DNA from: Dehalococcoidia bacterium
GTDB taxonomy: Bacteria > Chloroflexota > Dehalococcoidia > UBA2979
Direction of reading: 5' to 3'
Length of the DNA stretch: 44,604 nt
Assembly: GCA_019694855.1 (NCBI GenBank)
Contig: JAIBBD010000013.1
Coordinates: forward strand, 1-44,604
How positions within the stretch are numbered: position 1 is the first letter of the stretch; the number at the start of each line of letters is the position of its first letter. Shown here one piece after another: positions 1-44,604 of this stretch. The notes beneath the pieces were generated by a model. It was not told the origin of the DNA and ran no database searches. It was given only the letters and a program-made list of their open reading frames with translations. The translations under genes were made by a program, and so were the position numbers.

Positions 1-1151
1 ACCCGCGCCCCGCGCGCGAGCGGCTGCAGCGTAGCGACGAACGGCCCCGTCGAGTGCACGATGCCGTCGTACGTCTTCTCGCCTCGCACCAGCCCGCCCA
101 TCGCGCGCCACACCCGGTCCGAGTGCCGCGCCAGCCACGAGAACGGCCCGGGCGCGGCGTGGAAGATCTCCATCAGCGCCCGCGACGCCACCAGGTCGGG
201 GAGCAGCTCTCGCTCCACCGCCAGCTGGTACCCCGACAGGCTGCTTGCCCGCCCCTCGAGGTAGTCGACGGCCGCCGGCGCCACCGCCACCCCGGACGCA
301 ATCGCCGCGTAGATGCCCTCCCCCGACAACGGGTCGACGAGACCCGCCGCGTCCCCGATCACGGCCGCCGCGAGGCCCGCCACGTCGGTGCCCGGCCGCT
401 GCATGGGGAGGTGGTGGCCGCGCAGGTTGGTCAGCATCGACGCCTCCCAGCCGAACGAGCGCGCGTACGCCTCGAGCGAGTCGCGCAGCTGCCCGCCCAC
501 GACCGCCTTCCACCCACCGACGCCCACATTGATGTGGTCGCCCTTGGGAAACAGCCAGCCATAGCCCCCGGGGAGCCAGCCGAGCGAGAGCGCGACCTTG
601 CCGGCCAGCCACGGCGGCGGACCATCCGGGCAAGGCAGGTTCCCCTCGAGGGCGACCGCGCTCTCCAGCGGGTGGTCGAACCCCAGGTGCGTCCCCACGA
701 CGCCGTTCGCGCCGTCCGCGCCGATCACCACGCGCGCCCGCACCTCGCTGCCGTCGGCGAGGCGCACCTCGAAGTCCTCGGCCGTGCCGGTCAACTCCCG
801 CACCGCGAGGCCGTCACGAAACTCCGCCCCCGCCTCCTGCGCCCGCTCCGCGAGGAACGCATCGAGGCGGCGGCGCTGCGTCATGAACGTCAGCGGTGCG
901 CCCGACTCGCGCACCTTCGTCTTGCCGTTCGGCCCCTGCAGGATTGCGCCGGTGACGACGTGCTCGACGACCGGCTCGATGTCGAACGGCAACAGGCCCG
1001 CACAGCGCACCGTGACCCCGCCGCCGCAGGGCTTGTCCCGCGGGAACTTCGCCCGGTCGACGAGCAGTACCTCGTGCCCGCGCCGCGCGATCTCGCGCGC
1101 CGCGGTGCTCCCGGCCGGCCCGGCCCCGACGACGATGACCTCGCGTTGCAT
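1..1151 (-). CDS. Geranylgeranyl reductase-family FAD-dependent oxidoreductase (3' end off the window)
   Basis: The minus-strand reading frame opens at the ATG whose complement is 1149-1151 and runs off the left edge, so the C-terminus is missing. Residues 4-18 read EVIVVGAGPAGSTAA, the dinucleotide-binding GxGxxG motif. A CGGG cluster follows about 30 residues later, as in geranylgeranyl/digeranylgeranyl reductases. A second FAD motif, GDAAGLVDPLSGEGI, lies about two thirds of the way along. Members of the family reduce isoprenoid chains of lipids or quinones, or act as related flavin monooxygenases. The substrate cannot be told from sequence. The gene is divergent from the small gene at 1252, with about 100 bases between them. 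Confidence 0.85.
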   Translation of the reverse strand, partial: MQREVIVVGAGPAGSTAAREIARRGHEVLLVDRAKFPRDKPCGGGVTVRCAGLLPFDIEPVVEHVVTGAILQGPNGKTKVRESGAPLTFMTQRRRLDAFLAERAQEAGAEFRDGLAVRELTGTAEDFEVRLADGSEVRARVVIGADGANGVVGTHLGFDHPLESAVALEGNLPCPDGPPPWLAGKVALSLGWLPGGYGWLFPKGDHINVGVGGWKAVVGGQLRDSLEAYARSFGWEASMLTNLRGHHLPMQRPGTDVAGLAAAVIGDAAGLVDPLSGEGIYAAIASGVAVAPAAVDYLEGRASSLSGYQLAVERELLPDLVASRALMEIFHAAPGPFSWLARHSDRVWRAMGGLVRGEKTYDGIVHSTGPFVATLQPLARGAR

Positions 1152-1251
1152 CCCCTCGATGCTACGACGCCCCTCGACTGCGGTCGCGACTCGGCGCCTT
1201 CCGACCGCCCTCGAGATGCTACGCTCCTTCCTGCGCCCCAGGAGGTTCCGC

Positions 1252-1476
1252 ATGCGAGAACAGCTCATCAGCCTGCTCGCCGAGCGCATCGGCCTGAACG
1301 AAGACCAGGCGGGCCAGGCCGTCGATACCATCCTCGGCTTCGTCCAGGAGAACCCCCAGCAGCTCCTCGGCCTCCTGGGCGGCAATTCCGAGCAGCTCGC
1401 GAGCCTCCTCGGTGACAACCCGCCCGTCGACCTCGACGATCTCACGGGGTCGCTCGGCAAGCTCTTCGGCGGCTAG
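1252..1476 (+). CDS. Small conserved-looking protein, 74 aa, unknown function
   Basis: A short frame starting at ATG 1252 with a near-perfect Shine-Dalgarno (AGGAGGT at 1240-1246) and ending in TAG at 1474-1476. The product is predicted helical and acidic, rich in Leu, Gln and Asn, with a repeated 'xxLLGxNxxQL' flavour (QQLLGLLGGN, EQLASLLGDN). No signal peptide or membrane segment is visible. A longer in-frame extension upstream has no ribosome-binding site and overlaps the divergent reductase, so I reject it. The stop is 11 bases before the following thioesterase, suggesting co-transcription. I do not recognise the family. Confidence 0.65.
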   Translation: MREQLISLLAERIGLNEDQAGQAVDTILGFVQENPQQLLGLLGGNSEQLASLLGDNPPVDLDDLTGSLGKLFGG

Positions 1477-1487
1477 GGCCCAGCGAG

Positions 1488-1919
1488 GTGGGCGCCGACA
1501 TCGACCCCGCGCTGCTTCCCTGGATCGCGCCGGAGGAGACGCCGTTCTGGCGCTACCTCGGCATCCGCTTCGTGGAGGCCGAGGGGGGCCGCGCCGTCGT
1601 TGCGATGGCGATGCGTCCAGAGTTCGGCACCGTGAACCGCCCCGACGTCGTCCACGGCGGCGCCATCGCGACCCTCATCGACGCCGCCGCCGGCACTGCC
1701 GTCCGCACCATCCGCTCCGCCGACGAGCCCGCCTGGCGAGGCATGTCCACGACCGACCTCAACATCAGCTACCTCGACGCCGCCACCTCGGACCTCACCG
1801 CCGAGGGCCGCGTGCTCCGCTCGGGCCGCACCATCGCCTGGGCCCAGGTCGACGTGCGTGACGCCAAGGGCGTCCTCGTCGCCGTCGGCCGCGTCACCGC
1901 CGCCATCCGCCGCGCCTGA
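1488..1919 (+). CDS. PaaI-type hotdog-fold thioesterase
   Basis: A 143-aa protein starting at GTG 1488. The segment NRPDVVHGGAIATLIDAA (about residues 46-63) is the diagnostic hotdog signature, in which HGG and the following helix form the acyl-CoA site of PaaI/acyl-CoA thioesterase II-like enzymes. A C-terminal strand pattern (GRTIAWAQVDVRDAKG) completes the fold. Family members hydrolyse aryl- or acyl-CoA esters in the cytoplasm; the actual substrate is unknown. It follows the 74-aa gene by 11 bases and precedes the flippase-like gene by 57 bases. Confidence 0.85.
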   Translation: MGADIDPALLPWIAPEETPFWRYLGIRFVEAEGGRAVVAMAMRPEFGTVNRPDVVHGGAIATLIDAAAGTAVRTIRSADEPAWRGMSTTDLNISYLDAATSDLTAEGRVLRSGRTIAWAQVDVRDAKGVLVAVGRVTAAIRRA

Positions 1920-1976
1920 GCGCCACGCTGCCGCGTCACGGTATGGTGAAGCCGTACCCCTGCCGCGAGGAGGCCC

Positions 1977-2984
1977 GTGCGCTTTCGATCCGTCCGCACG
2001 CTGCTCGCGCTCCAGCTGCTCCTCAGCATCGGCACGCTGGCGCTGTTGTTCTGGCGCGTCGACATCGTCGGCGCCGTCCGCCAGTTGCCGGACGTGCGCT
2101 ACGGCTGGCTGGTACCCGGCCTGCTCATGTTCACCGCCTCGAAGGGGATCCACGCCTACCGCTGGCGCTACTTCCTGCGCCACCACCAGGAGATCCCCAC
2201 GCGGCACCTCTTCGCGCTCTTCCTGGTCTCGAACCTCGCGAACGCGGTCATTCCCTTTCGCGCCGGTGACCTCCTCCGCATCGAGCTGCCCAACCGCCGC
2301 TTCGGGGTCGCCCGCGCCGAGATGGCGAGCACCGTCCTCGTCGTCGAGTCGCTCCTCGATGGCGTGACCTTCGTCATCCTGTTGACGACGGGCATCGCCC
2401 TGCTCGACCTCCCCGAGGTGTTGCGCTCCACCCTGCTCACGCTCGCGGTGATTGTGCTGTCGATCTTCGCGGTCACCGTCCTCGCCGCCCGTTACGGCAC
2501 CGCCTGGGACCCAACGCACAGCCGCGTGTTGCGGCCCGTCCCGGCGCGCGCGCGCCCGTTCATCGGCCGCCGCTTCGTCGAGACTGTCGCCGGCCTCGCC
2601 TCGCTGCGCACGACGAGCGCCACGGCGGTCGCCATCGGCATCTCGATCTGCGCCTGGGTCACCGAGGTGGGCGTCTACTGGTTCATCGGCCACGCTTTCG
2701 GCCTCGGCATGACCGTCGCGGAGGCCCTCGTCGTTACCATCGCGGCGAACCTCGCCGTCGCCGTCCCCGTGACGCCGTGGAACGTCGGCCCCTACGAAGT
2801 CGTGGTCACCGAGGCGCTTGTGGCCATGGGCGCCCCGCGCGACACCGCCTCCGGCTACGCCATCGGCTCGCACTTGCTGCTGCTCGCCTGGATCGGCGTC
2901 ACCGGCTTCGTCGCGATGTGGTCGCTCGACCTCAGCCTGCGTGACCTCGTGCACCGATCCGCGCAGGCGCCGCCCGCCGCCTGA
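1977..2984 (+). CDS. Flippase-like integral membrane protein (lysylphosphatidylglycerol synthase TM-region family)
   Basis: A 335-aa multi-pass protein starting at GTG 1977 behind GAGGAGG. About eight hydrophobic segments are visible, beginning with LLALQLLLSIGTLALLFW near the N-terminus. The loop NLANAVIPFRAGDLLRIE (about residues 80-97) and the later PVTPWNVGPYEVVVTEAL (about 262-279) are typical of the UPF0104/COG0392 family, which includes the membrane domain of MprF and the archaeal AglD group. These proteins are thought to flip or transfer lipid-linked substrates, and no soluble synthase domain is attached here. Substrate not predictable. Confidence 0.8.
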   Translation: MRFRSVRTLLALQLLLSIGTLALLFWRVDIVGAVRQLPDVRYGWLVPGLLMFTASKGIHAYRWRYFLRHHQEIPTRHLFALFLVSNLANAVIPFRAGDLLRIELPNRRFGVARAEMASTVLVVESLLDGVTFVILLTTGIALLDLPEVLRSTLLTLAVIVLSIFAVTVLAARYGTAWDPTHSRVLRPVPARARPFIGRRFVETVAGLASLRTTSATAVAIGISICAWVTEVGVYWFIGHAFGLGMTVAEALVVTIAANLAVAVPVTPWNVGPYEVVVTEALVAMGAPRDTASGYAIGSHLLLLAWIGVTGFVAMWSLDLSLRDLVHRSAQAPPAA

Positions 2985-3016
2985 CCGCCGTCGAGGCGCC
3001 CCGGACCTCGCCGCCC

Positions 3017-3715
3017 TTACACCTCGCTGCGCAGATACGCCGTCGACAGTGCGTCGGCGTACTCGTTCCACCGCGAGCCGTCGTGCGCGCGGATCCACTG
3101 GATGCGCGCCCGCGGCCGTGCCTTGGCGAGCGCGTACGCCTCCTGCACCAGCTCGAGGTTCTTCACCTCGCCGGTCGTGCGCTTCCAGCCTCGGCGCTCC
3201 CAGCCCGCCGCCCACTGCGTGAGCGTCTGCACCACCAGCCGGCTGTCCGAGTAGACGTCGCCGGCCTCGCCCGGGCCGAGCATGCGCAGCCCGGCGATCA
3301 TCGCCGTCAGCTCCATGCGGTTGTTCGTCGTCGCGGCCTCGGCGCCGTGCTCCTCGACGACGACGCGCCCGCCCTCGACGCGCACCGCGCCCCAGCCGCC
3401 TGGCCCCGGGTTGCCGCTGCACGACCCGTCCGTGAACACACCGGTGTCCGGCCCGGCCACGTACCGTTCGAGGATCTGCGCCGTGGTCAGCAGCTGCGAA
3501 CGGGTCGCCGAGTTGCCACGCGGGCCGCCCGAGGCCGGCGCGAGGCCGCCTCGCCCACCAGCGAGTCTGCTGCTACCCCTCGGCGCCTTCGAGCCGCCGG
3601 CGCCCCGGCAACGCATACACAGCTTCGGCGTCCAGTTCGGGTACTTGGCGAGCGTCGCGGCCGGCAGCTCGAAGGCGTCGCCGCAGCGCTCACAGGTGAA
3701 TCGAGGGCTCGTCAT
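3017..3715 (-). CDS. Ribonuclease HI with N-terminal zinc ribbon
   Basis: A protein of about 232 aa. The first 40 residues hold two CxxC pairs (C8, C11 and C33, C36), a zinc-ribbon-like module. A Gly/Arg/Ser-rich linker leads to an RNase H domain from about residue 90. All four catalytic acidic residues are visible in context: Asp in FTDGSCSGNPG, Glu in NNRMELTAM, Asp in YSDSRLVVQ and Asp in NEYADALS, plus the His of RAHDG. RNase HI removes the RNA strand of RNA-DNA hybrids, such as R-loops and primers. Classical RNase HI lacks the Cys module, which may add nucleic-acid binding. It lies 25 bases downstream of the secreted-protein gene on the same strand. Confidence 0.9.
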   Translation of the reverse strand: MTSPRFTCERCGDAFELPAATLAKYPNWTPKLCMRCRGAGGSKAPRGSSRLAGGRGGLAPASGGPRGNSATRSQLLTTAQILERYVAGPDTGVFTDGSCSGNPGPGGWGAVRVEGGRVVVEEHGAEAATTNNRMELTAMIAGLRMLGPGEAGDVYSDSRLVVQTLTQWAAGWERRGWKRTTGEVKNLELVQEAYALAKARPRARIQWIRAHDGSRWNEYADALSTAYLRSEV

Positions 3716-3740
3716 CGTCGAATCGTACGGCGCGGCCGTG

Positions 3741-5240
3741 CTACTCGATGCTCACGCCGCCGTACAAGAGTACCCGGTCGCCGCTGAAGACTTCGGTCTC
3801 GATGTTGGCGACGACGACCACGGGCTCATCCGAAACGACGATCGCGCTGCCCACCCAGCCATCGGGCAGGCCCGCGTCGTCCCACTGCCGCAGCGTCGCC
3901 TGGCCCTCGACGGTCACCGGGCCGAACAGTCGCCCGTTCGGGAACTCCTTGGAGTAGTAGATGACCCGCACATGGGCGGTCGATCCATCGAACGTCAGCA
4001 CCCGCAACGAGGAGTTCCACCCATCGTGATCCCCGAATGGCCCGTAGTTCTTGTTCACCACCGGCAGCATGACCTGGCGCGAGGCGGCCTCGGTCGTCAG
4101 GCCTCGGTAGTTGTCGAGTGAGCCGTCGGTGTCGCGCCGCTGCACGACCACTGCGATCGGGCTCGTCGCCTGCAGGCGCACCGTGCCGCGGAAGTTCGGG
4201 GGCAGGTCCTGGTCGTCCGGCAGGCAACCCGCGACGCCGGAGAGCGCCTGGTCACAGGTGAGCGCCGAGGTAACCACGACGTCGTGCTCAATCTCGACCG
4301 CCTCGCCGGCGTCGTTCGTCCCTTCGTATCGCAACGTCACCTGGTTCGCCGAACCGGGAGACGCGTTCAGGATGCGGAAGCGCGTCGACCACGTACTGCC
4401 CCGGTCCGAGGCGTTGCGGTCGATCTGTGGCAGTGCGACCGTCCCGGTCACCTCGTCAGGGCCAATCCCGCGATACGTGGCGAGGCCCGCGCCGTTGCGG
4501 TCGCGCGTGTCGACCGTGGCCGCCAGTGTCTGCGCCGAGGCGGCGACGCCGCTCCCCGTCGCCAGCGCCCGCACGATCGCCGCCCCCTCGAAGTTCGCGA
4601 CCGGCAGGTTCGTCTCGTCGCGCAGCAGGGTGCCGTGCGCCGGCACACGCTCGCCGCCGTTGGGGCAGCCAGCCGTCGGAGCGGGCGGGTCCACCGCCGT
4701 CGCCCCCGAGGCGCCCTCGGCCCAGTACTCGATCTGCACGCACGCGTCCGCGCCGTCACTCGAGTTCTGTACGGAAATGCGCGAGGCATAGCCGGCGTTG
4801 TTCTGCACCACCGGCAAGTACAGCGTCGGAGTCCCGTGCCCGAGCTTTAGCGTGTCGCCAGCGATCTGGAACTGATCGCCCTTGAACACGTCACGCGCGA
4901 GGAGCGCCACGAACGGCTGGTCCGCCGTCACGAAGGCCGACCCTCGATACCCGCCCGCGAGGCCGCCGAACCCCTGTTGGAAGAACGACCAGCCGAAGCC
5001 AGGCTGGATGGCGCCGCAGCCGCCGTCCGGACAGCCGTCCGTTGCCACCTGGTGGCCAGCGAGGTCATAGAAAGTCACGTCGACCGTCGCGGGCTGCCCA
5101 CCGAGGTTCTGCACCCGGATCCACGAGTTTTCCTCGCCCAGACCGAGCGACTGGGCGTCGAGCGACGGCCTCGCCGCGACGAGGGCCGCCACAGCGGTCA
5201 TCACGAGCAGCAGCGCTACGAGGGTGAGGCGGCGAGGCAC
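3741..5240 (-). CDS. Secreted beta-rich protein of unknown function, 499 aa
   Basis: I place the start at the GTG complementary to 5238-5240, preceded by GGAAGGCGAG, because the open frame otherwise runs through tRNA-Pro. The N-terminus PRRLTLVALLLVMTAVAALVAA is a signal peptide or anchor. The rest is a series of short beta-rich repeats of about 130 residues with recurring themes: 'WIRVQNLG / SRISVQNSS / TRFRILNAS / SSLRVLTFD' strands, each followed by 'G..YRG.A.V...P.V..' segments. These repeats resemble bacterial Ig-like or jelly-roll surface modules. Paired Cys residues suggest disulfides. It is probably exported to the cell surface; no catalytic motif is seen. Confidence 0.7.
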   Translation of the reverse strand: MPRRLTLVALLLVMTAVAALVAARPSLDAQSLGLGEENSWIRVQNLGGQPATVDVTFYDLAGHQVATDGCPDGGCGAIQPGFGWSFFQQGFGGLAGGYRGSAFVTADQPFVALLARDVFKGDQFQIAGDTLKLGHGTPTLYLPVVQNNAGYASRISVQNSSDGADACVQIEYWAEGASGATAVDPPAPTAGCPNGGERVPAHGTLLRDETNLPVANFEGAAIVRALATGSGVAASAQTLAATVDTRDRNGAGLATYRGIGPDEVTGTVALPQIDRNASDRGSTWSTRFRILNASPGSANQVTLRYEGTNDAGEAVEIEHDVVVTSALTCDQALSGVAGCLPDDQDLPPNFRGTVRLQATSPIAVVVQRRDTDGSLDNYRGLTTEAASRQVMLPVVNKNYGPFGDHDGWNSSLRVLTFDGSTAHVRVIYYSKEFPNGRLFGPVTVEGQATLRQWDDAGLPDGWVGSAIVVSDEPVVVVANIETEVFSGDRVLLYGGVSIE

Positions 5241-5351
5241 GCCTCGCCTTCCGGGTGACACCAGCAACGGCCTTTCGCACCCGCCGCCCCGATCATACCC
5301 GCGCCACCCGGCGTGTCCACCACGCTCGGCGTGGGCGGCGTCGCGCGCGTC

Positions 5352-5381
5352 TCGACACAACGCCAAGGCGGGCTGTACCAT
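5352..5381 (+). promoter_or_regulatory. Candidate promoter for tRNA-Pro
   Basis: TCGACA (5352-5357) and TACCAT (5376-5381) are separated by 18 bases and lie about 30 bases upstream of the tRNA. TACCAT recurs as a -10-like hexamer in this window (also 34064-34069). Confidence 0.45.
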
Positions 5382-5411
5382 GCTCGCTCGACGCGGACGG
5401 CGCGCCGCACC

Positions 5412-5488
5412 CGGGGTGTAGCTCAGCTTGGTAGAGCGCGTCGTTCGGGACGACGAGGCCCGCAGTTCGAATCTGCGCACCCCGACCA
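5412..5488 (+). tRNA. tRNA-Pro (anticodon CGG)
   Basis: A full cloverleaf can be drawn. The acceptor is CGGGGTG (5412-5418) with CACCCCG (5478-5484). The D-arm is GCTC/GAGC. The anticodon stem CGTCG/CGACG encloses loop TTCGGGA, giving anticodon CGG. The T-arm is CGCAG-TTCGAAT-CTGCG. Discriminator A and an encoded CCA (5486-5488) follow. The 239 bases from 5489 to 5727 hold no gene I can support. Confidence 0.95.
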
Positions 5489-5727
5489 CCTTCTCCCCGA
5501 AAGAGAGCCTCCCCGGTGGATTCCGGCGGAACGAGCCCCGCAACCGCGTCCAACCGGCGCCAGGACGTTCCTGCTCACGGGAACGCGCCCCGGCAGCGCA
5601 CTTGCAACGCATTTGCAACCATCCGAGAGAAACCTTTCTCCGGAAACGGACGTTCTAGTTACGTTCGGACTGAGAACATGACCGTCACGGGCGGCGCTGG
5701 CAGTCCGAGAAGGCGGGTACAGCACAG

Positions 5728-6675
5728 ATGGTTCAGACGATGAAGCGCTCTCGGAAGCAGCGGATCGACGCTGCCATTGCCTACGCTCTCGACCGGCGCT
5801 GGGACCTGGCGGCGGCCGAGAACCGCTCGCTGCTCGAGGAGTTCCCCGACGACCTCGAGGCGGCCAACCGCCTCGGCAAGGCCCTCACCGAGCTCGGCGA
5901 CCTCGATGGCGCCGCCGCGGCCTACCAGCGCTCGCTCGAGCTCGACTCCACCAACGTCATCGCGCGCCGCAACCTCAGCCGCATCGAGGAGATGCGCGGG
6001 TCGGCCGCCAAGCGCCGACCGGCGAAACGCGCCTCGACCGCAGGGGCGGCGCCCACCCCGGCGGTCCGCCCTCACTCGCTTATCGAGGAGTCCGGCAAGT
6101 CCGCTGAGTTCGAACTGATCGAACCCAGCGCGCAGGGGCTACGTCGCGCCTCAGCGGGTGAGCCCGCCGAGCTCGTCCCGACCGCGCGCGGCATCTCGGT
6201 CCAGACTGCGGGCGGCGTCGTCCTCGGCCGCATCGAGACCCGCGCCGGCCTCCGCCTCAAGCGCCTCATCGAGGGCGGCAACCGCTACGCCGCCGTCATC
6301 CGCCGCGTCAGCGACACCGAGGGCTCCATCTACGTCCGCGAGACCTACCGCGACCCGTCGCTCGTCGACCAGCCCTCGTTCCTGCCGCCGGCCACCTCGG
6401 CCCGGCGTCGGCTGACGCCGCGCGCTTACACGAAGTCCTCGATCGTCCGCTATGGGGGCGAGGGCCTCGACGGCGACGAGATCGAGGACGACGAGGGCGA
6501 AGGCGGCTGGACACCGCGCCCTCGCCGCGGCGAAGACGACGAGTTCGAAGACGCCGGCTTCTCCGACTCCGACGCCGAAGACGATGGCGAAGCACTCCAG
6601 GACGACGACGATGACGACATCATCGTCGCCGAGGATGACGACGAGCCCATCGTCGACGACGACGAGGAGATGTAG
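5728..6675 (+). CDS. Tetratricopeptide-repeat protein with long acidic tail
   Basis: A 315-aa cytoplasmic protein. The first 90 residues contain two TPR-like helical repeats (about 14-47 and 48-81), including DLEAANRLGKALTELGDLDG and AAYQRSLELD with the expected A/G/Y spacing. A Lys/Arg/Ala-rich linker and a middle globular segment follow (about 150-225; GVVLGRIETRAGLRLKRLIE). The last 90 or so residues are extremely Asp/Glu-rich, ending in runs of Asp. The start is ATG 5728; a second ATG four codons later is possible. TPRs mediate protein contacts, and the acidic tail could mimic nucleic acid or bind basic proteins. No partner is evident from neighbours. Confidence 0.75.
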   Translation: MVQTMKRSRKQRIDAAIAYALDRRWDLAAAENRSLLEEFPDDLEAANRLGKALTELGDLDGAAAAYQRSLELDSTNVIARRNLSRIEEMRGSAAKRRPAKRASTAGAAPTPAVRPHSLIEESGKSAEFELIEPSAQGLRRASAGEPAELVPTARGISVQTAGGVVLGRIETRAGLRLKRLIEGGNRYAAVIRRVSDTEGSIYVRETYRDPSLVDQPSFLPPATSARRRLTPRAYTKSSIVRYGGEGLDGDEIEDDEGEGGWTPRPRRGEDDEFEDAGFSDSDAEDDGEALQDDDDDDIIVAEDDDEPIVDDDEEM

Positions 6676-6717
6676 CGTCAGCGTTCTCCCGGCCCCGCGG
6701 CGCGGTAGGATGCGGGC

Positions 6718-7422
6718 ATGGACGAACGCCCCCGTATCCTCATCACCCGCGCCGAGGACGTCACCGGCGAACGCTGGAACGACTACGCCGACCGCGTGAC
6801 CGCCGCCGGCGGCGAGCCCGTCGCCGCCGACCTCGCCGACTGGACCGCCGGCGCCGAGCCCCCGGACTACGACGGCGTGATCGTCACCGGCGGCGTCGAC
6901 GTCGATCCCGCTCGTTACGGCGACCCGCCCAGCGCCAGCCTCGGCCCCACGAACGCAGACCGCGACGCCTTTGAGGCGGCGCTGATCGAGCACGCCCTCG
7001 ACCACGACCGCCCCGTCCTCGGCATCTGTCGCGGCCACCAGCTCTTCAACATCGTCCATGGCGGCTCGCTCCTGCAGCACATCGAGGAGCGCGAGCCCCA
7101 CCGCGCCCGCCGCGGCGAGGATGGCGGCATCGCTTCCGGCTGGCACGAGGTCGAACTGACGCCCGGCACGGTCCTCGCCGGCATCCTCGGCGACGCGCCC
7201 CTGCGCGTGAACTCCCGCCACCACCAGGCCGTTACCCCGGACCGCCTCGCCCCTGGCCTCACCGTCGCCGCCACCACCGAGGACGGCATCATCGAGGCCC
7301 TCGAGGACTCCTCGAAGCGCTGGGCGCTCTCAGTGCAATGGCACCCGGAGCGCGCGGAGATGGACGGCGAGCCCTCACGGGCCCTGTTCGAAGCGTTCGT
7401 GGGGGCGTGCAGGCGAGGTTAG
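6718..7422 (+). CDS. Gamma-glutamyl-gamma-aminobutyrate hydrolase-like class I glutamine amidotransferase (peptidase C26)
   Basis: A 234-aa protein. The sequence YDGVIVTGGVDVDPARYGD (about residues 55-73) and the nucleophile elbow GICRGHQLFN (about 101-110, Cys nucleophile) are diagnostic of the PuuD/C26 family. The catalytic His-Glu pair is in VQWHPER near residue 211. These enzymes hydrolyse gamma-glutamyl bonds, for example in putrescine catabolism, but no other puu genes are nearby, so the substrate is open. It stands alone between the TPR gene and a low-G+C gene. Confidence 0.88.
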   Translation: MDERPRILITRAEDVTGERWNDYADRVTAAGGEPVAADLADWTAGAEPPDYDGVIVTGGVDVDPARYGDPPSASLGPTNADRDAFEAALIEHALDHDRPVLGICRGHQLFNIVHGGSLLQHIEEREPHRARRGEDGGIASGWHEVELTPGTVLAGILGDAPLRVNSRHHQAVTPDRLAPGLTVAATTEDGIIEALEDSSKRWALSVQWHPERAEMDGEPSRALFEAFVGACRRG

Positions 7423-7481
7423 ACCGTATCTGGTGCAGCCGAGTCAGACGCAGACCTCGGCGGGCTTGGAGGACAGGAACG

Positions 7482-8453
7482 ATGTCGTTATACCAGCTGA
7501 GCTCTGGTGGCTTACGCCAGCTGCCCGTCACGACTTTCCAGGCCATGGGAATCAAGGAGCGCAGCGATTTGCAAGCGACGATCCGGGACTGTCCCGAGAT
7601 TCTGGGAGAAGAGCTTCTCATCATCTCGGAGGAGTTCGGTGATTGGGAGGACAGTAGCAGGAGGATCGATCTGCTTGCGCTGGACGCTCGCGGGCAGCTT
7701 GTCGTCATTGAACTAAAGCGCGATGCCCCCGGCTTCGCAGATCTCCAGGCCATTCGTTATGCTGCGATGGTCGCCAACATGACCTTCGAGAGAGTGGTCG
7801 AGACCTACGACAATTACCTACGGCTGCGCGAGCTGGAGGGAGACGCTGAGGAATCGCTGGCAACGTTCCTCCCGACGGGACCGGAGGGCGCGTCAGTCAA
7901 GACCGAGAAGCCACGAATCATCCTCGTGTCGGGCGATTTCTCTAAGGAGCGGGAGCTCACAACGGCCGCTCTGTGGCTTAACGACGTCGGCCTGGATGTC
8001 GTTTGCGTTGAGCTGAAGCCGTACGAGGTCGCTGGGCAGCCTGTTATCGACGCCAACCGAATCATTCCCGTGGCAGAAGAGGAGATCTATCGCCTTCGCC
8101 GCCGAGAGCGGACCGCAGAGGTCGCTCGGCTGATAAGCATCCCTTGGACCGCCGACGATGTCGCACGACTCAAGGCGGCCGTGACGAATCCATCAGTCCG
8201 TCTGCTCCTCGATCTCCTCTCCGCCGATCCAGCAACTTCGATCTCTTTCGCCATACTCGTAGAGCGAAGCGGGCGGTCTGTTGGACAGGTGCGGGGTGAT
8301 CTCGCTAGTCTCACGGCATTGATCAAGTCGCAGTTCGGACGCAGCAATTGGCCGATCTACATCGATTGGATTCACGGGCAGGCAAACTACCGAATCGACG
8401 AACATGTGGCGTCGTGGTGGCTTCAGGCCACCCAGCAGCCGTCGGCAGGGTGA
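7482..8453 (+). CDS. PD-(D/E)XK nuclease-like protein (DUF91/NucS-like N-terminal core)
   Basis: A 323-aa protein. The start at ATG 7482 follows GGAGG (7469-7473). The segment RIDLLALDARGQLVVIELKRD (D63, E77, K79) is a textbook PD-(D/E)XK active-site pattern, with Glu43/44 as the usual upstream acidic residue. The following GFADLQAIRYAAMVANM resembles the helix of NucS/DUF91-type and restriction-like nucleases. The C-terminal half (helical, about 210-323) I do not recognise. Codon use is clearly unlike the neighbours (TTA, AAT, GAT and A/T-ending codons are common), which suggests recent horizontal acquisition. It could be a solitary defence or repair nuclease; no methylase or helicase partner is present. 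Confidence 0.7.
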   Translation: MSLYQLSSGGLRQLPVTTFQAMGIKERSDLQATIRDCPEILGEELLIISEEFGDWEDSSRRIDLLALDARGQLVVIELKRDAPGFADLQAIRYAAMVANMTFERVVETYDNYLRLRELEGDAEESLATFLPTGPEGASVKTEKPRIILVSGDFSKERELTTAALWLNDVGLDVVCVELKPYEVAGQPVIDANRIIPVAEEEIYRLRRRERTAEVARLISIPWTADDVARLKAAVTNPSVRLLLDLLSADPATSISFAILVERSGRSVGQVRGDLASLTALIKSQFGRSNWPIYIDWIHGQANYRIDEHVASWWLQATQQPSAG

Positions 8454-8524
8454 GGCTCGGACCACGCGCGCGTCGGTCAAGGCCGTATTCAGCGTCCGCC
8501 TGTTCCGCTGGGAGTAGCCCGAGG

Positions 8525-10081
8525 TCAGGCCGCTCGCACGCGCACCGTGACCGTGTGCAGGCCCGTCGCCCCGTTCGGCGCCGGCTCGTGCCGCGCCTCC
8601 GTCTGCGGCGTCCCCTCGCCGTCGGTGGCCTGCACCTCGAGGCGATACTCGCCCGGCTCCGGCGTCCAGTCCTCGACCACCCACTGCCGCCAGCTGCTCG
8701 ATGACAGCGCCTCACCGAGGCGCGCGCGATGCCACGTCCCGCTCGAGTCTCCCGCGCGTGTGATCCGCACGTCGACCTGCTTGATGCCTCGGATGCCGCC
8801 CCAGGCGACCCCGGCAACCGGCACCCGCCCCGCCGTCGCGTTCTTGCGAGGCGTGTCGATGCGCGACTGCGTCTTGATCGGCGCCTGCTTCAACCACCCC
8901 CGCGGCACCCAATACGCGTCGAACGCATCGAGCGTCGTCAGCTCGATCTCGCTGAGCCACTTCGTCGCGGACACATAGCCATACAGCCCCGGCACCACGA
9001 GGCGCGCGGGGAAGCCATGCGCCGCCGGCAGCGCCTCGCCGTTCATCCCGTACGCCACCATCGCCGTCCGCCCGTCGAGCGCGACCTCCGTCGGAAACCC
9101 GACCGTGAACCCGTCTACCGACCGCCCGACGACCTGCGTAGCGCCCGGCCGCACGCCCGCGCGCCGCAGCAGGTCCGCCAGCGGCACCCCCCGCCACACG
9201 GCGTTCCCGACGAGGTCGCCCCCCACTTCATTCGAGACGCAGCACAGCGTGATCGACTCCTCGACCGCCGGGAGCGCCATCAGTTCCTCGAAGCTCAACT
9301 CAAACGGCTGCTCGACCATCCCCTTCACCCGCAGCCGCCACTTCGAGCTGTCCACCCGCGGCACTGCCAGCGCGGTGTCGATGCGGTAGAAGCGGTCGTT
9401 CGGCACGACGAGCGCGGTCACCCCTGGCACATCGAGGCCCGCGGGCATCCGCGCCGGGTCCACGGTGGGGATCGCTACTTCCGCCCGCTGCGCCTCGACG
9501 TCGGCCCCGGTATCCAGGCTGCGGCCAATCACCGCTGCCACGGCAGCCCCCGCCGTCGCCGTCCCCGCGAACGCGAGGAAGCGTCGCCGATCCGCCACGC
9601 TCCGCCCCGGCATCGCGACCGCCTCGCGAGGCGTACCGCGCTCCTCGACAGCCAGGCGCAACAGCCACTTCAACGCGAGGTAGCCCGCGAACGCCCCACC
9701 CGCGCCGGCGAAGAACGCGTCCAGCGTCGACACGGTCACGTCACGCTGCTCGGCCAGCCACCCCGCAAATCCGAAGGCGGTGAAGATTGCGCCGCCCGCC
9801 CACGACACCCGCGCCGCGAGCGGCCCCAGCAGCGCTCCCAGCGCGAGGGCCACGAGAACGACCATCCACACGAGCGCCGGCTTGTCGTTCGTCCCGAACG
9901 TCGTCTCTCCGAATCGGAGCAGGCTCCCGGGCAACAGGTCGACGACCCAGTCCGCGACCACCACGACCGGCGGTCGTGCCCCGACCGCAGCGGCGATCAG
10001 CTCCCCCGCCCCCAGCGCCACCGCCGCGGCGACGAACCCGGCGATCGCGTGCGCGAGTGGTGGTCGGACGCTCCAGCTCAT
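8525..10081 (-). CDS. Membrane-anchored molybdopterin-dependent oxidoreductase (sulfite oxidase family)
   Basis: A 518-aa protein whose ATG (complement 10079-10081) follows a GGGAGGGTCGAGG-type ribosome-binding site. The N-terminal 170 residues carry about four hydrophobic segments. A Ser/Arg-Arg stretch (DRRRFLAFAGTATAGAAVAA, about 164-183) then resembles a twin-arginine-like signal. The sulfite-oxidase Moco domain follows. The candidate Moco-binding Cys is in LCCVSNEVGGD at about residue 279, with GRSVDGFTVGFP, AHGFPARLVVPGLYGY and KWLSEIEL motifs downstream. The C-terminus (about 400-518) is the Mo-co dimerisation Ig-like domain. It is probably an extracytoplasmic sulfite or sulfoxide redox enzyme; no heme domain or partner gene is adjacent. 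Confidence 0.88.
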   Translation of the reverse strand: MSWSVRPPLAHAIAGFVAAAVALGAGELIAAAVGARPPVVVVADWVVDLLPGSLLRFGETTFGTNDKPALVWMVVLVALALGALLGPLAARVSWAGGAIFTAFGFAGWLAEQRDVTVSTLDAFFAGAGGAFAGYLALKWLLRLAVEERGTPREAVAMPGRSVADRRRFLAFAGTATAGAAVAAVIGRSLDTGADVEAQRAEVAIPTVDPARMPAGLDVPGVTALVVPNDRFYRIDTALAVPRVDSSKWRLRVKGMVEQPFELSFEELMALPAVEESITLCCVSNEVGGDLVGNAVWRGVPLADLLRRAGVRPGATQVVGRSVDGFTVGFPTEVALDGRTAMVAYGMNGEALPAAHGFPARLVVPGLYGYVSATKWLSEIELTTLDAFDAYWVPRGWLKQAPIKTQSRIDTPRKNATAGRVPVAGVAWGGIRGIKQVDVRITRAGDSSGTWHRARLGEALSSSSWRQWVVEDWTPEPGEYRLEVQATDGEGTPQTEARHEPAPNGATGLHTVTVRVRAA

Positions 10082-10100
10082 TCCTCGACCCTCCCGAGGA

Positions 10101-10150
10101 CAGTGGACACGATTCGAACCCGCCGGTGCTTACAAAGCTTGCGCGCGCAG
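10101..10150 (-). pseudogene. tRNA-Thr-like 3' fragment (degenerate, tentative)
   Basis: On the minus strand this stretch contains a TTTGTAA anticodon-loop-like heptamer flanked by GC/GC, then a perfect T-loop box GGTTCGAATC. This order and spacing recall tRNA-Thr(TGT). The anticodon stem has only two pairs, the T-stem has a mismatch, and no acceptor or D-arm partner is found. It is not a functional tRNA. It could be a relic or chance. Confidence 0.2.
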
Positions 10151-10285
10151 GACCGGCCGCGAGGAGGGCCGGAGCGGGTGAGGCCAAGCCTCCACGCTGG
10201 TACCATGACGGTACAGGTGCCTACCCCCGTCCGAGCGCCCATCCCCGCGCGCTTTTGACCGTTATTCGCAGCCGAGAGGGACGCC

Positions 10286-12735
<2,450 letters not shown>

Positions 12736-12739
<4 letters not shown>

Positions 12740-13743
12740 CCTCGAACGCCGCGCCCGACGAGTTCTCGCTGATCGACCGCATCATCGCGCGGCTCGGCGA
12801 TGCGGCGGCCACCTCGATCCTCGTGCCGCCGGGCGACGATGCGGCCGCCTGGGCGCCCGCCAACCCCGGCGTGATCGCCACCACCGACGTCCTCACCGAG
12901 GGCATCGACTGGCGTGCCGACACGATGTCCTACGAGGACGTTGGCTGGCGCTCGATTGCCGCGAACGTCTCGGACATCGCCGCCATGGGGGCCACCCCTG
13001 AAATCCTGCTGGTCGCGGCGGTCCTCGGTGACTCCCTCACACCCGAGGAGCTCGACGCTGCCATCGACGGCATGGCGGCCGCCTGCCGCGAGCACAACGT
13101 ACGCATCGCGGGCGGCGACATCAGCCGTGGCGACTGCACCGCGTTCGCCGTCACCGCGCTCGGCTCCGCGCGCATCGACCGCGCCGGACGCGCGCTCGTG
13201 CTCCGCCGTGACACCGCACGGGTCGGCGAGATCGTGGCCGTCTCCGGGAGCCCCGGCGCCGCCCGCGCCGGCCTCGCGGTTGTCGACGCGAAGCGCACGC
13301 ATGAGCCGGCCGCCGAGCCGCTGCTCGCTGCGCTCCGTCGCCCGGTCGCGCGCGTCGACGTCGGCCTCGCCGCGGTCCTTCGAGGCGTGCAGTGCGGCAT
13401 CGACATCTCGGATGGCCTCGCGCAGGACCTCGGCCATGTGGCGAAGCGCTCCAACGTCGGCATTGAGATCGACCTCGAACGGCTGCCGTTGCACATCCAC
13501 GCCATGGCGATGTTCGGCATCGACGCGGCGCGCAACTACGCCATCAGCGGCGGCGATGACTACGAGCTCGCGCTGATCGGCCGCGGCGACATCATCGAGT
13601 CACTCGGCCTGCCGCTCACCGTCATCGGCCGCGTGGTGGCGGACCACCCCGGCAGCGCCGTCGTCCTCCGTGCCGACGGCCGCACGTACGAGCCGCCTCC
13701 CGGGTGGGACCAGATTCGTATGCAGCCCTGGTCCTCGGCCTGA
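12736..13743 (+). CDS. thiL: Thiamine-monophosphate kinase
   Basis: A 335-aa protein starting at the ATGA overlap with gyrA. ThiL phosphorylates thiamine monophosphate to thiamine pyrophosphate with ATP. Family landmarks are visible: [11 protein letters not shown] at the N-terminus, the PGDDAA metal/nucleotide motif (about 32-37), [12 protein letters not shown] (about 48-59), [14 protein letters not shown] (about 74-87), GGDISRGD (about 126-133), [14 protein letters not shown] (about 220-233) and SGGDDYEL (about 270-277). The pathway neighbours are not thiamine genes; it appears to be in a housekeeping run with gyrA and tsaE. Confidence 0.95.
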
Positions 13744-13768
13744 CGCGCCGAGGCTCCTCGAACTCCCG

Positions 13769-14266
13769 ATGAATACCGCCAACCGCGTGGTGATCACGAC
13801 GACGACCGGCGCGAAGACGCGCGCCCTCGGGCGGCGTCTCGCGCGCCTGCTCCGAGCAGGCGACGTGCTGCTCCTCCAGGGCCCGCTCGGCGCCGGCAAG
13901 ACCACGCTCGCCCAGGGCATCGGCGCCGGCCTCAAGGTCGACGAGCCCGTCCGGAGCCCGACCTTCGTCCTCATGACCCGTCACGAGGGCGGTGCGCTGC
14001 CCCTCTACCACGCCGACCTCTACCGCCTCGAGACCGTCGAGGAGGTAGAGGACCTCTCCCTCGATGAGCAGGCGGCCGACGGCGTCCTCCTCGTGGAGTG
14101 GCCCGAGCGTGGCCTCGACGCCCTCCCCGCGCACCACCTGCTGGTCGTCCTCGAACCCGTCCCTGACGAACCCACTTCGAGGCGCATCACCGTCGTCGCA
14201 GTCGGCGACCGTTACCGCCGCGTCCTCGACGGGTTGTTGGCCGCCGGGCTCGCGGATCGGGTGTGA
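13769..14266 (+). CDS. tsaE: tRNA threonylcarbamoyladenosine biosynthesis ATPase TsaE
   Basis: A 165-aa protein; the start is ATG 13769, 25 bases after thiL. Walker A is GPLGAGKTTLAQGI (about residues 38-51). SPTFVLM and PLYHADLYRLE (about 67-90) are TsaE hallmarks, and VEWPERG lies near 112. TsaE is the ATPase that, with TsaB and TsaD, transfers threonylcarbamoyl to A37 of ANN-decoding tRNAs. tsaB is 0.75 kb downstream on the same strand, separated by a gene remnant, a small opposite gene and a VOC protein. tsaD and tsaC are not in the window. Confidence 0.93.
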   Translation: MNTANRVVITTTTGAKTRALGRRLARLLRAGDVLLLQGPLGAGKTTLAQGIGAGLKVDEPVRSPTFVLMTRHEGGALPLYHADLYRLETVEEVEDLSLDEQAADGVLLVEWPERGLDALPAHHLLVVLEPVPDEPTSRRITVVAVGDRYRRVLDGLLAAGLADRV

Positions 14267-14267
14267 C

Positions 14268-14399
14268 CGGCCGATTACTGCTGTCGTCGCGCTCGAACTC
14301 GAGCGCGTCCTCGGCATTCCTGCCCTGCTCTGGCTCCGTCAACAGGCTCGGTATGACCTCTACCTCGCGCGCGAGGTAGAGGCAGCGCGTAGTGCCTGA
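14268..14399 (+). pseudogene. C-terminal remnant of a HigA/XRE-type antitoxin
   Basis: Starting 2 bases after tsaE, the plus frame reads about 43 residues without a start codon. The segment LELERVLGIPALLWLRQQAR, followed by YDLYLAREVEA, matches the conserved end of HigA-family (COG3093) helix-turn-helix antitoxins, where a 'LRLxxxLGxxxxxWLxLQAxYDL' pattern follows the recognition helix. The DNA-binding helix-turn-helix and start are gone, and no HigB toxin remains. It is best read as a decayed toxin-antitoxin relic caught between tsaE and the downstream genes. Confidence 0.55.
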
Positions 14400-14405
14400 C
14401 GTCTG

Positions 14406-14570
14406 CTACTCCGACAGCAGCCCGCGCTCCCGCATCTGCGCCGCCAGCTTCGCCGGGATCGGCCGGCAGCCGCACGCCTCGCGATGCTCGAGGTGCCAGC
14501 GCGCTCGCTCCTCGAAGGTCGTCCGGGGCGGCATCGGATGAGCCGCGTGCCACTCAGCGTTCAGCGCCAC
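14406..14570 (-). CDS. Small Cys-containing conserved protein, about 54 aa
   Basis: A minus-strand frame from GTG (complement 14568-14570) to the stop at 14406; an ATG 12 codons in is an alternative start. The product contains WHAAHPMPPRTTFEERARWH, then LEHREACGCRPIPAK. I have an impression of short bacterial proteins of the 'MPxNxTLxQRxxWHxxHxxxCGCRxIP' type. The CxC plus several His could bind metal. Function unknown. It is divergent from the VOC gene with 45 bases between. Confidence 0.6.
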   Translation of the reverse strand: MALNAEWHAAHPMPPRTTFEERARWHLEHREACGCRPIPAKLAAQMRERGLLSE

Positions 14571-14615
14571 GCGTACAGTGTAGGGCGGTGACGACCACAG
14601 AAAGGCGGCAACCCA

Positions 14616-15005
14616 ATGCCCGACACGCGTGACATGGCCAGCGTCCGCTACATCATCGAGGACGTGCCCGCCGCCCTCGACTTCTACACCAACGCCCTCG
14701 GCTTCGAGGTGCTCACGAACGCCGCGCCCGCCTTCGCCGACGTGGCAAGGGGCCACCTGCGCCTGCTCCTCAGCGGTCCGCAAAGCTCGGGCGCCCGCGC
14801 CCTTCCCGACGGCCGTCAGCCGGTCCCCGGCGGCTGGAACAGAATCCACCTGATCGTCGATGATCTCGAGGCCGAGGTCGCCCGCCTCCGTGAGCGCGGT
14901 GTGACCTTCCGCAGCGACATCGTCCGCGGCCCGGGCGGCGCCCAGTGCGTCCTCGACGACCCGTCCGGCAACCCGATCGAGCTGTTCCAGCCCGCAAGCC
15001 GCTAG
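14616..15005 (+). CDS. VOC-superfamily (glyoxalase/bleomycin-resistance-like) protein
   Basis: A 129-aa protein with the paired beta-alpha-beta-beta-beta fold pattern. The N-terminal half is VRYIIEDVPAALDFYTNALGF; the C-terminal half is IHLIVDDLEAEVARLRERGV, ending in LDDPSGNPIELFQP, a classic VOC C-terminus with the metal-ligand Glu in IELF. Enzymes of this fold include glyoxalases, dioxygenases and antibiotic-binding proteins. Substrate not predictable. It ends 14 bases before tsaB. Confidence 0.88.
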   Translation: MPDTRDMASVRYIIEDVPAALDFYTNALGFEVLTNAAPAFADVARGHLRLLLSGPQSSGARALPDGRQPVPGGWNRIHLIVDDLEAEVARLRERGVTFRSDIVRGPGGAQCVLDDPSGNPIELFQPASR

Positions 15006-15019
15006 CTCGAAAGCGACCC

Positions 15020-15709
15020 ATGGCCGAACTCGGCATCGACACCGCCTCGCAGACCATCGCCCTCGCCGTACTCGAAGGCGAGCGCGTGCTCGCCGAGCGT
15101 GGCTGGCGCCTCGAGACGACCGCCTCGCGCGAGCTGCTGGCGGGCATCGATGAGCTGCTGCGGGACGCTGGCATCGAGCGCGACGCCGTCGAGGCGATCG
15201 CGGTGAACGTCGGTCCTGGCGCCTACACCGGCCTCCGCTCCGGCGTCGCCACCGCTCAGGGCCTCGCGCTCGGCCTCGGCGTGCCACTCGCCGGCGTCGC
15301 CCGCCTCGAGGCCGACGCCTTCCCCCACGTCGCACCCGGCGTACCCGTCGTTGCCGTCCATGACGCCGGCCGCAGCGGCCTCGCCTGGGCCGCCTACGTC
15401 CCCTGCGACGCCCCCGAGGCCGGCCCGCCCGAGCCCCTCGGCCCGCCCCGCCTCGACACGGCCGAGGACTGCGCGCGCCTCGCCCCCGCGCGCGCCCTCT
15501 GGTGCGGCGAAATCACGGACGAGCTCCGCCGCGCTCGCGAGGCCGCCGGTCGATCGGGCGACACTGACGCCGAGGCCAGCGAAAATGTGCGAAGCGCCGC
15601 CGACCTCGTGCGGTTGGCGCGGCTGCACCGGGCCTACACCGATCCCGCCGCAGTCGACGTCATCTACCTGCGGCCGCCGTCCATCGGCGCACGCGCGGAC
15701 CGGCGCTAG
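15020..15709 (+). CDS. tsaB: tRNA threonylcarbamoyladenosine biosynthesis protein TsaB
   Basis: A 229-aa protein from ATG 15020. The N-terminal ASKHA-fold strand LGIDTASQTIALAVLEG and the signature NVGPGAYTGLRSGVATAQGLALG (about residues 68-90) identify TsaB, the inactive paralogue of TsaD that scaffolds the t6A-synthesising complex with TsaD and TsaE. The C-terminal half is less conserved and Ala/Arg-rich, as usual. It lies 14 bases after the VOC gene and 29 bases before ndk. Confidence 0.92.
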   Translation: MAELGIDTASQTIALAVLEGERVLAERGWRLETTASRELLAGIDELLRDAGIERDAVEAIAVNVGPGAYTGLRSGVATAQGLALGLGVPLAGVARLEADAFPHVAPGVPVVAVHDAGRSGLAWAAYVPCDAPEAGPPEPLGPPRLDTAEDCARLAPARALWCGEITDELRRAREAAGRSGDTDAEASENVRSAADLVRLARLHRAYTDPAAVDVIYLRPPSIGARADRR

Positions 15710-15738
15710 CGGCCGGTCACTCCTCGGAAGGGGTGGTT

Positions 15739-16188
15739 GTGGAACGGACCCTCATCCTCGTGAAGCCGGACGCCATGCAGCGCGGCCTCGCGGGCGAAAT
15801 CCTGGCGCGCTTCGAGCGCCGCGGGCTGCGCATGGTCGGCCTCCGCCTGCTCAAGGTCGACCGCAACATGGCGAAGCGCCACTACGCCGAGCATGTCGGC
15901 AAGCCCTTCTTCGAGGGCCTGGTCGCCTACATCACGAGCGCGCCCATCGTCGCCGCGGTCTTCGAGGGCACCAACGCCGTTGCCGCCGCCCGCCAGCTCA
16001 TGGGCTCCACCCGCCCCACCGAGGCCGCCCCCGGCACCATCCGCGCCGACTTCGGCCTCGAGGTCGGTCGCAACCTCGTCCATGGCTCCGACAGCGTCGC
16101 GAGTGCAAAGCGCGAGATCGACATCTTCTTCGAGGGCCAGCGCCTCGCTTCCTGGAAGCGCGACGTCGACCCCTGGATCTTCGAATAG
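15739..16188 (+). CDS. ndk: Nucleoside diphosphate kinase
   Basis: A 149-aa protein. I choose GTG 15739 over the GTG two codons upstream because GGAAGG (15726-15731) is then correctly spaced, giving the usual ERTLILVKPDAMQRG N-terminus. The active-site His is in NLVHGSDS (about residue 115), and GKPFFEGLVAYITSAP is typical. The enzyme transfers gamma-phosphate between nucleoside di- and triphosphates through a phospho-His intermediate. A strong terminator follows at 16216. Confidence 0.97.
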   Translation: MERTLILVKPDAMQRGLAGEILARFERRGLRMVGLRLLKVDRNMAKRHYAEHVGKPFFEGLVAYITSAPIVAAVFEGTNAVAAARQLMGSTRPTEAAPGTIRADFGLEVGRNLVHGSDSVASAKREIDIFFEGQRLASWKRDVDPWIFE

Positions 16189-16215
16189 CCTCGAAGCTTC
16201 CGCCTCAGTAACAAC

Positions 16216-16241
16216 GAAGGCCCGCCTCACGGCGGGCCTTC
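16216..16241. terminator. Bidirectional intrinsic terminator between ndk and rsfS
   Basis: A perfect 11-bp inverted repeat, GAAGGCCCGCC / GGCGGGCCTTC, with loop TCAC, sits in the convergent gap. Confidence 0.75.
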
Positions 16242-16267
16242 GCATTTCGCACTGCGTGACCTCGGGC

Positions 16268-16609
16268 CTACTGAACCCGCACGACCTCCTGCGCCCGCTG
16301 CCACAACCCCTCGAGGTTGTAGTACGCGCGCTTCTCGAGCGAGAACAGGTGGACGATCACCGTCCCGAGGTCGACCAGCACCCACCCGCCGTCCGGCAGG
16401 CCCTCCTGCTTGAACGGCCGCCCCGCGGCGCTCGCGTCCGCATCGAGCGTCTCGATGAGCGCGTTCAACTGTCGCTCGTTGCCAGCGGTGGCGATCACGA
16501 AGTAGTCGGTGAACGTGGAGAGCGAGGTGAGGTCGAGCAACACCACGTCCGACGCCTGGCGGTCCACCAGCAGGTCGACGACGTGGTGGGCCAGTTCAGA
16601 ACCCTGCAG
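16268..16609 (-). CDS. rsfS: Ribosomal silencing factor RsfS, probable CTG start
   Basis: The conserved domain (SDVVLLDLTSLSTFTDYFVI, later GNERQLNALIETL, WVLVDLGTVIVHLF and YYNLEGLW) is unmistakable RsfS/YbeB, which binds uL14 to block subunit joining. The first ATG/GTG/TTG in frame (GTG, complement 16565-16567) would delete the first family helix. Extending upstream restores SELAHHVVDLLVDRQ. No ATG, GTG or TTG exists before an in-frame TGA, but a CTG (complement 16607-16609) is preceded by a perfect AGGAGG with 5-base spacing, giving a normal 113-aa protein. A CTG start is therefore the best explanation. Confidence 0.88.
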   Translation of the reverse strand: MQGSELAHHVVDLLVDRQASDVVLLDLTSLSTFTDYFVIATAGNERQLNALIETLDADASAAGRPFKQEGLPDGGWVLVDLGTVIVHLFSLEKRAYYNLEGLWQRAQEVVRVQ

Positions 16610-16730
16610 CGCGGCCTCCTCAACGTTGGCCCCTTCGAGGGGGCCCGGTTGAGCAGTATATCAGGGCTCTCCTCTGGCCCCACCGCCGGCGCGTCTGCTT
16701 CCTCGCCAGCAGGCATACGCTTGAAGGGTG

Positions 16731-16826
16731 ATGCCCTCCAACCAGGGCGCGTGGGTTGCCGCCGTCCTTGGCAGTGCTCTCGTGTCGGTACTCATCTTGC
16801 TGCTCGTGAGCTGGCTGCTCGGCTAG
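16731..16826 (+). CDS. Possible 31-aa single-span membrane peptide
   Basis: ATG 16731 to TAG 16824-16826, with an in-frame GTG one codon upstream. After a short polar start (MPSNQG) the product is almost entirely hydrophobic ([18 protein letters not shown]), ending in SWLLG. GAAGGG (16724-16728) is close to the start, which makes the ribosome-binding site imperfect. It sits 38 bases before mnmA. It could be a real small membrane protein or a chance frame. Confidence 0.35.
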
Positions 16827-16863
16827 CGGCCGCCCGCACCGAGGCAGCGCCTACAATGGAACG

Positions 16864-17961
16864 ATGACCGCGAAGCCACGCGTCCTGGTCGCCATGTCCG
16901 GCGGCGTCGACTCCGCCGTTGCGGCCGCCCTGCTCCACGAGCAGGGGTACCAGGTCGTGGGAGTCACCCTCCGCCTGTACACCGAGGCCGACGACACCTC
17001 GTACCGCTCGAAGCGCTCCTGCTGCGGCATCGAGGACGTCGCCGACGCACGCGCCGCCGCTCAGCGCATCGGCATCCCTCACTACGTCCTCAACATGGAG
17101 CAGGAGTTTGAGCGCGACGTCCTGGGCCCCTTCGTGCAGGCCTACGCCGAGGGGCGCACCCCCAACCCCTGCCTCGCCTGCAATCAGCATGTGAAGTTCT
17201 CGACGCTCCTCGAGCGCGCTGTCGCCATGGGCTGCGATCTCCTCGCGACCGGCCACTACGCGCGCATCGACCGTGTCGAGGAGGCCCCTGGCGTCGAGCG
17301 CTACCGCCTGCTCACGGCCACGGATGAGCAGAAGGACCAGTCCTACGTGCTCTACACGCTCGACCAGGGCGCCCTGGCGCGCACGCTGTTCCCCGTCGGC
17401 GAACTGCCCAAGTCCGAGGTGCGCCGCATCGCCGGCTCGCTCGGCCTGCGCGTCGCCGACAAGCCGGACAGCGCCGACATCTGCTTCGTCCCCGGCGGCG
17501 ACTACCGTGACCTCCTCCGCGCTCGCGGCGTCCCCTTCGAGGCAGGCGCGATCGTCGACACCGCCGGTGCGCCCCTCGGACGCCATGAGGGCGCGGCGGG
17601 CTACACCGTCGGCCAGCGTCGTGGGCTCGGCGTCGCCGCCGGCGAGCGCCGCTACGTGACCGAGGTCGACGCGCGCGCCAACCTCATAGTCGTCGGCCTC
17701 GAGGACGACCTGTTCGCGCGCCGCCTGCGTGTCTCGGACCCGCACTGGGTTGGGTCCGCGCCGATCGAAGGCGAGCCGCTCACCGCCCGCATCCGCTACC
17801 ACGCGGCCCCCGTCGAGGCGCGCGTGGTCGACCGGACCGAGGCGGACTTCCTCGTCGACTTCGCGCGCCCCGTCCGTGCTGCCGCGCCCGGACAGGCCCT
17901 CGTCCTCTATCGGGGCGACGAAGTCGTCGGCGGCGGCACCATCGAGGGACGCGCCGGCTAA
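16864..17961 (+). CDS. mnmA: tRNA-specific 2-thiouridylase MnmA
   Basis: A 365-aa protein of usual length. The PP-loop [13 protein letters not shown] (about residues 13-25) binds ATP. The catalytic Cys pair is in [14 protein letters not shown] (about 97-110) and DSADICFVP (about 200-208). ATGHYARI and [11 protein letters not shown] are also family motifs. MnmA inserts sulfur at C2 of U34 in tRNA Lys, Glu and Gln. The start is ATG 16864. Two short genes for membrane-associated proteins follow. Confidence 0.97.
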
Positions 17962-18019
17962 CCCGCCGCATTGAGTCCCGCTAGGCGCACCCCGTACGAT
18001 GGAGTACGAAGGAGGCCGC

Positions 18020-18337
18020 ATGAGCCTGGAAACGCTGCGCGACCTCGTCATCGTTGTCTACGGGCTGCTGGGCATCGTCCTGTTCGTGGTCCTGATCGCC
18101 GTCGCGGTCGGCATCTTCTTCACCGTCCGCCGGCTGACGCGTCTCGCCCAGGAACTGGTGGCCGACCCCGTGCGGCCCACCCTCGAGGAAGTGCGCCAGA
18201 CAATGGCCAACGTGCGCGGCACCTCCGAGTTCGTCGCCGATCGCACCGTGCACCCCGTCATCCGCACCGTCGCTGCCGTCCGAGGCGTGCGCCGCGGTCT
18301 CGGCGTGATGGCCAGCGTGAGGAAGCGCGGCAAGTGA
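18020..18337 (+). CDS. Small membrane protein, one span, 105 aa
   Basis: I place the start at ATG 18020 because GAAGGAGG (18008-18015) directs it. The product has a short N-terminal helix, one strong transmembrane segment (IVVYGLLGIVLFVVLIAVAV, about residues 11-30), and then a cytoplasmic amphipathic tail with regularly spaced Leu/Val and Arg (VRRLTRLAQELVADPVRP, then VRQTMANVRGTSEFVADR). It somewhat resembles DUF948-type proteins. Its last bases form a GTGA overlap with the next gene, so the two are probably translated together. Confidence 0.65.
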   Translation: MSLETLRDLVIVVYGLLGIVLFVVLIAVAVGIFFTVRRLTRLAQELVADPVRPTLEEVRQTMANVRGTSEFVADRTVHPVIRTVAAVRGVRRGLGVMASVRKRGK

Positions 18338-18612
18338 AGCTCGGCGCCATGCTCCTCCTCGGGACCGCCGCCGCGGCAGGCTTCGCGGGCGCCAAGCAGC
18401 TGCTCGCCCGCAGCGAGGCCCCACAGGGTCTGCCGGAGCCCCTCCAGACGCGTCTGGATGCCCTGCACGGCCATTTGCACCGCATGCGGGGCTACGCCGC
18501 CGAGGCGCTCGCCGCGGGCCGCGAGGAGCGCGATCAGGCCGAGCGCGAACTCCACGCCGAGTACCTCGCCCACACGCAGCGCACGTCCTCCTCGATCACC
18601 CCGCAGCGCTAG
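18334..18612 (+). CDS. Small protein with N-terminal hydrophobic segment and helical tail, 92 aa
   Basis: It starts at the GTG of the GTGA overlap with the preceding gene. The N-terminus KLGAMLLLGTAAAAGFAGAK is a short membrane segment or signal-like stretch; the remainder is Arg/Glu/Ala-rich helix likely to form a coiled coil (AAGREERDQAERELHAEY). It is co-translated with the 105-aa membrane protein, so the pair may form a small membrane complex. Family not recognised. Confidence 0.6.
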   Translation: MKLGAMLLLGTAAAAGFAGAKQLLARSEAPQGLPEPLQTRLDALHGHLHRMRGYAAEALAAGREERDQAERELHAEYLAHTQRTSSSITPQR

Positions 18613-18656
18613 CCCTGCCGGGCAGGGGCGGCGTCTCCGCACGGGTGGCCGTCAGT

Positions 18657-18686
18657 TTGTCCGAGGCGAAGCCGCGAATTTATACT
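18657..18686 (+). promoter_or_regulatory. Promoter of tRNA-Ser(CGA)
   Basis: TTGTCC (18657-18662) and TATACT (18681-18686) are separated by 18 bases, immediately upstream of the tRNA at 18694. Confidence 0.6.
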
Positions 18687-18693
18687 GACCGGC

Positions 18694-18779
18694 GGAGAGG
18701 TGTCCGAGTGGTTGATGGTGCCGCTCTCGAAAAGCGGTAGGCGAAAGCCTCGTGGGTTCGAATCCCACCCTCTCCGCCA
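18694..18779 (+). tRNA. tRNA-Ser (anticodon CGA)
   Basis: Acceptor GGAGAGG (18694-18700) pairs with CCTCTCC (18769-18775), with discriminator G and encoded CCA (18777-18779). Anticodon stem CCGCT/AGCGG holds loop CTCGAAA, giving CGA. The long variable arm expected of serine tRNA is present (TAGGCGAAAGCCTC). Confidence 0.95.
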
Positions 18780-18851
18780 CGCCCCGCACTCGGGGCATCC
18801 GTGTTCAGCCGCCGCACTCCTCGGCTGACGTCGCCGCCCGCGTGGGCCCCC

Positions 18852-18942
18852 GGAGAGGTGCTGGAGTGGCTGAACAGGCTCGCCTGGAAAGCGGGTAGGG
18901 GTTAACCGCCCCTCGTGGGTTCGAATCCCACCCTCTCCGCCA
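18852..18942 (+). tRNA. tRNA-Ser (anticodon GGA)
   Basis: Acceptor GGAGAGG (18852-18858) pairs with CCTCTCC (18932-18938), followed by G and encoded CCA (18940-18942). Anticodon stem CTCGC/GCGGG holds loop CTGGAAA, giving GGA. The long variable arm GGGGTTAACCGCCCC is class II. Acceptor and T-arm are identical to the upstream tRNA-Ser, consistent with duplication. Confidence 0.95.
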
Positions 18943-18977
18943 TCGACCCGTATCGCTGTCCCCGAGCCTTCGAGGCC

Positions 18978-19772
18978 TCAGCTCGTGACCCGCTGACCGC
19001 GGATCACCGTCCTCGAGTCGTACTCACGCGTCACCGTGTTGAAGTCGCCGCTGCATGTGATGAGAGTGATCGCGTCGCCCTCGGGCACGCTCGAGCTGAA
19101 GATAGTCCCCCAGTCGCCCTCGGCCTCCGCCACCTGCCGCTTCCACACGACCTTGTAGCGCACGGTCTCGCCGTGCATGGTCACCTCGATGAGGTCGCCC
19201 GCCTTCAGCAGGTTGATGTCACGAAACACGCCCTCGCCGCGGTAGTTCACCTGCGCGTAGGGCACCAGCGCCGCGTAATCGACGTGCGCGGCGAACACCG
19301 GGTTCTTCCCCTGCCCGATGTCACCGCCGAAGCGCGGGTCCACCGCGAAGTTGTACCAGCTCACGTCCGAGGGCCCGAACGGGTTCAACCGCTGCAGGTT
19401 CAGGTCCGAGGCCACCGTGCGCTCGCCGATCGGCGCGTCCACCCCGATCCGAGGAATCTTGAACCGCCCGAGGTTTGCGCTGGGCGGGTCTCCATGCGCC
19501 TTCACGAAGTCCCGCAGCGTCTTCAGCGTCGGCAGGTCCGGGTCCTCGGTCGGCAGTGGCTCCGCCGTGTGCGTTGGACCGGGCACGTCCACCGACGCCG
19601 TCCGCGTCGAGGGCGCCGACACCGTCACGGCCGGGCTGTCCTCGGCGGTCCCGCCGTCGGCCACCAGGCTCACCGCGAGCCCGACCAGGAGCACGAACAC
19701 GACGCCCGCCGCCACAGTCGCGATGCGCGTCCCACGCGTCTGCAACGCCCACCACCGCCGCAGTGGCACCAT
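18978..19772 (-). CDS. Sortase (class F-like), membrane-anchored
   Basis: A 264-aa protein. One N-terminal transmembrane helix (about residues 17-38) is followed by a Ser/Thr/Pro-rich linker and a sortase beta-barrel beginning FKIPRIGVDAPIGE (about 104-117). The catalytic triad is visible: His163 in FAAHVDY, Cys240 in LITCSGDF and Arg254 in YDSRTVIRG. Sortases cleave C-terminal sorting signals and join proteins to cell-wall or protein amines. A likely substrate, ending in a PPKTG-hydrophobic-RR signal, is encoded 0.9-1.5 kb upstream on the same strand (20651-21226). Confidence 0.9.
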   Translation of the reverse strand: MVPLRRWWALQTRGTRIATVAAGVVFVLLVGLAVSLVADGGTAEDSPAVTVSAPSTRTASVDVPGPTHTAEPLPTEDPDLPTLKTLRDFVKAHGDPPSANLGRFKIPRIGVDAPIGERTVASDLNLQRLNPFGPSDVSWYNFAVDPRFGGDIGQGKNPVFAAHVDYAALVPYAQVNYRGEGVFRDINLLKAGDLIEVTMHGETVRYKVVWKRQVAEAEGDWGTIFSSSVPEGDAITLITCSGDFNTVTREYDSRTVIRGQRVTS

Positions 19773-19892
19773 TCACGCCTCCATGCCGGGGACCGAGGGA
19801 GCGGGCGAGGCCCTTGTCTATCTACGATACCGCCGCCGGCGAGCATCGTACACGAATGCCCGCCGGGGAGCGCCCGGCTCGCCGGACACGAA

Positions 19893-19935
19893 GCGCCCCG
19901 GCCCGCCGTCACGAGGACGGCCGCAGCCGGGGCGC
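19893..19935 (-). terminator. Hairpin terminator downstream of the 120-aa secreted protein
   Basis: GCGCCCCGGC (19893-19902) pairs with GCCGGGGCGC (19926-19935). An inner CCGTC/GACGG stem extends it. The minus-strand transcript continues into TTCGTGTC. Confidence 0.55.
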
Positions 19936-19958
19936 CTGCCGTGCAGTCGACGGCGCTG

Positions 19959-20321
19959 CTAGACGCAGCGCCCGATGAAGATCGTGCCCAGCGGAATTGT
20001 GTTGTTCGGGAACAGCGCCATGACCGCCTCGTTGACGACGCCGATCGCCGTGCCGGGGATATACACGGCGAAGGTGCCGTCCGGCTTGTTGTAGAAGAAC
20101 GCGGACGTGTCCTTCGGGCAGCCCGAGGCCGTCAGCAGCTGCTCGAAGGTGCCGCCGCCAAAGGAGAAGCTTCCGAAGCCGCCCGTCGCCGGTGGCTTGT
20201 TGCCCGCGATGATGCCGCCCTGCTGCGCGTGTGCCGTGCCGCCGCCCTGTGCCGGCATGAGCACCAGCAGTGACGCCAGCGCAGCCGCCAGTACGGACGC
20301 CCCGATGAACCTGCGAATCAT
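19959..20321 (-). CDS. Secreted single-module protein, 120 aa (shared C-terminal module)
   Basis: The start is the ATG complementary to 20319-20321, preceded by GAAGGAGAG. MIRRFIGASVLAAALASLLVLM is a signal peptide. The mature protein is essentially one module of about 85 residues: AGNKPPATGGFGSFSFGGGT, a Cys, FFYNKPDGTFAVYIPG, ALFPNNTIP and a final GRC. The same module forms the C-terminus of both large secreted paralogues at 21361 and 24604 (KPPAAGGWGTFLFCGGT, FYNKPNGGW, ALFPNEHV). It could be a surface-binding or anchoring domain; I know no named family. Confidence 0.75.
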   Translation of the reverse strand: MIRRFIGASVLAAALASLLVLMPAQGGGTAHAQQGGIIAGNKPPATGGFGSFSFGGGTFEQLLTASGCPKDTSAFFYNKPDGTFAVYIPGTAIGVVNEAVMALFPNNTIPLGTIFIGRCV

Positions 20322-20516
20322 GACTCTCCTTCTCTCCTGGCTCCGCGGAGCCGCCATTGGCTGAGCGTCATCCCGCCCGTTGATCGCCCGATGACCGCCC
20401 GGGCCCCGAGGCGCCGCGAACGTCACGCCGTACAGGGTACCCTCCGCCGCCAGTCAGCGGCAGGCCCAAAAGGGGGGGCCGCGCGCGCTGCCTCGGCCGG
20501 CGTTCACAACAAAGAG

Positions 20517-20550
20517 AAGGGTGGCTCCCGATTGCTCGGGAGCCACCCTT
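20517..20550 (-). terminator. Strong intrinsic terminator of the sorting-signal protein gene
   Basis: A perfect 15-bp stem (20517-20531 with 20536-20550) encloses loop TTGC, and the minus-strand transcript then runs into CTCTTTGTTG. The rest of the 20322-20650 gap holds only the neighbouring promoter region and nothing else I can support. Confidence 0.75.
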
Positions 20551-20650
20551 CAGTTGGTGCCCAGATGTCACGCCGGTAGCAGCCGCTCCGTGCGCGTCGA
20601 CCGAGGTCAGCGCGCGCGGCTCGATTCTGCTCCCGACGTCACACTACGAC

Positions 20651-21226
20651 CTAGCCCTCGCGGCGGCCGTAGAGCTGGCGGCCAGCGACCGCAGCGCCGG
20701 CAACCGCGGCGAAGCCAAGGAGCAGCCAGAGGCCGCCGTTGCCGCCGTCCGTGCCGAGGAGACCAGCGTTACCGGTCTTCGGCGGGGCCGGGGTGGCCGT
20801 CGCGGTGGCGGTGGCCGAAGCCGTCGCCGAGGCCGTAGCCGTGGCGGTCGCCTGCGACACCGTCAGCTTGTAGCCGTTGGCGATGTCGGAGGGCGTGCCA
20901 CCCGACTTCCAGGTCGCGGCCGGCGAAGCCGTCGCAGCCTGGCCGTTCACGGTGAAGCTGATCGCAGCACCGTCGGTCGGACCACACGAGTTGTCCGAAG
21001 CGATCTGCATGGTCCACTCACCAGCGGCCGTAACCGTGGCGGTGCCACACTGCTTGCCGCCGATCGAGGCGGCGACGGTCTGGCCGGCCGTGAGGCCCTT
21101 GCCATACAGCACCGCCGGCAGCACCTGCGCCGAGGCCGAACCCGCGGCAGCGAGCCCGAGCGTCAGCATCAGGGCGGCAGCGGCAGCAACGAGCCCGAAG
21201 CGGGTCATTGCCTTGCTCAAAATCAT
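20651..21226 (-). CDS. Secreted Ig-like protein with C-terminal sortase-type sorting signal
   Basis: A 191-aa protein, ATG complement 21224-21226, preceded by AAGGAGA. The N-terminal signal peptide (about residues 1-33, ending ASAQ) precedes a small beta-rich domain with a GKGLTAGQTVAASIGGKQCG start and two Cys. A Thr/Ala-Thr/Ala spacer follows (about 127-148). The C-terminus has PPKTG, then a hydrophobic stretch (LWLLLGFAAVAGAAVAG), then RQLYGRREG. That layout is a sortase sorting signal with PPKTG replacing LPxTG. The nearby sortase (18978) is the natural candidate enzyme. Confidence 0.8.
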   Translation of the reverse strand: MILSKAMTRFGLVAAAAALMLTLGLAAAGSASAQVLPAVLYGKGLTAGQTVAASIGGKQCGTATVTAAGEWTMQIASDNSCGPTDGAAISFTVNGQAATASPAATWKSGGTPSDIANGYKLTVSQATATATASATASATATATATPAPPKTGNAGLLGTDGGNGGLWLLLGFAAVAGAAVAGRQLYGRREG

Positions 21227-21290
21227 TCAGTGTCTCCTTAGTGCAGCCTTGCGATTGGTTGCACGCCTTCCCGCCAAGACGTGGATGCGT

Positions 21291-21323
21291 CCCCGGGCAC
21301 CACCGTCATGATGGTGCCCGGGG
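21291..21323 (-). terminator. Hairpin downstream of the first large secreted paralogue
   Basis: CCCCGGGCACCA (21291-21302) pairs perfectly with TGGTGCCCGGGG (21312-21323). There is no clear U-tract on the minus transcript. Confidence 0.5.
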
Positions 21324-21360
21324 ACTTCCGAATCAAGCGAGTTGGCGAGTGCCCCCTACG

Positions 21361-23019
21361 CTATACGGCCTTGCACGTCGCCGTGAAGATGGTCGGGTTC
21401 GGGATCGAGACGTGCTCGTTCGGGAACAGCGCCAACCACTCGGCGTTCGCAGCCGCGACCTCAGAGCCAACAACCCAGCTGGCCCATCCGCCGTTCGGCT
21501 TGTTGTAGAAGATCACGACCGTCTTCGGCGTGGCGCAGCCCGTCGCAGCAAGGAGCTGCGCGTTCGTGCCGCCGCAGAAGAGGAAGGTGCCCCAGCCACC
21601 GGCCGCCGGAGGCTTGCTACCGGCCAGGATCGCGTCCTTGCCCGCAGCACACGCCGTCGGGGTGACGTGGATGTCACCGCTCAGGTCGAGCGCCTCGGTG
21701 CAGGTCGGGTCAGCGCCCGCAACCTGCTCCAGGCTGGCGGCAACCGTGGTCACGCCCGGGATGGCCGCGATCACGTCGCCCTCGATCACACCCTTGACGG
21801 TGTCCTCGGTGACGCTGACGAACTGGACGTTGTCAGCACCGTCGCCCGAGTCGACCTCTTCGAGGTGACCGATGATGCCGTCCGGCACCCAGTTGCCCTT
21901 GGCGTCGACGAAGGTCGCCACCACGTGCGCGTGGTCACCGATGTTCAGGGACTTCCCGAAGTCCGGAATGGTGCACGACACGGGGTCGCCACCGAACTGG
22001 ACAGTCACGGAAGCCGTAGCCGAGCCATTGAGGACCGTGACCGTGGCGATGTCGCCGCTGGCCGCAGTCGAGCCCGAAGTCAGGTAGTTCGAGGCGGTGT
22101 CGACGTCCGTGGCGCTGCCAGTGTTCGTCGTCGCCGCACCCAGAGCACCCTTGGTCGTCGTCCACTGGAGGTCGACGTTCGGGACCAGCACGCCCGCGCT
22201 GTCACGCGCCTCGGCGCAGAGAACCGCACGGTTGTTGTTGAAGCTGGTGTTGTTGTTGAACGAGTAGTCGGCCGCCGCGATCACGTAGACCGTGGTGTCC
22301 TTGCACGCGCCAGCCTCGTTCGAGGCGCCGCGGAAGCCACCCGGCCCGTCGCCGCCGTCCATCGGAACCATCTGGCCCCAGTTGTCGGCGCCACGGAACG
22401 CGGAGAGCTTCAGCGAAGCCACCGGCCCGACGACCGTGATCGTGGTGCACTTGGCAACCAGGTCAGGACCGACCATCGCGAGCTGGTGGGCGCAGAACGT
22501 GACATTGCCGCCCAGGAAGCCGGGAGGCGCCTGCCACCACTGCTCGAGGTGCGTACCGTTGAGGTCCGGGCCCGCACACGGCGTGGTGCCCGTGATGTCG
22601 ATGGCGATCTGCGTGTCGCCAGGACCGAACAGGCTGTCGCAGAAGTCGCCGTTCAGGCCGTCGCCGAAGCCGTTGGAGTCGATCAACGTGTAGCCGATCG
22701 TCTCACACGGGGTCAGGAACTGGTCGTAGCAGCCCAGCGGGTTGAACGGGAACCCGGTTGGGTCGAACCCGATGAAGTCGCCGGCGCTCGCCGTGACGGT
22801 AACCGGCTTGTTGCTGCAGTTCGGAAGACAGATGTCGTCGTCTTCCGCATTGATCTGAAGCTGAGCGTAGAAGTCGACGCCGATCTTGGCCGTGGTCGTG
22901 CCGATGGAGGCGACAACGGCTTCGGTCGGCTGGGCCGAGCTGCCGTTGTACGACACCAGCAGCAGTGCCACCGCGGCCACCGCGGCAATCGACACTCCCG
23001 CAAGGAGTTTCCGAATCAA
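21361..23019 (-). CDS. Large secreted protein, paralogue A (552 aa)
   Basis: It starts at a TTG (complement 23017-23019) placed by AGGAG with 6-base spacing. A signal peptide (IRKLLAGVSIAAVAAVALLLVS) is followed by a Cys-rich beta-type region. It contains DFYAQLQINAEDDDICLPNC, CDSLFGPGDT and WWQAPPGFLGGNVTFCAHQL, then two Ig-like segments (EARDSAGVLVPNVDLQWTTT; HVVATFVDAKGNWVPDG). The last 90 or so residues are the KPPAAGGWGTF...FYNKPNGGW module shared with the 120-aa protein at 19959. It is closely similar to paralogue B (24604-26334), including near-identical DNA over the 3' ends. It is probably a surface or matrix protein; no catalytic motif is seen. Confidence 0.8.
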   Translation of the reverse strand: MIRKLLAGVSIAAVAAVALLLVSYNGSSAQPTEAVVASIGTTTAKIGVDFYAQLQINAEDDDICLPNCSNKPVTVTASAGDFIGFDPTGFPFNPLGCYDQFLTPCETIGYTLIDSNGFGDGLNGDFCDSLFGPGDTQIAIDITGTTPCAGPDLNGTHLEQWWQAPPGFLGGNVTFCAHQLAMVGPDLVAKCTTITVVGPVASLKLSAFRGADNWGQMVPMDGGDGPGGFRGASNEAGACKDTTVYVIAAADYSFNNNTSFNNNRAVLCAEARDSAGVLVPNVDLQWTTTKGALGAATTNTGSATDVDTASNYLTSGSTAASGDIATVTVLNGSATASVTVQFGGDPVSCTIPDFGKSLNIGDHAHVVATFVDAKGNWVPDGIIGHLEEVDSGDGADNVQFVSVTEDTVKGVIEGDVIAAIPGVTTVAASLEQVAGADPTCTEALDLSGDIHVTPTACAAGKDAILAGSKPPAAGGWGTFLFCGGTNAQLLAATGCATPKTVVIFYNKPNGGWASWVVGSEVAAANAEWLALFPNEHVSIPNPTIFTATCKAV

Positions 23020-23294
23020 GTTGTTCTCCTATGGTGAACTGTTGAGTCCATCGATCCAGTTGCGATTCTGCTGTCAGCCCCCTCCTTCACCCTGCGTGCC
23101 CATCGTTCAGGCTTCTCGTGGGGTTCGCCTTCCTGCTCGGGGCCGCCAGGTGGCGTCGCTCGAGCGGGACGTCACATAGACGTGGCCTCCCTGCCGAATG
23201 GCGAACAGCGCACGCATACTAACAGCAACTCATACAAAGAGCCGCCCGGGCATGATCGTGCGCAATCAGACAAACGCTCCGACCTCGCGAAAGG

Positions 23295-24395
23295 TTAATT
23301 GGTCGTCTGGATCATCACCAGATCGATCGAGGCTACGGACATTAGCGCAGCTGGCAGCTTCAAATTGAGCGGGACGCTCTGCGTTGTGTCGCTCGCCAGC
23401 GTCCCGCTGTAGATCGGGGCCACCCCCAGCAGCCGACCTGAAGCGTCACGCAGATGTCCCCACAACGCCACGCCGTATTGCTGCCGCTCATGATTCGAGA
23501 TATCGATCGTCGACTGCGCGAGCGGCCACGCAAGCCGGGGCGGTGCAACCTCGAAGTTCTTCTTCCAGGCTGTATCGGAGTTGGCCGCAGTAGCCCGTAG
23601 GTCCGGCACCAGCACCACGTTCGCCGGGTCCAGCATGATATCAGCCGATGGGCTCTGGAACGCCAGTTGGAACGGGCTCACGCCGCCGGGCTGCAGGAAG
23701 GGCGAACCCGGTAGCGCTGGGCGGAATGTGTCAAGCGCGGTACCGCTGCCGTCGTGCACGAAGGAGCCGAGAGCGAGCATGTATCCGAGCGAGCTTCCGG
23801 TGTTCTTGATGTTGCCGGCCACATAGAGCGTCCGCCCGTTGTCGCTGCGGTAGGTGTTTGTGATCTCCCACGACATCCGCATCTGCCCCGCATCCTGCGG
23901 CACGATGAGGTCGGGCACGTGAGCCAGCCGCCACTGCCCTTTGCGGCGCGCCAACAGGAAGTCGCGCGCGCCGAAGTTCGTAATCACGCGCGCCGACACG
24001 GTCCCGGCCGCCGAGTCGAGTGTGGTCGTCCCCAGCGACTGCACCTGGAACCGCAGTTCCTCCGACTGCAACGGGGCGACCTCGAGGATCAACCGGTCGA
24101 TCTCCGGAGTCGTCAGTTCGTCGCCCGCGAGGACCTCGATCGCCGTCTGCGGGTTGTACGAGTTCACGCCGTCGTAGAAGCGCTGAATCGTCTCCTGGAT
24201 CTGCTTCCGCTCACTCGAGCCAATCGAGGACGGCATCTCCTCCGGCCCAAGCTTGGTCATCTGACGCTGCACGAACACGCCAATCACGATGACGAGCACC
24301 GCGACGGGGATCGCCCCAATGGCCAGCAGCAGCCGTTGCTGCCGTCGTCGAGCGCGTGCTGCGTCGGCGGCGGCAATGGTCTTCCGTGCGGGCAC
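23295..24395 (-). CDS. Membrane-anchored protein with FxLYD-like domain
   Basis: I choose the GTG complementary to 24393-24395 because GAGGAGG sits 5 bases upstream; this gives 366 aa. An Arg/Ala-rich cytoplasmic start precedes one transmembrane helix (LLLAIGAIPVAVLVIVIGVF, about residues 25-44). An NTF2-like region follows (IQETIQRFYDGVNSYNPQTA). ITNTYRSDNGRTLYVAGNIK and the following segment match the FxLYD-type extracytoplasmic beta-sandwich pattern, with a second copy near the C-terminus (LWGHLRDASGRLLG). It separates the two secreted paralogues and is unrelated to them. Function unknown. Confidence 0.7.
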   Translation of the reverse strand: MPARKTIAAADAARARRRQQRLLLAIGAIPVAVLVIVIGVFVQRQMTKLGPEEMPSSIGSSERKQIQETIQRFYDGVNSYNPQTAIEVLAGDELTTPEIDRLILEVAPLQSEELRFQVQSLGTTTLDSAAGTVSARVITNFGARDFLLARRKGQWRLAHVPDLIVPQDAGQMRMSWEITNTYRSDNGRTLYVAGNIKNTGSSLGYMLALGSFVHDGSGTALDTFRPALPGSPFLQPGGVSPFQLAFQSPSADIMLDPANVVLVPDLRATAANSDTAWKKNFEVAPPRLAWPLAQSTIDISNHERQQYGVALWGHLRDASGRLLGVAPIYSGTLASDTTQSVPLNLKLPAALMSVASIDLVMIQTTN

Positions 24396-24528
24396 AGCGC
24401 CTCCTCGGGCCTCGTCAGTGCGGCAACGCGAATCAGTGTAGGCGGGCAGCGATATAAGAGGAACGCGCGGCGGCGGGAAGGGTTGCCTCGCCTCGACCCC
24501 CTCGAACTCGCGGTCATTGGGCAAAGAA

Positions 24529-24555
24529 GAGGGGCTCCCCGTTCGGGAGCCCCTC
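24529..24555 (-). terminator. Intrinsic terminator of paralogue B
   Basis: GAGGGGCTCCC (24529-24539) pairs with GGGAGCCCCTC (24545-24555), loop CGTTC. The minus transcript continues as TTCTTTGC. Confidence 0.7.
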
Positions 24556-24603
24556 GTTCCATCGTCCGGGCCGCTGGCCGAATTCAGCCAGGCCGCCCCC
24601 CTG

Positions 24604-26334
24604 CTAGGTAAGCGCCTTGCAGGTCGCCGTGAAGATGGTCGGGTTCGGGATCGAGACGTGCTCGTTCGGGAACAGCGCCAGCCACTCGGCGTTCGCGGCC
24701 GCGACCTCAGAGCCAACGGCCCACACGGCCCATCCGCCGTTCGGCTTGTTGTAGAAGATCACCACCGTCTTCGGGGTGGCGCAGCCCGTTGCCGCAAGCA
24801 GCTGGTCGTTCGTGCCGCCACAGAAGAGGAAGGTGCCCCAGCCACCGGCCGCCGGAGGCTTACTGCCGGCCAGGATAGCGTCCTTGCCCGCTGCGCACGC
24901 CGTCGGGGTCAGGTGGATGTCACCGCTCAGGTCGAGCGCCTCGGTGCAGGTCGGGTCAGCACCCGCGATCTGCTCCACGCTCGCCGCGATGGTGGTCACA
25001 CCGGCGATCGCCGCGATGATGTCGCCCTCGATCACACCCTTCATGGTGTCCTCGGTCCGGCTGACGAACTGGACGTTATCAGCGCCGTCGCCGGAGTCGA
25101 CCTCTTCGAGGTGACCGACGATGCCGTCCGGTACCAGGTTGCCCTTGGCGTCGAGGAACGTCGCCACCACATGCGCGTGGTCACCGACGTTCAGCTGCTT
25201 CTTGAAGTCCGGGATCGAGCACGACGCCGGGTCGCCACCGAACTGGACCTGCACCGAAGCCGAGGCCGAACCGTTGAGCACGGTCACGGTGGCGATGTCG
25301 CCGCTGCCCGCGGTCGAGCCGGAGGTCAGCACATTGCCCGCGATGTCGACGTCGGACGCGTTGCCCGTGTTCGTCGTCGCGTACCACAGAGCGCCCTTGG
25401 TAGTCGTCCAGATCAGGTCCGCGTTCGGCACCAACACCCCTGCGCTGTCGCGCGCCTCGACGCAGATGTCAGCCTTGTCGTTGTCGAAGGTCGTCACGTT
25501 ATTAAACGTGTACTCCGCCGCCGCGATCACGTAGACCGGCGTGCCCTTGCAAGCCCCGGCCTCGGTCGAGACGTCACGACCACCGCCGAGCGTCGCCGCG
25601 CCAGCTTCGGCAATCGGCAGATCCTCGCCGCGCAGAGCGTACGCCTTGAGCGACGCCACCGGGCCGACAGCAGTAATCGTCGTGCACTTCATGACCGGGT
25701 CAGGCCCAACCATCGCCAGCTGGTGTGCGCAGAACGTCACGTTGCCGCCCAGGAAGCCGGGAGGCGCCTGCCACCACACCTCGACGTGCGTCAGGTTGAG
25801 GTCGACGAGCGGCGCATCGGTCGCACCGACCTCGAGCTTGCCGAAGTAGCACGCGTCGTGGTTCTTGATCCAGATGTTCGTGTCGCCAGGACCGAACAGG
25901 CTGTCACAGAAGTCGCCGTTCAGCTCATCGCTGAACCCGTTGGAGTCGATCGTCGAGTACGGGATGCCGCACTCGCTGTCGCACTGCACGTCCTGCGGAC
26001 GCAGGTCGACCTGACCCTCGCACGGGACGAGGAACTGGTCGTAGCAGCCCATGTTGTTGAACGGACCCCAGAGCGGGTTGTTGATGATGAAGTCACCCGC
26101 GCTCGCGGTCACGTTGAGGTTGTTCGTGTTGCAGTTGGGAAGACAGATGTCGTCGTCTTCCGCGTTGATCTGGAGCTGCGCGTAGAAGTCGACGCCGATC
26201 TTGCTGGTGGTCGTCCCGATGCTGGCGACGACGGCCTCGCTCGGCTGTGCCGAGCTGCCGTTGTACGACACCAGCAGCAGTGCAACCGCCGCAACAGCGG
26301 CAATCGACACTCCCGCGAGGAGTTTTCGAATCAA
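24604..26334 (-). CDS. Large secreted protein, paralogue B (576 aa)
   Basis: It starts at TTG (complement 26332-26334) with a perfect AGGAGG and 6-base spacing, at the same point as in paralogue A; a longer ATG extension lacks a ribosome-binding site. The signal peptide is almost identical to A. It has the same Cys-rich, Ig-like and C-terminal module order. Differences cluster in the first third, where B has an extra segment containing VQCDSECGIPYSTIDSNG, and in the middle loop (GEDLPIAEAGAATLGGG versus a Gly/Pro loop in A). Near-identity at the 3' end against divergence in the middle suggests duplication with ongoing gene conversion or domain-specific selection. Confidence 0.8.
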   Translation of the reverse strand: MIRKLLAGVSIAAVAAVALLLVSYNGSSAQPSEAVVASIGTTTSKIGVDFYAQLQINAEDDDICLPNCNTNNLNVTASAGDFIINNPLWGPFNNMGCYDQFLVPCEGQVDLRPQDVQCDSECGIPYSTIDSNGFSDELNGDFCDSLFGPGDTNIWIKNHDACYFGKLEVGATDAPLVDLNLTHVEVWWQAPPGFLGGNVTFCAHQLAMVGPDPVMKCTTITAVGPVASLKAYALRGEDLPIAEAGAATLGGGRDVSTEAGACKGTPVYVIAAAEYTFNNVTTFDNDKADICVEARDSAGVLVPNADLIWTTTKGALWYATTNTGNASDVDIAGNVLTSGSTAGSGDIATVTVLNGSASASVQVQFGGDPASCSIPDFKKQLNVGDHAHVVATFLDAKGNLVPDGIVGHLEEVDSGDGADNVQFVSRTEDTMKGVIEGDIIAAIAGVTTIAASVEQIAGADPTCTEALDLSGDIHLTPTACAAGKDAILAGSKPPAAGGWGTFLFCGGTNDQLLAATGCATPKTVVIFYNKPNGGWAVWAVGSEVAAANAEWLALFPNEHVSIPNPTIFTATCKALT

Positions 26335-26580
26335 ACAGTTCCTCCTACTCGCCGAACCTGGCTGGGTCAGTTCGCCGCACACCACGACACGGCCCGCCGC
26401 AAGCGAGACCTGGTGCACGCTTCACACAACAACGCGACCCGAGGACGAAGGTTAACCGCTCATCCCAGAAACGACGAGACTGAGGCGGCTCCCGGTACGA
26501 GAACAGCGTCTATAAACAGATTCGAGCGCCCGAGTTAACTTTATCCACGCCTCGCGTGTTCTTCCTGTTGAACAGGGGGA
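26335..26580. other. Divergent intergenic region between paralogue B and the ECF sigma gene
   Basis: No gene is supported here. It is less G+C-rich than its surroundings, with TTAACC, GTTAACT and TATAAAC stretches that could hold promoters for both sides. CCTGTTGAACAGG (26564-26576) is a 13-base palindrome just upstream of the hairpin leader and could be an operator. Confidence 0.5.
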
Positions 26581-26669
26581 AGATGCTCCTGTGTCGGCGA
26601 GTCGAGTACGATCCCGCGGTCGGCTGCATGGCCGGCCGAGCTACTCGGCACGCCGCGCCTGGAGCATCT
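26581..26669 (+). promoter_or_regulatory. Long hairpin leader sequestering the Shine-Dalgarno of the ECF sigma gene
   Basis: Three coaxial stems can be drawn: 26581-26589 with 26661-26669 (9 bp, perfect); 26595-26608 with 26642-26655 (13 pairs including one G-U, with one A-A mismatch); and 26617-26624 with 26631-26638 (8 bp, one G-U) closing a 6-base loop. The GGAG that would serve the GTG start at 26671 is inside the outermost stem (26661-26664). Control of translation by melting or ligand binding is inference. Confidence 0.65.
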
Positions 26670-26670
26670 G

Positions 26671-27399
26671 GTGGTTGACCACTCCCCCTCTCAACGTCTC
26701 GCCTCCACCGGCGAGCCTCGCGAGGTGCTTCCTCCCGAGGTCGAGCGCGATCTCGTTGACCGCGCACGGAGGAGGGATCAGGAAGCCTTCGGGCTCCTGT
26801 ACGACGCGTACCTGCCCAGGCTGTATCGCTACTGCCTGACCAGGGTCGGCAACGAGACGGACGCGGAAGACCTGACGGAAGAGATCTTCCTGAAAGTCTT
26901 CCGGGCGATCGAGGGGTTCCAGTGGCGTGCCACCGGTGCCCCGGCCGCCGACCCGGCCTCCGAGGACGACCCGCCTCCCGCGGACCCGCCCTCAGCCGAG
27001 CCCGGCAGCCAGGAGCCTCGAGTGCCGTTCGCGGCCTGGCTCTTCCGCATCGCCCATAACCACGTGATCTCGTTCCACCGGCGCGCCGCCACCCGCGGCC
27101 CATCGGCGGAACTCTCCGAGGCGATCCGCGATGACCGGCGCGGACCCGCCGAGATCGCGGAAGCCAAGGTCGCGGCTGAGGAGGTGTTCGCGGCGGTCAG
27201 GCAGCTCCCCGAGGCGCAACGGGACGTCCTCCTGTTGCGGTTCGCCTCCGGACTCTCGGTCGCCGAGACCGCGGAGGCCCTCGGCAAGCAGCAGACCAAC
27301 GTGAAGGTCCTCCAGCACAAAGGCATACAGCGGCTGAAGCGGATGCTCTCGGGCGAGGCGGAAGGCGCGGCAGCGGACGCCGAAGGGCGTCGCAGATAG
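26671..27399 (+). CDS. ECF-type RNA polymerase sigma factor
   Basis: A 242-aa protein from GTG 26671. Region 2 is AFGLLYDAYLPRLYRYCLTR, followed by DAEDLTEEIFLKVFRAI (about residues 40-87). Region 4 is LPEAQRDVLLLRFASGLSVA, followed by ETAEALGKQQTNVKVLQHKG (about 172-212). An unusually long acidic Pro-rich insert (PAADPASEDDPPPADPP and onward, about 90-115) separates the two. It directs RNA polymerase to an alternative promoter set. The next gene, 14 bases downstream, encodes a single-span membrane protein that fits an anti-sigma role. Its leader hides the ribosome-binding site. A GTG 18 codons in (26725) is an alternative start. Confidence 0.9.
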   Translation: MVDHSPSQRLASTGEPREVLPPEVERDLVDRARRRDQEAFGLLYDAYLPRLYRYCLTRVGNETDAEDLTEEIFLKVFRAIEGFQWRATGAPAADPASEDDPPPADPPSAEPGSQEPRVPFAAWLFRIAHNHVISFHRRAATRGPSAELSEAIRDDRRGPAEIAEAKVAAEEVFAAVRQLPEAQRDVLLLRFASGLSVAETAEALGKQQTNVKVLQHKGIQRLKRMLSGEAEGAAADAEGRRR

Positions 27400-27413
27400 A
27401 GACAGCGGAGCGG

Positions 27414-28514
27414 ATGCGCGATCACGGACACGACGAGGCACAGGAGCGGGAGCCCCTTACCGGGCCCGACGCCTCCATCGTCGTGACGCCCATCGAGGCG
27501 ATGGAGGTGCAACGCCTCGCGGACTCCCTCGACCGCATCGAGGCCGGCGAGCACCCGCGTCTCCGCACTGAAGACGCTGAGCTCGCCTCACTCCTGCGCA
27601 CTGCCGGCCGCCTTCGCATCCAGGCCGAGCACCTGACCGACAGCTCCTCCTTCGACTCCTACCACGCGCGCTCGCGCGCCTACATCCTCCACAGCCTGGA
27701 ACGCGATGCTCTGGAGCAGGCCGGCGGGGCCCCAGAGGATCCGCGTATCACGCCGCTGCACGTGCGCACGCGCCAGTGGGGTCGTACCCGCTGGGCGGTC
27801 GTCTCGTCGGCGGTTGCGACCGCCGCGGCGGCGGCCGCACTGTTCATCATCAGCCTCACGGGCGCGCCCGGAGGCAACGATGGCGGCGTGGATGTCCAGC
27901 CGCGCCTCGGCGCAAACCTCACTTCCCAGTCCACCGAGGCTGAGCTCGAGCGTATTCGCCGGGCCGTCTCGGCCATCCAGGAGCACGCGGCCCGCGGCGA
28001 ACCCGCCGACGCCAGCCTGCTCCGCACCGTCACCGAGAGCACAGCGGCCGTCGCCAAGGTCATCGAGACCAAGCCGCAGGCCGTCTCACGCGAGGCCGTG
28101 GCGACCTACCTCGAAACGGTGAACACCGCACGCACGGTCCTCGAGACCGTGGCGCCCGAGGAAGGCGGCGTCGGCGCCCTCGCGGCGGCGCAGGTCGCGA
28201 CCGAGGGCGGCCAGCTCACCGCCTCGCGCTTCCTCGAGAACGCCGCCTCCACCGAGACCGCGACGCCCGAGGGCACCGGCACCGCAACCGCTACGGGCAC
28301 GGCGTCCACGACCCCCAGCCCCACCGCGACGCCAACCCGCACGCCGACGGCCACGCCCACCGGCACCGCGACCCGCACGCCGACGGCGACGCCCACCGCG
28401 AGCGCCACGGCCTCGCCGTCGCCGACCGCGACGACTCCCTCGTCTACCAGCACCGCCACACCCGAGGTCACCATCGAGGGCGACGAGGCCACGACGACCG
28501 TCGTTATCCCGTAG
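27414..28514 (+). CDS. Probable anti-sigma membrane protein (DUF5667-like) with Thr/Pro tail
   Basis: A 366-aa protein 14 bases after the ECF sigma gene. The N-terminal 120 residues are cytoplasmic and helical, with EAMEVQRLADSLDRIEAGEH as a candidate sigma-binding segment. A transmembrane helix follows (VVSSAVATAAAAAALFIISL, about 124-143). The extracytoplasmic helical domain (about 165-270) resembles the DUF5667 family commonly found behind ECF sigma genes in Chloroflexota. The last 85 or so residues are Thr/Ala/Pro repeats (TPTRTPTATPTGTATRTPTA), a wall-spanning low-complexity spacer. The family assignment rests on architecture and is moderate. Confidence 0.7.
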   Translation: MRDHGHDEAQEREPLTGPDASIVVTPIEAMEVQRLADSLDRIEAGEHPRLRTEDAELASLLRTAGRLRIQAEHLTDSSSFDSYHARSRAYILHSLERDALEQAGGAPEDPRITPLHVRTRQWGRTRWAVVSSAVATAAAAAALFIISLTGAPGGNDGGVDVQPRLGANLTSQSTEAELERIRRAVSAIQEHAARGEPADASLLRTVTESTAAVAKVIETKPQAVSREAVATYLETVNTARTVLETVAPEEGGVGALAAAQVATEGGQLTASRFLENAASTETATPEGTGTATATGTASTTPSPTATPTRTPTATPTGTATRTPTATPTASATASPSPTATTPSSTSTATPEVTIEGDEATTTVVIP

Positions 28515-28536
28515 CCAGTACGCCGCTCCGAATCCC

Positions 28537-28558
28537 GAGGCTCCCGCGTGGGGGCCTC
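28537..28558 (+). terminator. Intrinsic terminator after the sigma/anti-sigma operon
   Basis: GAGGCTCCC (28537-28545) pairs with GGGGGCCTC (28550-28558) including one G-U, loop GCGT, followed by ATTCGTTTTCGG. It isolates the capsid gene from the upstream operon. Confidence 0.7.
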
Positions 28559-28608
28559 ATTCGTTTTCGGCCTGCCAGCTCAACGCTGCCAGTTCCCGCT
28601 TCTCGATA

Positions 28609-28620
28609 GGACATATGTTC
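28609..28620. promoter_or_regulatory. LexA-type SOS box (7 of 8) upstream of the capsid gene
   Basis: GGAC-ATAT-GTTC differs by one base from GAAC-N4-GTTC, the Gram-positive-type LexA box. It lies 39 bases before the capsid start and just after the terminator of the previous operon, where the capsid promoter must be. No convincing -35/-10 pair could be assigned. Confidence 0.45.
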
Positions 28621-28658
28621 TCCTAGCCTCCTCGTCGTACCCGAAGGAGGCGATGGAC

Positions 28659-29549
28659 ATGGCCCTGACACTGGCGGAAGGCGCGAAGCTCTCCAACGAC
28701 GTGCTCCTCGAAGGCGTGATCGAGACGGTGATCAACGACAGCCCTGTCCTGCAGCGGCTGCCCTTCGTCGAGATCGTCGGCAACGGCCTCACCTACAACC
28801 GCGAGAACGCAGCCGCGACCGCGGCCTTCTACGGGGTCGGCGACACCTGGGCCGAGAACACGCCCACGTTCACCCAGATCACGACGGCGCTGACCATCCT
28901 CGGCGGCGACGCTGACGTCGATAACTACCTCGCGCGCACCCGCAACAACGTGCAGGACCTCGAGGCGGCGGTCGTGACCCTCAAGGCAAAGGCCGTCCAG
29001 CGCAAGTTCGACGACACCTTCATCAACGGTGACACGGGCATCGACACCAAGTCATTCGATGGCGTCGACAAGCAGTGCACGGCCGGCCAGACCGCCTCGA
29101 TGGGCACGAACGGCGCTACCCTCACACTCGCCAAGCTCGACGAGGCGATCGATCTCATCCGCGGCGGCAAGCCCGACATCCTGCTCATGTCGCGCCGCAC
29201 GCGCCGCAGTCTGACCTCGCTCGCTCGTGCCTCCGGCTCCGGCGTCGTCGAGCAGGACCGCGACGAGTTCGGCCGCATGGTCCAGTTCTACGACGGCGTG
29301 CCGATCGGCGTGAACGACTACATCTCGGACGCGAAGACGGTGGGCACCTCCTCGGACTGCTCCACGATCTACGCCCTGCAGTTCGGCGAGGGCGCGGTCG
29401 TCGGGCTCACCGGCCCCGGTGGCCTCACCGTCGACCGCGTCGGCTCCCTCGAGACGAAGGACGCCACGCGCATCCGCGTGAAGTGGTACGTCGCGCTCGC
29501 GATCTTCAACCAGCTCAAGCTGTCGCGCCTCGTCGGCGTCCGTCCGTAA
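28659..29549 (+). CDS. Phage-type major capsid protein
   Basis: A 296-aa protein. I choose ATG 28659 because GAAGGAGG (28643-28650) is then 8 bases away; the ATG two codons upstream is too close. The product starts MALTLAEGAKLSNDVLLEGV. It continues with NSPVLQ-type motifs (INDSPVLQRLPFVEIVGNGL) and NVQDLEAAVVTLKAKAVQRK, matching capsid proteins of siphophages and their remnants. A short N-terminus without a long scaffold/delta domain and the absence of a protease gene suggest no maturation cleavage. It is first in a plus-strand cluster of capsid, adaptor, tail and baseplate genes. Base composition matches the host. Confidence 0.8.
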   Translation: MALTLAEGAKLSNDVLLEGVIETVINDSPVLQRLPFVEIVGNGLTYNRENAAATAAFYGVGDTWAENTPTFTQITTALTILGGDADVDNYLARTRNNVQDLEAAVVTLKAKAVQRKFDDTFINGDTGIDTKSFDGVDKQCTAGQTASMGTNGATLTLAKLDEAIDLIRGGKPDILLMSRRTRRSLTSLARASGSGVVEQDRDEFGRMVQFYDGVPIGVNDYISDAKTVGTSSDCSTIYALQFGEGAVVGLTGPGGLTVDRVGSLETKDATRIRVKWYVALAIFNQLKLSRLVGVRP

Positions 29550-29589
29550 GCGGACGCCTCGAGGGCGCGCGCACCCCGGAGGTGCTGCC

Positions 29590-30213
29590 ATGGACCTGCC
29601 GACGATGCGGACCCGTGTCCGCCGCGACCTCCGCGACGAAGACGCCGCCAACTACCGCTGGACGGACAGCGAGCTCGACCGCCACATCGCCCGCGCGGTG
29701 CAGGAAGTCTCGCTCGCCGCCCCGCTCGAGGCGTCAGCCACGCTCACGACGACCGCGGGCAGCCGCGACCTCAGCATCACGACGCTCGCCTCGCGCGTCT
29801 CGGTCGAGGCCGCCGAGTATCCCCTCGGGCAATACCCACGCAGCCTCGTGCCCTTCACCACCTGGGCGGACACGCTCTCTCTGCTCATCGACGGCAGCCC
29901 GCTCGGCGGCGAGTCCGTGCTCGTGCGGTACACGAAGCTGCACACCCTCGATGGCAGCGGCACGACGTTGCCCGACCGGCTGCACGACCTCGTCGCGACG
30001 GGCGCCGCCGCGTACGCGGCCCTCGAGTGGGCCTCCTACGCCACGAACCGCGTCAACGTCGGCGGCACCGAGACGTGGCGCAACTACCACACCTGGGCGC
30101 AGGAGCGCATGGCCGCCTTCGCCAAGGCGCTCGCCAAACTCGGTCGCGAGCGCCGCTTGCGCTCGCATCGCATGTATCAGTCCGCCGTCGGCGCGGTCGC
30201 CGCCCGCGACTGA
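29590..30213 (+). CDS. Phage head-tail adaptor/connector-like protein
   Basis: A 207-aa protein 40 bases after the capsid gene, behind CGGAGG. MDLPTMRTRVRRDLRDED, followed by YRWTDSELDRHIARAVQEVS, is the typical N-terminal helix pair of phage adaptor (gp6/DUF6682-type) proteins. A central beta domain (YPRSLVPFTTWADTLSLLID) and C-terminal helices rich in Ala and Arg complete the length. It would sit between portal and tail in a particle. The portal gene is 9 kb away on the other strand, which is unusual. Confidence 0.65.
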   Translation: MDLPTMRTRVRRDLRDEDAANYRWTDSELDRHIARAVQEVSLAAPLEASATLTTTAGSRDLSITTLASRVSVEAAEYPLGQYPRSLVPFTTWADTLSLLIDGSPLGGESVLVRYTKLHTLDGSGTTLPDRLHDLVATGAAAYAALEWASYATNRVNVGGTETWRNYHTWAQERMAAFAKALAKLGRERRLRSHRMYQSAVGAVAARD

Positions 30214-30349
30214 TCGAGGCGCGAGGAGCATCCATAGATATGGAAGCCGTATGCCAGCGGCCAGAATCCGGATCGGGGGTGGCCAGGACGGGAGTCCCGG
30301 TGACTCACCCACCCCTCCGACCCGCGAACCTGCCGAGGCGTCGCGCCCG

Positions 30350-32320
30350 ATGCGCGCGCTGACCTCGACGCTCCTTGCCGCGCAGCAGGCGGCGAGCGGC
30401 GCGCCGGTGCTGGGCGTCGGGCTGCACGACCGCGACGTGGGCGTGGCGCGGCTGCGCTGGGCGCGCTGGTACACGGGCGCGGAGGCCGCGGGGCCGTGCG
30501 TGGCGGCGGTCCCCGACGACGGCTCGCTGCTGCGGGCGCGCATCGACGTGGGCGCGGCCACGATGTACCACTCCCGGGTCGCGACGCCGGGGCAGGGCTC
30601 GACGTACTCAAGCTGGACGAGCCTCGGGACGGTGGCCACCGCGCCCAGGCTGGGGCTGGCGGCGGCCGGCACGCGGGCGCTGCTGGCCTACGTGAACGGC
30701 GCCGGCACGGGCGTGCTGGTGCGCGAGAGCACGAACTCGGGCGCGAGCTTCGGGGGTTCGACGACGCTCGTGACGGCGGGCGCGGCCGTGACCGCCATTG
30801 CCTGCGCGTTGCGGAGCGACGGCAGCGCCGCGGTGTTCTACGCCGTCGCGGGGGTGGTGTACCGGATCACGAGGAGCGGGTTGGGGGCGTGGGGAGCGGC
30901 CACGGCGTGGTCGTTCTCGCTCGTCTCCGTCTCGGGCCTCGCCGCCGTGTTCGACGCCGACTACCAGGTGCTCGTCTCCGGGGCCGAGTCGGGCGGGGAC
31001 GCGGTGCTGTGGGCGACAACGTTCGGGGTGGGCGCGGGCGCGCCGCTCAACACGTGGACAGGGCCGGCCGAGATCGCGCGGGCCGGCAGCGGGACGCAAG
31101 TCACGTACCTGGCGACCGGGCTCGCCACCGCCGAGGTGCCTCGCGCCGCGCTGGTCGAGTCGTACGCCGGCGGCGGCGCGTACCAGCGCGCGCAGCTCGC
31201 CAGCGGCACCGACCTCACGGACTTTGCGGACTTCAGTTGGCGCGAGCCGCAGCCGTTCGAGGTCGCGTCGAGCCACGGCGTGGGGATCGCGGGCGGGGGC
31301 TCGGATGCCTGGCTGGTGACGCCGGCGGGCGTGTGGCACGCATCGAGCGCGGTGACGCCGCTCGACCTCAGCGCCGACGTGCTGGAGGCGGAGGTCGTGC
31401 AGTCGTGGGAGCGCGGCCGGCTCCGCCTCGTGCTGCGCAACGAGGACGGCCGCTACGCGGCGGCGACGGTCCCCGCCCTGGCGCCGGGTGGCGAGCTGCG
31501 CGTCGGGCCGGGGTACGTGACGAGCTCCGGGGTTGAGACCTCCGACGGCCCGCGCTTCTGGATCAGCTCGGTCGAGCGGCGGCGGGCGCGCGGCCTCGCG
31601 ACCGTCGAGGTGGAGGCGGTAGACGCCTGGGGCGTGCTCGCCTCGTGGGTCGCGCCGCGGCAGCTCGTCTGGGCGGCCGGCACGACGAGCGTCTACGACA
31701 TCCTCACGGGGCTGCTGCAACGGGCCGGCCTGCGGCTGAGCCTGACGCCCGGAAGCAACGAGAGCACGGTGCACAAGCCGGGGTTCACGGTGCGGGCGGG
31801 CGAGGACGGCGCGGCGGCGGTGCGCCGCCTGCTCGCCCTGGTCCCCGACGTGCTGCGGATGCGCGGCACGCTGCCGCTGCTGTTCGAGCCGCTGGCCTCG
31901 GACGCGACGGACTATGCCTACGGCGCGGCGCACGCCATCGAGGCGCTGAGCGTGGCCGAGGGCCGGCCGGCGGCGGGCTGGGCGCGGGTGTTCGGCGAGG
32001 GGGTGTTCGCCGAGGCGTTGGATGTGGCCGCGCTGCGTTCGGGGGCGAGCGCCGCCCTGGTGGTGGACGCCAGCCTCACGGCGCAGGCGCGGGCCGACGT
32101 GCGCGCGTCCACGGTGCTGCGGCGCGAGGCGCTCGCGGTGCCTCGAGGCGAGCTGGTGTCGCCGCCGAACGTGGGGCACGAGGTGGGCGACGTGGTGGAG
32201 CTGACCGACGCGACGCTCGGCCTGAACGCGGCGAAGTATCGCGTCGGGAGCTGGCGGCTGCGCTTCGCGCGCGGCGGACGTCCGGTCTATGAGCAGACGC
32301 TGCAGCTGGTGACGGTGTAG
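30350..32320 (+). CDS. Phage tail/baseplate-like protein, 656 aa
   Basis: I choose ATG 30350 (MRALTSTLLAAQQAASGAPV), matching the short helical start I expect of tail proteins; an in-frame ATG at 30251 would add 33 Pro/Gly-rich residues. Residues about 60-330 look like a beta-propeller or sialidase-like region with repeated 'G.G..LVRESTNSG' and 'G..AVFY.VAG.VYR' strands. From about 340 a hub-like region follows (LDLSADVLEAEVVQSWERGR; LATVEVEAVDAWGVLASWVA), typical of baseplate hub proteins. Codons are strongly G-ending (GCG, CTG, GTG), unlike the C-ending neighbours. It could bind a cell-surface receptor. Confidence 0.65.
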   Translation: MRALTSTLLAAQQAASGAPVLGVGLHDRDVGVARLRWARWYTGAEAAGPCVAAVPDDGSLLRARIDVGAATMYHSRVATPGQGSTYSSWTSLGTVATAPRLGLAAAGTRALLAYVNGAGTGVLVRESTNSGASFGGSTTLVTAGAAVTAIACALRSDGSAAVFYAVAGVVYRITRSGLGAWGAATAWSFSLVSVSGLAAVFDADYQVLVSGAESGGDAVLWATTFGVGAGAPLNTWTGPAEIARAGSGTQVTYLATGLATAEVPRAALVESYAGGGAYQRAQLASGTDLTDFADFSWREPQPFEVASSHGVGIAGGGSDAWLVTPAGVWHASSAVTPLDLSADVLEAEVVQSWERGRLRLVLRNEDGRYAAATVPALAPGGELRVGPGYVTSSGVETSDGPRFWISSVERRRARGLATVEVEAVDAWGVLASWVAPRQLVWAAGTTSVYDILTGLLQRAGLRLSLTPGSNESTVHKPGFTVRAGEDGAAAVRRLLALVPDVLRMRGTLPLLFEPLASDATDYAYGAAHAIEALSVAEGRPAAGWARVFGEGVFAEALDVAALRSGASAALVVDASLTAQARADVRASTVLRREALAVPRGELVSPPNVGHEVGDVVELTDATLGLNAAKYRVGSWRLRFARGGRPVYEQTLQLVTV

Positions 32321-32329
32321 GAGGCGACG

Positions 32330-32536
32330 ATGGTCGAGCGCGGGGAGCTGATCGCCTTCAACAGCACGACTTACCTCGCGACGGTGCGCTTCGCCGCCTC
32401 GCTGCCGGGGACGGTCGCGAACGTGCCGGTGTCACGCGGGATCGCGGCGGCCCAGATGGTGGTGGGCCGACGCGTCGCGGTCGCGGTGTTCGACCCCGCG
32501 CAGCCGCTGGATGCGGTGGTGGTGGGGGTTTGGTGA
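32330..32536 (+). CDS. Small baseplate OB-fold-like protein, 68 aa
   Basis: It begins 9 bases after the tail gene with GGAGGCGACG-ATG spacing. MVERGELIAFNSTTYLATVR is followed by VPVSRGIAAAQMVVGRRVAV and FDPAQPLDAVVVGVW. The pattern resembles short OB-fold proteins coded behind tail-hub genes in phages, with the 'DAVVV' end. It is the last recognisable phage gene of the plus-strand cluster; the sequence then changes abruptly in G+C content. Confidence 0.55.
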   Translation: MVERGELIAFNSTTYLATVRFAASLPGTVANVPVSRGIAAAQMVVGRRVAVAVFDPAQPLDAVVVGVW

Positions 32537-32544
32537 CTGATTAA

Positions 32545-32594
32545 CACTCGATTTCGAGTATTGACACCTCCCATGTGAGAGTTGTACTCTCACA
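32545..32594 (+). promoter_or_regulatory. Promoter with two overlapping palindromic operators (DGQHR gene)
   Basis: TTGACA (32560-32565) and TGTACT (32582-32587) are 16 bases apart. A perfect palindrome ACTCGA-TT-TCGAGT (32545-32558) abuts the -35. A second, ATGTGAGAGT-TGT-ACTCTCACAT (10-bp arms, 32572-32594), covers the -10. Both are typical repressor sites. No repressor gene is adjacent, so either the encoded protein autoregulates or a distant repressor acts. Confidence 0.75.
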
Positions 32595-32633
32595 TGCGTC
32601 GGAGGTGGTCTCCGGCTAGGAACGGAGGACAGG

Positions 32634-33788
32634 ATGAAACTTTCGGGTATCAGTCAGGTCGAGGTGGTAGCGCGACGCGGCAACAACCTCGATACGGTGT
32701 GCTTCAGGGGCTTCGCTCCCCTGGCGCACCTTGCTGCAATCTCCCAAGCGGACGTCTTCGACCAGGACAAGAATCCCGACGGGCTCCAGCGCGACCTGTC
32801 TCCTAAGCATGCAAGCGAAGCGTATGACTACGTTCGTCGCGAGCGAGTGATCGATCAGCCGAGGGCATTTCCAGAAGTCGTCCTGAACGTGCGCGACAAG
32901 AAGGTCGTCGAGATCGAGGAACTCAATGGAGGCTCCGAGGACCATCAGCTCGTCCGCCTGAAATTCAATCTGGATCGAATGCGGGACGACGCAGTCCACG
33001 TAAGCCGCGTCGACGGGAATCACCGCCTTTTCTATGCGCAGGGCGATGACCGAACGCGCGACCCCCTTCTCACAGAGGCGCCGTTCCAGATCCACGTCGG
33101 ACTGACGCGCGAGCAAGAACGCTCACTGTTCGTGGACATCAACTCCAACCAGAAGGGGCTAAACAGCTCTCATTTGGCAGTCATGCAGAGCAAGCTCACG
33201 CCTGAACAGCGCGAGATTCGGGATCATCTGGACCGCTGGATTGCCACCCGACTGGCAAGTGATCCGGAGTCCCCGTGGCATGGGCTGATTCATCTCGGCG
33301 GGTCGAAGAAAGGCGCTCGGGCTCAAGGGCTCACACGTCTGGCCAACTTCGCCAGCCTCCAGAGTGGTGTTGGCCGCACGCTCGCTAAGAGTCAGTACAT
33401 TCACGATCTGACGGACGCCAACGCTCAGTACGCGATCATCCGCAACTACTGGCAGGCGGTGCGAACGGTGTTTTCGGAGGAGTGGGCGAGCCCAAAGGAC
33501 TACCTCCTCCTGCGAAACACCGGCGTCTTGAGCATGTCCATCCTTGCCGGCACGATCATTGATCGGTGCATGCCCCAAGGTCGGGCGGGTATTTCGGATA
33601 TGGCCTTCTACCTACGCCAAGCACACACGCGGTTCGAGTGGTCGACAGACGGGGAGCTGGCTGGGATGTCCGGCAACCGTGCAGCTCTCACGATCGCGGG
33701 GGCAATGGCGGAGGAGTTGGCAGATGAAACGGGGCTTACGGCCATTCGTGACTTGCAGAACATGCTCGTTGGGCAGACGAGCGGCTGA
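32634..33788 (+). CDS. DGQHR-domain protein (DndB-like family)
   Basis: A 384-aa protein, ATG 32634 behind GGAGGA. VDGNHRLFYAQG (residues 126-137) is the DGQHR signature in which Asn replaces Gln. LFVDINSNQKGLNSSHLAVM (about 165-184) is the second hallmark. DGQHR proteins include DndB, the regulator in DNA phosphorothioation systems, and many uncharacterised relatives next to mobile or defence genes. No dndCDE, dpd or nuclease gene is adjacent here. A/T-ending codons are far commoner than in neighbours and the promoter is strong and palindromic, so this is likely a recent insertion into the phage-cluster/valS junction. Confidence 0.8.
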   Translation: MKLSGISQVEVVARRGNNLDTVCFRGFAPLAHLAAISQADVFDQDKNPDGLQRDLSPKHASEAYDYVRRERVIDQPRAFPEVVLNVRDKKVVEIEELNGGSEDHQLVRLKFNLDRMRDDAVHVSRVDGNHRLFYAQGDDRTRDPLLTEAPFQIHVGLTREQERSLFVDINSNQKGLNSSHLAVMQSKLTPEQREIRDHLDRWIATRLASDPESPWHGLIHLGGSKKGARAQGLTRLANFASLQSGVGRTLAKSQYIHDLTDANAQYAIIRNYWQAVRTVFSEEWASPKDYLLLRNTGVLSMSILAGTIIDRCMPQGRAGISDMAFYLRQAHTRFEWSTDGELAGMSGNRAALTIAGAMAEELADETGLTAIRDLQNMLVGQTSG

Positions 33789-33795
33789 AGCCATG

Positions 33796-33825
33796 GCCGG
33801 GGGGGCCGATGTCTTCCCCCCCGGC
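33796..33825 (+). terminator. Hairpin after the DGQHR gene
   Basis: GCCGGGGGGG (33796-33805) pairs perfectly with CCCCCCCGGC (33816-33825), 10-base loop. There is no clear U-tract. Confidence 0.5.
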
Positions 33826-33961
33826 TACCCCAAAAAGCGGTCGGCCACGCGAACTGCCCCGGCACCTCGAGCGACTCGTCCAAGTGCCGGTGGTATCGGG
33901 ATCCCCGTGTGCCGGGTGGCCAACACATTCTGGGCCCCCGCCACCGTCACCCCAGCCCTCA

Positions 33962-34021
33962 GTTGTTACTTTCGGCCCCAAAAGTTACAACTCCCACTCC
34001 ACCTGCAACTCCAGTAACAAC
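33962..34021. repeat. Three short inverted/direct repeats upstream of valS
   Basis: GTTGTTACTTT (33962-33972) and AAAGTTACAAC (33981-33991) form an imperfect hairpin with one mismatch. AGTAACAAC (34013-34021) is the exact reverse complement of 33962-33970. The segment lies in a pyrimidine-rich gap without genes and could be protein-binding sites or a recombination scar. Confidence 0.4.
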
Positions 34022-34040
34022 TCCCCCACCCCCCCGCCCA

Positions 34041-34069
34041 TTGCCCGCCCCGCCCCACCCACCTACCAT
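34041..34069 (+). promoter_or_regulatory. Candidate valS promoter overlapping a G-quadruplex motif
   Basis: TTGCCC (34041-34046) and TACCAT (34064-34069) have 17-base spacing, ending 9 bases before the leader-peptide ATG. The spacer contains, on the minus strand, four G-runs of 3-4 separated by single bases (complement of 34044-34060), a near-ideal quadruplex motif. More G-runs follow within 34023-34042. Confidence 0.5.
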
Positions 34070-34078
34070 CGAGGCGAC

Positions 34079-34117
34079 ATGCACACGCCCGTAGTAGTAG
34101 TACCCGGCGGCGGCTAG
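34079..34117 (+). CDS. valS attenuator leader peptide, 12 aa, four consecutive Val codons
   Basis: ATG CAC ACG CCC, then GTA four times (34091-34102), then CCC GGC GGC GGC and TAG (34115-34117): M-H-T-P-V-V-V-V-P-G-G-G. GTA is a poorly used Val codon in this G+C-rich sequence, so a run of four makes translation sensitive to charged tRNA-Val. GAGGCG (34071-34076) could serve as a ribosome-binding site. An intrinsic terminator follows 31 bases later and valS 105 bases later. This is the classical layout of ribosome-mediated transcription attenuation, with the regulatory amino acid matching the downstream synthetase. Confidence 0.85.
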   Translation: MHTPVVVVPGGG

Positions 34118-34148
34118 CCGGCCCTCTCGAGGCCGCACGCCGCCATCT

Positions 34149-34176
34149 GCCCCGCTCCGGCGGGGCTCTTTGTTTG
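34149..34176 (+). terminator. Attenuator terminator of valS
   Basis: GCCCCGC (34149-34155) pairs with GCGGGGC (34160-34166) around loop TCCG and is followed by TCTTTGTTTG. CCGCC at 34140-34144 can pair either with GGCGG in the leader-peptide end (34106-34114) or with GGCGG of the terminator's 3' arm (34159-34163). That gives mutually exclusive structures, as in attenuators. Confidence 0.8.
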
Positions 34177-34222
34177 CGGCCCGCCCGCCGAGGCGCCCGC
34201 ACCCGCATCGAAGGACAGCACC

Positions 34223-36934
34223 ATGACCACCACTGAGAGCAGCCCCCGCGAGATGGCCACCGCCTACGAGCCTGCGCAGGTCGAGCAGCGCCTCTACGAA
34301 TGGTGGGAGGCCAACGGCTTCTTCCAGCCCTCGGGGCCCGGCCCGGACGGCAAGCGCCAGCCCTTCACCGTCATCATGCCGCCGCCCAACGTCACCGGTG
34401 AGCTGCACCTCGGCCACGCCCTCACCACCGCCATCGAGGACATCCTCGTCCGCTGGCACCGCATGCGCGGCGACGACACCCTCTGGCTCCCCGGCGTCGA
34501 CCACGCCGCCATCGCTGTCCAGAACGTCGTCGAACGTGAGCTGCGCCGCGAGGGCATCGAGCGCCGCGACATCGGCCGCGAGGAGTTCCTGCGCCACGTC
34601 TGGACCTGGGTGCACAAAACGCGCGACGCCATCGGCCGCCAGCACCGCCGCCTCGGCGCCTCCGCCGACTGGACCCGCGAGCGCTTCACCATGGACGAGG
34701 GCCCCCAGCGCGCCGTCCGCCAGACCTTCGTCAACCTCTACAACGACGGCCTCATCTACCGCGGCGAGCGCCTCATCAACTGGTGCCCCGACTGCGGCAC
34801 CGCCCTCTCCGACCTTGAGGTCGAGCACGCCGACGAGCCTGGTTCCTTCTGGTACGTGCGCTACCCGGTCGCCAACGAGAACGGCGAGGCGACCGACGAC
34901 TACATCGTCATCGCCACCACCCGCCCCGAGACCATCCCCGCCGATACCGCCGTTGCCGTCCACCCAGAGGACGACCGCTACCGCCACCTCATCGGCCGCC
35001 GCGTCGTGGTCCCCACCTCAGCCCGCGCCATCCCGGTCATCGCCGACGAGGCCGTGAGCATCGAGGGCGGTTCGGGCGCCCTCAAGGTCACCCCCGGCCA
35101 CGACCCCGTCGACTTCGAGATCGGCCAGCGCCACGGCCTGCCCGTGCTTACCGTCATCGGCCTCGACGCCCGCATGACCGACGCCGCCGGCGAGTACGCC
35201 GGCCTCGACCGCTTCGAGGCGCGCGAGCGTGTCGTCGCCGACCTCGAGGGCCGCGGCCTGATCGAGAAGATCGAGGCCTACACCCACTCCATCGGCCACT
35301 GCCAGCGCTCCGGCACCATCGTCGAGCCGCTGCTCTCGGAGCAGTGGTTCGTGCGCACCGAGCCCCTCGCCCGCCCCGCCATCGAGGCGGTGCGTGACGG
35401 CCGCATCAAGTTCGTCCCCCAGCGCTTCGACCGCACCTACTTCCACTGGATGGAGAACATCCGCGACTGGACCATCAGCCGCCAGATCTGGTGGGGCCAC
35501 CGCATCCCCGTCTGGTACTGCGACGACTGCCGCACGATGACGCTCCCCGCCGCCGATGACCCCATGGTCGACCCGGCCACATGCGCAGGCTGCGGCTCCG
35601 CGCGCATCCACCAGGACGAGGACACCCTTGACACCTGGTTCTCGTCCGGCCTCTGGCCGCACTCCACCCTCGGCTGGCCTGACCCGGACGCCCAGGATCT
35701 GCGGCGCTACTACCCGACGCAGGTGATGGAGACCGGCTACGACATCATCTTTTTCTGGGTCGCCCGCATGATCATGCTGTCCCTCTACAACATGGACGGC
35801 GTCGTCCCCTTCGAGACGGTCTACCTGCACGGCCTCGTGCGTGCCCCCGACGGCTCGAAGATGTCGAAGTCGAAGGGCAACACCGTCGACCCGCTCCAGC
35901 TCATCGACAGCTACGGCACCGACGCCCTGCGCTACGCCCTCATTTCGAGCACCTCGCCGGGCAACGACCAGCGCATCACCGACCAGCGCGTCGAGGCCGG
36001 CCGCAACCTCGGCAACAAGCTCTGGAACGCCTCGCGCTTCGTTCTCACGATGGTCGAGGACGGCGACGACCTCGCCCTCCCGCCCGCCGGCGCGCCCCTC
36101 CCCCTCGAGGACCGCTGGATCCTGTCGAGGACCGAGCGCGTCGTCGCCTCCGTCGACGAGCTGCTCGGCAAGTTCGAGCTCGGCGAAGCGATGCGCCAGG
36201 CGCGCGACTTCTTCTGGGACGAGTTCGCCGACTGGTACATCGAGGTCGCTAAGGTTCGGGTCCGCGACGGCGACCGCTCACCCCTGCCCGTGCTCGTGCA
36301 CGTCCTCGACCGCACGCTGCGCCTGCTCCACCCCTGCATGCCCTTCGTCACCGAGGAGATCTGGCAGCGCCTCGTCACCGTGCGCCCCGACCCCGCGGGC
36401 GCGTCCGCGTTGATCGTCGCCGCCTACCCGCAGGCCGACCCCGCCCGCCTCGACGATGAGGCCGAGCACACCTTCGCCGCGCTCCAGGACTTCGTCCGAG
36501 GCATCCGCAACGTCCGCGCCGAGAAGCGCGTCGAGGCGGCCCGCTGGGTCGAGGCCTACCTCGTCGGGGCTGAGGCCGCGGCCGCGGCCCGCGCAGCCGC
36601 CCCCGCCATCGAGGCGCTCGCCCGCGTCCGACCGCTGCACATCGTCGACACCCCTGAACAGGCTCCCACCGACGGCGTCGTGACCGCCGTCCTCCCGGTC
36701 GGCCGCGTTGTCCTCCCCATGGCGGGCCTCTTCGACCTCGACGCCGAGCGCGCGCGTCTCCAGAAACAGATCGCCGAAGCCGAGGGTGAAGTCACGCGCC
36801 TCGAGGCCAAACTCGGCAACGAGCAATTCACCGCGCGCGCGCCGGAGCAGGTCGTGGCGAAGGAACGGGAACGCCTGGCCACCGCCCGCACCCGCCTCGA
36901 CGGCCTGCGTCAGTCGCTGGCGGAGGTGGGGTAA
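34223..36934 (+). CDS. valS: Valyl-tRNA synthetase
   Basis: A 903-aa protein of usual length. The HIGH motif is LHLGH (residues 61-65, within PPPNVTGELHLGHAL). The KMSKS motif is DGSKMSKSKGN (KMSKS at 546-550). The editing (CP1) domain includes YIVIATTRPETIPADTAVAV (about 230-250). Zinc-ligand-like Cys pairs occur in NWCPDCG and in WYCDDC...CAGCG. The C-terminus is the coiled-coil arm typical of ValRS (LFDLDAERARLQKQIAEAEG). It charges tRNA-Val and hydrolyses Thr-tRNA-Val. Expression is probably controlled by the upstream attenuator. Confidence 0.98.
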   Translation: MTTTESSPREMATAYEPAQVEQRLYEWWEANGFFQPSGPGPDGKRQPFTVIMPPPNVTGELHLGHALTTAIEDILVRWHRMRGDDTLWLPGVDHAAIAVQNVVERELRREGIERRDIGREEFLRHVWTWVHKTRDAIGRQHRRLGASADWTRERFTMDEGPQRAVRQTFVNLYNDGLIYRGERLINWCPDCGTALSDLEVEHADEPGSFWYVRYPVANENGEATDDYIVIATTRPETIPADTAVAVHPEDDRYRHLIGRRVVVPTSARAIPVIADEAVSIEGGSGALKVTPGHDPVDFEIGQRHGLPVLTVIGLDARMTDAAGEYAGLDRFEARERVVADLEGRGLIEKIEAYTHSIGHCQRSGTIVEPLLSEQWFVRTEPLARPAIEAVRDGRIKFVPQRFDRTYFHWMENIRDWTISRQIWWGHRIPVWYCDDCRTMTLPAADDPMVDPATCAGCGSARIHQDEDTLDTWFSSGLWPHSTLGWPDPDAQDLRRYYPTQVMETGYDIIFFWVARMIMLSLYNMDGVVPFETVYLHGLVRAPDGSKMSKSKGNTVDPLQLIDSYGTDALRYALISSTSPGNDQRITDQRVEAGRNLGNKLWNASRFVLTMVEDGDDLALPPAGAPLPLEDRWILSRTERVVASVDELLGKFELGEAMRQARDFFWDEFADWYIEVAKVRVRDGDRSPLPVLVHVLDRTLRLLHPCMPFVTEEIWQRLVTVRPDPAGASALIVAAYPQADPARLDDEAEHTFAALQDFVRGIRNVRAEKRVEAARWVEAYLVGAEAAAAARAAAPAIEALARVRPLHIVDTPEQAPTDGVVTAVLPVGRVVLPMAGLFDLDAERARLQKQIAEAEGEVTRLEAKLGNEQFTARAPEQVVAKERERLATARTRLDGLRQSLAEVG

Positions 36935-36970
36935 GGGGCGCGACGCATCGCGAGGGCCGCTCGACGCCAG

Positions 36971-37621
36971 TCACAGCCCGCGCGCGACCAGCCACGCCGC
37001 CAGCGCCAGCTCCTGCACAGCGAGCGGCAGGTTCATCGCGACGTACGACCTGCTCAACACGCGCAGGGTGCGCAGCAGCACGAGCACGCTCCCTACGGCT
37101 GCCAGCACAGCGCCGGCCAGTCCCCAGGCCGCCAACCACCGAGGAACCAGTTCCCCTTCGAAGAGCGCCGACGACAGCAGCACGCCGCCAACGCTCAACG
37201 CCAGGATCATCGCCACGTGATTGACGAGGTCGCGCGCCGTCCGCAGCACCTCGCCGAGCCGCACATGGATTTCGTTCGACCCGCCAGCGCGCGTCGCGTC
37301 CTCGCTGACCGCCAGCACCAGCAACAACACCACCGCGCCGAGGAATACGAATCCACCCGCGAGCAACCGGAAGCTCAGCACGCCGGCCGCCAGCCACTGG
37401 TCGTGCAGGTCGAGCAGCGGATACCAGAGCACCCCGATACCTGCGTATAGCGCACCCATCGCGAATTGAAACAGCGCCGCACATCGCACCTGCCCCCGCC
37501 GCGCCGCCGCCCGCTCGAGGTAGTCCGGCCCATCCACGCTGGGCGCGACGCTCAGCAACCCCGCCCCGGTCGCGAGCACGTACAAACCCCCGAGGACCAC
37601 GGCCGCTTCCCGTTCGCTCAC
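36971..37621 (-). CDS. DUF4386-like multi-pass membrane protein
   Basis: A 216-aa protein, GTG start (complement 37619-37621). Six hydrophobic segments are visible, with the DUF4386-type pattern: an early '[14 protein letters not shown]', a 'RAALFQF'-like second helix ([20 protein letters not shown]), the loop [14 protein letters not shown], and [20 protein letters not shown], where '[10 protein letters not shown]' is the recurrent motif of the family. Function of the family is unknown. It is divergent from ruvB, sharing a 98-base promoter gap that holds the SOS box. Confidence 0.75.
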
Positions 37622-37670
37622 CCGCGCCTCGCGTCATCAACTGGCTTGCCCGGCGGGCGGCTCGCCCCCA

Positions 37671-37690
37671 GAACGCCTGTTCGCTATACT
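37671..37690 (+). promoter_or_regulatory. ruvB promoter with perfect LexA-type SOS box
   Basis: GAAC-GCCT-GTTC (37671-37682) is a perfect GAAC-N4-GTTC box directly upstream of the -10 hexamer TATACT (37685-37690). ruvB is an SOS gene in many bacteria, so this site supports that box form as the operator in this organism. Confidence 0.7.
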
Positions 37691-37719
37691 ACCTCGCAAC
37701 GACCCGCCGAGGAGCATCC

Positions 37720-38778
37720 ATGGACGACGCCCAGCGCGGCCCCCTCGCCCGATCGCAGGCCCCCGAGGACGCCGGCGTCGAGCTGACCCTGCGCCCCCGT
37801 CGCCTCGACCAGTACTTTGGCCAGGACGCGGTCAAAGAGAGCCTGCGCATCTCCATCGCCGCCGCCCGCGCCCGCGAGGAGCCCCTCGACCACATCCTCA
37901 TCCACGGCCCCCCCGGCCTCGGCAAGACCACCCTCGCCATGATCCTCGCCGCCGAGATGGGCGTCTCCATCCGCATCACCGCCGGGCCCGCCATCGAGCG
38001 CACCGGCGACTTGGCTTCGGTGCTCACCACGCTCCAGACCGGCGACATCCTCTTTATCGACGAGGTCCACCGCCTCCCCCGCGTCGTCGAGGAGACCCTG
38101 TACCCCGCGATGGAGGACTTCTCCCTCGACATCATCCTCGGCACCGGGCCGCAGGCCCGCGACGTCCGCCTCAAGCTCAACCGCTTCACGCTCATCGGCG
38201 CCACCACGAGGTACGCGCTCGTCTCCCAGCCGCTGCGCGACCGCTTCGGCGCCACCTACCGCCTCGACTTCTACGACGAGCGCGCGCTCGCCCAGATCGT
38301 CCGCCGCTCCTCACAGGTGCTGGGTTGCGCGATCGACGACGACGGTGTCGCCGAGATCGCGCGCCGCTCGCGAGGCACCGCCCGCGTTGCCAACCGCCTC
38401 CTCCGCCGCCTCCGCGACTACGCCGAGGTCGAAGGCGACGGCGTCATCACCGGCCCGCTCGCCATCGCCGCGCTCGAGCAGTTGCAGATTGACGCGCTCG
38501 GCCTCGACGCCATGGACCGCGAGCTGCTGCGCGTGCTCATCGATCGCTTCGGCGGCGGCCCCGCCGGCCTCGAGACCCTCGCCGCCGCCGTCTCCGAGGA
38601 GGCCGACACGATCATGGACGTCTACGAACCGCACCTGCTGAAGGTCGGCCTGCTGCAGCGCACCCCCCGAGGCCGCGTCGCCACCCGCTTCGCCTACGAG
38701 CACCTGCACATCGAGCCGCCGAAGCCCTTCGCCGTCGAGTCTCCCCAGCGCCCCCTCTTCGACGCGGACGCCCTGTAG
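37720..38778 (+). CDS. ruvB: Holliday junction branch-migration helicase RuvB
   Basis: A 352-aa protein, ATG 37720 behind [26 protein letters not shown] is the conserved start. Walker A is [14 protein letters not shown] (about 63-76) and Walker B is [12 protein letters not shown] (about 111-122). Sensor 1 with the arginine-finger region is [20 protein letters not shown] winged-helix C-terminus ([20 protein letters not shown]) binds DNA. RuvB forms hexameric motors with RuvA. ruvA and ruvC are not adjacent here. The promoter has an SOS box. Confidence 0.98.
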
Positions 38779-38797
38779 CCGGCCACACCCTCACGAC

Positions 38798-38825
38798 GAC
38801 GGCCGAGGTGCTGCCCTCGGCCGTC
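38798..38825. terminator. Hairpin between convergent ruvB and pspC genes
   Basis: GACGGCCGAGG (38798-38808) pairs perfectly with CCTCGGCCGTC (38815-38825), loop TGCTGC. No long U-tract on either side. Confidence 0.55.
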
Positions 38826-38853
38826 ACGCCTGTGCGGACCCGCTCGCCAATCG

Positions 38854-39525
38854 TCACATCCGAGGCGGTCCCGAGCGCTGCCCGTCACCGGACTCCGCCG
38901 CCGGCGGCTCCGCGGGCGCATCGACCGAGGGCAGCTCGCTGCTCGGTGGCCAGGTCGACCGCGACCCGTCGGGCGTCGTCTCTCCCGGCTTGCCTGAGTC
39001 CTCTGGCTGCATTGCCCCCTCCGTGGGCGTCGTCGAGGTGGGCGCTGAGGCTTCGCTCTCGGAGCCGACCGTCGATCCTTCCGCGGTCGCCGCATCCATC
39101 GGGCCGGCGCCCTCCGGCTCGGCGCCCGTGGCGCCCTGGCCGCTCGAGGGCTGCGACCCCTGCTGCCACGTGTCGCGCGCCGCGCGCCCGGCAGCCCGCG
39201 CCGTCTCGGCCAGCTGATCGGCGGCCTGCCGTGCCGCCTCGGCCGCTGCCTGTGCGGACGCCGCCGCGAGGCGAGCCCGCTCCGCCATCTCGTCGATGTT
39301 GTCGCGCATCACCTGCCGTGGCCCGGCGTCCGTGCGCTCGGCCGCGGGCAACAGCAGCCACATCACGACATAGGCGATGATGCCGACGCCGGACACCAGC
39401 GACAGCACCACGAACACCACCCGCACCAGCGTCGGATCGAGGTCGAAGTGCTTCGCGATCCCCGAACACACCCCGCCGATCATCCGGTCGTCACGGTCTC
39501 TCGTCAGCCGCCGCCGCTCGTCCAT
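38854..39525 (-). CDS. PspC-domain membrane protein with long Ser/Pro/Glu tail
   Basis: A 223-aa protein from the ATG complementary to 39523-39525 behind GGAGGTGTGACC. The PspC domain is at the N-terminus (RDRDDRMIGGVCSGIAKHFD, then DPTLVRVVFVVLSLVSG and IIAYVVMWLLLPAAER, about residues 8-66), with one to two membrane segments. A coiled Ala/Arg/Glu helix follows (about 75-125). A low-complexity Ser/Thr/Pro/Gly/Glu tail makes up the last 100 residues. PspC proteins sense envelope stress; no pspA is seen here. Confidence 0.85.
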   Translation of the reverse strand: MDERRRLTRDRDDRMIGGVCSGIAKHFDLDPTLVRVVFVVLSLVSGVGIIAYVVMWLLLPAAERTDAGPRQVMRDNIDEMAERARLAAASAQAAAEAARQAADQLAETARAAGRAARDTWQQGSQPSSGQGATGAEPEGAGPMDAATAEGSTVGSESEASAPTSTTPTEGAMQPEDSGKPGETTPDGSRSTWPPSSELPSVDAPAEPPAAESGDGQRSGPPRM

Positions 39526-39578
39526 GGTCACACCTCCGCCATCGATCGTACGGCAGCCGCACACCTCCCGAAGGTCAC

Positions 39579-40793
39579 CTACGCCACCTGACTCGCGACC
39601 CCCGGCGCGGGGATCGAGGCGAACACCGGCCCCCACGCCACCTCGGTGCGCACCCCCTCATCGAGGTGCCGCCCCGTGTGATGCCCGAGCACGCGCAGGA
39701 TCAGCCGGTCGCGACGGCGCAGCGCCGCCGACCGAATCAGCCGCTTCCGCGCCACCTTTCGCAGCAGCGGGTCCAGCTCGGTCTGCAACGCCACGCCCGA
39801 GCGGTCGCCGTGCGCGTCCCCAAACGCGATCCGAGGTGTCTCCGCCAGGTCGTGCAGCGTCCGGTACACCAGCTCCACGTAGTCCACGTGCAACCGCACC
39901 CCGCCGCCCTGCAGCAGGTCGAGGAGGTACGCCCGCGCTTGCTCCGGGATCTCCCACACCGCCCCCGGCTGCACGGCGATGTCTCGCGCCTCCTCGACGT
40001 TTTCGAGCACCGCGATCGGATTGCCCGACAGCTCGAGAATGCGGCTCAGCTGTGTCAGCGCGCGGTTCAACTCCGCCAGCGGCTCGCGCAACGGCTCGAT
40101 GTCCGAGATGCCCCAGAACTGCTTCGGCCACGGCACGTTTGGATAGATCACGTACGGGATCTCGCCATACGGATTCGGCCTCGCCTCGACCGGCTGCCCT
40201 TGCAGCCACAGCTCAAAGCGCTCCGAGGTCCACGACTCGATCACGTCCACCGTCGCCGGCAGCCGGCCGCCCGGGCTTCGCGGCGTGTGGCCGATCCGCT
40301 CCGCCACCTGCTCCGAGGGCATCCGGTACCGCGCCGCCACCCGCCACAGCCGCCGCACATCATCGCCTACCCACCACGCGTACAGCCCCTGCACGTCCGG
40401 CGCGGAGACGACCACCCGCCGCTCGCGCTCGTCCCACACGACCTTGAACGCGCCGTCCCCGAGCACCGCCGTGTCCACCTCGGTCTCGAGGTCGAGCCGC
40501 GCGAGGTCGTTCGAGTCCCACGCTTCCACCAGCACGCGCTCGGCCTCCGCCGCCTGCCGCCGCCCGGCCGCCGTGTCCTCGACGGCCACGACCTGCGGCC
40601 GGTGCTCCGTGACGAGGTAGGATGCGCCCTTCTCCACCATCGCCCGCGCGTAGTTGAACGTCAGCGTCCGCTCCCGGCCGCGCGCCGGCGGCGACCCCCG
40701 CCGCCCCTCGTAGTAGTCGAGGTACTCCTGGTACCGCCGCAGCCGGTCCGCGTCCCGGTTCGCCAGCAGCCGCGGCAGCGACTCCTCGCTCAC
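39579..40793 (-). CDS. Phage-type portal protein
   Basis: A 404-aa protein. I choose the GTG complementary to 40791-40793 because it forms a GTGA overlap with the upstream gene; a GTG six codons upstream is possible. RRYQEYLDYYEGRRGSPPAR, then RTLTFNYARAMVEKGASYLV, is typical of SPP1 Gp6-like portals. The central region (YGEIPYVIYPNVPWPKQFWG, then SDIEPLREPLAELNRALTQL) forms the stem/wing and LELSGNPIAVLENVEEARDI follows. The portal is the DNA channel and packaging motor dock. It is last in the minus-strand operon that also codes the terminase. Confidence 0.82.
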   Translation of the reverse strand: MSEESLPRLLANRDADRLRRYQEYLDYYEGRRGSPPARGRERTLTFNYARAMVEKGASYLVTEHRPQVVAVEDTAAGRRQAAEAERVLVEAWDSNDLARLDLETEVDTAVLGDGAFKVVWDERERRVVVSAPDVQGLYAWWVGDDVRRLWRVAARYRMPSEQVAERIGHTPRSPGGRLPATVDVIESWTSERFELWLQGQPVEARPNPYGEIPYVIYPNVPWPKQFWGISDIEPLREPLAELNRALTQLSRILELSGNPIAVLENVEEARDIAVQPGAVWEIPEQARAYLLDLLQGGGVRLHVDYVELVYRTLHDLAETPRIAFGDAHGDRSGVALQTELDPLLRKVARKRLIRSAALRRRDRLILRVLGHHTGRHLDEGVRTEVAWGPVFASIPAPGVASQVA

Positions 40794-41143
40794 CGCCCGC
40801 GCTCCTCGCACGGTGTCGAGGTCGGCCCGCCCGCCTTCAGCACGCGGAACACCGTCCGCCGCGACACTCGAAAGCGCACCGAGATCTCATCCACCGGCAC
40901 GCCGATGTCGTAGCGCAGCCGTCGGATCTCCTCGTCGCGCACGCGGTTCATCATCGTGCGCGCGCCCCCCGGCTCGTCGTACCGGCAGCGCGGCAGGGGG
41001 CACCCGAGGCACGACGAGAACAGGTCGCACCCCTCGTCACGGTATTCGAAGTGCTCCGGCAGCGCGTCCTGGCGTGTCCGCCGGTCGTCCGTCTCCGCCG
41101 TCCGCGCGGGCGGCGTCATCACCATCTCAAGCGTCGAGATCAT
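40790..41143 (-). CDS. Cys-rich helix-turn-helix protein between terminase and portal, 117 aa
   Basis: It starts at the ATG complementary to 41141-41143, overlapping the terminase stop (ATGA), and ends in the GTGA overlap with portal. A Cys cluster (CDLFSSCLGCPLPRC, about residues 39-53) could bind zinc or an Fe-S cluster. The C-terminus, EEIRRLRYDIGVPVDEISVR, followed by FRVSRRTVFRVLKAG, reads as a helix-turn-helix of the terminase-small-subunit or resolvase type. It may be a small terminase subunit or a regulator of packaging; neither can be proven from sequence. Confidence 0.65.
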   Translation of the reverse strand: MISTLEMVMTPPARTAETDDRRTRQDALPEHFEYRDEGCDLFSSCLGCPLPRCRYDEPGGARTMMNRVRDEEIRRLRYDIGVPVDEISVRFRVSRRTVFRVLKAGGPTSTPCEERGR

Positions 41144-42561
41144 GCGGGAATCCTTTCCGCCGTCACCGGCTCCGGGAGGCGGCCGCGCGCCGTGCGCTCG
41201 CCTCCCTCGAAGCGCGCTGCCCACACCGCCAGCGCCAGACTCATCAGGTAGTCGTCGTGGCCCTCCGAGGGGTCCACGTGGAACTGCATCAACCGCGACT
41301 CGCGGTACACCGCCCGTGCCAGCTCCAGTTGCCGCCGGCACTCCGCCCATTCCACCGACCCGTCCATCCGGTACAGCCGCAGCCGCCCCGAGTGCACCGC
41401 CGCCAGCAGTCCGAATCCGAGGCGTGACTTCCGCTCCGCCGTGAACGTCACCGCCTCCACGGTCGACCGCCCGAGGCGAGACGTGAGCAGCTCCGCGATC
41501 GGCCCGCCGAGGCCGGTCGCATCAATGGCCAGCCGCCGCACTCGCCAGACCCGCCGCAGCCGGTCCGCCAGCGTCGCGAGCAGCGACTCCGTCGCGACCC
41601 CCTGCCAGGCCTGGTGCTCGACGACCTCGATGCGAGGCCCGCCTTCGCCGCCCGGCACGAGCCGGGCGACCGTGAGCACCGTCCAGTCACGGTCCCGCGA
41701 CCCGTCTCGCTCCTCGCTCGCCGCTCCCGCGAGGTCGAGCCCCGCGACGTACCGCTCGCCCGCCATCGGCGTCGACCGTCGCTCGTGCTCGCCTTCGACC
41801 TGCGCCAGCGACGCCCCATCGAGCAGTCGCCCGGCGTCGTGCACCACTTCGAGGAGGTATTGCGTCCGGAACAGCGGGTGCCGCTCCCCAAGCCGGGCCC
41901 GCTCCCCGTCCACGTGCGCGCGGTACGGCGGCACCTCCTCCGCCACGGCGTTGCAGTCGAACTGGAAGTGCCGCCGCACGCCGTCGGTGCGCTCCGCCGC
42001 CAGGTTCGCCGCCTTCGCCTGCTCCAGCAGCGAGTTCGCGGCCCAAGGCGTTCCGTAGAACACCACGGGCGCGTTCGTCGAGGCGGCCATCGGCCGGAAC
42101 GCGCGGTCGAACGTCTCGACGTCGATGTCCTGCGCCTCGTCTGCTTCGAGTAGCAGGTCCGCCGTGTGCCCTACGACATTCGCCGTCGGCTCCGCCGACA
42201 GGAACTGCGCCGCCGCGTTGCCGCAGCGCACCGTCGCGCCCTCGGACCGCACGAGGATCGATAGCCCCGCTTCCGCCGCCCGATTGCGCAGCCGGCGCAT
42301 CGACAGCCGCGCCTGCGGCTCGAACGTCGGCGCGCACTTCACGACCGTCCCACCCGCCCGCATCCGCGCGAGGAGTAATGCCAGCTCGATCTGCGCTGAC
42401 AGTTCGTTCTTCCCGCCCTGCCGCGCGATCTCGATCGAGACCGATCCGCCCTCGCGACGGAAGATCCGCCGCAGCACCGCCTGGCCGGCGATGCGCTGGT
42501 ACGGCCGCAGCCACGGCAGTGGCGGCTCGGCGCGCCTGGGGACGGCCGTCGCCGCGCTCAT
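41140..42561 (-). CDS. Phage-type terminase large subunit
   Basis: A 473-aa protein from the ATG complementary to 42559-42561, which overlaps the preceding gene. The ATPase half has LRPYQRIAGQAVLRRIF, a terminase-style Walker A (IARQGGKNEL, RQGGKN 47-52), and Walker B LLLEADEAQDIDVETFD. The nuclease half has AGLDLAG, AIDATGLGGP and GHDDYLMSLALAVWA, with Asp residues at the expected RNase H-fold positions. This enzyme translocates and cuts DNA during packaging. It appears intact, without frameshift, and its composition is host-like. Confidence 0.88.
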   Translation of the reverse strand: MSAATAVPRRAEPPLPWLRPYQRIAGQAVLRRIFRREGGSVSIEIARQGGKNELSAQIELALLLARMRAGGTVVKCAPTFEPQARLSMRRLRNRAAEAGLSILVRSEGATVRCGNAAAQFLSAEPTANVVGHTADLLLEADEAQDIDVETFDRAFRPMAASTNAPVVFYGTPWAANSLLEQAKAANLAAERTDGVRRHFQFDCNAVAEEVPPYRAHVDGERARLGERHPLFRTQYLLEVVHDAGRLLDGASLAQVEGEHERRSTPMAGERYVAGLDLAGAASEERDGSRDRDWTVLTVARLVPGGEGGPRIEVVEHQAWQGVATESLLATLADRLRRVWRVRRLAIDATGLGGPIAELLTSRLGRSTVEAVTFTAERKSRLGFGLLAAVHSGRLRLYRMDGSVEWAECRRQLELARAVYRESRLMQFHVDPSEGHDDYLMSLALAVWAARFEGGERTARGRLPEPVTAERIPA

Positions 42562-42752
42562 CCGAACAGCCTCCCCGCGAGATCGCCCAACGCCGCCGCC
42601 AGCACCGCGAAGAACAATGCATTCACCCGCGTCCGCACCTCCTGGACGTCCCGCTCGAGGTACCGCAGCTGCTCGTGCATATCCGCCGCCGGCGGCCTCG
42701 ACCTGGCTCGCCGCCATGCCCGGATCGCGTCGCCCAGCCGGTCGCCGCTCAT
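42558..42752 (-). CDS. Small protein with a membrane segment, 64 aa
   Basis: Overlaps both neighbours by ATGA (42749-42752 and 42558-42561). An Arg-rich start (GDAIRAWRRARSRPP) leads to a short coiled helix (MHEQLRYLERDVQEVRTRVN) and a C-terminal hydrophobic helix (ALFFAVLAAALGDLAGRLFG). Size and topology recall small holin-like or hemolysin XhlA-like phage proteins (helix plus one membrane segment), but the sequence is too short to assign. Confidence 0.6.
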   Translation of the reverse strand: MSGDRLGDAIRAWRRARSRPPAADMHEQLRYLERDVQEVRTRVNALFFAVLAAALGDLAGRLFG

Positions 42753-43066
42753 TCGAACCGCTCCGTGAATGACTGCATTAACTGCTCCGCGAGCCCGCTC
42801 ACGGCGTCACCGATGTTGCGCGCCTCCTTCGAGGACAGCCGGTGCTCCGCCAGCAGCGACTGCACCAGCAGCCGCACCCCGCGCTCCACGATGTCGAGGT
42901 CGCCCGGGTGCTCGCCGAGCGCCTCTCGCAGTCGCAGCCGCAGGATCGCGATCTCCTCCTGCAGCCCGTCCACGCTGCGGGCCACGCCGAAGTCGTCGCG
43001 CTCCGCTCGCGACAGCGCCGACTCGTAGAACGGCGGCCGCACCGCCGTGCCGCGCGGCTCGTTCAT
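42749..43066 (-). CDS. Helical protein of the terminase operon, 105 aa
   Basis: Overlaps the preceding gene by ATGA (43063-43066) and the next by ATGA (42749-42752). It is all-helical: RSVDGLQEEIAILRLRLREA, then DLDIVERGVRLLVQSLLAEH and LSSKEARNIGDAVSGLAEQL. Position directly ahead of the 64-aa gene and terminase would suit a small terminase subunit or accessory protein, but no helix-turn-helix is clear. Unknown function. Confidence 0.6.
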   Translation of the reverse strand: MNEPRGTAVRPPFYESALSRAERDDFGVARSVDGLQEEIAILRLRLREALGEHPGDLDIVERGVRLLVQSLLAEHRLSSKEARNIGDAVSGLAEQLMQSFTERFE

Positions 43067-43209
43067 CGCCGTTCCACCGTCAGCAACGCGATCAGCTCGT
43101 CTCTCGTCGCCGGCGCGGCCTCCTCGATCGTGTCGAGGACACCCAACAGCAGCCGCAGCGCCGCCAGCTCGTACTCCTTGCGCGCCAGAGCCGCCGAGAA
43201 CGTCGTCAT
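43063..43209 (-). CDS. Small helical protein, 48 aa
   Basis: ATG complement 43207-43209 overlaps the stop of the preceding gene (ATGA), and its TGA overlaps the ATG of the next. The product is MTTFSAALARKEYELAALRL, followed by LLGVLDTIEEAAPATRD and a helical end (ELIALLTVERR). Its integrity rests on the perfect overlaps at both ends. Function unknown. Confidence 0.5.
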   Translation of the reverse strand: MTTFSAALARKEYELAALRLLLGVLDTIEEAAPATRDELIALLTVERR

Positions 43210-43490
43210 CGCCGGCCGCCAGCCAGCAGCACGGCCGTCACGCCGAGGTTCGCGATCGCCAGCGGAGCCTCCAGCAGCGCCGCCAGGGCGCTCCCCTCAT
43301 CCGCCACCCCGCCCGCGACCGCGCCCAGCGCGATCGCGACTGAAAGCCCGGTCAGCAGCGCCGAGGCCATCCGCCGCGGCCCGCTGGAACGCGCCGTCCG
43401 TTCAAGGAACAACGCCGCGTTCAGCGTCCCGCTGCCCGCCGTGGCCGCGCCCTCGAACGCCGTCACCGATGCCCATCCGCCGCCAGTCAT
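43206..43490 (-). CDS. Small two-span membrane protein at the head of the terminase operon, 94 aa
   Basis: I choose the ATG complementary to 43488-43490; an upstream in-frame ATG ten codons earlier is possible. A Gly/Ala/Thr-rich start (GWASVTAFEGAATAGSG) is followed by two hydrophobic helices (MASALLTGLSVAIALGAVAG and LAIANLGVTAVLLAGGRR). Two spans with a short turn in a phage-like operon would be compatible with a holin, but this is only positional. It is first gene after the SOS-box promoter. Confidence 0.55.
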   Translation of the reverse strand: MTGGGWASVTAFEGAATAGSGTLNAALFLERTARSSGPRRMASALLTGLSVAIALGAVAGGVADEGSALAALLEAPLAIANLGVTAVLLAGGRR

Positions 43491-43520
43491 GGCAACCCCC
43501 TTGCCTGCTGCACGGGGCAC

Positions 43521-43548
43521 AGTAGAACAACTGTTCCACGACCATCAA
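43521..43548 (-). promoter_or_regulatory. Terminase-operon promoter with perfect LexA-type SOS box
   Basis: On the minus strand, TTGATG (43543-43548) and TCTACT (43521-43526) have 16-base spacing. The box GAAC-N4-GTTC (43525-43536, perfect) lies between and overlaps the -10, ideal for repression. The operon starts 31 bases downstream. Confidence 0.65.
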
Positions 43549-43686
43549 CCCCAAAGCGGCGCAATGTATCCACACCCGCCGGGGCGCGACGACGCCTCTT
43601 CACGCCTCCCGGGGAAGCACGCGAGAACCGAGCAGGACGTCAGGAGATTCGAGGCAATTCGAGAACCAACGAGCGCGGAGAGGCAC

Positions 43687-44604
43687 TCAGCCGAGCGGGA
43701 TGTCCGCCTCCACCGTCGTCCCCTGTTGCGGCGTCGACTCCACCCGCAACACCCCTCCGAGGGACTGCGCCCGGTGCGCCATCGAGCGCATCCCGATACT
43801 CGTGGACAGTGGGCGCCGCGCCGCGTCGAACCCTCGGCCGTTGTCCCGCACCCGCACGGACAACGTCTCGCCGTCACACGCCAGCTGCACCTCGACCGCC
43901 GTCGCCTGCGCGTGCTTGCGCACGTTGTTGAGCGCCTCCTGTACGACCCGGAAGGCGGCCACCGCCGCGTCCTCGGCCAGACCGTCCGGCAGTGTCTCTG
44001 CCACCAGCCGCGTCGGCGTCCCGCTCGCAGACTCGAAGTGGTCGCAAAGCTCGCCCACCGACACCGCGAGGTCGCCCGTGAACTGCCCGGCCCGCAGTCC
44101 CATGACGTACGCGCGGATGTCTCGCGAGATTGCGCCGACGTCCTCGGCGGTCGTGTTCGTGCGCGCGGCCAGCTCCGTGGACGCCGGCTCCAGCTGCTGC
44201 GCCATCGCCTTCAGTTCGAGCCCGACCCCGAACAGCCCGCCGAGGACACCGTCGTGCAGGTCGTGCGCGATGCGCACCCGCTCCGCCTCGAGCTCCGACT
44301 CGATCTCCACCCAGTGGCGCGCTGCCTCGGCCGCGACCCGCTCGCTGACATCGCGCAGCAGTCCCTCGTAGCGGGCGGCTCCGTCCTCCCCGTCCTCGAG
44401 CCGCGACACCTGCGTCTCGATCCAGGTCCAGCTTCCGTCCTTCCGCCGGTAGCGCAGGACCGGCGACAGGCCCACCTGGCCACCGTCGCGCAGCCAGGCG
44501 TCGCGGGCCGCGCGGTCGTCCGGATGCAGCAACTCGTCGACGAGGTCCGGGTTCGCCCGGAACTCCTCGGACCGATAGCCGAAGATCCGCAACGAAGCCG
44601 GGCT
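43687..44604 (-). CDS. PAS-domain sensor histidine kinase of the NarL/DesK type (5' end off the window)
   Basis: The frame is open to the right edge, so the N-terminus is missing. A PAS/PAC domain is visible: ASLRIFGYRSEEF, then HPDDRAARDAWL and YRRKDGSWTWIETQVSRLED. The dimerisation/phosphoacceptor segment RVRIAHDLHDGVLGGLFGVG (His in AHDLHDG) identifies the HisKA_3 family. The ATPase has EALNNVRKHA (N box), RDNGRGFD and GIGMRSMAHRA. Such kinases pair with LuxR/NarL-type response regulators, which are not in the window. Its 3' end lies 138 bases past the SOS-box promoter. Confidence 0.9.
   Translation of the reverse strand, partial: SPASLRIFGYRSEEFRANPDLVDELLHPDDRAARDAWLRDGGQVGLSPVLRYRRKDGSWTWIETQVSRLEDGEDGAARYEGLLRDVSERVAAEAARHWVEIESELEAERVRIAHDLHDGVLGGLFGVGLELKAMAQQLEPASTELAARTNTTAEDVGAISRDIRAYVMGLRAGQFTGDLAVSVGELCDHFESASGTPTRLVAETLPDGLAEDAAVAAFRVVQEALNNVRKHAQATAVEVQLACDGETLSVRVRDNGRGFDAARRPLSTSIGMRSMAHRAQSLGGVLRVESTPQQGTTVEADIPLG

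Follow-up and report, generated by a model that had tools for sequence, protein, structure and literature searches.

A candidate valine-codon leader-peptide attenuator upstream of valS in two families of Chloroflexota

The region upstream of valS

The window, by which we mean the whole 44.6-kb stretch of DNA analyzed, contains the valine--tRNA ligase gene valS preceded by a promoter-like element, a short leader open reading frame (ORF) with a run of GTA valine codons, a hairpin designated P1, and an intrinsic terminator (Table 1). The leader ORF lies directly 3′ of the TACCAT box of the promoter-like element, with its ATG at 34079 and a TAG stop codon at 34115-34117. The consensus of the boxes preceding the leader in relatives is TTGACC/TACCAT; a strict sigma-70 scan made no call for the element in the window. 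The sequence GTAGTAGTA is unique to the leader within the window, where it gives two overlapping matches, and was found in none of 100 shuffles. The P1 hairpin is formed by pairing of GGCGGC (34109-34114) with GCCGCC (34139-34144), encloses an inner hairpin, and can be extended by pairing of 34106-34108 with 34149-34151. In the terminator scan, the terminator stem (34149-34166) has seven G-C pairs, a loop of 4 and the tail TCTTTGTTTG, which ends 46 nt before the valS start codon at 34223. An earlier sequence-only reading of this locus had listed the ATG, the four GTA codons, the TAG, a CCGCC segment at 34140-34144, the terminator and the 46-nt gap, and the window sequence has all of them where that reading placed them. 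The product of the gene 5′ of valS (32634-33788) has a DGQHR domain (TIGR03187, 103 bits), which also occurs in DNA-modification defence clusters.

Table 1. Features of the valS upstream region in the window
Feature	Position	Strand	Evidence
Promoter-like element: -35 TTGCCC, 17-nt spacer, -10 TACCAT	34041-34069	+	Sequence; same boxes in relatives
Leader ORF MHTPVVVVPGGG, 12 codons	34079-34117	+	Position, start codon and GTA run conserved in 39 genomes
Run of four GTA codons (valine), presumed site of stalling	34091-34102	+	GTA bias of leaders; tRNA-Val(UAC) gene present
Hairpin P1	34109-34144	+	Folding; conserved in the window's family (f1)
Intrinsic terminator GCCCCGC-TCCG-GCGGGGC with U-rich tail	34149-34176	+	Terminator scan; near-invariant stem in f1
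valS, valine--tRNA ligase, 903 aa, presumed regulated gene	34223-36934	+	NCBIfam TIGR00422, 1041.8 bits

Conservation and codon content of the leader

The regions upstream of valS were compared across 44 f1 genomes (f1 being the family of the window and the sole one sampled from its order), eight genomes of another family, f16, and a single genome per family for 15 further families in the class. Forty of the 44 f1 genomes could be evaluated, the other four having contig ends or a missing gene. The leader arrangement is found in 31 of these 40, counting one degraded copy (L023), and in all eight f16 genomes. The same layout thus lies upstream of valS in 39 genomes, which far exceeds chance occurrence. 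Nine of the f1 genomes were added after the pattern had been defined, and eight of them carry the leader; the ninth belongs to an AT-rich group (g9). The terminator is present in every intact leader-bearing member, with the stem GCCCCGC/GCGGGGC or a close variant in nearly all f1 members. The alignment of relatives that the sequence-only reading had proposed, covering the ATG, the valine codons and the terminator, therefore supports its central idea of a valine-codon leader peptide and an intrinsic terminator serving valS.

In nine AT-rich f1 genomes (groups g4, g7 and g9), valS has no leader, and no such valS leader was found by a GTA-ORF screen or by eye in the single genomes representing the 15 other families. 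No Rfam family matches the leader. The valS tree is compatible with a single origin shared by f1 and f16 (p-AU 0.77). In this tree, the AT-rich members lacking the element nest within f1, suggesting that the leader was lost there. The degraded leader of L023 consists of a short frame with GTA GTA and weak hairpins, with no proper U-tract nearby; this genome adjoins AT-rich members without the element and looks like an intermediate of loss. In another family (f25, L112), a TTGACC-TACCAT promoter lies immediately 5′ of valS, with neither leader nor terminator. A search across the class with a DNA pattern of fixed spacing proved too strict and was abandoned; the matches inspected (L188 and L189) fell inside a coding gene on the opposite strand, at a YYYY stretch.

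Among the valine codons of the 39 leaders, 134 of 151 (89%) are GTA, the rarest valine codon. In relatives that have the leader, the valS genes use GTA for 25 of 1559 valine codons (1.6%), and the valS gene of the window uses it for none of 75. Typing that covered at least the 30 best-scoring tRNA loci of the genome gave tRNA-Val genes with the anticodons GAC, CAC and UAC. Because these three isoacceptors are present, GTA is probably read by a single tRNA, Val(UAC), that has little other work.

The leaders are 7-21 codons long. In 36 of 39, the start codon follows the end of a TANNAT box by 6-9 nt (9 nt in the window), the mean score of this box is 10.4 compared to 5.9 (sd 0.2) in shuffles, and in most f1 members a TTGAC-like box lies upstream of it at a distance of about 17 nt. 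Given the short distance between the -10 box and the start codon, the leader mRNA is probably leaderless or nearly so, if the transcript starts at the usual distance past the box. The start codon probably functions without a Shine-Dalgarno site.

Pairing between the leader end and the terminator

We consider it likely, with a probability of roughly 0.8, that a ribosome-mediated (trp-type) attenuator responding to charged tRNA-Val(UAC) controls transcription of valS. The RNA made from the promoter would be leaderless or nearly so, and would begin with the codons of a 7-21-residue leader that has GTA codons at its end. With Val-tRNA in good supply, the ribosome would reach the stop codon and cover the arm at the leader end (arm A), so that P1 would not form, the terminator would fold, and transcription of valS would stop. 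When Val-tRNA is scarce, the ribosome would wait at the first GTA codons, leaving arm A free to pair downstream, and RNA polymerase would read through into valS. Translation of the leader, ribosome stalling, read-through and the response to valine are all features that we infer from sequence.

The spacing of the elements is consistent with this model. Counted from the first base of the final GTA codon, P1 begins after 3-10 nt, mostly 6-9 nt. Relative to the stop codon, its start varies between -13 and +3 nt, and in f1 it ends 0-4 nt before the terminator stem. If a ribosome is assumed to shield some 12 nt past the first base of the codon in its A site, arm A remains accessible while the ribosome is stalled at the first GTA and is covered when the ribosome is at the stop codon.

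The antiterminator is clearest in f16. In one example, arm A (GGCTCGTTG) pairs with its downstream partner A′ (CAGCGAGCC), the end of which supplies the opening bases of the terminator stem. As long as the 3′ arm of the terminator has not been made, arm A and the terminator base pair with a predicted probability of 0.85-1.0 in all eight f16 sequences, and in three of them (L170, L172 and L174) the A:A′ helix reduces terminator formation even at equilibrium. On the evidence of sequence and folding, the predicted f16 A:A′ helix is a classical antiterminator with the order 1:2, 2:3, 3:4. In the f16 alignment, 84.7% of cells are paired, compared to 25-54% when the helix is slid, and compensatory UA to CG changes occur; the covariation score was reached by 41 of 500 shuffles. 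In f1, one P1 base pair is changed from AU to GC in three of nine subgroup II sequences. Since the arms hardly vary, covariation lends the helices modest support.

In a minority of f1 sequences, the window included, the helix formed by arm A reaches into or overlaps the terminator base; in the others it ends 0-4 nt short of it. For the window, pairing of the terminator base with the leader-end arm before the 3′ arm is made has a predicted probability of 0.87, achieved by three extra pairs across a 4-nt bulge; across f1, the probability of such overlap is at least 0.77 in only three of 22 sequences, one of them the window. P1 and the terminator coexist in most f1 sequences when the free RNA is folded, and thermodynamic masking of f1 sequences revealed no conserved alternative helix that removes the terminator. 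The mutual exclusion of antiterminator and terminator by which a classical attenuator is defined is thus not seen in most f1 folds. We tentatively propose that in f1 the antiterminator may instead be steric, with a helix lying so near the RNA exit channel that it hinders completion of the terminator stem 0-4 nt downstream, and that this form may be related to the base-sharing overlap form kept in f16; taken together, these two suggestions are possible but somewhat doubtful. If the steric reading is true, the f1 helix acts without sharing bases with the terminator, and the arrangement of helix and terminator could be used to test whether attenuation requires the two to exclude each other through base pairing.

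The sequence-only reading had proposed that a ribosome stalled on the GTA codons covers 34106-34114 and thereby frees CCGCC to pair with the terminator 3′ arm, blocking the terminator. CCGCC can indeed pair with GGCGG at 34159-34163, and when the leader end was masked up to the stop codon, an alternative outcompeted the terminator in two relatives (L014 and L020). However, CCGCC seldom wins against the terminator's own 5′ arm: in folding with masking the terminator kept a probability of at least 0.89 in most sequences and every stalled state, and with the leader end masked it stayed close to 1 in nearly all relatives, those two being the exceptions. The competing helix is also shorter, encloses a larger loop, and is reduced to about 4 bp in subgroup II. 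The proposed coverage conflicts with the geometry as well: a ribosome at the first GTA should reach only to about 34103, leaving 34106-34114 free, and it is at the stop codon that the ribosome would cover this arm. Since the leader-end arm in f16 must be free to form the antiterminator, the polarity of the switch is probably opposite to that first suggested, and we regard the CCGCC switch as quite unlikely.

The compatibility of P1 and the terminator in most f1 folds would favor a leader that is translated but acts in some other way, for instance if slow decoding of GTA affected the coupling of ribosome and polymerase, the stability of the RNA or re-initiation at valS, with a fixed level of read-through at the terminator. 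We consider this unlikely, as the distances from the last GTA to P1 (mostly 6-9 nt) and from P1 to the terminator (0-4 nt) are maintained even though the position of the stop codon varies, and f16 has a clear overlapping antiterminator. That the terminator is constitutive, or that the GTA run is a chance repeat with no regulatory role, is barely credible: the disparity in GTA use between leaders (134 of 151) and valS genes (25 of 1559) contradicts it, as does conservation of the element in 39 genomes, eight of which come from the set added after the pattern was defined.

Comparison with other attenuators and T-boxes

Attenuators of aminoacyl-tRNA synthetase genes have been described for pheST in gammaproteobacteria and for trpS and leuS in Streptomyces (PMC1262725); that study does not mention valS. 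The proposed valS attenuator resembles these in having a short ORF with cognate codons, downstream hairpins, an intrinsic terminator and a synthetase gene as its target. It differs from them in that the target is valS, the phylum is Chloroflexota, the leader start appears to lie on or next to the transcript start, the codons are almost all one rare codon, and the f1 helix mostly abuts the terminator rather than overlapping it. The order of pairings in f16, in which the valine-codon region with A, A with A′, and A′ overlapping the terminator arm correspond to 1:2, 2:3 and 3:4, is that of an E. coli-type trp leader, from which the valS leader differs in its probable lack of a Shine-Dalgarno start and, in f1, in a 2:3 helix located just before 3:4. 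Leaderless polycysteine ORFs acting as attenuators in mycobacteria, as indicated by the title of Canestrari 2020 cited in PMC9094748, appear similar to the valS leader in being leaderless short ORFs rich in codons for the sensed amino acid. The mycobacterial cys operons are reported to have no conserved upstream terminator hairpin (PMC1262725), in contrast to the strong intrinsic terminator at the valS leader.

We found no report of a valS leader peptide or of a leader-peptide attenuator in Chloroflexota in the open-access literature searched. The proposed mechanism would add both valS and this phylum to leader-peptide attenuation. The near-exclusive use of GTA, probably read by one little-used tRNA, constitutes a natural test of the idea that the isoacceptor most informative about starvation is the one on which attenuators rely.

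The T-box riboswitch acts on the same gene and the same signal, uncharged tRNA, in related Chloroflexota, but by tRNA binding, unlike the valS leader, which would sense by translating codons. In an Infernal search, the T-box family RF00230 had no match in the window or in L001, and the conserved T-box core GGTGGTACC was not seen upstream of the window's valS. This agrees with the sequence-only reading, which saw no T-box before this gene; its comparison with Gram-positive bacteria was misplaced, the lineage being Chloroflexota and not classical Gram-positive. The assignment to this phylum is based on the nearest named valS records (L031, L032 and L079), from a contig scan whose matches were distant valS genes of Clostridia and Chloroflexota; the class is probably Dehalococcoidia. 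Matches to RF00230 were found upstream of valS in L032 and L079, both from named Chloroflexota, and in L118 and L127, from two of the 15 other families; among these, only L032 exceeds the Rfam gathering score. The valS leader and the valS T-boxes of relatives would be two unrelated sensors of one signal that can be compared.

T-box-like sequences were also noted elsewhere. In family f3, the region upstream of valS (L117) contains the pieces GAAGGTCGCTCGGGAG and GAGGTGATACCATG, for which cmscan made no call. In the window's own genome, ileS (L132, contig C26) appears by eye to have a T-box in approximately the last 600 bases 5′ of the gene, with the pieces GGGTGGTACCGCGGG...CGTCCCGC and GAACATCACTCC with an ATC specifier, which Infernal missed even at E 0.5.

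In the window's family, leuS has its own conserved short leader ORF with leucine codons (L213-L232), represented in the window's genome by L231 (C53:94580-95100) and seemingly absent from L219, L220, L225 and L227. No Rfam match and no obvious U-tract terminator were seen for this leader. Its ORF starts shortly past a -10-like box and is accompanied by the near-invariant motif CTCG(T/C)CCTTACCTAGGCGGCG, followed by a hairpin.
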